Below, piece by piece: positions 1-64,000 of a DNA stretch of 64,000 nt. Made by a program: the position numbers and the translations under genes. The stretch lies in NCBI RefSeq assembly GCF_010119195.1, contig NZ_WRXL01000001.1, forward strand, positions 806,001 to 870,000, written 5' to 3'. The first letter of the stretch is position 1; every line of letters begins with the position of its first letter. Below the pieces are notes generated by a model. That model was given only the letters and a program-made list of their open reading frames with translations, did not search any database and was not told the origin of the DNA. Source of the stretch: Haloarcula salina (lineage in GTDB: Archaea; Halobacteriota; Halobacteria; Halobacteriales; Haloarculaceae).

Positions 1-297
1 ACCGTCGAGCGGACGATTCTCGAAGAGTTGGGCGGCGGCTGCGTCGCCCCCATCGGCGTCCACGCCACGCTCGAAGGCGGCGTCGTTCACACGCGCGTCC
101 GGGTCCTCTCGCGCGACGGTGACGAGGAGGTCTCGGTCGCCCGCGACCTCCCCGCCGAGCGCCACATCTCGGCGGCCCAGGACCTCGCCGCGGAACTCGC
201 CGACCGAGGGGCCGACGACCTCATCGCCGAGGCGAAACGGGAGACCGGTGGCGCTGACGACGACGCCGCGACCGCCCGGGAGGAAGACGACGCATGA
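1..297 (+). CDS. hemC: Hydroxymethylbilane synthase (porphobilinogen deaminase), C-terminal part, cut by window start
   Basis: This is the last 98 codons of a gene that begins before the window. The enzyme joins four porphobilinogens into hydroxymethylbilane in the cytoplasm, on the way to haem and sirohaem. The visible motif LGGGCVAPIGVHA matches the loop that carries the dipyrromethane cofactor; the cofactor cysteine is the codon at 40-42. The remaining tail is acidic, ending in a Glu/Asp-rich stretch typical of halophilic proteins. The stop codon overlaps the start of cobA (ATGA), so the two are probably translationally coupled. Identity is well supported by motif and by the next two genes, although the N-terminal domains cannot be seen. 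Confidence 0.9.
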   Translation, partial: TVERTILEELGGGCVAPIGVHATLEGGVVHTRVRVLSRDGDEEVSVARDLPAERHISAAQDLAAELADRGADDLIAEAKRETGGADDDAATAREEDDA

Positions 298-1049
298 CCG
301 AGACGGGGAAGGTGTACCTCGTCGGCTCCGGACCGGGCGACCCCGACCTGCTGACGGTCAAGGCCAAGCGCCTGCTGGAGGAGGCCGACGTGGTGCTCCA
401 CGACAAGCTCCCCGGCCCGGAGATTCTCGGCGCGATCCCCGAGGAGAAACGGGAGGACGTGGGCAAGCGCGCCGGCGGCGAGTGGACGCCACAGGAGTAC
501 ACCAACGCGCGCATGGTCGAACTCGCGGAGGAAGGAAAGACCGTCGTCCGCCTGAAGGGCGGCGACCCGACGGTGTTCGGCCGCGGCGGGGAGGAACTGG
601 CGCACCTCGCGGAGAACGAGATCCCCGTCGAGATCGTTCCAGGAATCACGAGCGCCATCGCCGGGCCCCAGGCCGCCGGCATCCCGGTCACGCACCGCGA
701 CCACGCCTCGTCGGTCTCGTTCGTCACGGGCCACGAGGACCCGACGAAAGACGAGTCGGCGGTCGACTGGGACGCGCTGGCCGCGACCGGCGGCACGCTC
801 GTCGTCCTGATGGGCGTCGGCAAACTGCCCCAGTACACCGAGGCGCTGCGCGAGGCGGGGATGGACCCCGAGACGCCCGTCGCCCTCGTCGAGCGCGCCA
901 CCCGGCCCGACCAGCGCGTGGCGACCGGGACGCTCGACACCATCGTCTCGGTCCGGGACGAGGAAGAGATCGAGCCGCCGGCCATCACCGTCATCGGCGA
1001 CGTGGCCGGCGAGCGCGAGCGGGTGGTCGAGTTCCTGGAGGGGTACTGA
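294..1049 (+). CDS. cobA: Uroporphyrinogen-III C-methyltransferase
   Basis: The 251-residue protein should transfer two methyl groups from S-adenosylmethionine to uroporphyrinogen III, giving precorrin-2 for sirohaem or cobalamin. The N-terminus has the GSGPGDPDLL loop (about residues 12-21), the middle has VVRLKGGDPTVFGRGGEE (about 83-100), and the substrate loop reads VPGITSAIAGPQAAGIPVTH. These are the standard SUMT signatures, and the length fits a single-domain enzyme without the CysG oxidase/chelatase part. It overlaps hemC by ATGA at the start and hemD by one base (TGATG) at the end, so it belongs to one coupled operon. Sirohaem made from its product would serve the reductase at 25.2 kb. 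Confidence 0.93.
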   Translation: MTETGKVYLVGSGPGDPDLLTVKAKRLLEEADVVLHDKLPGPEILGAIPEEKREDVGKRAGGEWTPQEYTNARMVELAEEGKTVVRLKGGDPTVFGRGGEELAHLAENEIPVEIVPGITSAIAGPQAAGIPVTHRDHASSVSFVTGHEDPTKDESAVDWDALAATGGTLVVLMGVGKLPQYTEALREAGMDPETPVALVERATRPDQRVATGTLDTIVSVRDEEEIEPPAITVIGDVAGERERVVEFLEGY

Positions 1050-1819
1050 TGCGCGAGGAACCGCGCCTCCGCGTGGCCGCGTTCCGCCCCGACGACGAGC
1101 GACTGGCCGACGCCGTCGAACTCCTCGAATCGCTCGGCGCCGACCCGGTTCCCGACCCGATGCTGGCAATCGAGCCGGCCACCGACGACGGCGGCGAGCC
1201 GGTCGCGCCACGGACCGACGCCGACTTCGTCGTCCTGACGAGCAAGACCGGCGTCGAACTCGCCGCGGACGTGGGCTGGGAGCCCGGCGCGGCCACGGTG
1301 TGCGCCATCGGCGAGCCGACGGCCGATGCGCTCCGCGAGGCCGGCTACGCCGTCGACGTGGTCCCCGAGGAGTACTCCTCGACGGGGCTGGTCGCGGCGC
1401 TCGACGACGAGGTGGCCGGCGCACGCGTCGAGGTCGCCCGTTCGGACCACGGCTCGGCGGTGCTGACCGACGGGCTCGAAGCGGCCGGCGCGTACGTTCA
1501 CGAGACGGTCCTCTACCGCCTCGTGCGGCCCGACGGCTCTGGCGAGTCGGCCGACCTGGCGGCCGCCGGCGACCTCGACGCGGCGCTGTTCACTTCCTCG
1601 CTGACGGTCGAGCACTTCCTCGACGCGGCCGCCGAACGCGGCGTCCGGGACGAGGCGGTTTCGGGCCTGAACGAGGCGACCGTCGGCGCGATCGGTGAGC
1701 CGACGCGCGAGACGGCCGAGGGACTCGGGATCGTCGTCGACGTGGTCCCGGAGCGAGCCGACTTCGAGGAATTGGCCTGCGAGGTCGTCGAGGCGGCGGC
1801 CCCGACCCACCGCGAGTGA
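1049..1819 (+). CDS. hemD: Uroporphyrinogen-III synthase
   Basis: The 256-residue protein should cyclise hydroxymethylbilane with inversion of ring D to uroporphyrinogen III. HemD proteins are poorly conserved; what is visible is the two-lobed layout, with repeated patterns FVVLTSKTGVE (about residues 60-70) and AALFTSSLTVEHFL (about 175-188), and AIGEPTADAL and AIGEPTRETA segments in the two lobes. Length is usual for the family. The ATG overlaps the cobA stop by one base, and the stop overlaps a GTG start of the MFS gene. Position between cobA and a transporter in a hem operon makes the call firm despite low motif content. Confidence 0.88.
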   Translation: MREEPRLRVAAFRPDDERLADAVELLESLGADPVPDPMLAIEPATDDGGEPVAPRTDADFVVLTSKTGVELAADVGWEPGAATVCAIGEPTADALREAGYAVDVVPEEYSSTGLVAALDDEVAGARVEVARSDHGSAVLTDGLEAAGAYVHETVLYRLVRPDGSGESADLAAAGDLDAALFTSSLTVEHFLDAAAERGVRDEAVSGLNEATVGAIGEPTRETAEGLGIVVDVVPERADFEELACEVVEAAAPTHRE

Positions 1820-3012
1820 CGGGGCGAGAGGCGTCGGGTCGGGGGTCGGCGACGACTCGCCAGCTCGGGCTCGTGACCGGCTGGCAGGTCGTCGCGAGTA
1901 CCTGCTTCTACGCGCTGTTCGCCGGTACCGCACTCCTGCGTGACGCGATCGGTATCTCGCGGTTCCAGGTCGGGATCGTGGTCACCGCCGCGACGCTCGG
2001 CTACACCGTCGCGCTGTTCCCCGTCGGCGCGGCCGTCGACGGGGCCGGCGAGAAGCCCGTGCTGGTCGGCGGCCTGCTCGCGCTGGCCGCCGGCGTCGGC
2101 GCGGTCGCGCTCTCGGACTCGTTTCTCACGCTACTGGCCGCGGCCTGCCTGCTCGGCGCGGCGTACGCGACTGCGATGCCCGCGACGAACCGCGCCATCG
2201 TGACGAGCGTCCCGTCGGCCGTCCGCGGCCGCGCGATGGGTATCAAGCAGGTCGGCGTCACCGGCGGCAGCGGCGTCGCGGCGGTGCTGGTGGTCAGCCT
2301 CGCGCCCTCCGTCGGCGCGTGGAACCTCGGCTTCCTGGTGGCCGGCGGCGTCGCCGCCCTCGTCGCCGTCGCCTTCGCCGTCGGGTACCGCGGCGCGCCC
2401 GGCGGCCAGTGGCGGCTCCCCGACGTCCGCGCGCTCGCTGGGAACCGGGCCTACGTCGCGCTGGCGGCGGCGGGATTCTGCCTCGGCGCGGCGCTGTTCA
2501 CGACCGTGGGCTACGCGACGCTGTACCTGACCGACGCCGTCCGCGTCTCGGTCGCCGTCGCCGGCCTCGGCTTCGCGGCGATGCAGGTCTCCGGAAGCGC
2601 CGGCCGGGTCGTCGCCGGCTGGCTCGCCGACCGGCGCGAGGAAGGCGAGGCGCTGGCGAACGCCTCGGTGCTACTGGGACAGGCCGCCCTCGGCGTCCTC
2701 CTGCTGGCCGCGCTCGCGATACCAGCGCTCTCGAAGCCGGTCGCGATTGCGCTGCTGGTCGGCGTCGGCGCGACGGTGCTCGGCTTCACGGGGCTGTACT
2801 ACGCCTGCATGACCGCGCTGGTCCCGACCGAGGAGGTCGGGGCGGCCACCGCCGGCGGGCAGACGGCGCTCAACGCCGGTGCGCTCCTCGCGCCGCCCGC
2901 GTTCGGCTGGCTCGCCGACGCGAGTTCGTACCGGGCCGGGTGGCTCCTGCTCGCGGCCGTCGCCGCCGCCGGCGTCGCCTCGCTCGTCGTCGCGCGCCGC
3001 GAGACCGCCTGA
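1816..3012 (+). CDS. Major facilitator superfamily transporter
   Basis: A 398-residue polytopic membrane protein with about twelve hydrophobic segments in two halves. The first half carries a FPVGAAVDGAGEKPVLVGG loop between TM2 and TM3 and the second half VVAGWLADRREEGEAL, both typical MFS cytoplasmic loops. The GTG start at 1816 overlaps the hemD stop (GTGA), so it is probably translated with the hem genes. Substrate cannot be read from sequence. Coupling to a tetrapyrrole operon would suit export or import of a porphyrin intermediate, or nitrate/nitrite if the operon mainly supplies sirohaem, but both ideas are inference. A later start is possible because the first 15 residues are polar. 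Confidence 0.82.
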   Translation: MTGREASGRGSATTRQLGLVTGWQVVASTCFYALFAGTALLRDAIGISRFQVGIVVTAATLGYTVALFPVGAAVDGAGEKPVLVGGLLALAAGVGAVALSDSFLTLLAAACLLGAAYATAMPATNRAIVTSVPSAVRGRAMGIKQVGVTGGSGVAAVLVVSLAPSVGAWNLGFLVAGGVAALVAVAFAVGYRGAPGGQWRLPDVRALAGNRAYVALAAAGFCLGAALFTTVGYATLYLTDAVRVSVAVAGLGFAAMQVSGSAGRVVAGWLADRREEGEALANASVLLGQAALGVLLLAALAIPALSKPVAIALLVGVGATVLGFTGLYYACMTALVPTEEVGAATAGGQTALNAGALLAPPAFGWLADASSYRAGWLLLAAVAAAGVASLVVARRETA

Positions 3013-3017
3013 ACGGG

Positions 3018-3743
3018 CTACTCCGAGGCTTCTGCGCGCTCGCGTGACCCCTCGACCTCGGCGCGGAGCGTCGCCAGTTCGTTGTCGACGGCCCGCTCGC
3101 TGGAGAGGCGGTCGAGTTCGCGGTCGATGGAGTCGCCCTCGTCCAGCACCGATTCGAGGTCGCCGCTCTCCTCCAGTTCTTCGAGGGCGGCCGCGCGGGC
3201 CTCCATGCGCTCCGTGCGCTCGGTCGCTCGCTCGATGGAGCGGTGCACGTCGGCCATCGTGTCCCCGGCCCCGGTGAACGCCTCGGAGACGCGCGCCGAC
3301 GCCTCTGCAGCCTCGTATCGGGCCTTCATCGTCTCCTTCTTGGTGCGGAACCGCTCGATCTGGCTGCTGAGCTCGGCGCGCTTGCCGACCAGTCGGTCCT
3401 GGGTCGCCTGCAAGTCGTCGATCTGCGCCGTCAGCTCCGATATCTGTCCGACGTTGACCTGCTTCTTCTCGAGGGCTCGGCGCGCGAGGTCTTCGCGGCC
3501 CTGCTGGAGCGCAGAGCGGGCCTGAGCGTCGTGTTTCTCGACGTTCTCGCGCAGGCGGCGGCGATGGATCTCCAGCCGTTTCTTCTGGGTCGTCACGTCG
3601 GCGATGCCGCGGGTCACGTCCTGGAGTTCGTCCCGCAGTTGCTCGTATGAGTAGTCCAGTTCCGCCGACGGGTCGGACGCCCGGTTCAGCAGGGCGTTGA
3701 GCTTCGACCTGACGAGGAACAGGAACCGGCCGAACAGACTCAT
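3018..3743 (-). CDS. pspA: PspA/IM30 (Vipp1) family membrane-stress protein
   Basis: The 241-residue protein starts MSLFGRFLFLVRSKLNALLN, the amphipathic helix of PspA/IM30 proteins that binds stressed membranes. It then runs as an almost unbroken coiled coil rich in Glu, Arg and Gln to the C-terminus, which fits an ESCRT-III-like rod-forming protein. Family role: protection and repair of the cytoplasmic membrane. It converges with the MFS gene (5 bases between stops) and is divergent from the secreted protein at 3939. A TATA-like element on the minus strand lies near 3824-3833. No other psp genes are beside it. Confidence 0.9.
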   Translation of the reverse strand: MSLFGRFLFLVRSKLNALLNRASDPSAELDYSYEQLRDELQDVTRGIADVTTQKKRLEIHRRRLRENVEKHDAQARSALQQGREDLARRALEKKQVNVGQISELTAQIDDLQATQDRLVGKRAELSSQIERFRTKKETMKARYEAAEASARVSEAFTGAGDTMADVHRSIERATERTERMEARAAALEELEESGDLESVLDEGDSIDRELDRLSSERAVDNELATLRAEVEGSRERAEASE

Positions 3744-3823
3744 CGTTGCCCCGCCCGGACGGGCACTCGAAGCGGACGCGCTGTGGTGGCGAACGAAGAC
3801 ATATCCAGTCGTACGGCTGACAC

Positions 3824-3833
3824 CATTATAAGA
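3824..3833 (-). promoter_or_regulatory. Putative TATA element for pspA
   Basis: Read on the minus strand the sequence is CTTATAATGG, about 85 bases ahead of the pspA ATG. It is AT-rich in a GC-rich setting. The distance implies an untranslated leader of about 60 bases if it is the main promoter. Confidence 0.35.
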
Positions 3834-3851
3834 GCGAGGTGTCGTCCCGGC

Positions 3852-3866
3852 TTAACACGTGGTTAA
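3852..3866. promoter_or_regulatory. Inverted repeat TTAAC-N5-GTTAA between divergent genes
   Basis: Five-base arms separated by five bases lie between the divergent starts of pspA and the secreted protein at 3939. A symmetrical AT-rich site in this position is a candidate operator, for example for a stress regulator acting on pspA. No regulator is identified. Confidence 0.3.
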
Positions 3867-3938
3867 TCGGGCGAAGTGAGCGAAACTCGCGTCCAACGTC
3901 TGCCCGCTTGATATGGGGTCGGGCCGGACGGGCAACCA

Positions 3939-4505
3939 ATGAACGAGAAGCTGCTCGCGGTCAGCGGCGTCTGCGCCCTGGTGTTCGCCGGCGGCGTCCT
4001 AGCGTTCGTCGCCGGCGTCGGCCCGCTCCCCGACGGCGGAGACCCGGTGTCGCCGCTCCCGACCGAGACGCCGACAGCAGAGCCTGACACGGCCGCCGGA
4101 GACGAGAGAACGGGGGGTGGCGCACAACAGCCCTCGGCGACCGAGCGCGGGACGGAGCGTGTGCCACCGTTCGTGTTCGCCATCGACGCCATCGAGTCCT
4201 GCGGGCGGACCTGCCGCGACGTGACCTCCACGCTGACGAACCGCCAGGACCGGACGGCGACGAACGTCACGGTCTCGACGCGCATCTACGCCGGGAACGA
4301 CACCGGCGGCGAACCGGTCTGGTCGGGGACCGAACCCGTGGGAACGCTCGACGGCGGCGACGCCTACACCGCGACGCGCCGCGTCGAACTGTCGTACCGC
4401 GACGGCTTCGCCATCCAGCGAGCCGGCGGCTGGATAACCGTCCAGACCACCGTGACGACGGCCGACCGGACCGTCACGCTCACCGACCGGCGCAACGTCG
4501 GGTGA
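3939..4505 (+). CDS. Membrane-anchored or secreted haloarchaeal protein, function unknown
   Basis: 188 residues. Residues about 5-27 form one hydrophobic segment that could be a signal peptide or N-terminal anchor. A Pro/Thr/Glu-rich linker follows (about 32-78) and then a compact domain from about 80 with the segment SCGRTCRDVTSTLTNRQ, two cysteines that could pair outside the cell, and beta-rich sequence ending DRTVTLTDRRNVG. The layout suggests an extracytoplasmic beta-sandwich on a stalk. I recall similar proteins in haloarchaea but no function. It is divergent from pspA and followed by the DHH gene with its own promoter. Confidence 0.75.
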   Translation: MNEKLLAVSGVCALVFAGGVLAFVAGVGPLPDGGDPVSPLPTETPTAEPDTAAGDERTGGGAQQPSATERGTERVPPFVFAIDAIESCGRTCRDVTSTLTNRQDRTATNVTVSTRIYAGNDTGGEPVWSGTEPVGTLDGGDAYTATRRVELSYRDGFAIQRAGGWITVQTTVTTADRTVTLTDRRNVG

Positions 4506-4559
4506 GCGGGCCGTCCATCGCTATCGAGGGGGCGACGCCGCGACCGCGCCGCGTCTGAA

Positions 4560-4570
4560 CGTTTTTATCC
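4560..4570 (+). promoter_or_regulatory. TATA-type promoter of the DHH/RecJ-like gene
   Basis: CGTTTTTATCC lies about 25-33 bases ahead of the ATG at 4594. This spacing predicts a leaderless or nearly leaderless transcript and supports that start codon. Confidence 0.55.
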
Positions 4571-4593
4571 CGGGGCGCACCTACCCCGGTACG

Positions 4594-6057
4594 ATGACTA
4601 CGACCGGCCCGGTCCCCGCACTCGCCGCTCGCGCGACGGCGTGCGCCGACCGCCTCCGAGCGGCCGACCGCGTCCTGCTCGCGTCCCACATCGACGCCGA
4701 CGGGCTGACCAGCGCCGCCGTCGCCACGACGGCGCTGTCGCGGGCCGACATTCCAGTCGAGACGGTGTTCAAGAAGCAACTGGACGCGACTGAAATCGCG
4801 AGCATCGCGGCCCGCGAGTACGCCACCGTGCTGTTCACCGACTTCGGCTCGGGCCAGCTCGACGTGATCTCCGAACACGTCGCCGCGGGCGACTTCGAGG
4901 CCGTGATCGCCGACCACCACCAGCCCTCGGACCCCGCGGACTGCCACCCGGACGCCGTGGTCGACACAGACGGCTACGCCGACTTCGACACGCACCTCAA
5001 TCCACTGCTGGAGGGCATCGACGGCGCGTCGGAGCTCTCGGGTGCCGGCGCGGCGTACGTCCTCGCCCGCGCGCTCGCTGACGGCGACACCGACAACCGC
5101 GACCTCGCCTCGCTGGCCGTCGTCGGGGCCGTCGGGGACATGCAGGCCGTCGGCGGCGAACTGGTCGGCGCGAACGCCGGACTGGTCGAGGAGGGGGTCG
5201 ACGCCGGCGTCGTCGAGGAGGGCACCGACCTCTCGCTGTACGGCAAGCAGACCCGCCCGCTCCCGAAGCTGCTCGAGTACGCGACGGAGGTCCCGATCCC
5301 CGGCATCTCCAACGACGAGGCCGGCGCGACGCGCTTCCTCGAGGGCCTCGGCCTCGATCTGAAGGCCGACGGCGAGTGGCGGACGTGGGCCGACCTCGCC
5401 GACGACGAGCGCCAGACCGTCGCGAGCGCGCTGGTCCGTCGGGCGGTCGAGCGCGGCGTCCCGGCGGACAAGATCGAGACGCTCGTCGGGACGACCTACA
5501 CGCTGCCGGCCGAACCCAGCGGGACGGAATTGCGCGACGCCAGTGAGTTCTCGACGCTGCTGAACGCCACCGCTCGGTACGAGCGAGCTGACGTGGGGCT
5601 GGCGGTGTGTCTCGGCGAGCGCGACGCCCCCCTGGAACGCGCCCGGAGACTGCTCGCGAACCACCGCCGCAATCTCTCGGAGGGGCTGACGCTCGTGAAA
5701 GAACGCGGCGTCACGCAGGCCGGGGCCGTCCAGTGGTTCGACGCCGGCGACGCCGTCCGGGAGACCATCGTCGGCATCGTCGCCGGGATGGCCCTCGGCA
5801 CCGACGGCGTCGACTCCGAGAAGCCCATCATCGCCTTCGCCAGCAAGGACGACGCGGAGACGAAGGTGTCCGCGCGCGCGACGGGGCCGCTCGTCGGCCG
5901 CGGCGTCGACCTCTCGGCCGTGATGCGCGAGGCCGCCCAATCGGTCGGCGGCGACGGCGGCGGCCACGACATCGCGGCGGGCGCGACCGTGCCCGCAGGC
6001 GAGGAGGACGCCTTCGTCGAGGCCGCCGACGAGATTATCAGCGACCAGTTGTCGTAG
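4594..6057 (+). CDS. DHH-family RecJ-like single-strand exonuclease/phosphoesterase
   Basis: 487 residues. The DHH core is clear: SHIDADG at 31-37, FTDFGSGQ near 81-88 and the DHH triplet at 107-109, all ligands for catalytic metals. A GDMQ motif follows near 175. The C-terminus has the DHHA1 signature GGGHDIAAGA near 462-471. The archaeal family contains RecJ-like nucleases, including the GINS-associated nuclease, and some single-strand RNA or DNA exonucleases, so a role in DNA replication or repair is likely. Which branch it belongs to cannot be decided here. It is a single gene with its own promoter. Confidence 0.87.
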   Translation: MTTTGPVPALAARATACADRLRAADRVLLASHIDADGLTSAAVATTALSRADIPVETVFKKQLDATEIASIAAREYATVLFTDFGSGQLDVISEHVAAGDFEAVIADHHQPSDPADCHPDAVVDTDGYADFDTHLNPLLEGIDGASELSGAGAAYVLARALADGDTDNRDLASLAVVGAVGDMQAVGGELVGANAGLVEEGVDAGVVEEGTDLSLYGKQTRPLPKLLEYATEVPIPGISNDEAGATRFLEGLGLDLKADGEWRTWADLADDERQTVASALVRRAVERGVPADKIETLVGTTYTLPAEPSGTELRDASEFSTLLNATARYERADVGLAVCLGERDAPLERARRLLANHRRNLSEGLTLVKERGVTQAGAVQWFDAGDAVRETIVGIVAGMALGTDGVDSEKPIIAFASKDDAETKVSARATGPLVGRGVDLSAVMREAAQSVGGDGGGHDIAAGATVPAGEEDAFVEAADEIISDQLS

Positions 6058-6124
6058 CAGGGCCGGCGTGAAACGCATCGCTCGGTGAGAGCGGGCGGCG
6101 ATCTCACTGTCGCCGAGTATCAGC

Positions 6125-6136
6125 AATAATATTATA
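6125..6136 (+). promoter_or_regulatory. TATA element ahead of the 77-residue membrane protein
   Basis: AATAATATTATA is a strong TATA-like stretch. It sits too close to the GTG at 6138 for that codon to be in the transcript, but is 26 bases ahead of the ATG at 6162. It therefore decides the start in favour of 6162. Confidence 0.55.
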
Positions 6137-6161
6137 CGTGTCGTTCTCCGATACCCACCAG

Positions 6162-6395
6162 ATGGACTCTCGGGGCCTGTTCGACATCGCACTGGTCGCC
6201 CTCGCGGGGATACTGGCCTACACCGAGACGTTCGGCTTCGCGAGCCCGCGGGCCACGCTCGAAGAGATACTGGCCATCGTCGCGGGCCTCGACGTCCGGG
6301 TGTACCTCGTCCTCGGAGGCGTCTTCGGCATCTGCTTCGTCGCGTACCTCACGGTGTACCTCCCGCAGAAGGACGCCCGGACCATGCAGCGCTAG
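6162..6395 (+). CDS. Small membrane protein, unknown function
   Basis: A 77-residue protein with two hydrophobic segments (about residues 5-20 and 46-68) and short charged ends. The start was set at the ATG at 6162 because the TATA element at 6125-6136 would place the transcript start just ahead of it; a GTG at 6138 would be in or before the promoter. No family recognised. It sits between the DHH gene and a small acidic protein, each with its own promoter. Confidence 0.65.
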   Translation: MDSRGLFDIALVALAGILAYTETFGFASPRATLEEILAIVAGLDVRVYLVLGGVFGICFVAYLTVYLPQKDARTMQR

Positions 6396-6404
6396 TATCG
6401 GGCC

Positions 6405-6415
6405 ATCTTTATTCC
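6405..6415 (+). promoter_or_regulatory. TATA-type promoter of the 105-residue acidic protein
   Basis: ATCTTTATTCC is centred about 27 bases ahead of the ATG at 6437, the spacing of a leaderless haloarchaeal promoter. Confidence 0.5.
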
Positions 6416-6436
6416 CGGCCATCGACCGTCCGGGCA

Positions 6437-6754
6437 ATGACGGAGTTCGATCCCGAGAAGTTCGAGGACAAGTACGCGAACTACTTCCCGGAGCTACAGA
6501 AGGCGTACAAGAACGCCTTCGAGCGGATGAACGATACCTACGACTCGGAACTGGTCCACGCCATCGACCAGCAGATCCTCAACGAGTCCGAGCCCTTCTA
6601 CGAGGACGGCGAGTTCACCGTCGAACTGCCCGAGAACCCCACGGACCGCCTGACGGCGATCATCGTCGACGACGAGAAGCTCGACGCGGTGCTCTCGACG
6701 TACGTCGAGGAGATCGAGGCCGAACTGCGCCGCGTCTTCGGACTGGACGACTGA
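6437..6754 (+). CDS. Small acidic soluble protein, probably DUF5783 family
   Basis: A 105-residue protein, MTEFDPEKFEDKYANYFPEL onward, with very high Glu/Asp content and no membrane segment. It looks mainly helical. From memory it matches the haloarchaeal DUF5783 family, whose function is unknown; the family number has not been checked. It has its own promoter and ends just before the convergent DUF4350-like gene. Confidence 0.75.
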   Translation: MTEFDPEKFEDKYANYFPELQKAYKNAFERMNDTYDSELVHAIDQQILNESEPFYEDGEFTVELPENPTDRLTAIIVDDEKLDAVLSTYVEEIEAELRRVFGLDD

Positions 6755-6815
6755 GCGGCCGACGACGCGATCGGAGCGGCGAGGTGACTTCGTGCGAAAA
6801 ATGAGAGCGGCGCGC

Positions 6816-7910
6816 TTACTCGTCTGGCGTGGCCGTCGCCTCGGGCGTCGCCGTCGATTCGGGCGTTGCAGGTGACTCGGGAGTCGGCTGCGGTGCCGGC
6901 GCGCCGCCGCCACCGCCGATGGTCGTGCCGCCGCTTCCGGGCACGGTCGCGCCGGGGCCGGACTGCGACGGACCGGCCGGCTGGGGCGCGTTCGCGGGGG
7001 ACTTCTGGCCCGAGACGAGGAAGTCGAGGACGTTCCCGACCAGTTCCTCGTTGTCGGCGCGGTAGAGGTACTCCTGGCTGATGACGTTCGTGTCGCCGAC
7101 GGCGACGACGGGGCCGGACCGAGCGACGACGCCGTAGGTGTCCTGTCGCCGCGTCTGTGAGAGGGTTGTTCGCTCGGTCGCCGTGACTGCTTGCTCGCCG
7201 CCGCTGACCGGAATCGCCGCGTGGAACACCGCGCGGTCGACGCCCTCGGTGAGCGCCGAGTCGCCGGCCGGCGTCGCGTAGACGCTCCGGTAGTTCGTGT
7301 CGTACTGGTGCATGTTGTACAGGTAGCCGTTCTCGTAGGCGAGGCCGTACTGGCTCGCGATCGGGGCCATCGGGCTGGTCACGCCCTCGCTACCGAGAGA
7401 GATCACGATGCCCAGGCCAGCGGAGGTGGCCTGTGATGGCTCGTTCAGCAGCAGGACGCGACCGCCGGCGTCGGTGAACGCCGACAGCCCGTCCAGTTGG
7501 CTCTCGGTGTAGTGCCGCTGGGCACCGACGACGACGAGGGCGTCGGCCGAGCGCAGCGAGGCGTTCAGCGGCCGCCCGCCCTGTCGTTCGCCGACGTGAT
7601 AGCGCACCGTCGCGCCGTTCTCGGTCAGCGTCGAGACGAGCGGCGACAGCTCTTCGCGGTCGATGCTCGCCGAGTGGGCTGTGTCGATGACGACGACCTT
7701 CCCGTCGGCGTCGGCCGACATCGAGAGCGTGCCGTTCTCCGCCGGCACGTCTGCGACGGCCCCGTCGCTGTTGAACGACTTGGCGTCGACCTCGGAGACC
7801 GCGGGGGCCGACTGGCCGGCGGAGCCGACCAGCGCCGTCCCGACGGCGGCCGCGACGACGACCACGGCGGCGAAGAAGCCGACGCGGGCGACCGTTCCGG
7901 TGAGCGCCAT
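6816..7910 (-). CDS. Membrane-anchored DUF4350/GATase-like protein paired with SppA
   Basis: 364 residues from the ATG at 7910, one base after the stop of the protease gene; a GTG at 7919 would add three residues. An N-terminal hydrophobic helix (about residues 4-28) is followed by an exported-type domain with VVVIDTAHSASIDREELSPL and DALVVVGAQRHYTESQLDGL, a pattern of DUF4350 and glutamine-amidotransferase-like folds in which a ligand may be sensed rather than hydrolysed. The last 60 residues are a Pro/Gly/Ser linker ending in repeats of the type TPE-SPA and TPE-ATA. Tight spacing with the S49 protease suggests the two act together at the outer membrane face. Confidence 0.68.
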   Translation of the reverse strand: MALTGTVARVGFFAAVVVVAAAVGTALVGSAGQSAPAVSEVDAKSFNSDGAVADVPAENGTLSMSADADGKVVVIDTAHSASIDREELSPLVSTLTENGATVRYHVGERQGGRPLNASLRSADALVVVGAQRHYTESQLDGLSAFTDAGGRVLLLNEPSQATSAGLGIVISLGSEGVTSPMAPIASQYGLAYENGYLYNMHQYDTNYRSVYATPAGDSALTEGVDRAVFHAAIPVSGGEQAVTATERTTLSQTRRQDTYGVVARSGPVVAVGDTNVISQEYLYRADNEELVGNVLDFLVSGQKSPANAPQPAGPSQSGPGATVPGSGGTTIGGGGGAPAPQPTPESPATPESTATPEATATPDE

Positions 7911-7911
7911 C

Positions 7912-8841
7912 TCAGGCACCCCCCTGTGCGCTGCTGTTGTAGACGACCTGCTGGTGCTCCGGGGTTCCGTAGATCATGAGGAAGTGGACCGAGTCGACGC
8001 CGCGGAACGTGTAAGGCGCGCGCTCGGCGGCGGCGGCGGTGGCGTTCTGTCCGGCCCCGTTCGAGCCGGCGAGCAGCAGCAGGCTCTGGGGCTGTGCGGG
8101 GTTGCGGTACGTGACCTGGTACTCCGAGAGGCCGGCGGCTTCCGCCGCGCCCGCGATGGCGGCTTCGAGGCCGCCGATCTCGTCGGCGTAGCCGGTCTGG
8201 ACCGCTCGACCGCCGGTGTAGGCCGACGCCTCGGCGACGGTCTGACGGGAGACCGTCAGCCGGTCGCCGCGCTCGGTCACGACCGCGCCGACGAACGAGC
8301 GCTTCATCGATTCGAGGCTGGCGAAGTACTGGTCGCGCGTCATGCCGCGGTGGGCCTTGTCCGGCCCGGTCGTCGCGGCGGAGCTCAGCCCGTCACCGGG
8401 GACGGTGCCGATGACGCCCACGTGGCCGACGAGGCTCGCCGGCGTCACGTAGATGCGGTCGCTCGGGACCGCGGTGTAGTACGCGCCCGAGGCGGCGTAC
8501 TGGCCGACGCTCGTGTACACCGGCTTCTCGGCCGCGAGGCGCTTGACCGCCAGGTACATCGACTCGCTGGCGGCGGCGCTCCCGCCGGGGCTCGACACCC
8601 GCAGGACGACCGCTTCGACCGATTCGTTGCTCCGGAGCGCGCGGAGTTCCTGAACGGTGCTCTGTGCGCTCGAACTGGTGATCGTCTCGTCGACGTTCAC
8701 GACCGCGACGTACTGGTCGTCGGTCGCGGCGACCGACGCCGCGTACGGAACGATCGCGGCGGCGACGAGGAGGGCGACGACCGCGAGGACCGTATACGAA
8801 CGGAGGGCAGTCGCGACCCGTCTGTCGATTGGGTTGTTCAT
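7912..8841 (-). CDS. sppA: Signal peptide peptidase SppA-type S49 protease
   Basis: 309 residues. One N-terminal membrane anchor (about 17-38) is followed by the S49 domain. The oxyanion region reads RVSSPGGSAAASE and the nucleophile segment is QYAASGAYYTAV with Ser118; Lys162 in the segment DKAHRGMT aligns with the general base of single-domain SppA enzymes. These form a Ser/Lys dyad that cleaves remnant signal peptides and membrane-embedded peptides. Length fits the archaeal single-domain form. The C-terminal 60 residues are extra and Ala/Gln-rich. It is transcribed ahead of the DUF4350-like gene in a two-gene operon. Confidence 0.88.
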   Translation of the reverse strand: MNNPIDRRVATALRSYTVLAVVALLVAAAIVPYAASVAATDDQYVAVVNVDETITSSSAQSTVQELRALRSNESVEAVVLRVSSPGGSAAASESMYLAVKRLAAEKPVYTSVGQYAASGAYYTAVPSDRIYVTPASLVGHVGVIGTVPGDGLSSAATTGPDKAHRGMTRDQYFASLESMKRSFVGAVVTERGDRLTVSRQTVAEASAYTGGRAVQTGYADEIGGLEAAIAGAAEAAGLSEYQVTYRNPAQPQSLLLLAGSNGAGQNATAAAAERAPYTFRGVDSVHFLMIYGTPEHQQVVYNSSAQGGA

Positions 8842-8870
8842 GGGACCACATTCGTCCGCTGCAACGACTG

Positions 8871-8883
8871 GCTAATAAAAGGG
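8871..8883 (-). promoter_or_regulatory. TATA-type promoter of the sppA operon
   Basis: Read on the minus strand the element is CCCTTTTATTAGC, about 30-42 bases ahead of the sppA ATG, so the leader should be short. It lies between two divergent transcription units. Confidence 0.5.
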
Positions 8884-8966
8884 CTGCCTGAACTGCAGAG
8901 CCAGCAGTCGGTTCGCCCGACGCGGAGATGGGAAGGTTCGTTAGTATCGACCTGCAACCGTCGGCC

Positions 8967-10928
8967 ATGGACAAGCGCAAGCCCCCAGCCACCGAAGAGG
9001 GCTGGTACGCGCTGCACGACTGTCGGAGCATCGACTGGGACGCCTGGCGGGACGCGCCCCAGCGAGTCCGCGACCGCGCGCTCTCGGAGGGCATCGACTT
9101 CCTGGAGGCCTACGAGGCCGTCGAGGACGCCGACGAGGGACAGACGGCGGTGTACACGGTCATGGGACACAAGGCCGACGTCATGATCCTCCACCTGCGG
9201 CCGACGATGGGCGACTTAGACGCCGCCGAGCGCCACTTCGAGCAGACCGAGTTCGCCGCCTTCACCGAGCGGGAGTACTCCTATCTCTCGGTGACCGAGG
9301 CCTCGGGCTACACGGAGAAGTCCCGCGAGTACTTCGAGGGCGAGGTCGACGACGACTCCGGCCTCGCGCAGTACATCCAGGCCCGCCTCCACCCCGATCT
9401 GCCCGACGACGAGTTCGTCTGCTTCTACCCGATGAGCAAGCGCCGCCAGCCCGAGCAGAACTGGTACGACACCTCCTTCGAGGAGCGGGCGGCCCACATC
9501 AAGCGCCACGGCGACATCGGCCGGGGCTACGGCGGCGACGTGAACCAGATGATCGCCGGCTCCATCGGCTTCGACGACTGGGAGTGGGGCATCACGCTCT
9601 GGTCCGACGAGATGCGGAACATCAAGGAACTGCTGACGGAGATGCGCTTCGACCCGTCCTCGTCGAAGTACGCCGAGTTCGGCCCGTTCTACGTGGGCCG
9701 GAAGTTCGACCCGGCGGACCTCCCGGCCGTCCTGGCCGGCCAGCGCGTCCCGACCGACTCGAGACCGGCCGCGGCTGAACCGGACGCCGGAGCCGCGACG
9801 GCGAGCGCCGCGGAACACGACGGCGGGCAGGGCGCGCACGGACACGCCGGCGGCGACGCCGAGGGCCACGGCAGCGCTCACCCCGGAAGCGCCGGGCAGG
9901 GCGACCATCCGCACGCGGAGGACGCCGCCGAGGACGCCGACCACCCGAGCGGCTCGGGCGGGTCGAGCGGCGGCCGGCCGGACGTTTCGGCGGACTTCGA
10001 GGAGGTCGACGACGCCGTCCAGCGCGTCGGTCGGCTCGGCATGACCGAGGGCGAGGACTACGACGCCGGCGACTACGCGCTCGTGTTTCAGACCTCGGCG
10101 GACGCGGAAGATGTCGTCGACGACGTGTCTGACCTCGCCGAGAGCTTCGACCACTACGACCGCCACGTGACCACGACGGTCCGGGCCGACGGCGGCCAGA
10201 CCCATCTCGTCAGCCTCTGGACCGCGAAGGACGCCGCCGAGACCGCCGCCGGGTTCCTGAGCGACATCGACGGCGTCGAAGAGCAGGTCGGCGGCCCGCT
10301 CGGTGCGAGCGACGACGACGGCGAGGAGGGCGACCACCGGGCCGCCGAGTCCTCCCAGTCCATCCGCGACCAGCTCGAAGCCGAGGGCGTCTACGCCGGC
10401 AAGCCCCACGGCGAGGACGTGTACGCGCTCGTCGTCTACTCCGAGGCCGACGCCGAGACGCTCGACGGCGAGGTCGCGGACCTCCGGAGCGCCTTCGAGC
10501 GCTACGACACGCACGTCCGAACGACGGTCTACGGCGGCGACGTTTCCGCCGTCGCGTCCCTGTGGGAGACCGAGGACGCGGCCGAGACCGCGAGCGGCTA
10601 CCTGACCGACCTCCCCGGGGTCGTCGGCCGCGCCGGCGAGGGCGACGGCTTCGGCACGATGGGGATGTTCTACACCGTCAAGCCCGAACACCGCGAGGAC
10701 TTCGTCGAGAAGTTCGCGACGGTCGGCGACCTGCTCGAAGAGATGGACGGCCACCGCGAGACCTCGCTGCTCGCGAACACCGACGACGAGAACGACATGT
10801 TCATCGCGAGCCAGTGGGACTCGAAGGACGACGCGATGGCGTTCTTCCGCTCCGACGCCTTCTCGGACACGGTGAGTTGGGGCCGCGACGTGCTCGCTGA
10901 CCGACCACGACACGTGTTCCTTGCCTGA
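8967..10928 (+). CDS. pitA: PitA-type haem protein: chlorite dismutase/HemQ domain fused to antibiotic-monooxygenase-like domains
   Basis: 653 residues from the ATG at 8967, chosen because MDKRKPPATEEGWYALHD is the usual start of the family; an upstream ATG at 8928 is possible. The first 260 residues are a chlorite-dismutase/coprohaem-decarboxylase domain. YPMSKRR carries Tyr154 and Lys158, which align with the tyrosine and lysine used in coprohaem decarboxylation, and HGDIGRGYGG contains His181, the predicted proximal haem ligand. A His/Gly/Asp-rich linker (about 280-335) follows, then three ABM-like ferredoxin-fold repeats to the end. The fusion is known in haloarchaea as PitA. Coprohaem decarboxylase activity is inferred from residues. 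Single gene with no obvious operon partner. Confidence 0.88.
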   Translation: MDKRKPPATEEGWYALHDCRSIDWDAWRDAPQRVRDRALSEGIDFLEAYEAVEDADEGQTAVYTVMGHKADVMILHLRPTMGDLDAAERHFEQTEFAAFTEREYSYLSVTEASGYTEKSREYFEGEVDDDSGLAQYIQARLHPDLPDDEFVCFYPMSKRRQPEQNWYDTSFEERAAHIKRHGDIGRGYGGDVNQMIAGSIGFDDWEWGITLWSDEMRNIKELLTEMRFDPSSSKYAEFGPFYVGRKFDPADLPAVLAGQRVPTDSRPAAAEPDAGAATASAAEHDGGQGAHGHAGGDAEGHGSAHPGSAGQGDHPHAEDAAEDADHPSGSGGSSGGRPDVSADFEEVDDAVQRVGRLGMTEGEDYDAGDYALVFQTSADAEDVVDDVSDLAESFDHYDRHVTTTVRADGGQTHLVSLWTAKDAAETAAGFLSDIDGVEEQVGGPLGASDDDGEEGDHRAAESSQSIRDQLEAEGVYAGKPHGEDVYALVVYSEADAETLDGEVADLRSAFERYDTHVRTTVYGGDVSAVASLWETEDAAETASGYLTDLPGVVGRAGEGDGFGTMGMFYTVKPEHREDFVEKFATVGDLLEEMDGHRETSLLANTDDENDMFIASQWDSKDDAMAFFRSDAFSDTVSWGRDVLADRPRHVFLA

Positions 10929-11012
10929 GCAGGTCGCTCGTCGCGAGGCGGTCACGCGTGGCTGACGCACCGAATCACCGATCCCGGGCGAGTCTTCCGG
11001 ATTATCACACAT

Positions 11013-11038
11013 GATATATAAGGGAGAGTCTATATCCC
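11013..11038 (+). promoter_or_regulatory. Two TATA elements ahead of the sensor kinase
   Basis: GATATATAAG at 11013-11022 and TCTATATCCC at 11029-11038 precede the ATG at 11061. The second is 23-32 bases away and would give a leaderless message; the first would leave a leader of about 15-20 bases. Confidence 0.45.
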
Positions 11039-11060
11039 GATCCAGAGGGTCGGTTCGCTT

Positions 11061-12785
11061 ATGGTGTCGGTCGTCGGCTTCGTTTTACTCGCGCTCCACG
11101 TCGTCGCCGTCGTCGGCAGCTTCGGCTTCGCGTGGTACTCGTGGCGGCGGGCCGACCACCCCGTCTCCGACCGGTTCGCCTGGGTGATGCTCGCCGACGG
11201 GACCTGGGCGCTGTTGGCGCTGTTGGAACTGGTCGGTCCGACGGATGAGCTATCGGTCTTCTGGATGACGCCGATGGCGCTCGTCGCCCCGCTCGCGGCG
11301 GTGTGCTGGTTCCGGTTCGTCGTCGAGTACACCGGTGACAGCGAGCGGATTCCCGACGTACTCGAGCGAGTAGCGGTCGCACACGCGCCCGTCTACGCCG
11401 GCCTCTACGCCCTCAATCCGTCGGACATCGCCTACAGCGCCCGCGACGTGGCCACCTTCGCCGGACTGCGCCTTCCCTACGCGACGTTCGGACCGCTGGT
11501 CGTCGGGGAGCTACTCGTCCTCTATGGCATTCTGGGCGTGAGCTTCGCGCTTCTGGGCCGCTTTTTCATCCGCACGCGGAACCTCTACCGCAAGCAGACC
11601 GGCGTCATCTTCGGCGTGACGGCGCTGGTCGTCGTCGCGAACGTGGCGTACTTCACCGGGCTCTCACCGCATCCCCGACTCGACCTCACGCCGGTGTTCT
11701 TCGCCTCGCAGGCCGTCGGCGTCGGCGTGGCGCTGTACCGGTACGACTTCCTCGACGTGGCGCCGCTCGCGGCCAACACGCTCCTCGAAGACATGGCAGA
11801 TCCCGTGTTCGTCGTCGACTCGAAGGGGCGGGTGGTCGACTACAACGCCGCGGCCGGAGAGTTCGTCGAGCAGACGCGCCAGCCGACGCTCGAAGACGTG
11901 GCGATCCCGGACCTCGCCGCGGCCATCGACAACGGCGACCGATCGGGAGCGTTCGAGGGGGCGGAAGTCACGACCGCGCTCCGCGCAGGTGGTCGCTACG
12001 TCCCCGTGACCTACGACGTTCGGACGACCCCGGTGACCGACCGCTACGGAATCGTCCGCGGGAGGGTGATCGTCCTCAGAGACGTGACCGAGCGGCGGGA
12101 ACGCAAACAGGCGCTGGAGGATCAAAACAGGCAACTCGAATCGTTCACGGGCATCGTCAGCCACGACCTCCGTAACCCGCTCCAGGTCGTCAGCGGGAAG
12201 ATCGAACTGGCCAGACAGACGGGGAATCTGGACTATCTCGACGACGCCAGCGACTCCGTCGTGCGGATGGAGCAGATGCTCGACGACCTGCTCCAGCTCG
12301 CCCGTGAGGGCCAGACCATCGGCGAGAAGACGGAGATCGACCTGCCGACCTGTTGTCGCGAGGCCTGGGCGGCCGTCGGGACGGACGGGGCGAGGCTCGC
12401 GATCGAGACCGAGATGACGGTGCTGGCGGACCCCGACCGACTGCGACAGGTCTTCGAGAACCTCTTTCGGAACGCCGTGGAGCACGGCATGCCCGACGAG
12501 CGACCGACGGTCGGGCCTGGCGGCGAACCGGCGTTGACAGTCACCGTCGGCGAGACGGAAACTGGGTTCTTCGTCGCCGACGACGGCCCGGGCGTCCCGC
12601 CGTCGGAGCGCGATGCGGTCTTCGACTTCGGCGTCACCACCGTGGAGGATGGGAGCGGCTTCGGCCTCGCCATCGTCGACCGCATCGTTCGGGCCCACGG
12701 ATGGGACATCGCGTTGACGGCCGAATCCGGCGGTGGCGCGCGCTTCGAAGTGACGATTCCCTGCCCGGAGCCGTCAGGGGTCTGA
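11061..12785 (+). CDS. Sensor histidine kinase with N-terminal seven-helix membrane domain and PAS domain
   Basis: 574 residues. The first 230 residues contain about seven hydrophobic helices, resembling the histidine-kinase N-terminal 7TM domain. A PAS domain follows (about 240-345, from DPVFVVDSKGRVVDYNAAAG). The dimerisation/phosphoacceptor segment is GIVSHDLRNPLQVVSGKIEL with phosphoacceptor His368. The ATPase domain shows the N box VFENLFRNAVEHG, the G1 box VADDGPGVPP and the G2 box GSGFGLAIVDRIVRAHG. All catalytic boxes look intact. No response regulator is nearby, so the partner and signal are unknown, as is usual for haloarchaeal orphan kinases. Confidence 0.92.
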   Translation: MVSVVGFVLLALHVVAVVGSFGFAWYSWRRADHPVSDRFAWVMLADGTWALLALLELVGPTDELSVFWMTPMALVAPLAAVCWFRFVVEYTGDSERIPDVLERVAVAHAPVYAGLYALNPSDIAYSARDVATFAGLRLPYATFGPLVVGELLVLYGILGVSFALLGRFFIRTRNLYRKQTGVIFGVTALVVVANVAYFTGLSPHPRLDLTPVFFASQAVGVGVALYRYDFLDVAPLAANTLLEDMADPVFVVDSKGRVVDYNAAAGEFVEQTRQPTLEDVAIPDLAAAIDNGDRSGAFEGAEVTTALRAGGRYVPVTYDVRTTPVTDRYGIVRGRVIVLRDVTERRERKQALEDQNRQLESFTGIVSHDLRNPLQVVSGKIELARQTGNLDYLDDASDSVVRMEQMLDDLLQLAREGQTIGEKTEIDLPTCCREAWAAVGTDGARLAIETEMTVLADPDRLRQVFENLFRNAVEHGMPDERPTVGPGGEPALTVTVGETETGFFVADDGPGVPPSERDAVFDFGVTTVEDGSGFGLAIVDRIVRAHGWDIALTAESGGGARFEVTIPCPEPSGV

Positions 12786-12876
12786 ACCGGCCCACACGAC
12801 AGCCTGCGGTATCAGCTCCCAAGCATGACGCGGGACCCCCGGCTCGCCGGTCGGTCGCGCGAAAACGAGACGGCGC

Positions 12877-13299
12877 TCAGTCCTCGGTCGACGTCCGGTC
12901 GAGGTCCTTCTCGCCGAAGTAGATGTCGGCCCCGTCCTGGGCGACCTTCTCGGCGAGGACGGCGCACTTGACGCGCATCGGCGAGATGTCGACGCCGAGC
13001 ATCTCCGTCACGTCGTCGCGGTCCATGGCGTCCAGTTCCTCGACGGTCATCCCGGCGAGCTTCTCCGAGAGCATCGAGGCGGAGGCCTGCGAGATCGCAC
13101 AGCCGTCGCCCCGGAACGCCACGCGTTCGATCGTCTCCTCGTCGTCGTCGAGGACGACGTCCATCCGGATCTCGTCGCCGCACATCGGGTTCTCGCCCAC
13201 GTGCGTGAACGTCGGCTCCTCGATCTCCCCGTAGTTGCGCGGGTTCTTGTAGTGATCGAGGATCTGCTGCCGGTACATGTCTGAGCCACCGATACCCAT
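12877..13299 (-). CDS. sufU: Iron-sulfur cluster assembly scaffold (SufU/IscU/NifU-N)
   Basis: 140 residues from the ATG at 13299 (MGIGGSDMYRQQILDHYKNP); longer upstream frames have no family similarity. The scaffold builds Fe-S clusters from sulfur delivered by a cysteine desulfurase. The three cluster/zinc cysteines are visible: Cys40 in NPMCGDE with Asp42 two residues later, Cys67 in GDGCAISQAS and Cys112 in VKCAVLAEKV. The cysteine spacing fits SufU. The likely partner SufS is on the same strand 2.7 kb upstream, with katG on the opposite strand between them, an arrangement that looks like an interrupted suf pair. Confidence 0.92.
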   Translation of the reverse strand: MGIGGSDMYRQQILDHYKNPRNYGEIEEPTFTHVGENPMCGDEIRMDVVLDDDEETIERVAFRGDGCAISQASASMLSEKLAGMTVEELDAMDRDDVTEMLGVDISPMRVKCAVLAEKVAQDGADIYFGEKDLDRTSTED

Positions 13300-15756
<2,457 letters not shown>

Positions 15757-15804
15757 CACCGCACGCTCCGTTTTCGCCTCACTCGTTTCGCGCGCCGAAA
15801 CCGC

Positions 15805-15809
15805 TTTTT
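15805..15809 (+). terminator. T-tract after katG
   Basis: Five T residues in CCGCTTTTTCG about 50 bases after the katG stop are the only such tract before the opposing sufS tail. Archaeal termination commonly uses T-tracts. Weak on its own. Confidence 0.3.
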
Positions 15810-15825
15810 CGAACCGCTGACGCGC

Positions 15826-15942
15826 CTACGCGAACAGCTGACGCGCCGGGCGAGACGACGTCTCGCTGGCACTGTACTCACTGCGTTCGTGCAGTACGTC
15901 GTCGGTGGCATCGATCAGCTTGTCGACCTCCTCGCGCGTATC
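15826..15942 (-). pseudogene. Fossil 3' end of a second sufS-like gene
   Basis: Read on the minus strand, 38 codons and a TAG stop give DTREEVDKLIDATDDV, then a 17-residue segment with no counterpart in the intact gene, then ARQLFA. The intact sufS ends NTREEVDKLIEAIDDARQLFA. The first and last parts are close matches, so this is the detached C-terminal tail of a sufS allele, 55 bases beyond the end of the intact gene. It has no start or upstream body; similarity fades beyond about 15942. The extra segment contains a perfect palindrome at 15850-15866. It is not a simple recent duplication, because it differs at several positions yet stays in frame. Confidence 0.72.
15850..15866. repeat. 17-bp palindrome GCGAGACG-A-CGTCTCGC
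   Basis: Eight-base arms around a single A, inside the fossil sufS tail and between the convergent katG and sufS genes. It could act as a structural terminator or be a scar of the event that left the fossil tail. Function unknown. Confidence 0.5.
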
Positions 15943-15997
15943 GTGAGGCCACGTTTTCACCGAGAAAGCGCACTTCAGTCGGTCCCGAAACGAACGA

Positions 15998-17245
15998 TCA
16001 GGCGAACAGCTGACGCGCGTCGTCGATAGCCTCGATCAGCTTGTCGACCTCCTCCCGCGTGTTGTAAACGTAGAAGGAAGCGCGCGCGGAGGCCGGGACG
16101 CCGAGCTTGTCGTGGAGCGGCTGGGTGCAGTGGTCGCCGGCGCGGATGGCGACGGCGGAGTCGTTGAGGATCGAGGAGAGGTCGTGGGCGTGGACCGAAT
16201 CGAGGTTGAACGAGACGAGGCCGCCGCGCTCGACGCCGGCCGGCGGGCCGAGCGCCGTCACGTCGCCCTCGTCGTCGAGGCGCTCCAGCGTGTACTGGGC
16301 GAGTTCGTTCTCGTGGCGGCGGATGTTCTCCATCCCGATGTCGTCGAGGTAGTCACAGGCCTCGGCGAGCGCGATGCCCTGACAGATGACCGGCGTCCCC
16401 GCCTCGAACTTCCAGGGGAGGTCGTTCCACTTCGAGTCCTCGAACGTGACCTTGTTGATCATCATCCCGCCGTAGAGGTACGGCTCCATCTCCTCCAAGA
16501 GGTGCTTCTTGCCGTAGAGGACGCCGATGCCGGTCGGTCCGGCCATCTTGTGCCCCGAAAAGGCGAGGAAGTCGGCGTCGATGGCCTCCACGTCGACGGG
16601 GCGGTTCGGGACCGACTGCGCGCCGTCGACGAAGATGTAGGCGTCGTGGTCGTGGGCGATGTCGGCCAGTTCGGCGACGGGGTTGACGGTCCCGAGCGTG
16701 TTCGAGACGTGGACGACGCTGAGCATCGCCGTGTCGTCGGTGATGATCTCCCGAGCGTGGTCCATGTCGAGCGTGCCGTCCTCCTCGACGCGGATGTACC
16801 GACAGGTCGCGCCGGTCTTCTTTGCGATCTGTTGCCACGTCACGAGCGAGGCGTGGTGTTCCATCTCGGTGAGGACCACCTCGTCCTCGGGGCCGAGTTC
16901 GTTCAGGCCCCAGGCGTAGGCGACGAGGTTCTCGCTCTCGGTGGTGTTCTTCGTGAAGACGATCTCCTCGCGCTCGCCGGAGGCCCCGATGAACTCCGCG
17001 ACGCGGTCGTGGGCGTCCTCGTAGGCGATGCTGGCCTCCTGGCTGAGCTGGTGGAGGCCGCGGTGGACGTTGGCGTTGGTCGTCCGGTAGTAGTCGGCGA
17101 TGGTCTCGACCACCGGCTCGGGCGTCTGCGTGGTGGCCGCGTTGTCGAGGTACACCACCTGCTCGCCGTCGAACTCCCGCTGGAGGATGGGGAAGTCCTC
17201 GCGGATTCGCTCGACGTCGAGCGCTTCGGATTCGGAGTGTCCCAT
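15998..17245 (-). CDS. sufS: Cysteine desulfurase SufS
   Basis: 415 residues, PLP-dependent class V aminotransferase fold. It takes sulfur from cysteine for Fe-S cluster assembly. The PLP lysine is Lys233 in FSGHKMAGPTGIGVLYG, and the catalytic Cys373 lies in AGDHCTQPLHD, the short-loop context of SufS-type enzymes. ENTTES-like and HHASLVTW segments for cofactor binding are also present. Length is standard. The expected acceptor SufU is encoded downstream on the same strand beyond katG. A decayed copy of the last codons lies just past the stop. Confidence 0.95.
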   Translation of the reverse strand: MGHSESEALDVERIREDFPILQREFDGEQVVYLDNAATTQTPEPVVETIADYYRTTNANVHRGLHQLSQEASIAYEDAHDRVAEFIGASGEREEIVFTKNTTESENLVAYAWGLNELGPEDEVVLTEMEHHASLVTWQQIAKKTGATCRYIRVEEDGTLDMDHAREIITDDTAMLSVVHVSNTLGTVNPVAELADIAHDHDAYIFVDGAQSVPNRPVDVEAIDADFLAFSGHKMAGPTGIGVLYGKKHLLEEMEPYLYGGMMINKVTFEDSKWNDLPWKFEAGTPVICQGIALAEACDYLDDIGMENIRRHENELAQYTLERLDDEGDVTALGPPAGVERGGLVSFNLDSVHAHDLSSILNDSAVAIRAGDHCTQPLHDKLGVPASARASFYVYNTREEVDKLIEAIDDARQLFA

Positions 17246-17323
17246 TACCGACTAACAGGGACTCGACGGGCAACATTCCTTCGGTTCGCCTAGACTCGGT
17301 CGCAGCGGCGGTCCGGTCAGCGG

Positions 17324-17770
17324 TCACTCCGACGCCCGCTCGGCCGCCCTCGCGTGCTGTTCGCGGTAGGTCTCGAGCCGGTAGTTGTCCCAGACGAGGT
17401 CGGCGAGGACGTGGGCGTACAGGACGACGGCGGTGAACAGCGCGAGCGGTTCGGAGACGAGCCAGAGGGCACCGACCCCGAGGCCCCCGAGGGCGTGGTG
17501 GCTCAGGAGGCGCTGGAGCGGCCAGAGGTCGAACGGATCGAAGATCTCGTCCTGTCCGACGACGACGAGGCGCGGGTTCCGGAGACACCGACGGAGGGCG
17601 GCCCAGTCGCCGGTCTCCAGCCGGGCTACCAGGAAGTGGTCGATGTCGATTGCGACGCCGACCACCACCGCGTAGGCCAGCGCCGCCCACCAGGGGAGCG
17701 GCAGCGAGAGGCCGACGACGCCACCGGCCCCGACGACGGCGGAGACGACGGCGTGGTCTCTTGAGTACAT
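17324..17770 (-). CDS. Membrane-bound metal-dependent hydrolase-like protein (YdjM/DUF457 type)
   Basis: 148 residues with about three to four hydrophobic segments. Histidine and aspartate motifs sit at membrane borders: AIDIDHF at 40-46, LSHHALGG at 89-96 and YAHVLADLVWDNY at 118-130. This pattern is seen in the YdjM/DUF457 membrane proteins often labelled metal-dependent hydrolases, whose reaction is unproven. It lies between sufS and the DUF424 gene on the same strand with 50-80 base gaps, so it may be part of a loose operon. Confidence 0.72.
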   Translation of the reverse strand: MYSRDHAVVSAVVGAGGVVGLSLPLPWWAALAYAVVVGVAIDIDHFLVARLETGDWAALRRCLRNPRLVVVGQDEIFDPFDLWPLQRLLSHHALGGLGVGALWLVSEPLALFTAVVLYAHVLADLVWDNYRLETYREQHARAAERASE

Positions 17771-17822
17771 ACGGACCGTTCCGGGCGGCCGGGTAAAAGG
17801 GTCGGCGTCGCGGCGGGCGTGG

Positions 17823-18113
17823 CTACAGCCAGAGCAGCTGCGCGTGGCGCGTCTCGCCGACGTCGAGGACGTTCTCCTCGTCGACGAAGCCGTGTTCGAC
17901 GGCGACGCCGACCGCGTCGTCGCCGACGATGTTCGCGACCGAGCAGCGCGCGAGGCTGTCGATGATCTCGTCCTCGGAGGCGGACTCGCCGCCGTAGAAC
18001 TCCTCGTCGACGGTCAGCGAGACGGGACCGTCCTCGAACGTCTCGCCCACGATGTCCGGGTCGCAGACGGAGACGAGCAGCCCCTCGTCGGTGTCGCGCT
18101 CGTTGAGTATCAT
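17823..18113 (-). CDS. DUF424 family small protein
   Basis: 96 residues from the ATG at 18113, which overlaps the stop of the TPR gene (ATGA). The sequence MILNERDTDEGLLVSVCDPD, with DIVGETFEDGPVSLTV and VEHGFVDEENVLDV later, matches the archaeal DUF424 pattern. The family is widespread in archaea and has been suggested to bind tRNA or take part in translation; I treat the function as unknown. Translational coupling to the TPR protein suggests they act together. Confidence 0.8.
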   Translation of the reverse strand: MILNERDTDEGLLVSVCDPDIVGETFEDGPVSLTVDEEFYGGESASEDEIIDSLARCSVANIVGDDAVGVAVEHGFVDEENVLDVGETRHAQLLWL

Positions 18114-18889
18114 TCCAGCAGCTGCTGTTCGGCCTGCTCGCGCATCTCGTCGACTTCCTCGGCCAGTTCCTCGGCGCGGTCGTACTCGCCCTCCTCCTCG
18201 AGCGCGCGGGCCTTCTCCTCCAGCACGTCGGCGTTGCGGAAACCGAGTCGGATGGCGTTGTCGAACGCTTCGAGCGCGTCCTCGGACAGGCCGCGTTCGA
18301 GCAGGAAGAAGCCGCGGTTGTACCAGGCTTCGGCGAACCGCGGGTCGATCTCGACGGCGCGCTCGGCGTGTTCGAGCGCCTGCTCGGAGCGGCCGGACTC
18401 CCAGAGCGCGTACGCGAGGTTCGTCTCGGCGGTGGCGGCGTGGTCGCTGTTCGCGGTTGCACCGCTCACGTCTTCCGAGGCGCGTTGCGCCTCGCTCTCC
18501 TCGTCGAAGTCGAGCGCCTCCCGGTACGCGCCGATGGCGGCGTCCCACTCTTCGAGTTCGGCGTGGGCCGCGCCCTTGTTCGTCCAGGCCTCCTGTTCGA
18601 TGCGGTCGTCCTCGGTGTACTGGGCGACGCGCTCGAACGTCTCGGCGGCCTGTTCGTGGCGGTTGATGTGCATGTACTCCAGGCCCACGTCGAGCAACTG
18701 CGTGGGGTCGACGGCGTCCGACGGGATGTTCCGCCGGTCCAGCATGTCGGTGACGACACGCGAGTCGACGGGGTCGACCTTGTCGGGGTCGACCTCGAAC
18801 TCCGGGGGTTCGAGGTCGAAGCCCTCGTAGGGGTCGTCGAACCCCTGGCCCTCGGAGAACGCGTGGTCGTCGGGGTCGTGGTCAGTCAT
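18110..18889 (-). CDS. Tetratricopeptide-repeat protein
   Basis: 259 residues from the ATG at 18889 (MTDHDPDDHAFSEGQGFDD). An acidic disordered N-terminus of about 70 residues is followed by about five TPR units: around DVGLEYMHINRHEQAAETF, TNKGAAHAELEEWDAAIGAY, NLAYALWESGRSEQALEHA, YNRGFFLLERGLSEDALEAF and EKARALEEEGEYDRAEELA. TPR arrays bind partner proteins. It is cytoplasmic, with no signal or membrane segment. Its stop overlaps the DUF424 start, and the divergent neighbour is thpR. Confidence 0.88.
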   Translation of the reverse strand: MTDHDPDDHAFSEGQGFDDPYEGFDLEPPEFEVDPDKVDPVDSRVVTDMLDRRNIPSDAVDPTQLLDVGLEYMHINRHEQAAETFERVAQYTEDDRIEQEAWTNKGAAHAELEEWDAAIGAYREALDFDEESEAQRASEDVSGATANSDHAATAETNLAYALWESGRSEQALEHAERAVEIDPRFAEAWYNRGFFLLERGLSEDALEAFDNAIRLGFRNADVLEEKARALEEEGEYDRAEELAEEVDEMREQAEQQLLE

Positions 18890-18990
18890 ACGCCCGGATT
18901 GGCGGCCGACCCGGTTAAGGGCTACGTCCCGAGTCGAAACGAGCACCGCGCGTCGGTGGGTTCTTGCACCCGCCGGCGGAACGTCGAGAC

Positions 18991-19554
18991 GTGAGCAAGC
19001 GCCTGTTCGTCAGCGTCGACCTCGACGGACTGAGCGACGCCGTCGCCGCCGTCCAGGAGCGCTTCGAGGGCGTGTCGGGCCTCCGGCTGACCGACCCGGA
19101 GCAGGCCCACGTCACGCTGAAGTTTCTGGGAGACACCGACGTGGACCGCGTCGACGATCTCGTCGACGCGCTCGATACCGCCGTCGCGGACAGCGGCGTC
19201 GAGCCGTTCGAGGCGAGAGTCGGCGGGCTGGGCGTGTTCCCGTCGCTCGACTACATCAGCGTCGTCTGGGTCGGCGTCCGCGGCGGGGCGGGCGACGCCG
19301 AACTGACCGCGCTCCACGAGGCGGTCGAAGAGCGCACGGTCGACGTGGGATTCGACCCGGAAGACCGCGACTTCACGCCGCACGCGACCGTCGCGCGGAT
19401 GGACCACGCCGGCGGGAAAGAGACGGTCCAGCGCGCGGTCGAGACCGACGACCCGGACGTGGGTCGCCTGACGGTGGACGAGATTCGCCTGAAAGAGAGC
19501 GTCCTCGGGAGCGACGGACCGACGTACCGGACGCTGAAGTCGGTGTCACTGTGA
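18991..19554 (+). CDS. thpR: RNA 2',3'-cyclic phosphodiesterase (2'-5' RNA ligase family)
   Basis: 187 residues from the GTG at 18991 (MSKRLFVSVDLDG), the usual beginning of the family; an ATG at 18964 would add nine unrelated residues. The two HxT motifs that define 2H phosphoesterases are His40-Val-Thr42 (AHVTLKFLG) and His131-Ala-Thr133 (TPHATVARM). The enzyme opens 2',3'-cyclic phosphates of RNA, for instance after tRNA splicing. It is divergent from the TPR gene and followed by a convergent small protein. Confidence 0.93.
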   Translation: MSKRLFVSVDLDGLSDAVAAVQERFEGVSGLRLTDPEQAHVTLKFLGDTDVDRVDDLVDALDTAVADSGVEPFEARVGGLGVFPSLDYISVVWVGVRGGAGDAELTALHEAVEERTVDVGFDPEDRDFTPHATVARMDHAGGKETVQRAVETDDPDVGRLTVDEIRLKESVLGSDGPTYRTLKSVSL

Positions 19555-19600
19555 GGTGGGTCCGAGGCGCTGTGGCCGAACTACGGGCCGGCAGCCCGTC

Positions 19601-19873
19601 TCAGCGGCCGAGGCCGATCCGGGGCGACGCGCCGGGGAGGTGGCGCGTAACCGCCCAGCGGTTCGCCGCCTCGTCGACCGGCGCGAGTTCGACCCGGACG
19701 GAGTTTCCGGGTTCACGAGCCTGTAACTTTTCCGCCAGGATCGGGTCGGCGTAGTCCACCACGTCGTATCGGTTCCCGCTGCTCATCGCCCGAAGCGAGA
19801 ACTTCACATCCTCAGCACCGTTCGCCTCGATAACGTAGGAGTTTGCGTTATTTGGCTGCTTTGCTTTTGACAT
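19601..19873 (-). CDS. Small soluble protein, unknown function
   Basis: 90 residues beginning MSKAKQPNNANSYVIEANGA. It is less acidic than its neighbours in the first 25 residues and has no membrane segment or cysteine. The centre reads FSLRAMSSGNRYDVVDYADP and the end is basic. I do not recognise a family, though small haloarchaeal proteins of this look exist. A TATA element at 19896-19905 gives a leaderless start. Divergent from the ZIP transporter. Confidence 0.65.
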   Translation of the reverse strand: MSKAKQPNNANSYVIEANGAEDVKFSLRAMSSGNRYDVVDYADPILAEKLQAREPGNSVRVELAPVDEAANRWAVTRHLPGASPRIGLGR

Positions 19874-19895
19874 GCACTATACTTGAGACAATACC

Positions 19896-19905
19896 TGGAT
19901 AAATG
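19896..19905 (-). promoter_or_regulatory. TATA element of the 90-residue protein
   Basis: Read on the minus strand the element is CATTTATCCA, 23-32 bases ahead of the ATG at 19873, predicting a leaderless message. Confidence 0.5.
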
Positions 19906-20001
19906 TTGTCCACTAGTGCATATTGTCCGAGGATATTGTATAAGGGATATTACGTCGGTTCCGCGACCCGTTTAGGTCCGCCGAAAACAATCAACTTCGT
20001 G

Positions 20002-20012
20002 ATAATTCTTAA
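20002..20012 (+). promoter_or_regulatory. TATA element of the ZIP transporter
   Basis: ATAATTCTTAA is 25-35 bases ahead of the ATG at 20037. Upstream, TTGTCC occurs twice (19906 and 19927), with a further TTGT at 19940, which could belong to a metal-responsive site, but no clear symmetry is seen. Confidence 0.45.
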
Positions 20013-20036
20013 CCCCGCGAGGGGCGTAGCACCGGC

Positions 20037-20849
20037 ATGGTCGCCTTCGAGAACGTCGCGTTCGTGTTCGTGGCCGGGCTGCTGACGGCGCTGGCTACCG
20101 GGCTCGGTGCGGTGCCGTTCTTTCTCGTCGAAGAGTTCTCGGACCGGTGGAACGTCCTCCTGTGGGGACTGGCGTCCGGGATCATGGTCGCCGCGTCGCT
20201 GTTCGGCCTCGTCCGCGAGGGGCTCGCCTACGGGTCGCCGATACTGCTCGTCCCTGGCGTCCTCGCCGGCGTCGGACTCGTCGTGGTCGCCCACCGGGCG
20301 CTGGAGGACTTCGATCACTCGCCGAAGGAGTTCGAGCGGGCCGACTTCAAGAAGCTCCTGTTGATACTGGGTATCCTGACGGTTCACAGCTTCCCGGAGG
20401 GGGTCGCAGTCGGCGTCTCGTTCGCCGAACTGGGGCTGGAGTCGACCATGCCGGGGAGCATGATGGCCGTCGCCGGTCTCTCCGTGCCGCTGCTCGCGGT
20501 GTTCATGACTGTCGCCATCGCCATCCACAACATTCCGGAGGGCACCGCCATCGCGATTCCGCTCCGCTCGCTCGGCGTCAGCGAGTGGAAGATGGTGTGG
20601 TGGGCGGTGTTCTCCTCGCTCCCGCAACCGCTCGGGGCCGTCATCGCCTACTACTTCGTCACGCTTGCGAAGGCATTCCTCCCCTTCGGCTTCGGCTTCG
20701 CCGCCGGCGCGATGGTGTACCTCGTGCTCACAGAGTTCGTCCCCGAGGCGCTCGAATACGGGTCCGGCCTGCCCGGCGGCGGCAAGCGCGAACTGACGAC
20801 TGGCATCGCGGTCGGCGTGCTGGCGATGGTCCCGCTCGCGTTCGTCTAG
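20037..20849 (+). CDS. ZIP family divalent metal transporter
   Basis: 270 residues with about eight membrane segments. The two metal-site motifs are LTVHSFPEGVAVGVSF (TM4) and IAIHNIPEGTAIAIP (TM5), the signature of ZIP transporters that bring zinc, iron or manganese into the cytoplasm. A charged loop around EDFDHSPKEFERADFKK separates TM3 and TM4. Length is usual for the archaeal/ZupT branch. Metal specificity cannot be read. Single gene, divergent from a small protein, convergent with a Tat lipoprotein (stops overlap by 4 bases). Confidence 0.93.
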   Translation: MVAFENVAFVFVAGLLTALATGLGAVPFFLVEEFSDRWNVLLWGLASGIMVAASLFGLVREGLAYGSPILLVPGVLAGVGLVVVAHRALEDFDHSPKEFERADFKKLLLILGILTVHSFPEGVAVGVSFAELGLESTMPGSMMAVAGLSVPLLAVFMTVAIAIHNIPEGTAIAIPLRSLGVSEWKMVWWAVFSSLPQPLGAVIAYYFVTLAKAFLPFGFGFAAGAMVYLVLTEFVPEALEYGSGLPGGGKRELTTGIAVGVLAMVPLAFV

Positions 20850-21361
20850 ATCGGGAGGCGCTTCTCGATGATAGTCAGGTCGACGAAGGCGGTCAGCGGG
20901 TCGTCGAACTCCTCAACGCGCGTCTCCATGCGGTAGTTCGAGTGGTCGACGGCGAAGAAGTACGGTCCGGGCTCGTCCAGCGGTTCGCGCGCGCCCCCGT
21001 TGGCGGTCGACGCCTCGTAGATGTCGGAGCCCTCCGGTCGCACCGCCGTCTGACTGAACTCCGGGTTCCCCCGCGGGGTCTTCTCCGGCTCCCGGCCCTT
21101 GATGTAGGCGTCGTAGCGCTCGAAGGTGGTCTGATCGGTGAAGAAGTACACGCTGAACGGAACGTCCGCCTTGACGATGTACTGGATCTCTCCGCCGGGG
21201 TCGGACACGTCGGGGATCTCCTCTTTCACCCAGGCGCTCTGCGGGTCGATAGTGACGTCCTGCTTGACGCTCACGACGACGTTACCGCCGCCTCCCAGAC
21301 AGCCCGAGCTCGCTGCTGTGGCGCCTGTTCCGACCGTGCGGAGGAACGTCCGGCGATTCAT
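20846..21361 (-). CDS. Tat-exported lipoprotein, unknown function
   Basis: 171 residues. The N-terminus MNRRTFLRTVGTGATAASSG carries a twin-arginine motif and is followed by Cys at the lipobox, so the mature protein is anchored outside the cell by lipid. The body is a single domain of about 145 residues rich in beta-type sequence (IQYIVKADVPFSVYFFTD, YFFAVDHSNYRMET), like a small sandwich domain. No enzyme motif is visible. It converges with the ZIP gene; a functional link to metals is possible but not shown. Confidence 0.8.
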   Translation of the reverse strand: MNRRTFLRTVGTGATAASSGCLGGGGNVVVSVKQDVTIDPQSAWVKEEIPDVSDPGGEIQYIVKADVPFSVYFFTDQTTFERYDAYIKGREPEKTPRGNPEFSQTAVRPEGSDIYEASTANGGAREPLDEPGPYFFAVDHSNYRMETRVEEFDDPLTAFVDLTIIEKRLPI

Positions 21362-21448
21362 CTACCGAGAATCAGGGAAATGACTGCACTTAGTTCTACG
21401 TCCGCAGTTATGGCCGCTGATAACGGGGACGGCGCGGGTGCAAAAAGG

Positions 21449-21460
21449 AAGGAATTTAAG
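21449..21460 (+). promoter_or_regulatory. TATA element of the rpl39e-rpl31e-eif6 operon
   Basis: AAGGAATTTAAG lies 27-38 bases ahead of the rpl39e ATG at 21487, giving a short leader. Confidence 0.5.
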
Positions 21461-21486
21461 CCGCGGCGCGGAAGAGGCAGCACACC

Positions 21487-21639
21487 ATGAGTAAGAAGTC
21501 GAAGGCCAAGAAGAAGCGACTGGCCAAGCTGGAGAACCAGAACAGTCGCGTCCCGGCCTGGGTCATGCTCAAGACCGACCGCGACGTGCAGCGAAACCAC
21601 AAGCGACGCCACTGGCGGCGCAACGACACTGACGAATAA
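21487..21639 (+). CDS. rpl39e: Large-subunit ribosomal protein L39e
   Basis: A 50-residue basic protein starting [20 protein letters not shown] and containing [20 protein letters not shown]. This is the tiny L39e, which lines the polypeptide exit tunnel. It is one of very few basic proteins in the window. The TAA overlaps the ATG of rpl31e by one base. L39e-L31e-aIF6 is a classic archaeal operon, so the call is firm although the gene is very short. Confidence 0.97.
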
Positions 21640-21917
21640 TGAGCGCCAGTGACTTCGAGGAGCGCGTCGTGACCGTCCCGCTCCGCGACGCACGGGCAGA
21701 ACCGAACCACAAGCGCGCCGACAAGGCGATGGTCCTCATCCGCGAGCACCTCGCCAAGCACTTCTCGGTCGACGAGAGCGCCGTCCGTCTGGACCCCTCG
21801 ATCAACGAGGCGGCCTGGGCCCGCGGCCGCGCCAAGACCCCGAGTAAGATTCGCGTCCGCGCCGCCCGCTTCGAAGAAGAGGGCGAAGCCGTCGTCGAAG
21901 CAGAGACCGCCGAGTAA
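21639..21917 (+). CDS. rpl31e: Large-subunit ribosomal protein L31e
   Basis: 92 residues. [20 protein letters not shown] near the N-terminus and [20 protein letters not shown] near the end are the L31e signatures. L31e sits near the tunnel exit and contacts the signal recognition particle and other exit factors. Start overlaps rpl39e (TAATG); aIF6 begins two bases after the stop. Confidence 0.96.
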
Positions 21918-21919
21918 CG

Positions 21920-22585
21920 TTGCTCCGCGCGGCATTCTCCGGGTCGTCGTACGTGGGCGTGTTCGCCCGTGCGACCGACGACTGCGTGCTGGTTCGCCCC
22001 GATTTAGACGAATCGCTCGTCGAGGATCTGAACGAGGAACTGGACGTGCCGGCCGTCCCGACGACGATCGGTCAGTCCGGCACCGTCGGCGCGCTGGCCG
22101 TCGGTAACGCGAACGGACTCGTCGTCACCGAACGCGTCCGCGAGACGGAAATCGAACGGATTCAGGAGGTCGTCGACCTCCCGGTGACGCGACTGCCCGG
22201 CCGGATCAACGCCGCGGGCAACGTCGTCTGCTGTAACGACCACGGCGCGTACGTCCATCCCGACCTCTCGCGCGAGGCCGTACAGGCGGTCCGCGACGGC
22301 CTCGACGTGCCCGTCGAGCGCGGCGTCATCGCCGGCGTCAACACCGTCGGGACCGCCGCCGTCGCCACCAACAACGGGGTGCTCTGCCACCCGAAGGCGA
22401 CCGACGGCGAACTCGACGCGCTCGAGGACGTCCTCGACGTGCCCGCCGACATCGGGACGATCAACTACGGCGGCCCGCTCGTCGGCTCCGGGCTGGTCGC
22501 CAACGACTACGGCTACGTCTGTGGCTCCGAGACCTCCGGCCCCGAACTGGGCCGCATCGACGCGGCGCTCGGCTACATCGACTGA
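21920..22585 (+). CDS. eif6: Translation initiation factor aIF6 (anti-association factor)
   Basis: 221 residues beginning at a TTG two bases after rpl31e: [20 protein letters not shown], the expected N-terminus, which is why the rare start was accepted. Five pseudo-repeats form a pentein ring; matching segments include [36 protein letters not shown] and [19 protein letters not shown]. The factor binds the large subunit next to L14/L24e and stops premature joining with the small subunit. The weak TTG may set a lower level than the ribosomal proteins upstream. Confidence 0.95.
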
Positions 22586-22611
22586 CGCCGCGAACGGTCC
22601 GTTCGGGCCGG

Positions 22612-22626
22612 TTTTCTATCCGTTTT
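22612..22626 (+). terminator. T-tracts after eif6
   Basis: Two TTTT runs (22612-22615 and 22623-22626) lie 27-41 bases after the eif6 stop and before the opposing zinc-ribbon gene. They are plausible archaeal termination signals. Confidence 0.35.
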
Positions 22627-22634
22627 CCGTCTCG

Positions 22635-22799
22635 TCAGGACGGGTGCTGGTGGCTGAGTTTCTCCGCGACGACGCCCGGAACGGGAAGCCCGCAGTCTCC
22701 GCAGGTCCACGAGCGGCTCGTGCCGCCGCGCTCCGGCGTCAGGTCCTGCCTGAACCGCAGCGTCGCACCGCATTGACACTGATAGGTCGTCCGACTCAT
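22635..22799 (-). CDS. Zinc-ribbon microprotein (54 residues)
   Basis: The protein begins MSRTTYQCQCGATLRFRQ and has CxC (residues 8 and 10) and a CGDCG knuckle (33-36), four cysteines spaced to hold one zinc. The rest is polar and the end is KLSHQHPS. Small zinc-finger proteins of this size are common in haloarchaea and some affect biofilm or regulation; the role here is unknown. It is divergent from a second zinc-ribbon microprotein 82 bases away, so the two share one control region. Confidence 0.72.
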   Translation of the reverse strand: MSRTTYQCQCGATLRFRQDLTPERGGTSRSWTCGDCGLPVPGVVAEKLSHQHPS

Positions 22800-22880
22800 A
22801 GCGTCGGCTAGGGACCGCTGGCACATAGTCCATGACAATTCGTGACAAGAGATAATATGTCACCGGACTAATTGACACAC
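22800..22880. promoter_or_regulatory. Shared divergent control region of two zinc-ribbon microproteins
   Basis: An 81-base AT-rich segment. GAGATAATATGTC at 22850-22862 is a TATA-like element 19-31 bases ahead of the ATG at 22881. TGACA occurs on both sides (near 22832 and 22874), which could be parts of a regulator site. Confidence 0.35.
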
Positions 22881-23018
22881 ATGGTTCAGCGAACCCCAGC
22901 CGTCGACGACCCGACACGACTCGTCTGCCGGAAGTGCGACTACTCGACCGACGTGCTCCGTCCGTCCTGCCCGGAGTGCGGCGGCGACATGGTGTACGCA
23001 CCGGACGCACCGGAGTGA
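22881..23018 (+). CDS. Zinc-ribbon microprotein (45 residues)
   Basis: MVQRTPAVDDPTRLVCRKCD begins the protein; a second knuckle, CPECGG, follows, giving CxxC at 16-19 and 30-33, one rubredoxin-like zinc site. The remainder is acidic. It lies ahead of rplX and divergent from another zinc microprotein. The gene is real in my view because the cysteine spacing is exact and codon use is GC3-rich like its neighbours, but nothing shows its function. Confidence 0.68.
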   Translation: MVQRTPAVDDPTRLVCRKCDYSTDVLRPSCPECGGDMVYAPDAPE

Positions 23019-23145
23019 GGGCCTACCTCGCGGCGGTCACGCCGCCGTGCGGCCGCGTCGCGGGCCTCGGGCTCGCACGCCGAGAGCACGACCGCACACG
23101 GGCGGAAGGGGAAGATACTTCCCTGCCCTGCCCGCACCTGCGTGT

Positions 23146-23319
23146 ATGAGCACGTACACTGTTCGCGGTAGTTTCCCGGCCCGAGACGGCCCGCAGGAGT
23201 TCGAAAAGGAGGTCGACGCGCCCAACGAGAACGTCGCGACGGAGCGCGTCTACGCCGACTTCGGCTCCCAGCACAACCTCAAGCGCACGCAGATCACCAT
23301 CGACGAGGTGGCAGCATGA
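23146..23319 (+). CDS. rplX: Large-subunit ribosomal protein L18a/LX
   Basis: 57 residues from the ATG at 23146: MSTYTVRGSFPARDGPQEFE, then NENVATERVYADFGSQHNLK and a short end. This is the archaeal LX (L18a/L20e) protein found ahead of prefoldin alpha and ftsY in haloarchaea. Frames extending upstream to 23047 are not conserved-looking. Its stop overlaps the prefoldin ATG. Confidence 0.93.
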   Translation: MSTYTVRGSFPARDGPQEFEKEVDAPNENVATERVYADFGSQHNLKRTQITIDEVAA

Positions 23320-23783
23320 TGGGCGGCGGTGGCGGTGGCGGCGGCGGCGGTCAGATGCAGCAGGTCGCACAGGAGATCGAGCAGATGGAGCAGGAGATCG
23401 ACGCCATCGACGAGGAGATCGAGCGCCTGCGCGAGAAGAAGTCCGACATCGACGAGGCCATCGAGGCCATCGAGGTCCTCGAGTCCGGGTCGACGGTGCA
23501 GGTCCCGGTCGGCGGCGACGCCTACGTCCGCGCCACTATCGACGACATCGACGAGGTCGTCGTCTCGCTGGGCGGCGGCTACTCCGCCGAGCGCGAGCAG
23601 GACGGAGCCATCGACACGCTGGGGACGAAACAGGAGACGCTCGACGACCACATCGGCGAGCTCCAGGAGGAGAAGGCCGAAGTCGAGACCGAGATGGAGG
23701 AGCTCGAACAGCAGGCCCAGCAGATGCAACAGCAGCAGATGCAGCAGATGATGCAGCAGCAACAAGAGCAGGACGACGAGTAA
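23316..23783 (+). CDS. pfdA: Prefoldin alpha subunit
   Basis: 155 residues. Two long coiled-coil helices (about 13-55 and 108-150) flank a beta region with TVQVPVGGDAYVRATI, the prefoldin alpha layout. The hexamer passes unfolded proteins to the thermosome. Unusual features are a run of glycines at residues 3-12 and a C-terminus of alternating Gln and Met. The ATG at 23316 overlaps the rplX stop, and a second ATG at 23319 would give a protein one residue shorter. ftsY starts 6 bases after the stop. Confidence 0.94.
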   Translation: MMGGGGGGGGGGQMQQVAQEIEQMEQEIDAIDEEIERLREKKSDIDEAIEAIEVLESGSTVQVPVGGDAYVRATIDDIDEVVVSLGGGYSAEREQDGAIDTLGTKQETLDDHIGELQEEKAEVETEMEELEQQAQQMQQQQMQQMMQQQQEQDDE

Positions 23784-23789
23784 GGCCGC

Positions 23790-25019
23790 ATGTTCGACGG
23801 ACTGAAGGACAAACTCAGCGGGTTCACGAGCGACGTCGAGGAGGAAGTCGACGACGAGGCGCTCGACGCCGAAGAGGAGACCGAAGCGGACGCCGAAGTC
23901 GAGGCGGAACCGGAACCCGAGGAGACGCTCGACGCGGAACCCGAAGTCGGGGCGGAAGCGGAACCCGAGGCGGACACCGATGTCGAGGCGGACGCCGACG
24001 CGGAGCCAGCGCCCGACGGCCCCGCGACCGTCGAGACCAGCGAAGCGACGTCGGAAGCGGCGGCACCGGAGAGCGAGCCCGCCGAACCGGCGACCGAGGC
24101 AGCGGGCGAGGAGTCCGACGACGATGACGACGGCCGCGGACTCGCCGCGAAGGCCAAGATCATGGCCACCGGGAAGACGGTCATCGACGAGGAGGACCTC
24201 CAGAGCCACCTCGACGACCTCGAACTGGCCCTGCTCTCGAGCGACGTGGAGATGAGCGTCGCCAACGAGATTCTGGCGGGCGTCAAGGAGAACCTCACCG
24301 GTCAGACCCGCCGTCGCCTCTCCAGCACGGGTAACCTCGTCCGCGACGCACTGCGCGAGTCGCTGTACGAGGTCATCAGCGTCGGGCAGTTCGACTTCGA
24401 CGAGCGCGTGCGGGCGGCCGACAAGCCCGTCACCATCGTCTTCACCGGCGTCAACGGCGTCGGGAAGACGACGACCATCGCGAAACTCGCGAAGTACTTC
24501 GAGGATCGGGGGCTCTCGACGGTGCTCGCCAACGGCGACACCTACCGCGCCGGCGCGAACGAGCAACTGGAGAAGCACGCCCAGAACCTCGACAAGAAGA
24601 TCATCACCCACGAACAGGGCTCGGACCCGACGGCCGTCATCTACGACGCCGTCGAGTACGCCAAGGCCAACGACATCGACGTGGTGCTCGGCGACACGGC
24701 CGGCAGACTCCACACCTCGGACGACCTGATGGCCCAACTGGAGAAGATCGACCGCAACATCGATCCGGACATGACGCTGTTCGTGGACGAGGCGGTCGCC
24801 GGCCAAGACGCCGTCAATCGGGCGCGCGAGTTCGACGACGCCGCCGCGGTCGACGGTGCAATCCTGACGAAGGCCGACGCCGACCCGCAGGGCGGCGCGG
24901 CCATCTCCGTCGCGCACGTCACCGGAAAGCCGATCCTCTTTCTCGGCACCGGACAGGGCTACGACGACCTCGACCAGTTCGATCCCGAGGAGATCGTCGA
25001 CAGCCTGATCGGCGAGTGA
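23790..25019 (+). CDS. ftsY: Signal recognition particle receptor FtsY
   Basis: 409 residues. The first 110 residues are an extremely acidic, low-complexity A domain made of Glu-Ala-Glu-Pro-type repeats that would rest near the membrane. The N domain follows and then the G domain with Walker A GVNGVGKTTTIAKLA, the SRP-type insertion DTYRAGANEQLE, the G3 element DTAGRLH and G4/G5 around LTKADADPQGGAAI. FtsY docks the Ffh-ribosome complex to the translocon. The partner Ffh is encoded at 31.9 kb. It ends the rplX-pfdA-ftsY operon. Confidence 0.96.
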   Translation: MFDGLKDKLSGFTSDVEEEVDDEALDAEEETEADAEVEAEPEPEETLDAEPEVGAEAEPEADTDVEADADAEPAPDGPATVETSEATSEAAAPESEPAEPATEAAGEESDDDDDGRGLAAKAKIMATGKTVIDEEDLQSHLDDLELALLSSDVEMSVANEILAGVKENLTGQTRRRLSSTGNLVRDALRESLYEVISVGQFDFDERVRAADKPVTIVFTGVNGVGKTTTIAKLAKYFEDRGLSTVLANGDTYRAGANEQLEKHAQNLDKKIITHEQGSDPTAVIYDAVEYAKANDIDVVLGDTAGRLHTSDDLMAQLEKIDRNIDPDMTLFVDEAVAGQDAVNRAREFDDAAAVDGAILTKADADPQGGAAISVAHVTGKPILFLGTGQGYDDLDQFDPEEIVDSLIGE

Positions 25020-25055
25020 GCCACCGACCTCTCGGTAATTCTTTCTGGTAACGTC

Positions 25056-25071
25056 GGCGTCGATCGACGCC
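25056..25071. repeat. 16-bp perfect palindrome GGCGTCGATCGACGCC
   Basis: It lies 37 bases after the ftsY stop. It can fold as a six-base stem with a GATC loop, so it may end the ftsY transcript, or serve as a protein-binding site upstream of the reductase. There is no T-tract directly after it. Confidence 0.45.
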
Positions 25072-25239
25072 CGCGAGCCTCGCAACCGTGCGACACCTCA
25101 GCGGTCCGACGAGTGCCGACGCCATCGACCCGGACAGTATTGCCGCATCGAGGGAGGTGTGGACGTATTCTCCGGCAGAGGCGCGTTGAAGGGGACAGTC
25201 GTCCATCATCGATTCACACAGTATTGAGGTGTGTGGTCA

Positions 25240-26979
25240 ATGAACACAGTCGAACGCTGGAAACAGGAGAAGCACCCGCTCGACGTCGTCGACGACGTCG
25301 AGCGATACGCGAGCGAGGAGTTGAGTTTCGAGGAGATCGAGGCCCGCGCGGGCGACGGCGAGTGGGAGCGCCTGAAGTGGGCCGGGCTGTACGCCCACGG
25401 GCGGCAGGACGGGTACTTCATGTTGCGGACGAAGGTTCCGGGCGGTTCCCTCACGCCGGCGCAGGCCGAAGTCATCGGCGAGGTCGCCGACGAGTACGCC
25501 ACCGCGCCCGCCGAGTTCGGCGGCGAGGACCAGAACGCGGTCTGGGGCGACGCCTTCCTCGACATCACGACCCGGCAGGACGTCCAGATGCACTGGATCG
25601 AGATCGAGGACGTACCGGAGATCTGGGACCGCTACGATGAGGTCGGCCTGACGACGGTCCAAGGCTGCGGCGACTCGGCGCGGAATGTGCTCGGCTGTCC
25701 CGCCGCCGGGCTGGACGACCACGAGTGCTTCGACGCCCAGCCCGTGGTCGACGCGGTCTCGGACTTTTTCACGGAGAACCGCGAGTACGCGAACCTCCCG
25801 CGGAAGTTCAAGCTGACCGTCACCGGCTGTCGCCACGACTGCGCGCAGTCCCAGATCAACGACGTGGGACTGACACCGGCCAGCCGCGAGGTCGACGGCG
25901 AGGGGTACTACGGCTTCCACGTCCGCGTGGGCGGCGGCCTCTCGGACGGCCCGCGGATGGCCTCGGACCTCGACGTGTTCGTCCCGCCGGAGGACGCCGT
26001 GGAATTCTGCCGCGCCGTCGCCCAGACGTTCAAGGAACTGGGCGACCGAACCAACCGCGGCGTCTGCCGGATGCGCTACCTCGTCCAGCAACTGGGTCCC
26101 GAGCGGTTCGAGGAAGCGGTCCGGGACCGCTGTGTCGTCGATCTCCCGACGCGGGGGACCGACCGCACGGTGGGCTATCGCGGCGACCACGTCGGCGTCC
26201 ACGACCAGCGCGATTCAACCCTCAGCTACGTCGGTTTCAACGTCATCGCCGGACGGATGGGCGGTGAAGAGTTCGCCCGCGCGGCGCGGGCCGCACGGGA
26301 GTACGGGACCGACGACGCCTCGATTCGGCTCGCGACCGACCAGAACTTCCTCGTCACGCACATTCCCGACGCGAGCCTCGGCGACCTGCTGAACGAGCCG
26401 TTCGCCCGGACCTACCGGCCGGACCCCGGCCCGTTCTCGCGCGGCGCGGTCGGCTGTACCGGCTCCGAGTTCTGCAACTACGGCATCATCGAGACCAAGA
26501 AGCGCGTCCGACGGTGGGCGAAGGCGCTCGACCGCCGCGTCGACGTGCCCGAGGAGATCGACGTGGTGCGGATGCACATGTCCGGCTGTTCGGCCTCCTG
26601 TGCCCAGCCGCAGATCGCCGACATCGGCTTCCGGGGCGAGACCGTGCAGGTGGCCGACCCCGAACGGACCACCAACGAGGAGGGGGACGCGATCGTCGAG
26701 GGGATGGACTTCGGTCTGGGCGGGAGCCTCGGGGCGGACAACGAGTTCCTCGACTGGGTCGAACACGCCGTCCCGGCCGACGCCGTCGTCCCGGCACTGG
26801 AGGAACTGTTCGACGCCTTCGCCGACGAACGAGACGACGGCGAGCGCTTCTACGAGTGGTGTCGCCGCGTCGGCAACGACCGCCTCCGCGCGGTCATGCG
26901 GCGCGCCGACGCCGACGTGTCCAGCGGGATCGCGCACGGCGACGGCGGCGGTCGCGGGGAGGTGGCCGAAGATGACTGA
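25240..26979 (+). CDS. nirA: Sirohaem nitrite/sulfite reductase (NirA type)
   Basis: 579 residues from the ATG at 25240; a GTG nine bases upstream is less likely. The protein has two related halves, with the ferredoxin-like/sirohaem repeat seen as TKVPGGSLTPAQAEVIGEVA early on. The [4Fe-4S]-sirohaem cysteines are Cys406-X5-Cys412 (CTGSEFC) and Cys450-X3-Cys454 (CSASC); an older, partly matching set is in the first half (GCRHDCAQSQI). The family reduces nitrite to ammonia or sulfite to sulfide with six electrons. Which substrate is used cannot be told from this sequence. Its end overlaps a ferredoxin-FrhB gene by 8 bases, so the electron donor may be F420H2 through that protein. Confidence 0.88.
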   Translation: MNTVERWKQEKHPLDVVDDVERYASEELSFEEIEARAGDGEWERLKWAGLYAHGRQDGYFMLRTKVPGGSLTPAQAEVIGEVADEYATAPAEFGGEDQNAVWGDAFLDITTRQDVQMHWIEIEDVPEIWDRYDEVGLTTVQGCGDSARNVLGCPAAGLDDHECFDAQPVVDAVSDFFTENREYANLPRKFKLTVTGCRHDCAQSQINDVGLTPASREVDGEGYYGFHVRVGGGLSDGPRMASDLDVFVPPEDAVEFCRAVAQTFKELGDRTNRGVCRMRYLVQQLGPERFEEAVRDRCVVDLPTRGTDRTVGYRGDHVGVHDQRDSTLSYVGFNVIAGRMGGEEFARAARAAREYGTDDASIRLATDQNFLVTHIPDASLGDLLNEPFARTYRPDPGPFSRGAVGCTGSEFCNYGIIETKKRVRRWAKALDRRVDVPEEIDVVRMHMSGCSASCAQPQIADIGFRGETVQVADPERTTNEEGDAIVEGMDFGLGGSLGADNEFLDWVEHAVPADAVVPALEELFDAFADERDDGERFYEWCRRVGNDRLRAVMRRADADVSSGIAHGDGGGRGEVAEDD

Positions 26980-28558
26980 CCGGCGCTACCGGCGGCAGGT
27001 CGCGCCGGCCGACGCCGCGCCCGAACTGGTGGACGACGAGCGAACCGGTGCTACTCCGGGCCGCGGCGACCTTCGACTGGTGACCGACGGCGGCGAACCG
27101 ATGCCCGGTGTCCCGGACGACGGGACCGACGGTTGCGGCTGTGGGGACTCGTGTGGCTGTGGCGGTGGCGAGAGCGGGCGAGACGGCGAGCGGCGCGCTC
27201 GACCGGACGGCGGCACCGGCGCGGCCAACGTCGAGCCGGACGGGACGCTCAAGCCGATCCAGTTCACCGAGCCCGCGTCGGGGACCAGTCAGGACGTGGA
27301 GAGCGGGCCGCCGGACGAGCGCGTCGGCGTGCCCGAGGGCGTCGACCTCGACACGCCCGGTTACGGCATCCGCGCGGAGATGAGCGACATCGAGGAGCCC
27401 GACGGGAAGACGTGGTTCATGGAACTGGACGAAGCGGTGATACAGGCCGACCGCTGCATCCAGTGTGGGACCTGCGTCGCGGCCTGCCCGAGCGACTCCA
27501 TCGGCGTCGGCGAGGACGACCTGCCGGAACTCGTGAAGATGTGTACGGGCTGTTCGCTGTGCTGGGACGTGTGCCCGCGCGGCGGCCTCCGGTACGAACG
27601 GCAGTGGAAGATCACCGGCGGCGACGACAACGTCTCGGGCGCGGGCGACCCCATCACGGAGTTCTCCGCGAAAGTCGAGGACGACTGGCGCGAGAACGCT
27701 CAGGACGGCGGTCTCGTGACCTCGGTCCTGTGTCACCTGCTCGAAGCCGGGGAAATCGACGGCGCACTCATCGCGACCGAGAGCGACGACGCCGAGTGGA
27801 AGGCCGAATCGTTCCTCGCCACCACCCCGGCGGAGTGCATCGAGAACGCCGGCAGCTTCTACAACCAGACGCTCGCGCTCGGGAACCTGGACCTCGAACG
27901 GTGGGCGCACAAGCTCGACGTTCCCCTCGCCGATGCCTCGCTCGCGCTCGTGGGCACGCCCTGCGAGATCGAAGGAATCCGCGCCCTGCAGGACTTCGAC
28001 TGGGACTACGCCGCCCAGGAGGACGGCGTCCGCGCGGTCGACTACACCATCGCGCTGATGTGCACGAAGAACTTCAACTACTACTCGCTCGTCGGCGAAC
28101 TCATCGAGGAAGAGCGCGGCATCGACCGGTCCGACATCGGCAAGATGGACGTGCTCCACGGGAAGCTGATGGTCTACGGCGAAGACGGCGAGATGCTGCT
28201 GGAGGAGGACGTCGAGGCGTTCCACGACGCCGCGCTCAAGGGGTGTGACGAGTGCGCCGACTTCACCGGCTACTGCGCAGACCTCACTGTCGGGTCGGTC
28301 GGCTCCAGCGACGAGTACTCCTCGGTCATCGTCCGCACCGAGCGAGGACTGCGTGCGTGGGAACTGACGGAACCGGACCTCGACTACCACGATCTCGAAG
28401 ACCGCTCGGCGATCGGAAAGCTCCAGGGCTGGGACAAGAAGAAGGCCTTCGACTCGCTGCAGCGACCCTTCGACCCCGACGCACCGCGGTTCATCGACTA
28501 CGCGGACCACGCCGAGAACTACGGAACGACGCGTGCCCCCCACGAGAGCGATCACTGA
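26972..28558 (+). CDS. Ferredoxin-fused coenzyme F420 hydrogenase/dehydrogenase beta-subunit (FrhB-like) protein
   Basis: 528 residues. The N-terminal 145 residues are a disordered linker with a Cys/Gly cluster (GCGCGDSCGCGGG) near 50-65. Two [4Fe-4S] motifs follow: Cys162-165-168-172 (CIQCGTCVAACP) and Cys191-194-197-201 (CTGCSLCWDVCP). From about 230 to the end is the FrhB domain, with LVGTPCEIEGIRALQ, IALMCTKNFNYYSL and KGCDECADFTGYCADLTVGS; the cysteines there suit a further cluster beside flavin and F420. FrhB proteins move hydride from F420H2 to FAD. The 8-base overlap with the sirohaem reductase gene resembles a split version of methanogen Fsr, which is a single FrhB-sulfite reductase chain. 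Confidence 0.86.
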   Translation: MTDRRYRRQVAPADAAPELVDDERTGATPGRGDLRLVTDGGEPMPGVPDDGTDGCGCGDSCGCGGGESGRDGERRARPDGGTGAANVEPDGTLKPIQFTEPASGTSQDVESGPPDERVGVPEGVDLDTPGYGIRAEMSDIEEPDGKTWFMELDEAVIQADRCIQCGTCVAACPSDSIGVGEDDLPELVKMCTGCSLCWDVCPRGGLRYERQWKITGGDDNVSGAGDPITEFSAKVEDDWRENAQDGGLVTSVLCHLLEAGEIDGALIATESDDAEWKAESFLATTPAECIENAGSFYNQTLALGNLDLERWAHKLDVPLADASLALVGTPCEIEGIRALQDFDWDYAAQEDGVRAVDYTIALMCTKNFNYYSLVGELIEEERGIDRSDIGKMDVLHGKLMVYGEDGEMLLEEDVEAFHDAALKGCDECADFTGYCADLTVGSVGSSDEYSSVIVRTERGLRAWELTEPDLDYHDLEDRSAIGKLQGWDKKKAFDSLQRPFDPDAPRFIDYADHAENYGTTRAPHESDH

Positions 28559-28598
28559 GACAGGGGCTGACAGATCAGGGCCGTATCGCGGTTCACAC

Positions 28599-28647
28599 CG
28601 GATTATCCCGTTGTTAAGGCCGGATTCGCCCGTCGCTCGAACGGATT
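28599..28647 (+). promoter_or_regulatory. Three helically phased CGGATT direct repeats
   Basis: CGGATT at 28599-28604, 28621-28626 and 28642-28647, with two further copies at 28846 and 28898. Spacing of 22 and 21 bases places them on one face of the helix, as for cooperative binding of a regulator. Confidence 0.3.
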
Positions 28648-28999
28648 TTGACCGTCAGACGCTCGGGACCGCGGTCGTAAGCCGACCCTGTGACGGCGTT
28701 CCCGTCGCGGGGTGTCCGACTCTTCGACTCCCCATGAGAGCGTTCGGCACAATAGCGGTGTGTGGGATTACCAGTCGGTCCCGATTTCGCGAGCGTCCTC
28801 CCGACTTCGAGCGGAGACGCGACGATCGGACGCGCTCGGGACGAGCGGATTTATCCGACCTGGCGGCGCGATAATCCAGCGTTTCGCGAGTGAACCGCGG
28901 ATTTACTCACAGCCGCCGTGGCAGGGACCCGCGGACTCGGCCGGGACCGGACAGAAGTCGTCCCGTCGTGCCGCGGTGAGCACACAAACCTGACGTAGA

Positions 29000-29038
29000 C
29001 CGCCTCTATCCGCAGATATTCGGCTGAGACAGAGGCGG
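29000..29038. repeat. Inverted repeat CCGCCTCT-N23-AGAGGCGG
   Basis: Perfect eight-base arms around a 23-base loop that itself has CCG/CGG ends (29010-29023). It could be a transcript hairpin or a binding site upstream of the lipoprotein gene. Confidence 0.45.
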
Positions 29039-29110
29039 CTCGTGCGCTCGGAGACCGTTCAGCGGGAGCGACGGCGAAACGTGGTCCGCTCGGTCCATCC
29101 TTAGCAGGTC

Positions 29111-29120
29111 ATTCATAAAC
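29111..29120 (+). promoter_or_regulatory. TATA element of the sequon-repeat lipoprotein
   Basis: ATTCATAAAC is 28-37 bases ahead of the ATG at 29148. Confidence 0.45.
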
Positions 29121-29147
29121 TCCCCCGGTGACGTTCGGGGAAACGCT

Positions 29148-29663
29148 ATGGGAAGCCAGAGCAGTACACGACGGAACGTCATCAAACTCGCGGGCGGGGC
29201 GCTCGTCGCCCTCGCCGGCTGTAGCGACAGCGGCAGTAGCGGGACCCCGACCGAGGGCGGCGGTGCCGAGGGCCCGGGGACGGGAACCGAATCGGGCATG
29301 GATGAGACCGAATCGGGCATGGGCGAGACCACCGAGACCGAATCCGGTATGGGCGAGTCCACCGAGACCGAGTCGGAGATGGACGCGACCACTGAAACCG
29401 ACACGGAGCTGACCAACGAGACCGACACCGGTGCGACGACCGAGACCGGGATGTCTGGCAACGAGACGTCGCTCGGCAACGAAACCGGGACGGCCGGTAA
29501 CGAGACGTCGCTCGGCAACGAAACCGGGACGGCCGGCAACGAGACGTCGCTCGGCAACGAGACGACGCTGGGTAACGAAACCGCCACGCCCGGTAACGAA
29601 ACCGCGCTCGGTAACGAGACGGCCACGCCGGGCAACGAGACGGCGACCGAGACCGAAGAGTAA
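29148..29663 (+). CDS. Tat lipoprotein made of Asn-Glu-Thr glycosylation-sequon repeats
   Basis: 171 residues. The twin-arginine signal is STRRNVIKLAGGALVALAG followed by the lipobox Cys. There is no globular domain: residues 27-90 are Glu/Thr/Ser/Gly repeats of the ETESGM-type, and residues about 88-166 contain eleven copies of Asn-Glu-Thr in units such as GNETSLGNETGTA. Asn-X-Thr is the archaeal N-glycosylation sequon, so the mature protein may be a lipid-anchored, densely glycosylated and highly acidic brush at the cell surface. That is inference; it may also be a drifting low-complexity protein. Single gene, own promoter, strong hairpin after the stop. Confidence 0.78.
   Translation: MGSQSSTRRNVIKLAGGALVALAGCSDSGSSGTPTEGGGAEGPGTGTESGMDETESGMGETTETESGMGESTETESEMDATTETDTELTNETDTGATTETGMSGNETSLGNETGTAGNETSLGNETGTAGNETSLGNETTLGNETATPGNETALGNETATPGNETATETEE
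29457..29652 (+). repeat. Minisatellite within the lipoprotein gene (39-base unit, then shorter units)
   Basis: Units at 29457-29495 and 29496-29534 are nearly identical 39-mers coding GNETSLGNETGTA. A third, partial unit starts at 29535, followed by 18-21 base units coding GNETAL and GNETATP. Such arrays change length by slippage or recombination. Confidence 0.75.
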
Positions 29664-29691
29664 CGCCGGAGCCCTACCGACCGCCGTTCGA

Positions 29692-29727
29692 CCCGTCGGG
29701 CCGGGAGCGCTCCCGGCCCCCGACGGG
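29692..29727. terminator. Strong hairpin between convergent genes
   Basis: The core GGCCGGGAGCGCTCCCGGCC (29699-29718) is a perfect 20-base palindrome, extended by CCCGTC/GACGGG arms with a two-base bulge. It sits 30-65 bases after the lipoprotein stop and just before the end of the opposing aldolase gene, the position of a two-way terminator. Confidence 0.55.
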
Positions 29728-29741
29728 GCCGTGTTGCGTTG

Positions 29742-30392
29742 CTATTCTCGGGCGGCTTCGACCGCGGCGACGAACTCCGCCGCCTGCTCGCGGACGCCGT
29801 CCATGTCATCGTTCTCGATGGCCTCGTAGTTGACCAGCGCGGAGCCCGCGCCGACGGCGACCGCGCCTGCGTCGAAGAAGTCGTCGACGTTGTCGGTGGA
29901 GACGCCGCCGGTCGGCATGATCGGCACGTCGCCGAGCGGTCCCTGGATCGCGCCGATGTGGCCCGGGCCGACGGTCTTCGCGGGGAACATCTTCAGGATG
30001 TCCGCGCCGGCCTCCATCGCGTCGGCGGCCTCCGTCGGCGTCATGACGCCGGGGATGACGACGACGCCCTCGCGGTTGCACACGTCGATGACGTCCTCGT
30101 TGAGGTTCGGCGCGAGGACGAACTCCGCGCCGGCCTCGATGACGTTGCGCGCCGCGGCGGCGTCCATGACCGTCCCGGCACCGATGACGGCGTCGGTGTC
30201 GGCGAGCGCCTTGTCGACGGCCGCGATCATGTCCGAACAGCGCTTGGCGTCGGCGGTGAGTTCCAGTGCGGTGACGCCGCCCTCGTGGACGGCCGTCGCC
30301 ACGTCGACCATCTTCTCCTCCGGAATCCCGCGCAGGACCGCCGTGACGCCGCTGTCGACCAGTTTCTGCTGAACCGCTTGCTTGCTCGTCAT
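29742..30392 (-). CDS. 2-dehydro-3-deoxy-phosphogluconate (KDPG/KDPGal) aldolase, class I bacterial type
   Basis: 216 residues from the ATG at 30392 (MTSKQAVQQKLVDSGVTAVL). The Schiff-base lysine is Lys134 in LKMFPAKTVGP and the general acid/base Glu44 lies in ALELTADA, both matching the bacterial Eda family; GAGTV at 71-75 is the phosphate loop. It splits KDPG or its galacto-epimer into pyruvate and glyceraldehyde 3-phosphate. With the galactonate dehydratase at 46.7 kb it would fit galactose or gluconate breakdown. The next gene upstream, a cupin on the same strand, is 49 bases away. Confidence 0.9.
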   Translation of the reverse strand: MTSKQAVQQKLVDSGVTAVLRGIPEEKMVDVATAVHEGGVTALELTADAKRCSDMIAAVDKALADTDAVIGAGTVMDAAAARNVIEAGAEFVLAPNLNEDVIDVCNREGVVVIPGVMTPTEAADAMEAGADILKMFPAKTVGPGHIGAIQGPLGDVPIMPTGGVSTDNVDDFFDAGAVAVGAGSALVNYEAIENDDMDGVREQAAEFVAAVEAARE

Positions 30393-30441
30393 GGGCGCAC
30401 CTGCGACGGGGTGGCCCAAAAGCGTGACTGAAGGCCCCGCC

Positions 30442-30816
30442 CTACTCGTCGGGGTCGTACGGTAGCGCGATGTCGGTCGGCGGCGCGCCGACGCCTAGGA
30501 CCGTCACCGACGCCGCGGCGTCCGCGGGGTTGTACGCGCGATGCGGGCTCTCCGGTTCGGCGACGAACACCTCGCCCGCGGGCACCTCGTACTCGCGCTC
30601 CGGCGTCTCGACGTGGAGCGTCCCGTCGACGACGGAGAACAGTTCCTCGCGGCGCTCGTGGTAGTGGTAGGTCCGGGGCAGTTGCTCGCCGGGAGCCATC
30701 TCGTAGGTGGCGGCGTGGAGCGCGTGGAGTTCGACGGCGTCGGAGATGCCGCGCCGGTCGCAGGGGTAGTCGTCCGTCGCCGGCAACTCGGCGGGGTCGA
30801 TCTGGTGGTAGGCCAT
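30442..30816 (-). CDS. Single-domain cupin
   Basis: 124 residues. The two cupin motifs are visible: HYHERREELFSVVDGTLHVE (about 51-70) with metal-binding histidines and glutamate, and VPAGEVFVAEPESPHRAYN (about 77-95) with the second histidine. Cupins bind metal and often a sugar or small acid; sequence alone does not give the reaction. Position beside KDPG aldolase may point to sugar metabolism. It is separated from the AEC transporter upstream by 40 bases. Confidence 0.83.
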   Translation of the reverse strand: MAYHQIDPAELPATDDYPCDRRGISDAVELHALHAATYEMAPGEQLPRTYHYHERREELFSVVDGTLHVETPEREYEVPAGEVFVAEPESPHRAYNPADAAASVTVLGVGAPPTDIALPYDPDE

Positions 30817-30856
30817 ACCACCGGTGGGGCGGCGGCCGGCAAAAGCGTGGTCACGG

Positions 30857-31765
30857 TCAGGCGAACAGCCAGACGAGGACCGAGAGGGTGCCGATCGAGA
30901 CCACCGTCGACGTGAAGACGTTCAGCGACGCGAAGGCCGCGTCGCCGCCCATCTCGGTGGTGTACACGTACGTCGAGACGGCGGTCGGGGCGCCGAACAT
31001 CACGACGGCTGTCCCGAGCGCGGTGGAACCGACCGGGAGCGAGGAGTACACCAGCCACGCCAGCACCGGCATCCACAGCACCTTGAGCGCGACCACGCTG
31101 GCGGTCTTCTCCACGTGAGAGGCCGGCAGGTCCGTGTCGAGCGAGGCCCCGATGCACAGGAGCGCGAACGGGAGCGCCAGTTCGGCCGGGATAGCGAGCG
31201 CGTCGACGAACGCCCCCGGGACGGGAATGCCGAGGACCGATGCGCCGATTCCCCCGGCGAGCGCGACCAGCACCGGGTTCGTGAGGAGCTTCCGGCACTC
31301 GGCGACGAGCGAGGCGTCGCTCCCGTTGATGCGGACGAGCAGGAACACCGTCACCGGGACGTGCGTGATCGAGCCGATGCCGAGGAGGACGCTCGCGACC
31401 GCCGTGGCGTCGCCGCCCATCGTCTCCGCGACGAGGGGGAGGCCGAGAAAGCCCATGTTGCTGTGGTACGACTGGACGACCGAGACGCTGCGGCGCTCGG
31501 CCGCATCGAGGCGGCGGTGGACGAGCCAGCCGAGGCCGATCGTCACGGCGATGACGACCCAGAAGCCGGCCAGCAGCGACGGCGAGATGATCTCGCGAAG
31601 CGGCTGGCCGTACGTGGACCGGAACACCAGCGCCGGCAGGGCGACGGTGAACACGAGCGTGGTGAGCACGTCCGTGCGACGCTCGGTCAGGAGCCCGAGG
31701 TGGCCGGCGACGACGCCGGCGGCGAGAAACGCGACCATGAACCCCAGTTGCCCGAGCACGCCCAT
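30857..31765 (-). CDS. AEC (auxin efflux carrier) family permease
   Basis: 302 residues with about ten membrane helices. NSNMGFLGLP-like sequence appears as SYHSNMGFLGLPLVAETMGG (about 105-124) and the second half has VALKVLWMPVLAWLVYSSLP and FGAPTAVSTYVYTTEMGGD, the repeats of the AEC/malonate-type exporters. The family moves small organic anions or amino acids. First gene of a possible AEC-cupin-aldolase run on the minus strand, which would suit transport of a sugar acid. Confidence 0.88.
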   Translation of the reverse strand: MGVLGQLGFMVAFLAAGVVAGHLGLLTERRTDVLTTLVFTVALPALVFRSTYGQPLREIISPSLLAGFWVVIAVTIGLGWLVHRRLDAAERRSVSVVQSYHSNMGFLGLPLVAETMGGDATAVASVLLGIGSITHVPVTVFLLVRINGSDASLVAECRKLLTNPVLVALAGGIGASVLGIPVPGAFVDALAIPAELALPFALLCIGASLDTDLPASHVEKTASVVALKVLWMPVLAWLVYSSLPVGSTALGTAVVMFGAPTAVSTYVYTTEMGGDAAFASLNVFTSTVVSIGTLSVLVWLFA

Positions 31766-31848
31766 ACTGGGGTCCAGACGGGTCCCCCTCTTGACCCTTT
31801 CGTCGGCTGCAGATTTGGCGGGCGACCCGGTCGCGCACGCGACGGCAA

Positions 31849-31857
31849 GCCTTTACC
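31849..31857 (+). promoter_or_regulatory. TATA-like element of ffh
   Basis: GCCTTTACC is 28-36 bases ahead of the ATG at 31885, the form often seen in haloarchaeal translation-related genes. Confidence 0.45.
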
Positions 31858-31884
31858 CGCGCGGTCGCGTACCTCGCCCCAACA

Positions 31885-33291
31885 ATGGTACTCGACGATC
31901 TCGGGAGCTCGCTCCGGGGGACCCTCGACGACCTCCGGGGGAAGTCCCGCCTCTCGGAGGAAGACATCGCGGACATCGTCAAGGAGATCCAGCGGTCGCT
32001 GCTGCAGGCCGACGTGGACGTGGGGCTCGTCCAGGACCTCTCGAACAGCATCGAGTCTCGCGCGCTCGACGAGGAGCCGCCGGCCGGCACGACGCCGCGG
32101 GACTGGGTCCTGCGCATCGTCTACGAGGAACTGGTCGACCTCGTCGGCGAGTCGACCGAGCTTCCGCTGGAAGAACAGACGATCATGCTCGCCGGCCTCT
32201 ACGGGTCGGGGAAGACGACGACGGCCGCGAAGATGGCGTGGTGGTTCTCGACCAAAGGCCTCCGCCCCGCGATCATCCAGACCGACACCGACCGCCCCGG
32301 CGCGTACGACCAGGCCAAGGAGATGGCCGAGCGCGCAGAGGTGGAGTTCTACGGCGACCCGGACGAGGACGACCCGGTGAAGATCGCTCGCGAGGGGCTC
32401 GCCGCGACCGAGAGCGCCGACGTGCGCATCGTCGACACGGCCGGCCGCGACGGCCTGAACGAGGAGCTCATCGAGCAGATCGAGCGCATCGAGCGGGAGG
32501 TCCAGCCCGACCGGAACCTCCTGGTGCTCGACGCCGCGATGGGCCAGAGCGCGAAGAGTCAGGCCGCGGACTTCGAGGCGGCCATCGGCATCGACGGCGT
32601 CGTCATCACGAAACTCGACGGGACGGCGAAAGGTGGCGGGGCGCTCGCCGCCGTCAACGAGACGGACTCGACCATCGCCTTCCTCGGGGCCGGGGAGACC
32701 GTCAAGGACATCGAGCGCTTCGAGCCGTCCGGGTTCATCTCCCGACTGCTCGGCATGGGCGACCTCAAACAGCTCACCGAGCGCGTCGAACGCGCGATGG
32801 AGGAGACCCAGGAGGGCGACGACGAGGACTGGGACCCCGAGGACATGCTGGAGGGGCAGTTCACCCTCAAGGACATGCGCAAGCAGATGGAGACGATGAA
32901 CAACATGGGGCCGCTCGACCAGGTGATGGACATGATTCCCGGGCTGGGCGGCGGCCTCATGGATCAGCTCCCGGACGACGCGATGGACGTGACCCAGGAG
33001 CGGATGCGCGACTTCGACGTCATCATGGACTCGATGACCGAGGAGGAACTGGAGAACCCCCGCGTCGTCGGCCAGTCCCGGACCGAGCGGATCTGCCGCG
33101 GCTCGGGCAAACCCGAGGAGCGCGTGCGCGAACTCCTCCAGCAGCACAAGCAGATGGACCAGATGTTGAAGCAGTTCCAGGGCATGGGCGACGGCGACAT
33201 GGAGCGGATGATGAAGCAGATGCAACAGGGCGGCGGTGGCGGCGGCATGGGCGGCATGGGCGGCGGCGGGATGGGTCCGTTCGGCGACTGA
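31885..33291 (+). CDS. ffh: Signal recognition particle 54 kDa protein Ffh
   Basis: 468 residues. The N domain (1-90) leads into the G domain with Walker [41 protein letters not shown] and [14 protein letters not shown]. The linker and methionine-rich M domain follow (about 295-445), including RICRGSG-type RNA-binding sequence, then a Gly/Met tail [14 protein letters not shown]. It binds SRP RNA and signal sequences and works with FtsY (23.8 kb). No SRP RNA gene is seen in this window. Confidence 0.97.
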
Positions 33292-33431
33292 GGCGGCGCA
33301 ACTGGTTTCCAGAGCGACAATTTTCCCGAAAATAACGGGGGTGAACGTGTTCGCAGCGACATCTATCACGTTCGATGGGGCGAGATACGGACCAGAACTA
33401 AGGTGTGGCCACTCGTACCGAGTGAGCGAGC

Positions 33432-33830
33432 ATGTACGAAATCGTTGCCGGCATCGACAAGAGCGAGGACCGTGGGCGTGCGATCGCGGAATCGATCACC
33501 GAGATGCCACTCGATCACGGCGAGGTTCGGGTGACGCTGTTGCACGACTTCCAGGACAACCCCGAGGGAGCGTCCGTCGACCAGGTGGCGTCCGTTCGCC
33601 ACGCCAGGAAGATCCTCGAGGAGGTCGGCATCGAGGTGGTGCTCGAAGAGTCGAGCGGCGAGCCGGCGGACGCCATCCTCCGGCTGGCCGACGAACAGGA
33701 CGCAGAGATGATCGTGGTCGCCGGGCGCAAACGGACGCCGACCGGGAAGGTGCTGTTCGGCAGCGTCACCCAGAGCGTGATTCTCGGGACGGACCGGCCG
33801 GTGCTGGTCTGTAGCGGCGACGAGAACTGA
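33432..33830 (+). CDS. Universal stress protein UspA family
   Basis: 132 residues, one Usp domain starting MYEIVAGIDKSEDRGRAIAE. The ATP-binding signature near the end reads AGRKRTPTGKVLFGSVTQSV, close to the G-2x-G-9x-G-S consensus, so nucleotide binding is plausible. Soluble. It lies alone, with 140 bases to ffh and 24 bases from the end of the opposing thioredoxin-like gene. Confidence 0.9.
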   Translation: MYEIVAGIDKSEDRGRAIAESITEMPLDHGEVRVTLLHDFQDNPEGASVDQVASVRHARKILEEVGIEVVLEESSGEPADAILRLADEQDAEMIVVAGRKRTPTGKVLFGSVTQSVILGTDRPVLVCSGDEN

Positions 33831-33854
33831 GGGAGCGCCGGAGCCGGAATCGGC

Positions 33855-34538
33855 TCAGGAGCCGTACACTTCTTCGACCCGCTCGGCGAGCGCCGCCGGG
33901 TCGGTCCGTCCAGTGATGATCTCCACCGGTTCCCCGTCGTCGAACAGCACGAACGCGGGGGCCGCGTTGACGCCGACCGAGCGGCAGAACTCGGGCGAGC
34001 GCTCGCCCGCGACGCCGCCGACCGGGGTGCCTTCGGGGAAGGCAGCCAGTACCTCGTCCAGCTGGTCTTTCATCGCCTCGCAGGGGTCACAGAACAGCTT
34101 CCAGACGGTGACCACGCAGCGCCGGTGGGAGTCGACGAACGCCTCGTAGCTGTCGTCGTCGAGGTGTTCGACCCCCTCGGGAACCGGCGTCTCCGGGCCG
34201 AGTTCGGTCGCCATCTGGGCCATCGTCGTCAGTTCCTGCAGGGAGTACGACCCCTCGACGTTCGACCGGAGCGTCAGGAACGTGGCGAACTCCTCGCGGG
34301 TGACGCCCAGCTCGTCGACGCGCTCGGCCGCTGCGTCCGGGGAGTCGAGGCCGAACACCTCGGCGACCGACTGGTGGAACTCCGCGTCGGGCATCGTCAC
34401 GTAGGTGTCGTAGTACACCTCGCGGTCGGCCTCGAACGCCTCGGTCGTGCTGACCGCGTCCGTCTCCGCGTCGACGACCACGACGCCCTCCCGTTCGAGC
34501 GCGTCGAGCAGCGCGTCCGGTTGCCGTGTCTCAGCCAT
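33855..34538 (-). CDS. Thioredoxin-domain protein with CDPC motif and N-terminal helical extension
   Basis: 227 residues from the ATG at 34538, one base after the livF stop; a GTG at 34547 would add three residues. The first 125 residues are an acidic, mostly helical domain with no recognised family. From about 128 there is a thioredoxin fold with the active site WKLFCDPCEAMK and the cis-proline region NAAPAFVLFDDGEPVEIITG. CDPC is an unusual dipeptide between the cysteines. Coupling to the ABC operon is odd for a redox protein; it may be expressed with it by chance or act on a stress connected to the transporter. Confidence 0.8.
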   Translation of the reverse strand: MAETRQPDALLDALEREGVVVVDAETDAVSTTEAFEADREVYYDTYVTMPDAEFHQSVAEVFGLDSPDAAAERVDELGVTREEFATFLTLRSNVEGSYSLQELTTMAQMATELGPETPVPEGVEHLDDDSYEAFVDSHRRCVVTVWKLFCDPCEAMKDQLDEVLAAFPEGTPVGGVAGERSPEFCRSVGVNAAPAFVLFDDGEPVEIITGRTDPAALAERVEEVYGS

Positions 34539-34539
34539 T

Positions 34540-35283
34540 TCAGACACCCAGGTAGCGGTCTCGCGTCTCTTGGTCGTTTCGGAGCGTCTCGGCGTCGCCC
34601 TCGAAGACGACCGTCCCGCGGTCGAGCACGTAACACCGGTCCGCGATCTTCATCGCGGCGATGGCGTTCTGCTCGACCAGCAGGATGGTCGTCCCGTCCT
34701 CGCTGATGCGCCGGATGGCGTTCTCGACGGACTCGATGATCTGGGGGGCCAGCCCCTCGTACGGTTCGTCGAGCATCAGCAGGTCGGTGCTCTGGTGGAG
34801 CGCGCGGGCGATGGCGAGCATCTGCTGTTCGCCCCCGGAGAGCGTCCCGGCCTTCTGCGACCGGCGTTCGTCCAGTCGCGGGAAGTACTCGTAGATCTCC
34901 TCGGTCGACATCCCCTCGTCGCGGAAGTCGAGGTTCCGTCCCCAGGTGTTGGACTTGTTGCGGACGGTCTCCGCGAGGTGGAGGTTCTCGGCGACGGTGA
35001 GGTCGGTGAACACCCGACGCTCCTCGGGGACGAGCGAGACGCCGCGGACGGCGATGTCCTCCGGCGGGGCGTTGGTGATGTCGGTTCCATCGAACCGGAT
35101 CGAGCCGCTGCGGACGTCCGGCGGAGTCGCCCCGGAGATACAGCGCAGCGTCGAGGTCTTCCCCGCGCCGTTGCGCCCCAGCAGCGCGGTGATCTCGCCG
35201 TCGTCGACGTTCATCGACACGTCCTGGATGATGTGGCTCTCGCCGTAGTAGCCGTTGATGTCCTCGACTTCGAGCAGCGTCAT
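34540..35283 (-). CDS. livF: Branched-chain amino acid-type ABC transporter ATP-binding protein (LivF-like)
   Basis: 247 residues. Walker A LLGRNGAGKTSTLRCI, signature LSGGEQQMLAIARAL, Walker B LLMLDEPYEGLAPQ and the H-loop LLVEQNAI are intact. LivF-type ATPases pair with LivG to drive import. The start overlaps the livG stop by 4 bases. It is the fourth transporter gene of the operon SBP-livH-livM-livG-livF. Confidence 0.94.
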   Translation of the reverse strand: MTLLEVEDINGYYGESHIIQDVSMNVDDGEITALLGRNGAGKTSTLRCISGATPPDVRSGSIRFDGTDITNAPPEDIAVRGVSLVPEERRVFTDLTVAENLHLAETVRNKSNTWGRNLDFRDEGMSTEEIYEYFPRLDERRSQKAGTLSGGEQQMLAIARALHQSTDLLMLDEPYEGLAPQIIESVENAIRRISEDGTTILLVEQNAIAAMKIADRCYVLDRGTVVFEGDAETLRNDQETRDRYLGV

Positions 35284-36038
35284 TCCTCGACACCTCCCAG
35301 GTAGGCCTCCTGGACGGCCGGGTCGTTCTGGACCTCCTCGGGGGTCCCCTCCGCGATGACGGCCCCGCGGTTGAGGACGACGATGCGGTCCGAGATGTCG
35401 AAGACGATCTCCATGTCGTGTTCGACAAGCAGGAAGGTCAGGTCCAGTTCCCGCTTGACCTCCTTGATGAGCTCGACGGTGGATTTCGTCTCCTCGGGGG
35501 ACATCCCCGCCGTCGGCTCGTCCATCAGCAGCATGTCCGGCTCGGCGGCGAGCGCGATGCCGATCTCGAGCCGGCGCTTGTTCCCGTAGTCGAGGCTGTC
35601 GGCCTGGGACTCGCGCTCATCGTAGAGCCCGACGGACTTCAGGACCTCGTCGGCGACCCTGGTGACCTCGGGATAGGCGTTCTCGTGGCGGAAGAAGTTG
35701 AACCGGAACGAGCCGTGTTCGGCCGCGAGCGCCGCGATGACGGCGTTCTCCTCGACTGTCAGCTCCGGGAAGATCGACGCCGTCTGGAACGACTTGCTCA
35801 TGCCGAGCTGGACGACCTGGTGGGGCTCCATCCCGACGATGGAATCGCCCTTGAACAGGATCTCGCCGTAGCTCGGGTCGAGCCGCCGGGTGACGAGGTT
35901 GATGAACGTCGACTTGCCCGCGCCGTTGGGGCCGATGAGGCTCACGCCCTCGCCCTGTTCGATCGCGAGGTCCACCTCGTCGACCGCCGTGAGGCCGCCG
36001 AACTGCTTGGTGAGGCGCTCGGTTTCGAGGACCGTCAC
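35280..36038 (-). CDS. livG: Branched-chain amino acid-type ABC transporter ATP-binding protein (LivG-like)
   Basis: 252 residues. Walker A IGPNGAGKSTFINLVT, a signature replaced by SLDYGNKRRLEIGIAL as is usual for LivG, Walker B LLMDEPTAGMSPEE and H-loop LLVEHDMEIVF. The long linker between Walker A and signature is a LivG feature. Overlaps livM and livF by 4 bases each. Confidence 0.94.
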   Translation of the reverse strand: MTVLETERLTKQFGGLTAVDEVDLAIEQGEGVSLIGPNGAGKSTFINLVTRRLDPSYGEILFKGDSIVGMEPHQVVQLGMSKSFQTASIFPELTVEENAVIAALAAEHGSFRFNFFRHENAYPEVTRVADEVLKSVGLYDERESQADSLDYGNKRRLEIGIALAAEPDMLLMDEPTAGMSPEETKSTVELIKEVKRELDLTFLLVEHDMEIVFDISDRIVVLNRGAVIAEGTPEEVQNDPAVQEAYLGGVEE

Positions 36039-37126
36039 GACTCCTCACCTCCGAAGAGGCGGCTGCGAACGTACTGGACGCCGCCCCAGATGCCGTCGGG
36101 GAACAGCACGACCATCACGACGAACACGAGACCGAGGATGAGGTGCCAGAAGGGCCCAAGCGTCGGGAACCCGCTGACGATGTTCTCGATGTACAGGTAC
36201 AGTCCGGCTCCGAACAGCGGCCCGAACAGCGAGCCGACGCCGCCGAGGACCGTCATGATGACGATGCGTCCGGACTCGGTCCAGTACAGCGACTCCAGGG
36301 GCACGTAGCTCCCCTCGATAGCGAACAGGCTGCCGGCGATACCGGCGAAGGCGGCCGAGATGATGAACGCCATCAGCTTGTACCGCCAGACGTTCAGCCC
36401 GACGAACTCCGCGCGGCTCTCGTTTTCGCGAATCGCACGGAACACGGTCCCGTACGGCGAGTGCAGGATGCGGTTCGCCATTGCCACCGACAGCACGGTG
36501 ATGACGGCCACGAACACGTACACCATGTTGTCGACCAGCATCGAGAGCGGGAACGGCACCCCGCCATGGAGGTCGACGACGCCAAGCAGGTGGCCGATGT
36601 CGACGGACGTGAAACCGTTCTCACCGTTCGTGAGGAACGCCAGCGGCGACGCCGCGAGGTAGAACGACATCTGGCCGAACGTCAGCGTCAGGATGGCGAA
36701 GTAGATCCCGCCGCGTCGGAGCGACAGGAACCCGACGATCCACGCCATCAACACCGCAAACACCAGACCGGCGAGCAACACCAGCAGCGGGGAGCTACTG
36801 ACGCTCGCGCTGAAGATGCCGGCCGCGTAGGCCGCGCCGCCGAAGAAGACGGCGTGGCCGAACGACAGCAGGCCGGTGTATCCCAGCAGGATGTCGAACC
36901 CGATTGCGAAGATGCCGTAGATGAGCATCAGCGTCGCCAGTTGCGTATAGCCGTCGAGGTAGTTGTTGAACAGGAACGGGAAGACGGCGACGGCCACCAG
37001 CGTGAGCAGCACCGTCGAGATCTCCCGGTCGCGGAAGCTGGCCCACTGGTCGGCGAGGCCGCCGCTGACCTCGTTCTCCGCGTCGGCCGTCGCGGTGGCG
37101 GTCGCGTCGCGGGGTTCGTCGCTCAC
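36035..37126 (-). CDS. livM: Branched-chain amino acid-type ABC transporter permease (LivM-like)
   Basis: 363 residues with about ten membrane helices after a polar N-terminus of about 35 residues. GYTGLLSFGHAVFFGGAAYA near 90-110 and the cytoplasmic coupling loop RAIRENESRAEFVGLNVWRY near 230 are typical of LivM. It pairs with LivH in the membrane. Overlaps both neighbours by 4 bases. Confidence 0.93.
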   Translation of the reverse strand: MSDEPRDATATATADAENEVSGGLADQWASFRDREISTVLLTLVAVAVFPFLFNNYLDGYTQLATLMLIYGIFAIGFDILLGYTGLLSFGHAVFFGGAAYAAGIFSASVSSSPLLVLLAGLVFAVLMAWIVGFLSLRRGGIYFAILTLTFGQMSFYLAASPLAFLTNGENGFTSVDIGHLLGVVDLHGGVPFPLSMLVDNMVYVFVAVITVLSVAMANRILHSPYGTVFRAIRENESRAEFVGLNVWRYKLMAFIISAAFAGIAGSLFAIEGSYVPLESLYWTESGRIVIMTVLGGVGSLFGPLFGAGLYLYIENIVSGFPTLGPFWHLILGLVFVVMVVLFPDGIWGGVQYVRSRLFGGEES

Positions 37127-38061
37127 GAGACATCCACCTCCGAACCCAGCAGTCCCTGCGGACGAACCAGCAGGATGACCGCCGCGAGCGCGTAGATTCC
37201 GACCTGACTCCAGGCGGCGTTGCCGGTCTGGATGAGGGCCACCTGCAGCGTGCCCAGCATCAGTCCGGCCACCACGGCCCCTTCTATTTTCCCGACGCCG
37301 CCGATGACGACCGTCAGGAACGCCGGCACCAGCTGTTCGGTGCCGATGTTGGGGTTGACGTTGGCGAGCGGACCGCCCACCACGCCGGCGACGCCGGCGA
37401 GTGCGGCACCGATGCCGAACACGACGAGGTACGGGCGACTCAGTTTGATACCGAGCAGTCGGACCATCTCACCGTCGAGCGTCCCGGCCTGCACGATGAG
37501 CCCGAAGTCGGTGTACTCGACCAGCAGGTAGACGCCGAGCACGAGCACCGCCGTGATGGCGATGACGCCCAGCCGCCACCGCGGGAAGTTCCCGATGATC
37601 GGGAGCGCGATCGGACCCGATGCCCACGAGGGTTGCTGGAACGGCTGGCTGTTCCCACCGAGCATCGCCCGGAGCGTCTCCTGGACGATGATCGCGAGCC
37701 CGAAGGTGACGAGAATCTGGTCGGTGTCCGGCCGGGAGTAAAACGCCTGTGCGACGAATTTCTCCATCAGGAGACCGATCACGAACACGACGATCGGGAC
37801 GATCACGAGCGCGGCGATGAACCCGAGGCCGATGCCGTAGGACTGGATGCCCCATTCCGCCAGTTGGCCGTTCGTCAGCGGTACCTCCGTGGTGATGAAC
37901 AGTCCCAGGTACGCTCCCACGAGGTACAGCGCCCCGTGCGCGAAGTTGACGAACTTCAGCGTCCCGAGAATGATCGACAGCCCGACCGCAAGCAGAACGT
38001 AAATCGCGCCCTGTTGCAGGCCGTTCAATAGTAGCGTGAGGATATCAGCCAGTAACGTCAC
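37123..38061 (-). CDS. livH: Branched-chain amino acid-type ABC transporter permease (LivH-like)
   Basis: 312 residues with about eight membrane helices. It opens LLNGLQQGAIYVLLAVGLSI and has GTLKFVNFAHGALYLVGAYL, the LivH hallmark. The C-terminus ends VRPQGLLGSEVDVS. A 135-base gap with its own candidate promoter and a palindrome separates it from the binding-protein gene, so permease and ATPase genes may be tuned apart from the binding protein. Confidence 0.93.
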   Translation of the reverse strand: MTLLADILTLLLNGLQQGAIYVLLAVGLSIILGTLKFVNFAHGALYLVGAYLGLFITTEVPLTNGQLAEWGIQSYGIGLGFIAALVIVPIVVFVIGLLMEKFVAQAFYSRPDTDQILVTFGLAIIVQETLRAMLGGNSQPFQQPSWASGPIALPIIGNFPRWRLGVIAITAVLVLGVYLLVEYTDFGLIVQAGTLDGEMVRLLGIKLSRPYLVVFGIGAALAGVAGVVGGPLANVNPNIGTEQLVPAFLTVVIGGVGKIEGAVVAGLMLGTLQVALIQTGNAAWSQVGIYALAAVILLVRPQGLLGSEVDVS

Positions 38062-38107
38062 GGGTTCACCCCACCACTGTGCGAGTATCTCAATAATTCT
38101 TCACTTC

Positions 38108-38119
38108 TAATCATGATTA
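38108..38119. promoter_or_regulatory. 12-bp palindrome TAATCATGATTA upstream of livH
   Basis: Perfect symmetry in an AT-rich tract, 47-58 bases ahead of the livH start. A TATA-like stretch ATTTATAATGC on the minus strand lies just upstream (about 38149-38159). The palindrome would be close to the transcript start, a typical repressor position. Confidence 0.4.
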
Positions 38120-38196
38120 ATGTTGATCTATCACGTATCGCGGTCCCTTGCATTATAAATCCTGAGGAGATTCGAACGACGTGTCAGGGTCGGTCC

Positions 38197-39612
38197 CTAC
38201 TCGTCGCCGTAGTCGCCCAGTTCACACTCGGCGGCCGGACCGGAGTCACAGCCGTACCCGACGTCTTCGCGGGCGGTCAGCTCGACGATCTCGATGAAGT
38301 TCCCGCCGGACTGCTCGCTCTCGGGGAGGCCGCGAGCGACCGGGATGGCCCGCTGGGCCTGGTGGTCGCAGGCACGCATCAGTTCCTCACCCATCCCGAT
38401 GTTGCTGTACTCGTAGTCCTCCAGTTGACGGATGACCTCCGGCGGGTAGAACGTGCCCGCTCGCTCGGCGGCGGCCGCGTACTGGAGCGTCTGGGCGTAG
38501 GCCAGTTGTGCCGGACCGGACGGGGTCCGGTCGTACTCGTCCCTGAACGCCTGCGTGAACGTGTTCGAGGGCTCGTTGTCGAGCTGGGAGTCCCACGCGA
38601 TGGTCCCGAATTTGCCCTCGATCGCGCCGCCGGCGGCCTGCGCCATCGGACGGTTGTACAGCGGAACGACGATCTCCATGTCTTCGTCGATGCCCGCGTC
38701 GACGGCCTGGGAGACCGAGTTCGCCCCGTCCAGCCCGTAGTGGTTCAGCACCAGCACGTCGGCCCCCGAGTTCGCGGCCTCCGAGAGGTACGAGGAGAAG
38801 TCGGAGGTACCCAGCGGCGTCGGGACGCTCTCGACCTGCGACCAGCCGATATCGGAGAGGAACTGGTTCATCGACTCCTGCTGGGTCTGGCCCCAGGAGT
38901 AGTCGGCGTACAGCTGGTAGAAGGAGTTGTCCGAGCCGTACTCTGACTCCAGCACCGGCGCGAGCGCCTGACCCGTCATGTAGGCGTTGAACATCTCCCG
39001 GAAGCTGTAGCGGACGCAGTCCTTCCCGGTGGTGTCGTTCGAGTGCGTCAGACAGCACATGAACATGACCTTCTCTTGCTGACAGAGGCCCTGCACGGCG
39101 ATGGCCACCGCGGAGGACGAGCCGCCCGAGATCATTACCACGTCGTCCCGGTTGATCATCCGCGAGGCGGACTGGCGGGCGGTGTCGGCGTCGGTCGCCG
39201 TGTCGCCGTTCACCGAGTCGACCGTGTAGCCCAGCACGCCGTCACCGCTGAGGTCCGAGAAGCTTTCGACCCAGCCACCCCCGTTGTTGAGGTGCTTCTT
39301 CGCCAGTTGATACGCCCGGAGTTCGTCCTGGCCCTCCGAGGAGTACGGGCCCGACTGCGGGACGTTGAACCCGAACGTGACCGTATCGCCCTCGACCGGG
39401 AAGTTCCCGAGCGCCGGGTAGTCGGTGCTACCGCCGCCGTCACCGCCGCCGTCGCCGCCGTCTCCACCACCGCCGTCGCCGCCGTCACCGCCGCCACCGT
39501 CGCCACCGTCTCCACCAGAGCATCCCGCGAGTCCCGTCAGACCCGCGACCCCTGCAATTCCCGTACTTTTCAGCAGCCGTCGTCGACTCACCGATCTGCC
39601 ATCAGTTGGCAT
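38197..39612 (-). CDS. ABC transporter substrate-binding lipoprotein (Liv/amide-urea type, PBP1 fold)
   Basis: 471 residues from the ATG at 39612. Tat signal SRRRLLKSTGIAGVAGLTGL is followed by a lipobox Cys at about residue 31, then a flexible linker of about 30 residues made only of Gly, Asp and a final Ser. The type 1 periplasmic-binding fold begins VTFGFNVPQSGPYSSEGQDE. Liv-type proteins bind branched-chain amino acids, but relatives bind urea, amides or aromatic acids, so the ligand is open. Five cysteines in the mature domain are a lot for this family. First gene of the operon. Confidence 0.9.
   Translation of the reverse strand: MPTDGRSVSRRRLLKSTGIAGVAGLTGLAGCSGGDGGDGGGGDGGDGGGGDGGDGGGDGGGSTDYPALGNFPVEGDTVTFGFNVPQSGPYSSEGQDELRAYQLAKKHLNNGGGWVESFSDLSGDGVLGYTVDSVNGDTATDADTARQSASRMINRDDVVMISGGSSSAVAIAVQGLCQQEKVMFMCCLTHSNDTTGKDCVRYSFREMFNAYMTGQALAPVLESEYGSDNSFYQLYADYSWGQTQQESMNQFLSDIGWSQVESVPTPLGTSDFSSYLSEAANSGADVLVLNHYGLDGANSVSQAVDAGIDEDMEIVVPLYNRPMAQAAGGAIEGKFGTIAWDSQLDNEPSNTFTQAFRDEYDRTPSGPAQLAYAQTLQYAAAAERAGTFYPPEVIRQLEDYEYSNIGMGEELMRACDHQAQRAIPVARGLPESEQSGGNFIEIVELTAREDVGYGCDSGPAAECELGDYGDE
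39427..39518. repeat. GC-rich trinucleotide-type repeat coding a Gly/Asp linker
   Basis: Imperfect repeats of GCC/GTC triplets encode GGDGGDGGGGDGG-type sequence just after the lipobox of the binding protein. Such tracts can vary in length and give a flexible, charged tether. Confidence 0.6.
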
Positions 39613-39630
39613 AGTCCATACGGGGAGCCA

Positions 39631-39646
39631 ATCTATCATAATAGTT
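39631..39646 (-). promoter_or_regulatory. TATA element of the Liv-type operon
   Basis: Read on the minus strand the sequence is AACTATTATGATAGAT, 19-34 bases ahead of the ATG at 39612. This implies a leaderless or very short-leader message. Confidence 0.45.
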
Positions 39647-39656
39647 GTGGAAGATT

Positions 39657-39673
39657 AAGTGAATGTTTCACTT
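39657..39673. promoter_or_regulatory. Inverted repeat AAGTGA-N5-TCACTT next to the Liv promoter
   Basis: Perfect six-base arms with a five-base spacer, directly upstream of the TATA element. It resembles a dimer-binding operator. The regulator is not identified here. Confidence 0.45.
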
Positions 39674-39752
39674 GTGGGAAAAACCCGGACGAAGCGGTCT
39701 CCGTCTCGATTTCGTCAGAGCGTTTATCCCGCCGCGAGGGTAGAGGGATGAT

Positions 39753-40607
39753 ATGGCAGGCCGTCGACGGTCCCAGTTCCTCCTCGTCGCCGTCGTCGTC
39801 GTTACGGCTGGCTGTAGCGGGTTCGCGTTCGGCGACGGCGGGGACGGCACAGTGTCGACGGTGACGCCCGCGCCGGTCCCGACCGACGGCGCGGGGGCGT
39901 ATCCAGTGGGTCTCGGTCCCAGCGGCGTCACGAGCCCGTCACTCCTGGGCGCCGCCCACGCGGATGCCCTCAACGGGACCGGCTACACGCTGGGCATGAC
40001 CCGGACGGTCCGGTACGAGAACGGCACGCTTCGCTCGTACCTCCGGATCGAAGTCGCCCTCGACGCCGACCGGACCCACTTCGCCAACGTCTCGGTGCGC
40101 GGCCACGCGGCCCCGGTGTTGCTCGGCCGGCCACCGGCCTCGGCGTCCTTCTGGTCCGACGGCGACGTGTACCTCCGCCGGCTCACCCGCGACAACCGGA
40201 CCATCTACAACGAGTACGAACCCCCGGACAGCTACGCCGGGACGTGGCGCTACTGGGTGCACACGGCCGCCCTCAACGGCCGCCCGGCGGCGGACGTGAC
40301 CCAGACGGTCGCGCCGTTCCAGACCCGCGTCGCCACCGCCGGGAGCGGCGACGAGACGGAGTACGTCGTCAGCGGCGACCGCCTGCGGCGGGGCGAAATC
40401 GGGGCCCCGTGGTCGGCGCGTCGGAACGCGACCCTGGCCGCCCGCGTCACCGAGGACGGACTCGTCCGGGCCTACCGGACCGAGTACACCGCGACGACGG
40501 GCGGCGAGCGCGTCCGAGTCACGCGCACCGTCCGGTTCGACGGGGTCGGGAACACGACCGTCGGCCGCCCGTCGTGGTACGGCCGGGCGCGGTCGACCGC
40601 CGGGTGA
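39753..40607 (+). CDS. Secreted lipoprotein, unknown function
   Basis: 284 residues. The signal is of Sec type: MAGRRRSQFLLVAVVVVTAG followed by Cys, a lipobox without a strict twin-arginine export motif. After a linker (about 27-50) there is one extracytoplasmic domain of about 220 residues with many aromatic residues and several Asn-X-Thr/Ser sequons (NGT, NVS, NRT, NAT, NTT). Haloarchaea have many such lipoproteins of about this length; from memory it resembles DUF7537, unchecked. Single gene. Confidence 0.75.
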   Translation: MAGRRRSQFLLVAVVVVTAGCSGFAFGDGGDGTVSTVTPAPVPTDGAGAYPVGLGPSGVTSPSLLGAAHADALNGTGYTLGMTRTVRYENGTLRSYLRIEVALDADRTHFANVSVRGHAAPVLLGRPPASASFWSDGDVYLRRLTRDNRTIYNEYEPPDSYAGTWRYWVHTAALNGRPAADVTQTVAPFQTRVATAGSGDETEYVVSGDRLRRGEIGAPWSARRNATLAARVTEDGLVRAYRTEYTATTGGERVRVTRTVRFDGVGNTTVGRPSWYGRARSTAG

Positions 40608-40688
40608 CGGGCGGACGGGGTCGGCGTCGCGGGCCGAGAGAACGAGCCGCCCGCGATCAGGGACACGGCCGCGCGGCTATCAGGTGGC

Positions 40689-40695
40689 TTTTTTT
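40689..40695 (+). terminator. T7 tract between the lipoprotein and the MgtE-like genes
   Basis: GGCTTTTTTTCG, the longest T run in this part of the window, is 81 bases after the lipoprotein stop and 25 bases before the next ATG. Likely a termination signal, though so near the next start it might also be part of its promoter region. Confidence 0.4.
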
Positions 40696-40719
40696 CGCGC
40701 GCCGTCGTTCGACCGGTAC

Positions 40720-41298
40720 ATGAGTCTCCGCGAGGTCGCCGCCGAGGCCTATCGGGAATCGCTCCCCGTGCTGGCGCTCAGCGCGGTCGGCGGCCTGTTC
40801 GCGGGGGTCGTTCTCGGCGGCATGGAGGCGGAACTCCGGGCGGTGTCCGGCCTGCTCGTCCTCGTTCCGGCGCTGCTTGCCACGCGCGGGAACGTCTACG
40901 GGTCGCTCGGGGGTCGGCTCGGATCGGCGCTCCACCAGGGGCTCATCGAGCCCACCTTCTCCTTCGACGACGAGCGCGTCAACGCGGCGGTCGCGGCGGC
41001 GCTGGCGAACGGCGTCCTCGTCAGCGGAGTCGCCGCGGTGATGGCCGTCGCGCTGCTCGTCGCGCTCGGACGGCCCGTGGCCCCGCTGGGGACGCTGGTC
41101 GCCATCGCACTGCTCGCGGGTATCGTCTCGGGCCTGCTGTTGACCGTCGCGGTCGTCTCCGTGGTGTTCGTCGGCTATCGGCGGGGACTCAACCCCGACA
41201 CGCTCGCGGGCCCGGTCGTGACGACGACGGGCGACGTGGTCGGCGTCGCGACGATGCTCGGGGCGACGCGGCTCGTCCTCGCGCTCGGGGGTGGCTGA
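40720..41298 (+). CDS. MgtE/SLC41-type divalent cation transporter half, first of a pair
   Basis: 192 residues with about five membrane helices, starting MSLREVAAEAYRESLPVLAL. The segment VPALLATRGNVYGSLGGRLG and the later GPVVTTTGDVVGVATM match the two ion-pathway motifs of the MgtE membrane domain. No CBS or N-terminal regulatory domain is present. Its stop directly abuts the GTG of a second gene of the same kind, so the two halves probably pair in the membrane as one transporter. Magnesium is the family's usual ion. Confidence 0.83.
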   Translation: MSLREVAAEAYRESLPVLALSAVGGLFAGVVLGGMEAELRAVSGLLVLVPALLATRGNVYGSLGGRLGSALHQGLIEPTFSFDDERVNAAVAAALANGVLVSGVAAVMAVALLVALGRPVAPLGTLVAIALLAGIVSGLLLTVAVVSVVFVGYRRGLNPDTLAGPVVTTTGDVVGVATMLGATRLVLALGGG

Positions 41299-41865
41299 GT
41301 GACGGACTTCGACGCGCAGTGGTCGGTCCCCGGCATCGTCCGGACGATGTTTCCGATCCTGCTCGTCCTGACCGCGATCGAACTCGGGAGCGGGCTCGTG
41401 CTCGATACCTTCGAAGGAACACTACTGCGCTACCCATCGCTCCTTGTCCTCGTGCCGGTCACCATCGGGATGGCGGGGAACCTCGGGAGCGTGCTGGCGG
41501 CGCGGCTCTCGACGGCGTTTCACCTCGGACTGTTGTCGTTCGAGGCGACCGACGACCGGCTGGCGGGCAACGCGCTGGCGACCGTCGGCCTCGCGGTGAC
41601 CATCTTCCCGCTCGTCGGCGCGGGCGCGTGGGGCGTCCAGACAGCGCTCGGCGGGACCGCCCTTCCGCTCCCGACGGTCGTCCTCGTCGCGCTCCTCAGC
41701 GGGAGTCTGCTGGCGGTGCTGGCCATCGTCGTCACTGCGGTGACGACCTACGCGGCCTACCGGTTCGGCCTCGACCCCGACGACGTGGTCATCCCCGTGG
41801 TCACGAACGTCTGCGACGTGCTCGGCGTGGTCGTGCTGTTCGGTGCTGTCCGCCTGCTCGTCTGA
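41299..41865 (+). CDS. MgtE/SLC41-type divalent cation transporter half, second of a pair
   Basis: 188 residues from a GTG that follows the previous stop with no gap. About five membrane helices. VPVTIGMAGNLGSVLAARLS and IPVVTNVCDVLGVVVLF are the two motifs corresponding to those in the first half. The N-terminal 15 residues are polar. Together the two proteins would make a ten-helix SLC41-like unit, which in other organisms exists as a fusion or a homodimer. Confidence 0.83.
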   Translation: MTDFDAQWSVPGIVRTMFPILLVLTAIELGSGLVLDTFEGTLLRYPSLLVLVPVTIGMAGNLGSVLAARLSTAFHLGLLSFEATDDRLAGNALATVGLAVTIFPLVGAGAWGVQTALGGTALPLPTVVLVALLSGSLLAVLAIVVTAVTTYAAYRFGLDPDDVVIPVVTNVCDVLGVVVLFGAVRLLV

Positions 41866-41929
41866 GACGGCCCGCTGTCGGGCTGACGCGACCGATGGGC
41901 CTTTGCCGGTCAGCGCCCGAAGGCGAGGT

Positions 41930-42994
41930 GTGCAGTCGCTCGTCGCAGCCGTCCTCGGACATCCCGCGGCCGCCGTGCTCGCGGACGTGGTCGTCCGGGT
42001 GCTTCGGATCACGGTCTTCCTCTCGCTGGGCGTGTTCCTCGCGGAACTCGCGGTGGCGTTCGGCCTCGTCGAGAAGATCGCCGTCGTCTCGCGCACCCTC
42101 ACCGCGCCGGCGAACCTCCCGGACGAGGTGGGAACGGCCATCCTGACGACGACGGCCTCGACGACGGCCGGGTACGGCATGCTCGCGGACTTCCGCGAGT
42201 CGGGCGTCCTCTCGGACCGCGCGACGCTCGTGGCCGTCACCATCAACACGTTCTTCGGGTTCGCCCAGCACATCGTCACGTTCTACGCGCCCGTTCTCAT
42301 CCCGATACTGGGCCTCCGAGTCGGCGTGCTCTACGTCGCGACGCGGGGGCTGGTCGCGCTGGCGATCACGCTGACCGGCATCGCCGCGGGGGCGCTCCTG
42401 CTCGACGCGTCGAACGTCGGGCGAGCGAGCGCCGACGCGTCGCCGGACGGCGGGACGGCCGAGCCGAGCGCGACGGCGGGCGAGACCGATCCCGCAGACG
42501 TGCTGGACGACCCGCCCGAGAGCCGCCGCGCGGCCGTCCGAACCGCCCTCGCGGAGACCGGCGAGAAGGTCAGGGACATCCTCCCGCGGCTGGCGGTCAT
42601 CTACGCCGTCGTCTCGCTGCTCGTGGCCTACGGCGACGAACTGCTCGCGCTCGCCGGCCGTGACGCGGCGGGCGTCACCGCGGCCGCGGACGGCTTCGCG
42701 GGCCTGCTCGGCCTCCCCGGCGCGGCGATCCCGGTCATCGCGGCCTACGCGCTCGACACCACGTCGGGCGCGACGGTCATCGCGCCGCTGATCAGGAACG
42801 GGACGTTCACGGCGCGGACGGCGGTGGCGACGATGCTCGTCGGCGGCATCATCTCCTTCGCCGTCTCGACGTTCAAGCGCTCTATTCCCTTTCAGTTCGG
42901 CATCTGGGGCCGGGAGTTCGGCGCGAAGGTCGTCGCCGTGAACACGGCGCTGAAAATCGTCTGGATCGCGGCCGCGCTGGTCGTGTTGCTCTGA
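41930..42994 (+). CDS. Nucleoside-recognition (Gate) domain membrane protein
   Basis: 354 residues from the GTG at 41930; an ATG at 41843 overlaps the previous gene and reads a polar, unlikely N-terminus. About eight membrane helices in two halves separated by an acidic loop (about 165-205). GTAILTTTASTTAGYGMLAD and AAYALDTTSGATVIAPLIRN are repeated 'Gate' type motifs of the nucleoside-recognition/YjiH superfamily. The transported molecule is unknown. It may share a transcript with the two MgtE-like genes (64-base gap). Confidence 0.76.
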   Translation: MQSLVAAVLGHPAAAVLADVVVRVLRITVFLSLGVFLAELAVAFGLVEKIAVVSRTLTAPANLPDEVGTAILTTTASTTAGYGMLADFRESGVLSDRATLVAVTINTFFGFAQHIVTFYAPVLIPILGLRVGVLYVATRGLVALAITLTGIAAGALLLDASNVGRASADASPDGGTAEPSATAGETDPADVLDDPPESRRAAVRTALAETGEKVRDILPRLAVIYAVVSLLVAYGDELLALAGRDAAGVTAAADGFAGLLGLPGAAIPVIAAYALDTTSGATVIAPLIRNGTFTARTAVATMLVGGIISFAVSTFKRSIPFQFGIWGREFGAKVVAVNTALKIVWIAAALVVLL

Positions 42995-42997
42995 GCC

Positions 42998-43729
42998 CTA
43001 GAACGTGTAGGCCATCATCACCTCGTCGACCTCCTGGCCGTCGATGGTGTAGTGGTTCTTGCGGATCCCTTCGGTGTTCCAGCCGTGTTCTTCGAGAAAG
43101 ACCATCGCGCTCTCCGTGATGGCCGGGACGCTGTTGTACAGCTTCCGGTACCCGTTGGCCTTCGCCCAGTCGAGCCCGCGCTGCATCAGCTGGCTCCCGA
43201 CGCCGTTGCCCCGGTACCGCTCCCTGACGCCGACGGTGAGCTGTGCCGTCTCCCGGAGCTTGTCGAGCTGGGGCAGGTCGAGGTGACACCAGCCGATCAC
43301 CTCGCCGTCGACCGTGGCGACGAAGAACACGCGCGACTCGACGGTGTTGTGTCGCGTGACGGCGTCCTCGTACAGCAACTGCTCGGCGATGCTCTCGGCG
43401 ACCACGTACGTCCCGTCGCTCGACACGTCGCGTATCGTCTGGACGAGCCCCTCGAAGTCGTCGTTGCGCGCCGGGCGGATCGTGTAGGTCAGGTCCCCGG
43501 TCGAGTGTTCCTCCACGGAGCCAACGTCGAGCGCCAGCGTCAGCGTCCCGCCGTCGTCCCGGATGTACCCCTTCGACAGCAGGTGGGAGAGCGCCTCCTC
43601 GAACGCCTCCGGGTCGAGGTCCGCCATCTCCCGGACTCGGTGTCGCGCCGCAGTCCCGTGCCGTTCGACGAGCTGGTACACCTCCATCGCCGCCGTCGTT
43701 TCGAACGTCGGCCGTTCAACTGCGTCCAT
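42998..43729 (-). CDS. GNAT acetyltransferase with N-terminal winged-helix-like domain
   Basis: 243 residues from the ATG at 43729; an ATG at 43762 would add eleven residues. Residues 15-75 (MEVYQLVERHGTAARHRVRE, then a helix and GYIRDDGGTLTLAL) look like a winged helix. The GNAT domain spans about 85-243, with the acetyl-CoA loop VRERYRGNGVGSQLMQRGL and the final EVDEVMMAYTF strand. The substrate is not evident. A DNA-binding domain fused to an acetyltransferase could act on a chromatin or regulator protein, or simply sense its promoter. Confidence 0.83.
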   Translation of the reverse strand: MDAVERPTFETTAAMEVYQLVERHGTAARHRVREMADLDPEAFEEALSHLLSKGYIRDDGGTLTLALDVGSVEEHSTGDLTYTIRPARNDDFEGLVQTIRDVSSDGTYVVAESIAEQLLYEDAVTRHNTVESRVFFVATVDGEVIGWCHLDLPQLDKLRETAQLTVGVRERYRGNGVGSQLMQRGLDWAKANGYRKLYNSVPAITESAMVFLEEHGWNTEGIRKNHYTIDGQEVDEVMMAYTF

Positions 43730-43827
43730 ATCGGGGGTATGACCTGGCAGGTGCTTAACCATTGTTATCTGGTAACAGGAAACACAGTCGGTCGCGGCAG
43801 AGCCGAAGCCGAGGACGAACCGACGGC

Positions 43828-44721
43828 TCAGGCGGTCTCGGGAATCGGGTCGGAGATGACGACGGCCTCTCCCTCGACGACGCAGTCTCCGGTCTCGTCG
43901 TCGACGGCCGTGGTCAGACGGAATCGGTTGTCCTTGATGCGCTCGACGACCTCGCAGTGGGCCGTGACCCGGTCGCCGATGTCGACCGGCCCGCGGTAGC
44001 TCAGTTCCTGCGAGAGGTAGATCGTCAGCCCCGGCAGTCGGGCCAGCGCCGCGCTGATCACGCCGGAGACGAGCGTCCCGTGTGCGATGCGCCGGCCGAA
44101 GCGGGTCCCCTCCGCGAACGCCTCGTCGAGGTGGAGGCGGTTGGTGTCGCCGCTGGCCTCGGCGAAGGCCTCCACGTCGGACTGCGAGAGCGCCTTGGTG
44201 AAGCGGACGTGATCGCCCACGTCGATACCGTCGGCCGTGCCGTAGCTCTCGAACTTCCAATCATCGTTCTCGTAGAGCGTGTCGGGACGGGTGAACCGCG
44301 TGCGCTGGGAGGGCAAGTCCCCGGTCGGTGTCGGCCGTGAGATGTGCGGGATGTAGTTCGAGAGGTCCGTCGTCGTGAGGATGCCGACCAGCGAGCCGTC
44401 CTCGATCACGGGCAGTTTCTTGATGTTGTGCGTCCGGAGCCGTTCGACGGCCGTCTCGAGGTCCGCGTCGGGGGCGACGGTCACCAGCGCCTCGGCCATC
44501 ACGTCACCGACGGTCAGCGCCGTCGTGTCCCCCTCCTCGGCGGTGACCGCCACGACATCGCTCTCGGTGATGATACCCACGCAGTCGCCGTCCGTCTCGA
44601 CGACCAGCGAGCCGATGCCCCCGTCGCGGAGTCGGCGGGCCGCCTCGACGACCGTGGCGTCCGGCCCGATCGTCTCGACCGGCGTTCGCATAACGTCTCT
44701 GACAAGCAGTGGGACGAGCAT
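43828..44721 (-). CDS. CBS-domain pair fused to MaoC-type enoyl-CoA hydratase
   Basis: 297 residues from the ATG at 44721 (MLVPLLVRDVMRTPVETIGP). Two CBS domains occupy about 3-125; each begins with a V(R/G)DVM motif and contains a G-(S/I)-L-V-type core. CBS pairs bind adenosine nucleotides. A MaoC hot-dog domain covers about 160-290, with the hydratase motif ASGDTNRLHLDEAFA and RIAHGTLVSGVISA. The combination suggests a hydratase of (R)-enoyl- or hydroxyacyl-CoA controlled by energy charge, perhaps in polyhydroxyalkanoate or fatty acid metabolism. Single gene. Confidence 0.9.
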   Translation of the reverse strand: MLVPLLVRDVMRTPVETIGPDATVVEAARRLRDGGIGSLVVETDGDCVGIITESDVVAVTAEEGDTTALTVGDVMAEALVTVAPDADLETAVERLRTHNIKKLPVIEDGSLVGILTTTDLSNYIPHISRPTPTGDLPSQRTRFTRPDTLYENDDWKFESYGTADGIDVGDHVRFTKALSQSDVEAFAEASGDTNRLHLDEAFAEGTRFGRRIAHGTLVSGVISAALARLPGLTIYLSQELSYRGPVDIGDRVTAHCEVVERIKDNRFRLTTAVDDETGDCVVEGEAVVISDPIPETA

Positions 44722-44785
44722 CGTGTGAGCGCACACGTGGCAGACGTATAACAGTCCGCCCGGGACCGCACGCGGACCGTCAACA

Positions 44786-44795
44786 CTCTTAAACA
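44786..44795 (+). promoter_or_regulatory. TATA element of the ilvE transcript
   Basis: CTCTTAAACA is centred about 25 bases ahead of the ATG at 44816 and 87 bases ahead of the ilvE ATG. This places the predicted transcript start on, or next to, the ATG of the small leader frame. Confidence 0.5.
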
Positions 44796-44815
44796 CGGAC
44801 ATCAATGGAGTAGAT

Positions 44816-44881
44816 ATGACACACGACGAGACGACACGCGGTCACCGTGACTGCCGCCCCGCCGGGAGGGCCGCCCGATGA
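44816..44881 (+). CDS. Possible 21-codon leader ORF overlapping the ilvE start
   Basis: ATG at 44816, 21 codons (MTHDETTRGHRDCRPAGRAA and a final Arg) and TGA at 44879-44881, which overlaps the ilvE ATG (ATGA). The promoter spacing makes its ATG the likely 5' end of a leaderless mRNA. It has no Leu, Ile or Val, so a classic attenuator peptide is unlikely; it would more simply feed ribosomes to ilvE by coupling. Coding status is unproven. Confidence 0.35.
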   Translation: MTHDETTRGHRDCRPAGRAAR

Positions 44882-45810
44882 GCGACCGTCCGGAGATGTT
44901 CGAGGGGGCCGACCGAATCTGGATGGACGGCGAGTTCGTCGACTTCGAGGACGCACAGACTCACGTCCTCACCCACGCGCTCCACTACGGTACCGGCGTC
45001 TTCGAGGGCGTGCGCTGTTACGACACCGAGCAGGGACCGGCCATCTTCCGCTGGGAGGAGCACCTCGACCGGCTGTACCAGTCGGCAAAGCCCTACGACC
45101 TCGACATCGAGTTCAGCAAGGAAGAACTGACCGAGGCGACGACGGAACTCATCCGCACGGAGGGCTTCGAGTCGTGTTACATCCGCCCCATCGTCTACTA
45201 CGGCTTCGACTCGCTGGGCGTCAGCCCGAAGAACTGCCCGACGCGGACCGTCGTCGCGGCCTGGCCGTGGGGCGCGTACCTCGGCGAGGAGGCCCTAGAG
45301 GAGGGCGTCGACGTGATGGTGTCGTCCTGGCGCAAGCACGCCTCCAGCCAGATACCGACGAACATCAAGACCACTGGCCTGTACGTCAACAGCATGCTCG
45401 CCGGCGAGGAGGCGCGCCGCAACGGCTACACCGAGGCCATCGTCCTGAACAAGGAGGGCAACGTCGCCGAGGGACCCGGCGAGAACGTCTTCGTCGTCCG
45501 CGACGGCGAGATCTACACGCCCGGGCTGGCCGAGAGCATCCTCGAAGGCATCACCCGCAACACCGCCATCACGCTCGCCGAGGAACTGGGATACACGGTC
45601 CACGAGGAGGCCACCATCTCCCGCGGCGAACTGTACACCGCCGACGAGCTGTTCTTCACCGGCACGGCCGCGGAAGTCACGCCGATCCGGAGCGTCGACG
45701 ACAACGAGATCGGGTCCGGGACGAAAGGTCCGGTCACCGACGAGATCCAGACGGCGTTCTTCGACCTCATCGAGAGCGGCGACCGCGAAGAGTGGTTCCG
45801 CTACATCTGA
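44878..45810 (+). CDS. ilvE: Branched-chain amino acid aminotransferase
   Basis: 310 residues, class IV PLP aminotransferase. It moves the amino group between glutamate and the keto acids of Leu, Ile and Val. The PLP lysine is Lys164 in NIKTTGLYVNSML, and the segment NKEGNVAEGPGENVFVVRDG plus FTGTAAEVTPIRSVD matches the IlvE signature. Start fixed by MSDRPEMFEGADRIWMDGEF, which is the family N-terminus. The gene stands alone, and its start overlaps a short upstream frame. Confidence 0.95.
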   Translation: MSDRPEMFEGADRIWMDGEFVDFEDAQTHVLTHALHYGTGVFEGVRCYDTEQGPAIFRWEEHLDRLYQSAKPYDLDIEFSKEELTEATTELIRTEGFESCYIRPIVYYGFDSLGVSPKNCPTRTVVAAWPWGAYLGEEALEEGVDVMVSSWRKHASSQIPTNIKTTGLYVNSMLAGEEARRNGYTEAIVLNKEGNVAEGPGENVFVVRDGEIYTPGLAESILEGITRNTAITLAEELGYTVHEEATISRGELYTADELFFTGTAAEVTPIRSVDDNEIGSGTKGPVTDEIQTAFFDLIESGDREEWFRYI

Positions 45811-45873
45811 GAGTACCGGTATAGCGGCCTTCACAGGGTCGTCCGAACCGCTTTCGCCGCGGCCCGCCGTCCG

Positions 45874-46536
45874 TCAGTCGTCCGCGAACTCCTCTTCGTC
45901 GGCCACCGGAATCGGCGTGCCGCCGGCGTTGCGGTTCGTGTCGCCGAAGCCGGCGCTGAGGATGCGCGTCAGCGCGTCCTCGACCCGCTCGTCGATCTCC
46001 TCGTAGCGGTGCGGTTCCACTTCGAGGACGTAGCCGGTCGTGATGTTCGGCGCGGTCGGTAAGAAGAGCACCTCGCGGCCGTCGTCGGTCGTCTTGCCCG
46101 TCTTGAACGCCGTCATCCGCATCCCGTCCCACACCTCGAGTTTCACCGGCGACTGGAGTTCCTCGGTGCCCGAGAGGGCGGTCTCGACGGCCATCTTCGA
46201 GGCGTTGTACACGACCCGAAGCCCGGGGACGTGGTTCATCACGTCGTCGATGGCCCGCTCGACGAGGTCGCCGACGGCCGTCCGCATCAGGTAGCCGACC
46301 GAGAAGACGATCAGGACGAAGATGACGAGCGTCGTGAACACCCGCGCGAACTCGACGAAGCCGCCGCTCGAGGGGAGTCCGAGCGTCGACAGGAGCTCGG
46401 CGTCGATGGCCGGAATGACCGCCGCAGAGGCGAGGATACCGTAGAGGTAGACGATGACGTACACCGTCACCAGCAGGGGCAACAGGATGATGAGCCCGCT
46501 CGCGAAATCGCGCTTCCACGACGTGGACGAGGCCAT
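45874..46536 (-). CDS. DUF502 family membrane protein
   Basis: 220 residues. Two membrane helices (about 12-38 and 60-85) are followed by a soluble C-terminal part with RAIDDVMNHVPGLRVVYNAS, AFKTGKTTDDGREVLFLPTA and PNITTGYVLEVEP, the conserved DUF502 pattern. Function is unknown; plant relatives of the family (LCV/COV1) affect vascular patterning and trafficking. It is a single gene, convergent with ilvE. Confidence 0.86.
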   Translation of the reverse strand: MASSTSWKRDFASGLIILLPLLVTVYVIVYLYGILASAAVIPAIDAELLSTLGLPSSGGFVEFARVFTTLVIFVLIVFSVGYLMRTAVGDLVERAIDDVMNHVPGLRVVYNASKMAVETALSGTEELQSPVKLEVWDGMRMTAFKTGKTTDDGREVLFLPTAPNITTGYVLEVEPHRYEEIDERVEDALTRILSAGFGDTNRNAGGTPIPVADEEEFADD

Positions 46537-46675
46537 ACGTACACCTGTCGGGCGCGGACTATCAGCCCTTTCCTTTAGACACCGTGTTCGACCGCGTCGA
46601 CGGCCGCCTGACGGATTGCCGGCCCTGCTGCACGGACGGCGACGGCGAGGCGATACCCGGTCCCCGGCCGCCCGG

Positions 46676-47842
46676 CTACCACTCGGCGACGCTGCCGTCG
46701 TCGTGACGCCAGACCGGATTGTGCCAGTCCACGTCCTGCTCGGCCTGCTCGCGGACGAACGACTCGTCGATCTCGATGCCGAGACCGAGATCCGTCGGGA
46801 CGGTGACGTAGCCGTCCTCGTACTCGAAGACCGACGGGTCGGCCAGGTAGTCGAGCACGTCCGAGGTCTCGTTGTAGTGGATGTCGATGCTCTGCTCCTG
46901 GATGAGCGCGTTGGGCGAGCAGGCGTCGACCTGGACGCAGGAGGCCAGCGCGACGGGACCGAGCGGGCAGTGGGGGGCCATCGCCACGTCGTAGGCCTCC
47001 GCCATCGCCGCGATCTTCTTCACCTCGGTGATGCCGCCGGCGTGCGAGAGGTCCGGCTGGATGAGGTCGACGGAGCCGTCCTCGAACACCTGCTTGTAGT
47101 CCCAGCGCGAGTACATCCGCTCGCCCGTCGCGATGGGGATGTCGGTGCTGGCGGCGATGGCCGGCAGGGCGTCGTTGTGCTCCGGCAGGACCGGCTCCTC
47201 GATGAACATCGGGTCGTACGGCTCCATCGCCGAGGCCAGTCGCTTGACCATCGGCTTCGTCACGCGGCCGTGGAAGTCCACGCCGATGTCGACCTCGGCA
47301 CCGACGGCCTCGCGCACCTCGCGCAGGCGCGTCGCGGCCGCCTCGACCGTCGCCGGATCGTCGATGCGCTCGATCTCGGGCGTCGCGTTCATCTTCAGCG
47401 CCGTGAAGCCGGCGTCGACCTGCTCGCGGGCGGCGTCGGCCACGTCCGAGGGCTCGTCGCCGCCGATCCACTGGTAGACGCGGATGCGGTCGCGGGCCGC
47501 GCCGCCCATGAGCTGGTGGACCGGCGCGCCGAGCTGCTTGCCCTTGATGTCCCAGAGGGCCTGGTCGATGCCGGCGATGGCCGACATCAGGACCGGGCCG
47601 CCGCGGTAGAAGCCGCCGCGGTACATCGCCTGCCAGTGGTCCTCGATGTCCTCGGGGTTCTCGCCGAGCAGGTAGGAATCGAGCAGTTCCTCGACCGCCG
47701 CGCGGACGGTGTGAGCCCGCCCCTCGATGACCGGCTCGCCCCAGCCCACCGTCCCGTCCGCGGTCTCCAGTCGCAGAAAGAGCCACCGGGGCGGAACCTC
47801 GAACAGTTCGTAGTCGACGATCCGGTTCGCGTCGTCGCTCAT
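46676..47842 (-). CDS. dgoD: D-galactonate dehydratase-type enolase superfamily enzyme
   Basis: 388 residues, mandelate racemase/muconate lactonizing fold. Metal ligands Asp189 (GVDFHGR), Glu215 (FIEEPV) and Glu241 (GERMYSRW) and catalytic histidines His191 and His291 (APHCPLGPVAL) match galactonate dehydratase. The product would be 2-keto-3-deoxygalactonate, which after phosphorylation is a substrate for the aldolase at 29.7 kb. Gluconate or another sugar acid is possible because haloarchaeal relatives vary. No transporter or regulator beside it. Confidence 0.87.
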   Translation of the reverse strand: MSDDANRIVDYELFEVPPRWLFLRLETADGTVGWGEPVIEGRAHTVRAAVEELLDSYLLGENPEDIEDHWQAMYRGGFYRGGPVLMSAIAGIDQALWDIKGKQLGAPVHQLMGGAARDRIRVYQWIGGDEPSDVADAAREQVDAGFTALKMNATPEIERIDDPATVEAAATRLREVREAVGAEVDIGVDFHGRVTKPMVKRLASAMEPYDPMFIEEPVLPEHNDALPAIAASTDIPIATGERMYSRWDYKQVFEDGSVDLIQPDLSHAGGITEVKKIAAMAEAYDVAMAPHCPLGPVALASCVQVDACSPNALIQEQSIDIHYNETSDVLDYLADPSVFEYEDGYVTVPTDLGLGIEIDESFVREQAEQDVDWHNPVWRHDDGSVAEW

Positions 47843-48100
47843 GGCATCGGTCCTCCCGTCAGACGGCCGCCGAGCGTCGATACGGGCCGTCCCGCTCCAC
47901 CGCGGCGTACCGAGGCGTTCCCCATCGGAGCTGAGCGTGTGTGCATCGTCGGATCAGTCGATCAGCGCGGAGTTAACGATTGTGCCCTCGCTGTCACCGA
48001 AACCGCGAACAGCAGCACTGCCAGTACGTTCGAGACAGTGTTCATCAATCGGCCCGGAGCGCCACCGGGAGTCACAGGTGCGTGGAGAGCCGTATCCGGT
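47843..48100. other. Gap between panE and the dehydratase gene
   Basis: 258 bases between two minus-strand genes. GC falls in the middle part but I see no convincing promoter, hairpin, RNA or small gene. Confidence 0.4.
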
Positions 48101-48982
48101 TCACAGCGTGCTCGATTCCCACGCGCGAATCAGTCGCGTCAGCGTCTCGTTCACCGGGACCGCACTCGTCGCCGCGTCGACGACGTACCCGTTGATGGCG
48201 TCGATCTCCGTCCGCCGGCCGGCCGTCACGTCCTGGTACATCGAGGAGCGGTTGGCCGCGGTCTTCTCGATCACGTCCCGAGTGAGCGAGACAGCGCGGT
48301 CGTCCGGGAGGTGGACGCCGCGTTGGCGCGCGACCGCGGCCGTCTCGCGGGCGGCGTCGGCGGCGAGACGGTCGGCCGGCGGGTCCGCGAGCGCGCCGTT
48401 CTCGACGCGCGCGAGGGCCGTCACCGCGTTGATGCCGGCGTTGACCGCGAGCTTCTCCCACAGGCGCGTCGGCATGTCGGTCGCGACGGTCGTCTCGACG
48501 CCGGCGGCCCGAAACGCCGCGCCCGCCTCGTCCGCGACCGGTGACCGTCCGACGGTGCGCTCGCCGAGGACCACCTCGCCGCGCCCGGTGAACGCGACGG
48601 TGCCCGGCTCGCGGAGGCGAGCGCCGTACGAGCACGTCCCCGCGAGGACCGGACAGTCGAGCGCCGCGGCGAGCGTCTCCTCGTTGCCCATCCCGTTCTG
48701 GAGCGAGCAACACGCGTCGAGCGCGCACTCGCCAAGCGCCGCGGCGGCGTCGGCGGTGTCGGAGGCCTTCACCGTCACCAGCGCGAGGTCGGCGGCGTCG
48801 GGCGGGTCGGTCCGCGCGTCGGGGAACGCCCGGAACTGCTCGGTCCCGACGACCGACAGGCCCGCGTCGGCGACCCGACTCACGTGGGGCTCCCGGCCGA
48901 CCAGCGTCACGTCGTGTTCCCGGGCGAGCAGGCCCCCGAGGAGGCTCCCGAGGCTCCCGGCGCCCATGACCACGATGTCCAT
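48101..48982 (-). CDS. panE: 2-dehydropantoate 2-reductase (ketopantoate reductase)
   Basis: 293 residues from the ATG at 48982. The NADPH site MDIVVMGAGSLGSLLGGLLA opens the protein, and VTVKASDT with CSLQNGMGNEETLA and the Lys-containing LWEKLAVNAGINAVTAL helix carry the PanE pattern. The last part, SSMYQDVTAGRRTEIDAING, is the substrate-closing motif. It makes pantoate for coenzyme A. Some archaeal relatives act on other 2-keto acids, but the match to PanE is strong. Single gene, divergent from a hypothetical. Confidence 0.9.
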   Translation of the reverse strand: MDIVVMGAGSLGSLLGGLLAREHDVTLVGREPHVSRVADAGLSVVGTEQFRAFPDARTDPPDAADLALVTVKASDTADAAAALGECALDACCSLQNGMGNEETLAAALDCPVLAGTCSYGARLREPGTVAFTGRGEVVLGERTVGRSPVADEAGAAFRAAGVETTVATDMPTRLWEKLAVNAGINAVTALARVENGALADPPADRLAADAARETAAVARQRGVHLPDDRAVSLTRDVIEKTAANRSSMYQDVTAGRRTEIDAINGYVVDAATSAVPVNETLTRLIRAWESSTL

Positions 48983-49072
48983 CAGGTGCAGTGAGGCGCG
49001 GCCCGGACAAAAAGCCATCACCGGCGGTCCTCGACCAGCACGCACTTGCACGCGAGCGACGAACGGGCGGCC

Positions 49073-49651
49073 ATGAGCGACGAGGACGAGCGCGACGAGA
49101 CGGAGCGCGAGGCCGCGGCGGTGGTCCGCGCAATCGACGACATCGGTATCGACCGGCTCACCGACGCCATCGTCGACGCGTGGGAGCAACTGGACGAGGA
49201 GCGCGATGGACCGACGTGGCCGCGCGAGGAGACGCGCTATCGGCTGGAGTTAACGGACCCGGACGAAGCCGTCGGGCTGGACGCGCTCGCGGCCGTGCTG
49301 GACGCGTCGCCCCGTGTGCCCGAGTCGGCGTTCGTCCACCTCGGGCTAGGCCGGCGCGCGGACCTCGGCGACGAGCGCTTCGCCGTCGAAACCATCGCCA
49401 GCCACGGCGGCGTGACGGCCGCCGATGGCCACACGACCGGACGCGTTCCGCTGACGGGCGAGACGTTCGACGCGCTCGCGCGCGTCCACGGCGACGCGCT
49501 CCGCTACGCCGTGGTCTGTGATGACGACGGACGGGCGATCGTCGAGCGCGACTGGACGACGCTCACCTTCTCGCTCCCGGCGTCAGCGGTCGGCGCCGTT
49601 CGAGCGGCCGCCGAGTCACTCGACGACGACCGGATCGAGCGGGAGCGGTAG
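49073..49651 (+). CDS. Acidic protein, unknown function
   Basis: 192 residues from the ATG at 49073 (MSDEDERDETEREAAAVVRA). No membrane segment or cysteine cluster apart from one Cys in AVVCDDDGRAIVERDW. The centre ESAFVHLGLGRRADLGDERF suggests an alpha/beta domain. I do not recognise a family. It lies between panE (divergent) and a rubredoxin-like gene (convergent, stops 9 bases apart). Confidence 0.65.
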   Translation: MSDEDERDETEREAAAVVRAIDDIGIDRLTDAIVDAWEQLDEERDGPTWPREETRYRLELTDPDEAVGLDALAAVLDASPRVPESAFVHLGLGRRADLGDERFAVETIASHGGVTAADGHTTGRVPLTGETFDALARVHGDALRYAVVCDDDGRAIVERDWTTLTFSLPASAVGAVRAAAESLDDDRIERER

Positions 49652-49660
49652 GGACCGCGG

Positions 49661-49963
49661 TCAGTCCTCTTTCCAGTAGTAGATGTCCTCTTTGGGCGCG
49701 CCGCAGTCCGGGCACTCCTCGGGCATCTCGTCCAGTTCGCCCATCTCGCCGCACTCCCAGCAGCGCCACATCAGCTCGGCCTCGCCGGCGCTCCCCGATT
49801 TGAGGTGTTCGCTCGACAGCGCCTCGATGCCGTCCTCGACGGTGACGTAGAAGCCGTGCTCGTCGAAGCCGCGGATGGTCCCGAGCCTGTTCCCCTCGTC
49901 GTCGAACACCGTCTGCCCGAACGAGTACTCCTCGCTCTCGATGTTCGTTCTCATGTCGCTCAT
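49661..49963 (-). CDS. Rubredoxin-like zinc-ribbon protein with PRC-barrel-like N-terminus
   Basis: 100 residues. The first 55 (FGQTVFDDEGNRLGTIRGFD, then GFYVTVEDGIEALSSEHL) resemble a PRC-barrel-like beta domain. The end has CWECGEMGELDEMPEECPDCG, pasted here in two parts: CWECGEM and EECPDCGAPKEDIYYW, a four-cysteine rubredoxin-type site for zinc or iron. From memory it fits the haloarchaeal DUF7130 rubredoxin-like family, unchecked. Function unknown. Single gene. Confidence 0.75.
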   Translation of the reverse strand: MSDMRTNIESEEYSFGQTVFDDEGNRLGTIRGFDEHGFYVTVEDGIEALSSEHLKSGSAGEAELMWRCWECGEMGELDEMPEECPDCGAPKEDIYYWKED

Positions 49964-50035
49964 ACAGAGATACTAACGCGCCGAAATATGATAAAGACTA
50001 GCGTGATCGTTCGGGCCCGTGGAGTACGGGGGCCG

Positions 50036-51238
50036 CTACCGCGAGAAGAGGCTGTTGTGGACCGGCGCGAAGTTGCTCTCCTCGCTGTCCTCGACCACGG
50101 AATCGGTGACGGCCTTGCCGTCGACGCCGGCGTCGAGGAAGTCCGACAGCGGCGGGCCGACGTTGTCCGGTTCCACGAGGAAGGCGTCGTGGCCGTGGTC
50201 GGAGTCGATGACGTGGTGGGCGACGCCGGCGTCGGCCGCCCGGAGCGAGTCTGCCAGCGCCTCGGCCTGCTGGGTGGTGAAGTGCCAGTCGGCGGTAAAG
50301 GACATCACGAGCGCCTCGCCGTCGAAGGCCGCCAGCGCGTCGGCGTCGGAGTCGAAGCCCGCGGCGAGGTCGTAGTTGTCCATCGCCCGCGTCAGGTAGA
50401 GGTAGCTGTTGGCGTCGAAGCGCTCGGTGAACTTCTCGGCGTTGTAATCGAGGTACGACTCCACGTCGCGGTAGGGGAAGAACGACCCGGCTGCGTCGAC
50501 GGGGAACGTGCGGACGGCGTCCCGGCCGGCGGCGCGGCGGCCGAACTTCTGCTCCATCGACGCCTTCGAGAGGTACATCACGTGGCCCAGCTGCCGGGCC
50601 AGGGCGAGGCCGTCGCGCGGCGGCTCGCCGTCGTAGTAGTGGCCCCGGTCCCAGTTCGGGTCGGTCGTGATGGCCCGGCGCGCGATGGCGTCGAGCGCGA
50701 GGCACTGGGGGTCCAGCCGCGCTGCGGTGGCGATTGGGACGATGCGCTCGACGTGGTCGGGGTGGCGTTTCGCCCACTCGAGGACGTTCATGCCGCCGAC
50801 GCTGCCGCCGACGACGGCGTGGAGGTGCGGGACGCCGAGTTCGTCGAGCAGGGCTCGCTGGGCCTCGGTCCAGTCGCGGACGGTGACCGGCGGGAAGTCC
50901 GTGCCGTAGGGCTCGCCGGTCTCGGGGTTCTCGCTGGCCGGTCCCGTCGACCCGTAACAGGAGCCGGGGACGTTCACGCAGACGGCGTAGTACTCCGTGG
51001 TGTCGATGGCCTTGCCCGGCCCGACGATGTCGTCCCACCAGGCGCGGGCCTGGTCGGCGCTGTCGACCCGGTCGCGGCCGGCGACGTGGGCGCTCCCGGT
51101 CAGCGCGTGACAGACGAGTACGGCGTTCTCGCCGTCGAACTCCCCGTAGGCCTCGTAAGCGAGTTCGAGGTCGGGGATCGTCTCCCCGCAGTCGAACTCG
51201 AACTCGCCCACCGAGACCGTGCCGTGTTCGACGTTCAT
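50036..51238 (-). CDS. metX: Homoserine O-acetyltransferase
   Basis: 400 residues from the ATG at 51238. Alpha/beta hydrolase fold with the nucleophile Ser146 in [15 protein letters not shown], the oxyanion/substrate segment [25 protein letters not shown] and the catalytic His in [12 protein letters not shown]. It activates homoserine with acetyl-CoA for methionine synthesis. Its start overlaps the metY stop (ATGA), so the two make a pathway operon. Confidence 0.95.
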
Positions 51239-52521
51239 GTCACTCGCTCGATGGCGTCGTCGACGTCCGCCAGGATGTCCTCGGGGTCCTCGATGCCGAC
51301 GCTCATCCGCACGAGGTCGGGGCTGACGCCGCTCGCGCGCTGTTCCTCCTCGGAGAGCTGTGCGTGCGTGGTGCTCGCGGGGTGGATGACCAGCGTCTTC
51401 GCGTCGCCGATGTTGGCGAGGAACTGCGCGAGGTCGGTCTCCTCGCAGAAGCGCTGGCTCGCCTCGTAGCCGCCCTCGAGGCCGAAGGTGACGATGCCGC
51501 CGAAGCCACCCGAGAGGTACTCCGTCGCGAGGTCGTGGGTCTCGTGGTCTTCGAGTCCGGGGTAAGTGACCCAGGCCACGTCGGGGTGGTCCCGGAGGTG
51601 CTCCGCGACGGTCATCGCGTTCTCGCAGTGCCGTTCCATCCGCAGCGAGAGCGTCTCGGAGCCCTGGAGCGTCGCCCACGCGTCGAAGGGCTTCTGGCCG
51701 TCGCCGAGCGAGCGGAGGCCGCGCTGGCGAGCGGCGACGGTGAACGCGCGGTCGCCGAACGCCTCCGAGAAGTTCGTGTCGTTGAACGCCGCGTTCGGCG
51801 CGCCGAGTTCGGGGTACTTCTCGGGGTACTCGCCCCACGGGAACGAGCCCCCGTCGACGAGGACGCCGCCGACCGTCGTCCCGGAGCCGTGGATCCACTT
51901 CGTCGTCGACTCCCAGACGACGTCGACGCCGTGGTCGAGGGGGTTACAGAGCGCGGGCGTCCCGAACGTGTTGTCGACGAACAGCGGGACGCCGCGGTCG
52001 TGGGCCACCTCGGCGATGTCTTCGAGCGGCGGCACGACGAGCGAGGGGTTCCCGATGGTCTCGCAGTGGACGTACGCCGTGTCGTCGTCGATGGCCGCGG
52101 CGTAGGCGTCCGGGTCCAGCGTGTCGACGAAGCGGGACTCGATGCCGCGGCGGCTGGCGGTGTGGGTGAGGTAGGCGTGTGTCCCGCCGTAGATGGACGA
52201 GGCGGACACCACGTTGTCGCCGGCCTCGGCGAGGACGAGCGTCCCGGCGTCCAGCGCGGCCATCCCGGACCCGGTGGCGACGGCGTCGACGCCGTTCTCC
52301 AGCGACGCGAGGCGCTTCTCCAGGGTCCTTACGGTGGGGTTGTCGAACCGGGAGTAGACGTTGCCCGGGTCCTCGAGGGCGTACCGCTCGGCCGCCGTCT
52401 CGGCGTCCTCGAAGACGTACGACGAGGTCTGGTAGATGGGCGGCGCGCGCGCCCCCGTCGCGGGGTCCGGCTCCTCCTGGCCGGCGTGGACGCAGCGCGT
52501 CCCGAATCCGTAGTCGGTCAT
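51235..52521 (-). CDS. metY: O-acetylhomoserine sulfhydrylase
   Basis: 428 residues, Cys/Met metabolism PLP family. The PLP lysine is Lys208 in [31 protein letters not shown] and [19 protein letters not shown] are further family marks. It condenses O-acetylhomoserine with sulfide to homocysteine. Its product chain joins MetX in one operon with metY first. A leaderless promoter lies at 52546-52556. Confidence 0.95.
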
Positions 52522-52545
52522 GTATCACGTGCATATATCTCCACA

Positions 52546-52556
52546 CATCTATAACC
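52546..52556 (-). promoter_or_regulatory. TATA element of the metY-metX operon
   Basis: The minus strand reads GGTTATAGATG about 25-35 bases ahead of the metY ATG, predicting a leaderless mRNA. A second AT-rich tract at 52531-52540 lies between this and the start. Confidence 0.5.
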
Positions 52557-52662
52557 ACCAGTTACGGCAAAACTCTCTGACTGTGCGGAACCGACCCAGG
52601 GGAGTCGGATGCCACCGACCGATAGTGAGTGGGTATTTGTCGGTGGCTGTCCACACGCCGGT

Positions 52663-53622
52663 ATGGACCACGAGACCGCCGGCCGGACCAGCCGGCAGAT
52701 CCTCGACGCCGTCGGGAACGCCGTCGTCGCCGACGACCGGTTCCTCGAGACGGTCATGACGGGCGTCCTCGCCCGGGGCCACGTCCTGCTGGAGGACGTG
52801 CCCGGCACGGGGAAGACGCTCACCGCCCGGTCGTTCGCGACGGCGCTCGACCTCTCGTTCAAGCGCGTGCAGTTCACCCCCGACCTCCTGCCGGCCGACA
52901 TCACCGGCTCGAACGTCTTCGACGAGGCCACCGGCGAGTTCGACTTCCAGCCCGGCCCCGTCTTCGCCAACGTCGTGCTGGCCGACGAGATCAACCGCGC
53001 GCCGCCGAAGACCCAGGCCGCGCTGCTTGAGGCGATGGGCGAGAAGCAGGTCACCGTCGACGGCGTGACCCACGAACTGCCCGACCCGTTCTTCGTCATC
53101 GCCACGCAGAACCCCGTCGAGCAGGAGGGGACCTTCGGCCTGCCGGAGGCCCAGCGCGACCGCTTCATCGTCAAGACCTCGATGGGCTACCCCGACTTCG
53201 CCGGCGAGCGCGAACTCATCGACCGGCGGGCCGACCGCACCGAACAGGCCCCGAGCGTCACCGGCGTCATCGACGGCGAGCGCATCCCGGCGCTCCAGCG
53301 GGCCGTCGAGTCGGTCACCGTCGACGGGACGCTCAGGGACTACGTCGTCGAACTCGGGCGGGCAACCCGCGAGGACGACCGCGTCGACGTTGGCGTCTCC
53401 CCGCGTGGCATCCAGCGCCTGTTCGAGGCGACCCGCGCCGCCGCCGTCATCGACGGCCGGGACTACGCCGTCCCCGACGACGTGAAGGGCGTCGTCGAGC
53501 AGGCCTTCGCCCACCGGCTCGTCCTGACCGCCGACGCGGGCGTCCGCGGCGTCGATCCCGCCACGGTCGTCCGGGACGTACTGGACCGCGTCGAAGTGCC
53601 CGCGGTCAGCCCCGGCCGCTGA
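52663..53622 (+). CDS. MoxR-type AAA+ ATPase
   Basis: 319 residues from the ATG at 52663. Walker A LEDVPGTGKTLTARSFATAL, Walker B VVLADEINRAPPKTQAALLE and sensor 1 FFVIATQNPVEQEG are intact, with the C-terminal helical lid ending VEVPAVSPGR. MoxR ATPases act as chaperones that mature or insert partner complexes and are usually next to DUF58 and transglutaminase genes. Here these partners lie 1.8-9 kb away on the other strand beyond three unrelated genes. Confidence 0.92.
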   Translation: MDHETAGRTSRQILDAVGNAVVADDRFLETVMTGVLARGHVLLEDVPGTGKTLTARSFATALDLSFKRVQFTPDLLPADITGSNVFDEATGEFDFQPGPVFANVVLADEINRAPPKTQAALLEAMGEKQVTVDGVTHELPDPFFVIATQNPVEQEGTFGLPEAQRDRFIVKTSMGYPDFAGERELIDRRADRTEQAPSVTGVIDGERIPALQRAVESVTVDGTLRDYVVELGRATREDDRVDVGVSPRGIQRLFEATRAAAVIDGRDYAVPDDVKGVVEQAFAHRLVLTADAGVRGVDPATVVRDVLDRVEVPAVSPGR

Positions 53623-53649
53623 GGCGGGCCACGGTCACTCGGTTCCGGA

Positions 53650-54441
53650 TTACCGCGCCAGCAGCGGCTCCGCATCGGCCCACAGTCGGTCGAAGCGGGC
53701 CTCGAACGCCGTCGCGACCTCCGCGTCGGTGATTCCGACCACGCCGAGCCGGTCGGCCGGCGAGAGCGGGTCCGGGACGTCGAGCGTCACCGCCGCGGCG
53801 TCGATCACGTCGAAGGAGAGCCCGACCGTCGGCGCGGTCCGGACCGCCGCGTCGGTCGCCCGGTCCGCGAGAATCTCGGGAAGCGACTCGGGCAGCACGT
53901 CCAGCACCGCCTCGCTACAGAGCAGGTCGACGCGCACGTCCTCGCCCACGCCGTCGAGGAACGCGTCCACCTCGGTCTGGAGCGTCTCCCACGACGCGCG
54001 CTCGTACGGCGGGCCGACGGTCGCCCGGACGCGCTCTCGGGCGGTCCTGACGTGCCGACGCATCGCCGCCCGCATCTCGTCGCTCCCGAGCGACCCTGGC
54101 CAGAAGCTGCCGTCGACGGGCGGTTCGGGGAGGAGGTCGGACCTGACGGACGCGGCGACGGACCGGTAGCGTTCGAACTCCGACGCCAGTTCGCGGGTCC
54201 GTTCCGCGAGCAGTCTGTCGACGGCCCGCTCCGGGTCGACGGCGGCGTACCGCGTCGGGTCGGTCGAGTGCGTTCGGACGAGCCCGCGGGCTTCGAGGCC
54301 GTTGAGCACGTCGTAGATCCGGCCTCTGGGGACGCCGCTCGCGTCGGAGAGGTCGCTCGCGGACACCGCGCCGGTCACCAGCAGCGTCCGGTACGCCGTC
54401 TCCTCGTAGCTCGAGAGGCCGAGTTCGGCCAGGTCGGTCAT
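53650..54441 (-). CDS. TrmB-family transcriptional regulator
   Basis: 263 residues from the ATG at 54441 (MTDLAELGLSSYEETAYRTL). The winged helix-turn-helix is in residues 10-75, with VSASDLSDASGVPRGRIYDV as the recognition part. A coiled region and a C-terminal domain without the long sugar-binding part of full TrmB follow, so it belongs to the short TrmB-like regulators common in haloarchaea. It is divergent from an SMR pump and may control it or itself; candidate repeats lie between them. Confidence 0.88.
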   Translation of the reverse strand: MTDLAELGLSSYEETAYRTLLVTGAVSASDLSDASGVPRGRIYDVLNGLEARGLVRTHSTDPTRYAAVDPERAVDRLLAERTRELASEFERYRSVAASVRSDLLPEPPVDGSFWPGSLGSDEMRAAMRRHVRTARERVRATVGPPYERASWETLQTEVDAFLDGVGEDVRVDLLCSEAVLDVLPESLPEILADRATDAAVRTAPTVGLSFDVIDAAAVTLDVPDPLSPADRLGVVGITDAEVATAFEARFDRLWADAEPLLAR

Positions 54442-54539
54442 CGGTCGGGTGGTCGAGCGGCCGGTACAAAGGTCCACAGGACCGGGGCCGACGCGAGTGG
54501 GGTCGGCCGCGGAAGGCGACTCCACGCCGCACCGCTCGT

Positions 54540-54591
54540 CACCGAAAGCGGCTCTACAGCCGCCAAGCGTCCGAAACGCACCGAAAGTGGC
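54540..54591 (+). repeat. Direct repeat CACCGAAAGYGGC, two copies 39 bases apart
   Basis: Copies at 54540-54552 and 54579-54591 differ at one base. They lie between the divergent TrmB-like and SMR genes and are candidate binding sites. Confidence 0.4.
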
Positions 54592-54637
54592 GGGGCGTTT
54601 CAGCACGTTCATCCCGCCGCCGGCCGCCGCTCCCGGT

Positions 54638-54970
54638 ATGAATCCGTACGTGGTTCTCGGCGCCGCGATCGTCTCTGAACTGCTCGGAACGACCGCGCTC
54701 AAGCTCTCGGAGGGGTTCTCGAAGCCCGTTCCCAGCCTCGTCGTCGTCCTCGGCTACGGCGCGGCGTTCTACCTCGTCTCGCTGACCCTGGAGGAACTCC
54801 CCATCGGCGTCGTCTACGGGACGTGGGCCGCGCTGGGCATCGTCGGCGTCGCCGCCATCGGGACGGTCGTCTTCGACGAGCCGGTCGACGCGGTCGGCGT
54901 CGTCGGCATCGCGCTCATCGTCGCCGGCGTGTACTGCCTCAACGTCGTCTCGTCGATGGCCGCGCACTGA
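54638..54970 (+). CDS. Small multidrug resistance (SMR) family transporter
   Basis: 110 residues with four membrane helices, starting MNPYVVLGAAIVSELLGTTA. Glu14 in the first helix is the essential acidic residue of SMR pumps, followed by GTTALKLSEGF. TM2-TM4 include EELPIGVVYGTWAALGIVGV and ALIVAGVYCLNVV. SMR proteins expel cationic drugs or guanidinium by proton antiport as dual-topology dimers. The neighbouring TrmB-like regulator and repeats suggest inducible expression. Confidence 0.93.
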   Translation: MNPYVVLGAAIVSELLGTTALKLSEGFSKPVPSLVVVLGYGAAFYLVSLTLEELPIGVVYGTWAALGIVGVAAIGTVVFDEPVDAVGVVGIALIVAGVYCLNVVSSMAAH

Positions 54971-54972
54971 TC

Positions 54973-55386
54973 TCAGTTCCGCTCGAACTCCCGTTCGCGC
55001 TCGCGCCGCGTCGCGTCCTCGGCGTCTTCGAGCGTCTCCGTCTCTAACAGCCGCTCCAGTTTCCGCTCGAACTGCTCGTCGGTCAGCTCGCCCTCGGCGT
55101 AGCGGCGGCGCAGTCGGTCCAGCGGCGCTTCGCCGTCCGCGTCGCTGTCGGTCGCCGCCGCGGGCTCGCGGCGCTGCTCGTCGGCGGGTTCGTCGACCGC
55201 CTCGTCGTCGGCGTCGCCGAACAGTATCTCGGTGAGCGGGACGATCACGACGTAGCCGACGAGCAGGGCCGCCAGCCACCACCCCTGGTCGGTGATGAGG
55301 GCCACGAGCCAGAGGCCGGTCACGACCATCGTGGCGATCTCGGTCACGTTAGCGCTGACCCGCTCTCGCGGGGACCGCGTGGGCAT
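54973..55386 (-). CDS. Membrane protein with C-terminal SHOCT domain
   Basis: 137 residues. Two membrane helices (about 14-33 and 37-56) are followed by an acidic linker and a SHOCT motif, LDRLRRRYAEGELTDEQFER, a short oligomerisation helix pair found at the ends of many membrane proteins. The end is strongly charged. Function unknown. Convergent with the SMR gene (2 bases between stops) and downstream of the DUF7519-like gene on the same strand by 59 bases. Confidence 0.85.
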   Translation of the reverse strand: MPTRSPRERVSANVTEIATMVVTGLWLVALITDQGWWLAALLVGYVVIVPLTEILFGDADDEAVDEPADEQRREPAAATDSDADGEAPLDRLRRRYAEGELTDEQFERKLERLLETETLEDAEDATRREREREFERN

Positions 55387-55445
55387 AGCGTCGCCTTGTC
55401 ACCACTGGGCAAAGGGTGATTCGGTGTGCCGGCGCGCAGTCGCCC

Positions 55446-57059
55446 CTAGCGGAGCGCCACGGCCAGCGCCACGACGGCGACGAGACAGACGACCAGGGCC
55501 GCGAGCGCGACCGGCGACGCCACCGCGACGGAACCGCTTGCGAGGGCCGCGAGCCCGACCGTCGCGACGGCGCCGACGCCGCCGACGGCGACCGTGCCGC
55601 CGGTGTGGACGAGTTCCGTGCGCCGCGTCGCCGCCGCGGTCCCGACCTCCCGGCCGAGCGTCGCGCCGAACGAGCCCGCGTCCCAGACGACGAACGCGCC
55701 GACGAGGCCGGCGAGCACGAGCCACGTCGGGGCGTCGAGCGTCGCGGCGAAGGCGCTCGCGACGAACAGCCCGCCGCCGGCGAGCGAGACGCCGGCGGTC
55801 GCCTCGCTGAGTGAGGTCGTCGCCAGCGCCAGCCAGAGCTGGCCGACGGCGGTGACGAGCGCGAACAGCGACGCCACGACGAGCGCCAGCGCGACGGTCT
55901 CGGCCCCGTAGACGTCGACGACCGGGACGAAGAAGCGGTCGACGGCGGGCGCGACCGGCGTCGACCGCAACGCCGCCTCGACGGCGTCGACGACCGGGCC
56001 GGCGACCGCGAGCACCGCGAGGACGACGGCCGCGCCGCCGACGTACGGCGCGACGACGGTCCCGACGCGGTCGGCCGAGCTCTGGACGGTCCGCCGGAGG
56101 AACCACACCGCGACCGAGAGCGCGGCCCCGGCGAGCAACAGCCACCAGAGGAGGCCCCGGAGCGCCGGCGCGGCCGTCACCGCGACGAGCAGGTCGTACA
56201 GGCCGCCCGGGAGCGTCGCGGCGAGCACCGACTGGCCGAGCGCCAGTTCGACCAGCGCGGCGACGGGGACCACCAGGACCGCGAGCCGACTCGTCCACCG
56301 GAGCGAGCGCTCGACCGCGTCGACCGCCCTGGCAACGTCCGGCGCGTCGGCCGTCTCGGGGACCAGTTCGGCGAGCGGGAGCGCGGCGACGCCGCGGGCC
56401 ACCGCTCCGGCCGAGACCGCGAGCAGCAGGCAGAACACGGCGAGGTGCGTGCGGCCGGGAACCGGGTCGAACACCGGCCCGAGAACGCGACGGAGCGTCT
56501 CGCCGGTCAGTTGCTGGACCCCCGGCGTCCCGGCGTTCGACTGTAGGTACCCGATGGCCCCGCGGAGGCCGAGCGCCGCGGCGACGGTGAACGGGAGCAG
56601 CGTCGTGCGCACGAGGACGCCGGCGTAGTCGGCCACCCGCTCGGTGTCGACCGCGCCGCGGACGGCCGCGCTCGCGCCGAACACCGCCACCAGGCAGCCG
56701 AGCACGACGAGCACCTGCGAGACGAGCGCGACGACCATCGGACGGATGCCGGCCGGCGTCGAGACGGGGAACAGTTCCGCGCCGAGCGCGACGACCGTCC
56801 CGGCGCTGGCGACCGCGAGCCCGACGGCGAGCGGCAGCGCGAGCGCGCTCGCGAGGACGGTTCCGACCGCCCGCCAGCGGTCCCAGCCGACCAGCCACAG
56901 CGACAGCGCAAGGAGGACGCCGGTCGCCGCGCCGACGGCCGCGGGCCGCGTCGCGCCGACGGTCCGCAGGAGTCCGGCCACGACCAGCGCCGTCAGGACC
57001 GTGACGGTCGCGAGGCTCGTCCGGGGCGTCCGCGTTCGGATGGGTGTGTCGTCAGTCAT
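55446..57059 (-). CDS. Large multi-pass membrane protein of the TgpA/DUF58 operon (DUF7519-like)
   Basis: 537 residues with roughly twelve or more hydrophobic helices and almost no soluble domain. It begins MTDDTPIRTRTPRTSLATVT. From memory the position and look match the DUF7519 family that accompanies haloarchaeal DUF58 genes; not checked. It starts 3 bases after the stop of the DUF58 gene, so it is translated with it. No enzyme motif is visible; a channel or assembly platform for the complex is possible. Confidence 0.78.
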   Translation of the reverse strand: MTDDTPIRTRTPRTSLATVTVLTALVVAGLLRTVGATRPAAVGAATGVLLALSLWLVGWDRWRAVGTVLASALALPLAVGLAVASAGTVVALGAELFPVSTPAGIRPMVVALVSQVLVVLGCLVAVFGASAAVRGAVDTERVADYAGVLVRTTLLPFTVAAALGLRGAIGYLQSNAGTPGVQQLTGETLRRVLGPVFDPVPGRTHLAVFCLLLAVSAGAVARGVAALPLAELVPETADAPDVARAVDAVERSLRWTSRLAVLVVPVAALVELALGQSVLAATLPGGLYDLLVAVTAAPALRGLLWWLLLAGAALSVAVWFLRRTVQSSADRVGTVVAPYVGGAAVVLAVLAVAGPVVDAVEAALRSTPVAPAVDRFFVPVVDVYGAETVALALVVASLFALVTAVGQLWLALATTSLSEATAGVSLAGGGLFVASAFAATLDAPTWLVLAGLVGAFVVWDAGSFGATLGREVGTAAATRRTELVHTGGTVAVGGVGAVATVGLAALASGSVAVASPVALAALVVCLVAVVALAVALR

Positions 57060-57061
57060 GG

Positions 57062-58453
57062 TCACGCGCTGAAGAGGTCCGCGAGCGAGGCCCGCAGCGC
57101 CACGTCGATGGGGCTGTCGAGGTCCCAGTCGATGACGGTCGCGCCGGTCAGTTCGGCCCGCTGGAGCCGGGCGGTGCGCTCGACGCCGGCGACGGCCGCG
57201 CCGAGCGAGTCGCCGCGGGCCAGCGCCGGGCTGACCAGCGTCGTCGGGTAGTCCCGGACGGCCAGCGACGAGACGAGCGAGACGGCCCAGTCGTCGGCGG
57301 CCGGCGAGAACACCACCACCTGCGCCGTCGGCGGGAGGCGCGCGAGCACCGCGAGCAGGTCGGGGTCGTCGACAGTCCCGCCGTCGGCCGTCGCCGTGGC
57401 GGGGACCGCCTCCTCGCTCGCCTCGCCCGGCGCGTCGACGTCGGGGGCCTCGTCCTCGCCGTCGGCGGCCGACTCGCGCGCCACGGCCCGTCCGACGCTG
57501 TCGAACACCCGTCTCGCGTGGGCGGCCGCGTGCCCGCCCGAGGGGTCGACCCAGGCCAGGCCGTCGGGACCCACGCCGCCGGGCACGTCCGCGTCGTCGA
57601 GGCCGACGGCGCAGACGCTGGCGACCACGCTGGTCCGCGAGAGCGCGTCGAACAGGCGCTCGGCGGCGTAGGCCGACAGCTCCGCGCCCGTCGGGAATCC
57701 GGGTTCCGGCGTCACGCGGGACGGGGGCCGCGCGTCGACGACCAGCACGGTCCTGACCGCCTGCTCCTCGCGGTAGTCGACGGTCGTCAGCTCGTCGGTC
57801 TTGGCGTAGCGCCGCCAGTCGATGCGGTTGACCGGGTCGCCGTGCTGGTAGGTCCGCGTCGAGTGGAACTCCAGCCCGCTGCCGCCGGCGTCCGTCGGGA
57901 GCGTCCCCGCGCGCGGGAGCGTCGCGTCCGCGAGCGGGACTTCCGAGACGGTGTTCGAACACGTCAGCGTCTCGTCGCCGGCCGCCGGGAGGTCGGCCGT
58001 CACCTCGTCGCTGGCCGACAGCGTCCGCACGCGGACGGCGGTCGGGTCGAACGTGTAGGTCCCGCGCTTTGCCATCACCGCGTACGACAGCGTCGCGCGC
58101 TTGCCGGGGCGCAGCGACGTACAGCGCCGCGGCGACCCCTCGACGACGGCCAGTTCCTCGGGCACGCCGTCGACGACGCGCACGTCCGTCAGCGAGCGGT
58201 CGCCCTCGTTGGTCACCGTCAGTTCGACCTGGACCGGTTCGCCGGGCGTCGGCTGGGCGTCGGAGACGGCGCGCGTCGCCCGCACGTCGATTCCCGGCGG
58301 GACCCGCGAGAGCGCGCCGTAGACCACGTACGCGAGCGGGACCGCGGTCGCCGCGAGCAACAGCGGTTCGGCGGTCAGCAGGGCGACGCTGACGAGGAAC
58401 AGCGTGGCGGCGAGGCCGCCGCGCCAGCGCCTGACCCGACGGTGCGTCGTCAT
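57062..58453 (-). CDS. DUF58 domain membrane protein
   Basis: 463 residues. Two N-terminal helices (about 12-45) precede an extracytoplasmic or cytoplasmic beta domain with conserved repeat-like sequence QVELTVTNEGDRSLTDVRVV, then the DUF58 core GLEFHSTRTYQHGDPVNRID, WRRYAKTDELTTVDYREEQA and a von Willebrand-type VLVVDAR strand. DUF58 proteins are partners of MoxR ATPases. Start overlaps the previous gene by 4 bases. An acidic insert lies near 305-350. Confidence 0.89.
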   Translation of the reverse strand: MTTHRRVRRWRGGLAATLFLVSVALLTAEPLLLAATAVPLAYVVYGALSRVPPGIDVRATRAVSDAQPTPGEPVQVELTVTNEGDRSLTDVRVVDGVPEELAVVEGSPRRCTSLRPGKRATLSYAVMAKRGTYTFDPTAVRVRTLSASDEVTADLPAAGDETLTCSNTVSEVPLADATLPRAGTLPTDAGGSGLEFHSTRTYQHGDPVNRIDWRRYAKTDELTTVDYREEQAVRTVLVVDARPPSRVTPEPGFPTGAELSAYAAERLFDALSRTSVVASVCAVGLDDADVPGGVGPDGLAWVDPSGGHAAAHARRVFDSVGRAVARESAADGEDEAPDVDAPGEASEEAVPATATADGGTVDDPDLLAVLARLPPTAQVVVFSPAADDWAVSLVSSLAVRDYPTTLVSPALARGDSLGAAVAGVERTARLQRAELTGATVIDWDLDSPIDVALRASLADLFSA

Positions 58454-59046
58454 CGCTCCCCTCCCGACGTCCGCTCGATGGCGTCGACCGTTCGACGGAT
58501 GCGACGCCGACGCTCGCTCTCGGGGTCGAGCCACAGACGGAGGCGCGCCAGCAGCGAGTGTGGCTCCGACGGGTCGAGCAGCGCCGCCGCGACGGCGTCC
58601 TCCGTCCACGCCCCGGAACGCACCGCCCGACGGGCCGACTCGCGCGGGACGCCGGCCCCGACGGCGTGGGCCGTCGTCGCGGCCTCGGTCAGCCGCCGAG
58701 TCACGGCGTCCATGGCCTCGTCGTCGCCCGCGACCGCGTCGCCGATGGCCGCGTCGACCTCGGCGGCGACGAGCGCACTCTCCGTCGCCGTCACCGCCTC
58801 TGGGGGGTAGTCGATCGCCGCGTCGAACGCCGTCCCCGATCCGCCGTCGTCGCCGCCGAGCCACGCCGCGAGCGCCGCACAGAGCCCGACGAGCAGGCTG
58901 CCGCCGACGAGCGCGAGTGAGGGGTCGAGCGCGCCCGCGACGGCGACCAGCGACTCGCCGAGGGCCGCGGGCGCGAACACGAGCGCCGCGGCGAGCGCCG
59001 TCGCCGACAGCCCGACCGTTCCGAAGACGGCTGTCCGCAGGCGCAT
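58450..59046 (-). CDS. Membrane protein of the TgpA/DUF58 operon (DUF7269-like)
   Basis: 198 residues. Two membrane helices (about 5-30 and 42-64) and a cytoplasmic helical part ending WLDPESERRRRIRRTVDAIE. From memory it resembles the DUF7269 family seen in haloarchaeal MoxR clusters, unchecked. It shares one base with the transglutaminase stop and overlaps the DUF58 start by 4 bases. Role unknown; its position suggests a fixed subunit. Confidence 0.75.
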   Translation of the reverse strand: MRLRTAVFGTVGLSATALAAALVFAPAALGESLVAVAGALDPSLALVGGSLLVGLCAALAAWLGGDDGGSGTAFDAAIDYPPEAVTATESALVAAEVDAAIGDAVAGDDEAMDAVTRRLTEAATTAHAVGAGVPRESARRAVRSGAWTEDAVAAALLDPSEPHSLLARLRLWLDPESERRRRIRRTVDAIERTSGGER

Positions 59047-61820
59047 CAGGACCGCACCTCCGAGCCGTCGGTCGCGTCGTCGACCGACTCGCGTTCGCTG
59101 GCCGCGGCCTCGATGGTCCGGATCGCCTCCTCGATGCCGTCGACGTGTGATTCGGCGTCGCGCTGGCCGTACTCCACGGCGCGGAAGGCGTCGCGGACCG
59201 TCCGCACGGCGGCCGGCGGGAGGCCGTCGCGCTCGATGGCGTGGGCGGCGATCTCGCCGGGCGTCCGGGTCCAGTACCGGCGAAGCGAGACGTGGCCGAG
59301 GAAGCGTGCCCACGCCTCGCGGACGGTGACCCGCGCCGCCGGCGTTCCGTCCGCCGCGGCCGAATCGGTACCGGCCTCGGACCCGAACGCGTCGCCGACG
59401 GTTTCCTCGGCGGCCGCGGCGCGGTCGCGGAGCCACGCCCCGAGCGCGGCGACCAGTTCGGCCGGCGTCGCGCGACCGGCGACGAGGTCTCGGAGCGCCG
59501 CGGCGGTCTGCGAGAGCCGGTCGCGGAGTCGGGAAAGGGCGTCGTCACACGCCCCGGCGAGCGCGACGAGCGCCCCGACGGCGGCCTCGCGGGCCGCGCC
59601 GAGCAGGGCCAGCACGGTCGCCGGCGAGAGGTCCCGACGGCGCGCGCCCGCGACCGAACCGACGAGGAGCGCGGCGAGGGGGACGCCGACCAGCGCGGCG
59701 TTGACGAACAGCCCGCCGACGGTCGCCGTCGCCGTCTGACCGTGTTTCGATACTGCGAACGTGGCCCCGGACGCCAGCGGCAGGCCGACCGTCGCGGTGC
59801 CGGTCGCACCGGTCCGCGCGACGGGCGTTCCGTCACGTTCGATCGTCGCGTTCGCCACCGGCTCGCCGCCCATCGTCGCGTTCACCGTCTGGCCGGCCCC
59901 CGGGAGCGCGAGCGGGAGGGTCGGCGACGTGGACACGGCGAGCCGTTCGAGTTCGACGGTCGCGTTCCCGCGGACCGAGCCGCGCCGGACGGTGAGCAAG
60001 ACCTCGCCCGGTTCGGACGGGAGCGCGACGGTGGCGCGGCCCCGCCGGTCGGTCGTGGCGACGCGCTCGTCGTTGCGGAAGACGGCGGCCTCGCGCACCG
60101 GCACGTCGTCGACGGTCGCGGTGACGGTCACCTCGCCGCCGGTGACCGTCTCGCCGGTGACGCTCACCGCGGCCTCGGTCTCCAGGTCGAAGGTCTCGTT
60201 CGCCGACTGCTGGGCCCGCGGCCCGGCGACGGCGAAGGCGCGGCCCGCGTCGCGCGGCACGGCGGGGACCGACAGCGACGGCTCCACGTCGGGCGCGGAG
60301 ACGCTGATCGTCAGGCGCTCCTCGTACGGGACCGTCCCGACGACGGTCCCGTCGGGTCCGGTCGTCCCCACCGGGTCGCCGTTGAAGTACACCGCCGCGC
60401 CCTCGATGGGCGCGCCGTCGCGGGTCACCGTCGCCGTCACGGTCGCGCCCGGCGTCGCCGTCCGGTTGAGTTCGACCGCGAACGCGTCGGACTCGCCGCC
60501 CGCGTCGTCGCCCGACTCACCGGCGTCGTCTCCCTCGTCTGACCCGCTCTCGGGGGCCTCCGTCCCGGTTTCGGCGGTCCCGTCAGCACCGGTTCCCTCG
60601 CCGCCGGTCGGCGCGGCGGTCGCCGGCGGCGTCGGGGTCTCCGCCGTCGGCGTCCCGACCGAGAAGTTCTCGCCGGGGCTGCCGGACTCCGAGGCGCTGT
60701 AGGACTGGCTCGCGTTTCGCATCGCCTCCCGCTCGGACGCCAGGCGCTCCTGGCCGGGCGTCGGGTCGAACTTCACCCAGCCGACGCCCTCGAAGTACAC
60801 CTCGACCCACGCGTGGGCGTTCATGCCCCGGACGGTGTACTCGCTCCGGCCGGTCCGCTCGCCGGTGGAGTAGCCGACGACGTAGCGCGCGGGGATGTCC
60901 TGGCTCCGCAGCATCACCGCCATCGAGGTGGCGAAGTACTCGCAGTACCCCTCGTCCATCTCGAAGACGAACTCCGAGGCCACGTCGTCCTCCGGCGGCC
61001 GGCTGACGTTCAGCGAGTAGTTCTTGTTCGCCTCCAGCCACCGCTCGACGATCGTCGCCGTCTCGTAGGGCGACTCGCTGTCGGCGGTGAGCCGGTCGGT
61101 GAACGGCCCGATTCGAGCCGACGTGGACGCCGGAACGCCGGTGTAGCGCTCCTCGATGTGCTCCGGGTAGTCCCGACCGCTCGCGCGCAAGACGGCGGGG
61201 TCGTTCGGCGGCGTGACGCTGGTCGCGCTGTAGGTCGTCCCCGCCGGGAGCGCCCGCTCGGTCGTGATCGCCCGGTCTCGCGTGACCAGCACGTCATCAC
61301 GTGACACCGTTCGCGGCCGCCAGACGGTCGGCAGCGAGGAGGCGGACTTCGCCAGTTGCACGTCGTAGCTGACCGTGGCGTCGGCCATGCCCTCGGTCGG
61401 AATCGGGCCGTCGTAGGCCCTCGGTCGCGCGCGGCCGTTCCAGCCCGTTCCGGTGTAGTTCCCGTACGCGGCGGTCCGCCAGTAGGCCGGCTCGGCGCTC
61501 CGGACCGTGAAGTGCGTCTCCGTGCTCTGGGACGTGAACGCCCCGTCGCCGCCGATGTCGCCGCCGACCGCCGTCTGGCCGCCGGGGTTCAGCGCGCCGA
61601 GTCCGCCGCCGCTCCCGCCCGGCGAACTGCCGCCCTCGAAGGGACTCTCGCCGGGCAGGGGGACGAGCGACTCGGCGGGGCTCTGTGCGCCGGCGGGCGA
61701 GAGAATCGGCAGCGTCGCCGCCGCGAGGACGACCGCGACCACGCAGACCGCGGTGAGCAGGACCCGGAGGTAGTCGCGGTCGGCCGATACGTCACCGAAG
61801 GGCGAGTCGTCGGAGACCAT
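59046..61820 (-). CDS. TgpA-like membrane transglutaminase-fold protein with beta-sandwich repeats and DUF4129 tail
   Basis: 924 residues from the ATG at 61820. One N-terminal membrane helix (about 18-42) leads to an exported transglutaminase-like domain with catalytic Cys293 (EGYCEYFATSMAVML), His336 (NAHAWVEVYFEGVGW) and Asp352 (FDPTPG). A Thr/Glu/Asp linker (about 370-440) is followed by at least three carboxypeptidase-regulatory/Ig-like repeats, each with an AxVxxNGxP-like core, then another helix (about 705-725) and a DUF4129-type cytoplasmic tail with RYWTRTPGEIAAHAIERDGL. The triad is intact, so a protein-crosslinking or protease activity outside the cell is plausible. First gene of the operon. 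Confidence 0.9.
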   Translation of the reverse strand: MVSDDSPFGDVSADRDYLRVLLTAVCVVAVVLAAATLPILSPAGAQSPAESLVPLPGESPFEGGSSPGGSGGGLGALNPGGQTAVGGDIGGDGAFTSQSTETHFTVRSAEPAYWRTAAYGNYTGTGWNGRARPRAYDGPIPTEGMADATVSYDVQLAKSASSLPTVWRPRTVSRDDVLVTRDRAITTERALPAGTTYSATSVTPPNDPAVLRASGRDYPEHIEERYTGVPASTSARIGPFTDRLTADSESPYETATIVERWLEANKNYSLNVSRPPEDDVASEFVFEMDEGYCEYFATSMAVMLRSQDIPARYVVGYSTGERTGRSEYTVRGMNAHAWVEVYFEGVGWVKFDPTPGQERLASEREAMRNASQSYSASESGSPGENFSVGTPTAETPTPPATAAPTGGEGTGADGTAETGTEAPESGSDEGDDAGESGDDAGGESDAFAVELNRTATPGATVTATVTRDGAPIEGAAVYFNGDPVGTTGPDGTVVGTVPYEERLTISVSAPDVEPSLSVPAVPRDAGRAFAVAGPRAQQSANETFDLETEAAVSVTGETVTGGEVTVTATVDDVPVREAAVFRNDERVATTDRRGRATVALPSEPGEVLLTVRRGSVRGNATVELERLAVSTSPTLPLALPGAGQTVNATMGGEPVANATIERDGTPVARTGATGTATVGLPLASGATFAVSKHGQTATATVGGLFVNAALVGVPLAALLVGSVAGARRRDLSPATVLALLGAAREAAVGALVALAGACDDALSRLRDRLSQTAAALRDLVAGRATPAELVAALGAWLRDRAAAAEETVGDAFGSEAGTDSAAADGTPAARVTVREAWARFLGHVSLRRYWTRTPGEIAAHAIERDGLPPAAVRTVRDAFRAVEYGQRDAESHVDGIEEAIRTIEAAASERESVDDATDGSEVRS

Positions 61821-61986
61821 GAAACGGCGGAAATCTATCGTGTAGCCATCTCGGTCCCGGCGGTATAAATCTGCTGTCAGCGGCGGGGACGAGCGCCGCG
61901 CCGTCCGGTGGTCGCACCGACATGTCACGGTCGTCGCCCGTCACGGCTCGGTGGATACAAGCCCCCGGCCCGACAACCGGGCGGCA

Positions 61987-62262
61987 ATGAGCGACTCCGA
62001 GGAGACCGTCCGGTGCTGGCTCGTCGAGCGGTCCAGCTACGGCGACGAACGCATGGTAACGCTCGTCTACGCGACCCCGACGGGCGACCGACAGCTCACG
62101 AAGCAGTTATCGCCGAACCTGCTCAGGCGAAAGCGCGTCACAGCGGCCGTCAACGTGGAGCCCGAGCGCCTCGAACCGGTGGCCGACGACGAGACGCGGG
62201 AGCGCTACGCCGCCGAGGCCGAGCGGATGGCCGAGCGCCACGACCCCGACGCGGAGGTCTGA
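61987..62262 (+). CDS. Small acidic protein, unknown function
   Basis: 91 residues from the ATG at 61987 (MSDSEETVRCWLVERSSYGD). ERMVTLVYATPTGDRQLTKQ and LLRRKRVTAAVNVEPERLEP suggest a small beta domain with a helical end. No membrane segment. It resembles short haloarchaeal proteins of unknown function. It is divergent from the TgpA operon and ends before a T-tract. Confidence 0.68.
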   Translation: MSDSEETVRCWLVERSSYGDERMVTLVYATPTGDRQLTKQLSPNLLRRKRVTAAVNVEPERLEPVADDETRERYAAEAERMAERHDPDAEV

Positions 62263-62346
62263 GACGGACTGCCGCCCCCACACCCGAGACCGTCGAGCGA
62301 GCGGCCGCGAACCGCCGACGAACCGCCGGACGTGACGGGCGTGATG

Positions 62347-62352
62347 TTTTTT
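62347..62352 (+). terminator. T6 tract after the 91-residue protein
   Basis: GATGTTTTTTCCC lies 85 bases after the stop, before the ABC promoter. A plausible termination signal. Confidence 0.35.
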
Positions 62353-62374
62353 CCCTGACACGCGGAACACGAAA

Positions 62375-62384
62375 GACTATACAC
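62375..62384 (+). promoter_or_regulatory. TATA element of the ABC exporter
   Basis: GACTATACAC is 23-32 bases ahead of the ATG at 62407, suggesting a leaderless message. Confidence 0.5.
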
Positions 62385-62406
62385 GCGGCCGGCACAAACG
62401 CGCCGT

Positions 62407-63345
62407 ATGGCAGCGATAGAACTGGACGGCGTCACCAAGCAGTTCGGGAACCTCACCGCGCTGCAAGGGGTCGATCTCACCGTCGAAGAGGGTGAGATAT
62501 TCGGCTTTCTCGGCCCCAACGGGGCCGGAAAGTCGACGACCATCAACATCCTCCTCGACTTCGTCCGGGCGACGGACGGGTCGGCGACCGTCCTCGGCCA
62601 CGACATCCACGACAAGTCCAAGGCGATCCGCGCCCGGACCGGCGTCCTCCCCGAAGGCTACGACGTGTACGACCGCCTCACCGGGCGACAGCACCTCCAG
62701 TTCGTCGTCGAGTCGAAAGGCGCCGACGACGACCCCGACGCGCTCGCCGAGCGGGTCGGCATCGCCGACGCGATCGACCGCAAGGCCGGCGGCTACTCGA
62801 AGGGGATGCAACAGCGACTGGTCCTCGCGATGGCACTGGTCGGCGAGCCCGACCTGCTCATCCTCGACGAACCGACCACGGGTCTCGACCCGAACGGGGC
62901 GCGCCTGATGCGCGAACTCATCCGCGAGGAGAACGAGCGCGGCGCGACGGTGTTCTTCTCCAGTCACATCCTCGGCCAGGTCGAGGCCGTCTGTGACACG
63001 GTCGGAATCCTCCAGGACGGCCGCCTCATCGCGAAAGACAGCGTCGAGGGCCTCCGCGAGGCCGCGGCCGGCGACACCGTCCTCCGAGTGACCCTAGCGG
63101 ACGCCGACGGCGTCGCGGACGCCAGCGCGGCCGTCGAAGGCATCGACGAGGTCTCCGCCGTGACCGCAGACGGCGCGACGCTGACCGTCACCTGCGACGG
63201 CGACGCGAAGATGGCCGTCCTCAACGCCGTCGAGGAGAGCGGCAACGAGGTCGCCAACTTCGAGACCGAGGAGGCGTCCTTAGACGAGGTGTTCGCCGCC
63301 TACACCGGCGAGCAAGAGCAGACCCAGCCGGAGGTCGACGCATGA
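62407..63345 (+). CDS. ABC exporter ATP-binding protein
   Basis: 312 residues. Walker A FLGPNGAGKSTTINILLDFV, signature YSKGMQQRLVLAMALVGEPD, Walker B LLILDEPTTGLDPNGARLMR and the H-loop FFSSHILGQVEAVCD are intact. A C-terminal part of about 90 residues after the ATPase fold is typical of CcmA/NatA-like export ATPases. The cargo is unknown. The stop overlaps the permease ATG (ATGA). Confidence 0.94.
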   Translation: MAAIELDGVTKQFGNLTALQGVDLTVEEGEIFGFLGPNGAGKSTTINILLDFVRATDGSATVLGHDIHDKSKAIRARTGVLPEGYDVYDRLTGRQHLQFVVESKGADDDPDALAERVGIADAIDRKAGGYSKGMQQRLVLAMALVGEPDLLILDEPTTGLDPNGARLMRELIREENERGATVFFSSHILGQVEAVCDTVGILQDGRLIAKDSVEGLREAAAGDTVLRVTLADADGVADASAAVEGIDEVSAVTADGATLTVTCDGDAKMAVLNAVEESGNEVANFETEEASLDEVFAAYTGEQEQTQPEVDA

Positions 63346-64000
63346 GCGCCGGCGAGAACCCCGTGACGCGCCTGCTCGGCGACGTCGACACGAGCATCAA
63401 GAACTCCGAGTTCGCCGACTGGTACCCGGTCAGCAAGAAGGAGTTCCGCGACACCGTCCGCTCGCCGTGGATCTGGCTGCTGTCGTTCATCTTCATCGTC
63501 CTGTTCGCCCTGCCGGCGATGCTGGGGCTGTACTTCAACATCGGCCAGCAGTTCGCCGACGCCGGCGCGTCGCTGACCTCGGACGCCTACGTGCAGTTCG
63601 CGCTCCCCATCGCCGCGCCGCTGTTGCCCGCCGTCGCCATCGTCATCGGCTACGCCGCCATCGCCCGCGAGAGCGAGCGCGGCTCGCTGAAGATACTGCT
63701 GTCGCTCCCCTACACCCGCGGCGAGATCCTCGCGGGGAAGTTCGTCGGTCGGAGCGCCATCACGCTCATCCCGGTGACGGTCGGCCTGCTGACCGCTCTG
63801 CTCGTGTTGGTCCCCTCCCAGATCGAGGTCGCGTGGGAGACGTACCTGCTGTTCGCGCTGGCGACGATGGCCTACGGCGTCGTGTTCACCGCCTTCGCCA
63901 TCGGCCTCTCGGCGGCGCTGAAGACGGCCCGGCGGACGATGGCCGCGTCGCTCGGCATCTACGTCTACCTGCAGGTGTTCTGGTCGAACCTCGGGCCGGG
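63342..64000 (+). CDS. ABC-2 type permease, cut by window end
   Basis: At least 219 residues beginning MSAGENPVTRLLGDVDTSIK; the reading frame continues past the end. The segment FADWYPVSKKEFRDTVRSPW precedes the first membrane helix, followed by VIVIGYAAIARESERGSLKI and LPYTRGEILAGKFVGR, the coupling sequences of ABC-2/NosY-type permeases. It forms an exporter with the ATPase upstream. The remaining helices and the C-terminus are outside the window. Confidence 0.88.
   Translation, partial: MSAGENPVTRLLGDVDTSIKNSEFADWYPVSKKEFRDTVRSPWIWLLSFIFIVLFALPAMLGLYFNIGQQFADAGASLTSDAYVQFALPIAAPLLPAVAIVIGYAAIARESERGSLKILLSLPYTRGEILAGKFVGRSAITLIPVTVGLLTALLVLVPSQIEVAWETYLLFALATMAYGVVFTAFAIGLSAALKTARRTMAASLGIYVYLQVFWSNLGP

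Follow-up and report, generated by a model that had tools for sequence, protein, structure and literature searches.

The aFsr gene pair and its cofactor sites

The window, a stretch of 64,000 nucleotides from the genome of Haloarcula salina, contained two overlapping genes on the same strand, hereafter referred to as aFsr-alpha and aFsr-beta:

25240..26979, + strand: aFsr-alpha (P0002), sirohaem [4Fe-4S] reductase of the NirA/assimilatory SIR type, 579 aa (Pfam, solved-structure matches, AlphaFold model)
26972..28558, + strand: aFsr-beta (P0001), ferredoxin (2x[4Fe-4S]) plus FrhB flavoprotein, predicted F420H2 dehydrogenase subunit, 528 aa (Pfam, PDB matches, fold search)
26972..26979, + strand: 8-base overlap ATGACTGA, aFsr-beta starting within the end of aFsr-alpha (ORF coordinates)

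The two ORFs are in different frames and encode separate chains, and their overlap may couple translation of the second gene to that of the first. The ORF coordinates and the overlap reported in the initial annotation were exact on re-check, and the motifs it had named were also present, i.e., Cys-X5-Cys (C406, C412) and Cys-X3-Cys (C450, C454) in the reductase, and two [4Fe-4S] motifs (C162...C172 and C191...C201) ahead of an FrhB domain (FrhB_FdhB_N and FrhB_FdhB_C) in the second protein.

aFsr-alpha had a four-domain architecture, with two NIR_SIR stretches (Pfam, 2.2e-54) and NIR_SIR_ferr (ferredoxin-like) half domains (1.3e-28), as in assimilatory sirohaem reductases; no Fer4 domain was found in a Pfam search of P0002. 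The closest solved structures were the nitrite reductases of tobacco and spinach and NirA of M. tuberculosis, and the alignment with the tobacco enzyme spanned the whole length. The AlphaFold model (mean pLDDT 78.8) matched M. tuberculosis NirA (1zj8) with Z 43.2 and rmsd 2.5 over 506 residues. The following active-site features were located in aFsr-alpha:

25573..25575, + strand: Arg112, first oxyanion-binding residue, invariant in 86/86 sequences
25681..25683, + strand: Arg148, second oxyanion-binding residue, invariant in 86/86 sequences
25804..25812, + strand: Lys189-Phe-Lys191, substrate lysines, both Lys in 86/86 (PMC13381448)
26455..26601, + strand: sirohaem-[4Fe-4S] ligands C406, C412, C450, and C454 (CX5C ... 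CX3C), invariant in 86/86

aFsr-beta matched FrhB_FdhB_N (5e-20), FrhB_FdhB_C (1.6e-32), and Fer4 in Pfam, and the host genome (3.79 Mb) had no other FrhB_C protein; a control search in Haloferax volcanii gave no FrhB_C match. Its features were as follows:

27134..27163, + strand: CGCGDSCGCG in the N-terminal extension, residues 55-64, recurring in part of the clade A proteins
27455..27574, + strand: two ferredoxin-type [4Fe-4S] motifs, C162/165/168/172 and C191/194/197/201, all eight Cys invariant in 86/86
27701..27712, + strand: QDGG, FrhB FAD pyrophosphate-binding motif, residues 244-247, Q, G, and G in 86/86
27962..28255, + strand: noncanonical flavin-proximal [4Fe-4S] ligands C331, C364, C425, and C428 (PCX32CX60CX2C), in 86/86
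28157..28165, + strand: H396-G397-K398, equivalent of the FrhB GKGK loop, G in 84/86 and K in 56/86

The role of the QDGG-type motif in FAD pyrophosphate binding is known from work on FrhB (eLife 01963), and the C331/364/425/428 set is homologous to the noncanonical cluster PCX40CX54CX2C in the Fsr structure (PMC10229431). The CGCG motif was considered as an extra cofactor site and rejected, as many clade A proteins had it incompletely or not at all.

Predicted reaction and substrate

We propose, with a probability of roughly 0.7, that the two proteins together make up aFsr, an assimilatory-type sulfite reductase that depends on F420H2; we infer complex formation, the identity of the donor, which way the electrons flow, and that sulfite is the principal substrate. 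In the proposed route, the FrhB domain of aFsr-beta would take up a hydride from F420H2 on its FAD, and the flavin would split it into single electrons for the flavin-proximal cluster (C331/364/425/428). From there, the electrons would cross both ferredoxin-type clusters and reach aFsr-alpha at its [4Fe-4S]-sirohaem, where sulfite would be reduced to sulfide with six electrons, corresponding to three F420H2 per sulfite. The built-in ferredoxin domain of aFsr-beta would replace the soluble ferredoxin used by stand-alone NirA enzymes, and presumably docks straight onto aFsr-alpha, since the latter is without the inserted ferredoxin domain of Fsr. CofD and the NADPH-dependent F420 reductase NpdG, both above curated cut-offs in the host genome, could supply F420H2; NpdG, encoded elsewhere in the genome, would re-reduce F420 from NADPH.

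The initial annotation had left the substrate as nitrite or sulfite, and of these sulfite is the better supported; judged from the active-site residues, it appears the likelier. R112, R148, K189, and K191, the Arg/Lys set of the sulfite type, were conserved throughout the 86 sequences, and the nitrite-type Asn at the fourth substrate position was absent from aFsr-alpha, Lys191 being found in every sequence. At the substrate lysines, the window enzyme reads PRKFK, host NasD PRKFN, and plant nitrite reductase PRKWN. Three sirohaem reductases were encoded in the host genome, of which NasD (C8:379 kb) adjoins two haloarchaeal NasA nitrate reductases and a NarK-type transporter.

It is rather unlikely that the complex, though F420H2-dependent, mainly reduces nitrite to ammonia in haloarchaea. 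The overall similarity of aFsr-alpha was highest to NirA/ferredoxin-nitrite reductases, and most pair-bearing haloarchaea, the host included, are without ATP sulfurylase. Furthermore, FsrII of ANME is a nitrite reductase (PMC9295563), and Lys at position 191 is compatible with nitrite, as the methanogen Fsr, which has this Lys, reduces both sulfite and nitrite, the latter in vivo and in vitro (PMC13381448). On the other hand, the host encodes NasD separately, next to two NasA genes, and this enzyme carries the nitrite-type Asn; Lys191 is invariant (86/86), and aFsr-alpha retains the second Arg (Arg148), whose equivalent is lost in the nitrite-only FsrII of ANME (PMC9295563). The pair in Rubrobacteria also argues for sulfite, because its neighbours are cysH on one side and sat on the other, and a second, NirB-sized sirohaem protein is encoded elsewhere in the Rubrobacter metagenome-assembled genome (MAG) sampled.

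ATP sulfurylase was not found in the host genome and was present in 4/194 genomes of the order, so that aFsr cannot be linked to sulfate activation in haloarchaea. Two host matches to PAPS_reduct were rejected as PAPS reductases; one was a weak, below-cut-off CysD-like ORF and the other resembled a tRNA-thiolation enzyme.

Electron donor and conservation of the pair

The 194 genomes of the order were searched for FrhB_C proteins and for the reductase, and adjacency was scored by coordinates. A total of 83 FrhB proteins were identified in 70 genomes. The co-occurrence that the initial annotation had suggested checking was found without exception on the reductase side: an FrhB gene lay directly 3' on the same strand in 63/63 reductases of the window type (73-100% identity to P0002), and directly 3' in 18/18 of a second, rhodanese-fused type (approximately 800 aa, 45-54% identity to P0002). 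One further protein (G047), which as a clade B reductase lacking FrhB would have made this 18/19, was rejected because the tree grouped it with the stand-alone reductases. Among the matches listed from the 194 genomes, none of the 69 stand-alone reductases had an FrhB gene 3' of it. In a separate scan of named genomes, the reductase was immediately upstream of the FrhB gene in all 80 loci, and the genes overlapped by 8 bases in 19 and by 11 bases in 39 (58 of the 67 measurable named loci).

The closest solved sequence relatives of aFsr-beta were Fsr (4.5e-40), the F420-reducing CODH component (4.1e-37), and Frh (2.1e-27), all of which are F420 enzymes. The AlphaFold model of aFsr-beta was poor (mean pLDDT 53.7), and the fold search, in which F420 enzymes ranked on top, was taken only as being consistent with the sequence matches. 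The matches of this low-confidence model also included plant HCAR (5dqr; Z 15.9, rmsd 4.5, 246 residues) and a subunit of Pyrococcus SHI. HCAR is an F420-independent, ferredoxin-dependent enzyme with an FrhB fold. An FrhB subunit that does not use F420, passing electrons from ferredoxin or NAD(P)H to the reductase in the manner of HCAR, or a ferredoxin-fed reductase with the FrhB protein otherwise employed, would fit this shared fold, as well as the stand-alone paralogues in the host genome, which need no FrhB partner, and one genome with an extra FrhB copy lacking an adjacent reductase (L053). The putative F420 loop may be read in the same direction. The IGKGK loop of FrhB has been suggested as a contact of the F420 phosphate (eLife 00218); the alignment had Lys at the K398 position in only 56 of 86 sequences, frequently with Glu where it was missing, and G397 in 84. 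Known F420 enzymes vary here too, and FsrII of ANME uses F420H2 despite a divergent F420 site (PMC9295563). With the nearest solved relatives all using F420, F420-biosynthesis genes clustering with the pair in Rubrobacteria, and exception-free pairing on the reductase side, we regard an F420-independent function as improbable.

The pairing of reductase and FrhB genes is not due to chance, and an accidental arrangement of two unrelated genes can be dismissed, as order, strand, and contact were kept in 80/80 named loci and 81/81 clade members across archaeal families and the bacterial class Rubrobacteria. Of the F420H2-fed two-gene reductase put forward in the initial annotation, the part that has strong support is a dedicated, FrhB-fed two-subunit enzyme, from the strict pairing, the invariance of the FAD and Fe-S ligands, the presence of CofD and NpdG, and the Rubrobacter clusters; its dependence on F420 is what we infer.

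In a maximum-likelihood tree, all FrhB-linked reductases fell on one side of a 100/100 branch, which suggests a single origin. The haloarchaeal window-type and Rubrobacter reductases were sister groups, with the rhodanese type outside both. Distances between reductases and between FrhB proteins were correlated (r 0.97, 86 pairs), and within the window type a partial r of 0.64 was retained after removal of the ftsY distance.

An ftsY match was obtained in 38 of the 80 named loci, in most of which the gene lay within 5 kb upstream of the pair. Three Haloarcula/Halomicroarcula relatives had the ftsY-side context plus the srp54 end in common with the window. No FrhB protein was found in the ten congeners sampled in a first survey, and a relic of the operon was identified at the ftsY-srp54 site in 7/12 congeners. 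In these relics, the upstream region and the first reductase codons were fused to the start of the FrhB gene, the remainder being deleted, and the FrhB start was about 54-75% identical to the N-terminal extension of the window protein. It is therefore probable that the common ancestor of the genus had the operon and that deletions removed it in many species.

Related loci and comparison with known systems

In class Rubrobacteria, an FrhB gene was present in 33/39 genomes. A Rubrobacter MAG had the gene order cofD, cofC-cofE fusion, cysH, aFsr-alpha, aFsr-beta, sat, with cofD, cofE, cofC, cysH, and sat each above the curated cut-off. The full cysH-alpha-beta-sat order was found in 18 of the 20 loci fetched; of the two exceptions, one was without a sat match and the other was at the end of a short contig. 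Within the fetched flanks of the 20 loci, cofC/E was present in 15 and cofD in 13. This neighbourhood ties the pair to sulfate assimilation and F420 in Rubrobacteria; the sulfate-assimilation argument reaches the archaeon by homology only, because the host is without ATP sulfurylase. Neither this bacterial F420/sulfate-assimilation cluster nor any other report on F420 and sulfite reductase in Rubrobacter was found in a search limited to open-licence papers.

Reductases of the rhodanese-fused branch carried an N-terminal tandem rhodanese, and 16 of the 17 listed proteins conserved the active-site loop YCNTARRLS of the second repeat. A 2024 paper drew attention to rhodanese-NirA fusions in Halobacteria (PMC11237513); no mention of an FrhB partner was found in the parts of it consulted. 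This branch may combine thiosulfate cleavage with sulfite reduction. Tentatively, and at slightly less than even odds, the pair could be the core of F420-driven assimilatory sulfur reduction in two domains of life, with F420H2 as the donor for bacterial sulfate assimilation in the complete cofD-cofC/E-cysH-aFsr-sat cluster of Rubrobacteria, and with a haloarchaeal branch of rhodanese-sirohaem reductase and FrhB in which sulfite, set free by its cleavage of thiosulfate, would be reduced.

The haloarchaeal pair was named aFsr-alpha/aFsr-beta by Susanti and Mukhopadhyay (2012), who proposed F420H2-dependent sulfite reduction (PMC3448663), and aFsr was still termed putative by Heryakusuma et al. 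(2022; PMC9295563). No experimental test of aFsr, and no work on it beyond these two papers, was found in a search of open-licence papers. The predicted aFsr consists of the same two subunits, an aSir-type alpha and an Fsr-N-type beta (PMC3448663); the window pair matched it in architecture and cofactor ligands, and no difference in kind was found. On those features that can be tested in sequence, the window pair is thus a member of the predicted aFsr kind.

The N-terminal ferredoxin plus FrhB half of group I Fsr from methanogens (PMC10229431; 7np8, 7npa) is homologous to aFsr-beta and has the same flavin-proximal ligands. In contrast, Fsr is a single chain whose reductase is of the single-repeat, Dsr-like kind with an inserted ferredoxin domain, whereas the window encodes two chains with a two-repeat NirA-type reductase without insertion. 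Homology between aFsr-alpha and the reductase half of Fsr does not extend over the full length, and the window pair was rejected as an Fsr on account of this different reductase type and the separate chains. The earlier view that the modules of Fsr are split and reversed here consequently stands for the FrhB half and fails for the reductase, which is of the two-repeat NirA/aSir type rather than single-repeat and Dsr-like. NasD and the other stand-alone NirA/SIR enzymes (host C8:379 kb and C1:934 kb) have the same reductase fold and sirohaem cluster, at about 40-46% identity, but they form a separate clade without an FrhB partner (0/69 among the matches listed), and Asn replaces Lys191 in NasD. 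FpoF/FqoF, the F420H2 dehydrogenase input subunit of membrane complexes, resembles aFsr-beta in its ferredoxin plus FrhB architecture; this assignment was rejected, as aFsr-beta scored 111.5 bits against the NCBIfam FpoF cut-off of 475 and no membrane complex genes lay alongside.

New in this study are the exception-free pairing counts, the single origin, the FrhB partner of the rhodanese branch, the cysH/sat/cof context in Rubrobacter, and the Haloarcula relics, and the genomic case for the 2012 proposal is now much stronger. According to a 2021 review, only one F420-dependent reaction has been reported in halophilic archaea, where the role of F420 is enigmatic (PMC8305020). The gene pair offers a concrete, testable role for F420 in culturable halophilic archaea; carriers that can be grown include Halorhabdus, Natrinema, and Haloarcula mannanilytica. 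With the Rubrobacter cluster, an F420-dependent assimilatory sulfite reductase can also be put to a direct test in a bacterium. If the proposal is true, the FrhB module would have become linked to sirohaem reductases of two different kinds in independent events.

Gene organization of aFsr in other genomes

aFsr, the predicted F420H2-dependent sulfite reductase (Susanti and Mukhopadhyay, 2012), was found in several arrangements among the loci fetched from other genomes:
L163 1-7530, also L194-L213: cofD-cofC/E-cysH-aFsr-alpha-aFsr-beta-sat cluster, Rubrobacteria
L041 4125-7847: rhodanese-reductase and FrhB (clade B)
L053 6801-8084: orphan aFsr-beta
L167 2950-3180: aFsr operon relic, Haloarcula congener

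The gene order of the first cluster was widely kept in the class Rubrobacteria, and no published description of it was found in the open-licence literature. In clade B (L041 and the other loci of L040-L052, L054, L055, and L057-L059), the reductase was fused with a tandem rhodanese, and the FrhB protein encoded after it was shorter. The gene following the pair in L041 encoded a DmsR_N/HTH_10 regulator. The orphan aFsr-beta (71% identity, shorter N-terminus) was not adjoined by a reductase gene, and its genome also harbored two complete reductase-FrhB pairs.

A deletion relic of the aFsr operon was observed in seven Haloarcula congener loci (L167, L168, and L170 to L174), at the counterpart of window 25020-29150. 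In these relics, the reductase upstream region and first codons ran directly into the start of the FrhB gene, of which ~60 codons were left; the reading frame was open in some and decayed in others.

Sulfur and sirohaem genes of the host, and a weakly CysD-like ORF

Two such genes were present within the 64 kb window, neither adjoining the aFsr pair, and the ORF was located elsewhere in the genome:
window 294-1049, +: uroporphyrinogen-III C-methyltransferase (sirohaem precursor)
window 51235-52521, -: O-acetylhomoserine/O-acetylserine sulfhydrylase (sulfide-using enzyme)
L192 7016-8488 (G000 C1, about 321-322.5 kb): 490-aa ORF

The similarity of this ORF to CysD/PAPS_reduct was weak, below the NCBIfam cut-offs, and no CysN was seen beside it at the L192 locus.

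CGCG motif of aFsr-beta

The N-terminal extension of aFsr-beta contained the following motif:
window 27134-27163: CGCGDSCGCG

Its conservation among relatives was partial, not universal, and the CGCG motif recurred close to His-rich stretches in some of them (L064, L072, and L073). This extension may act as a metal-binding tail.
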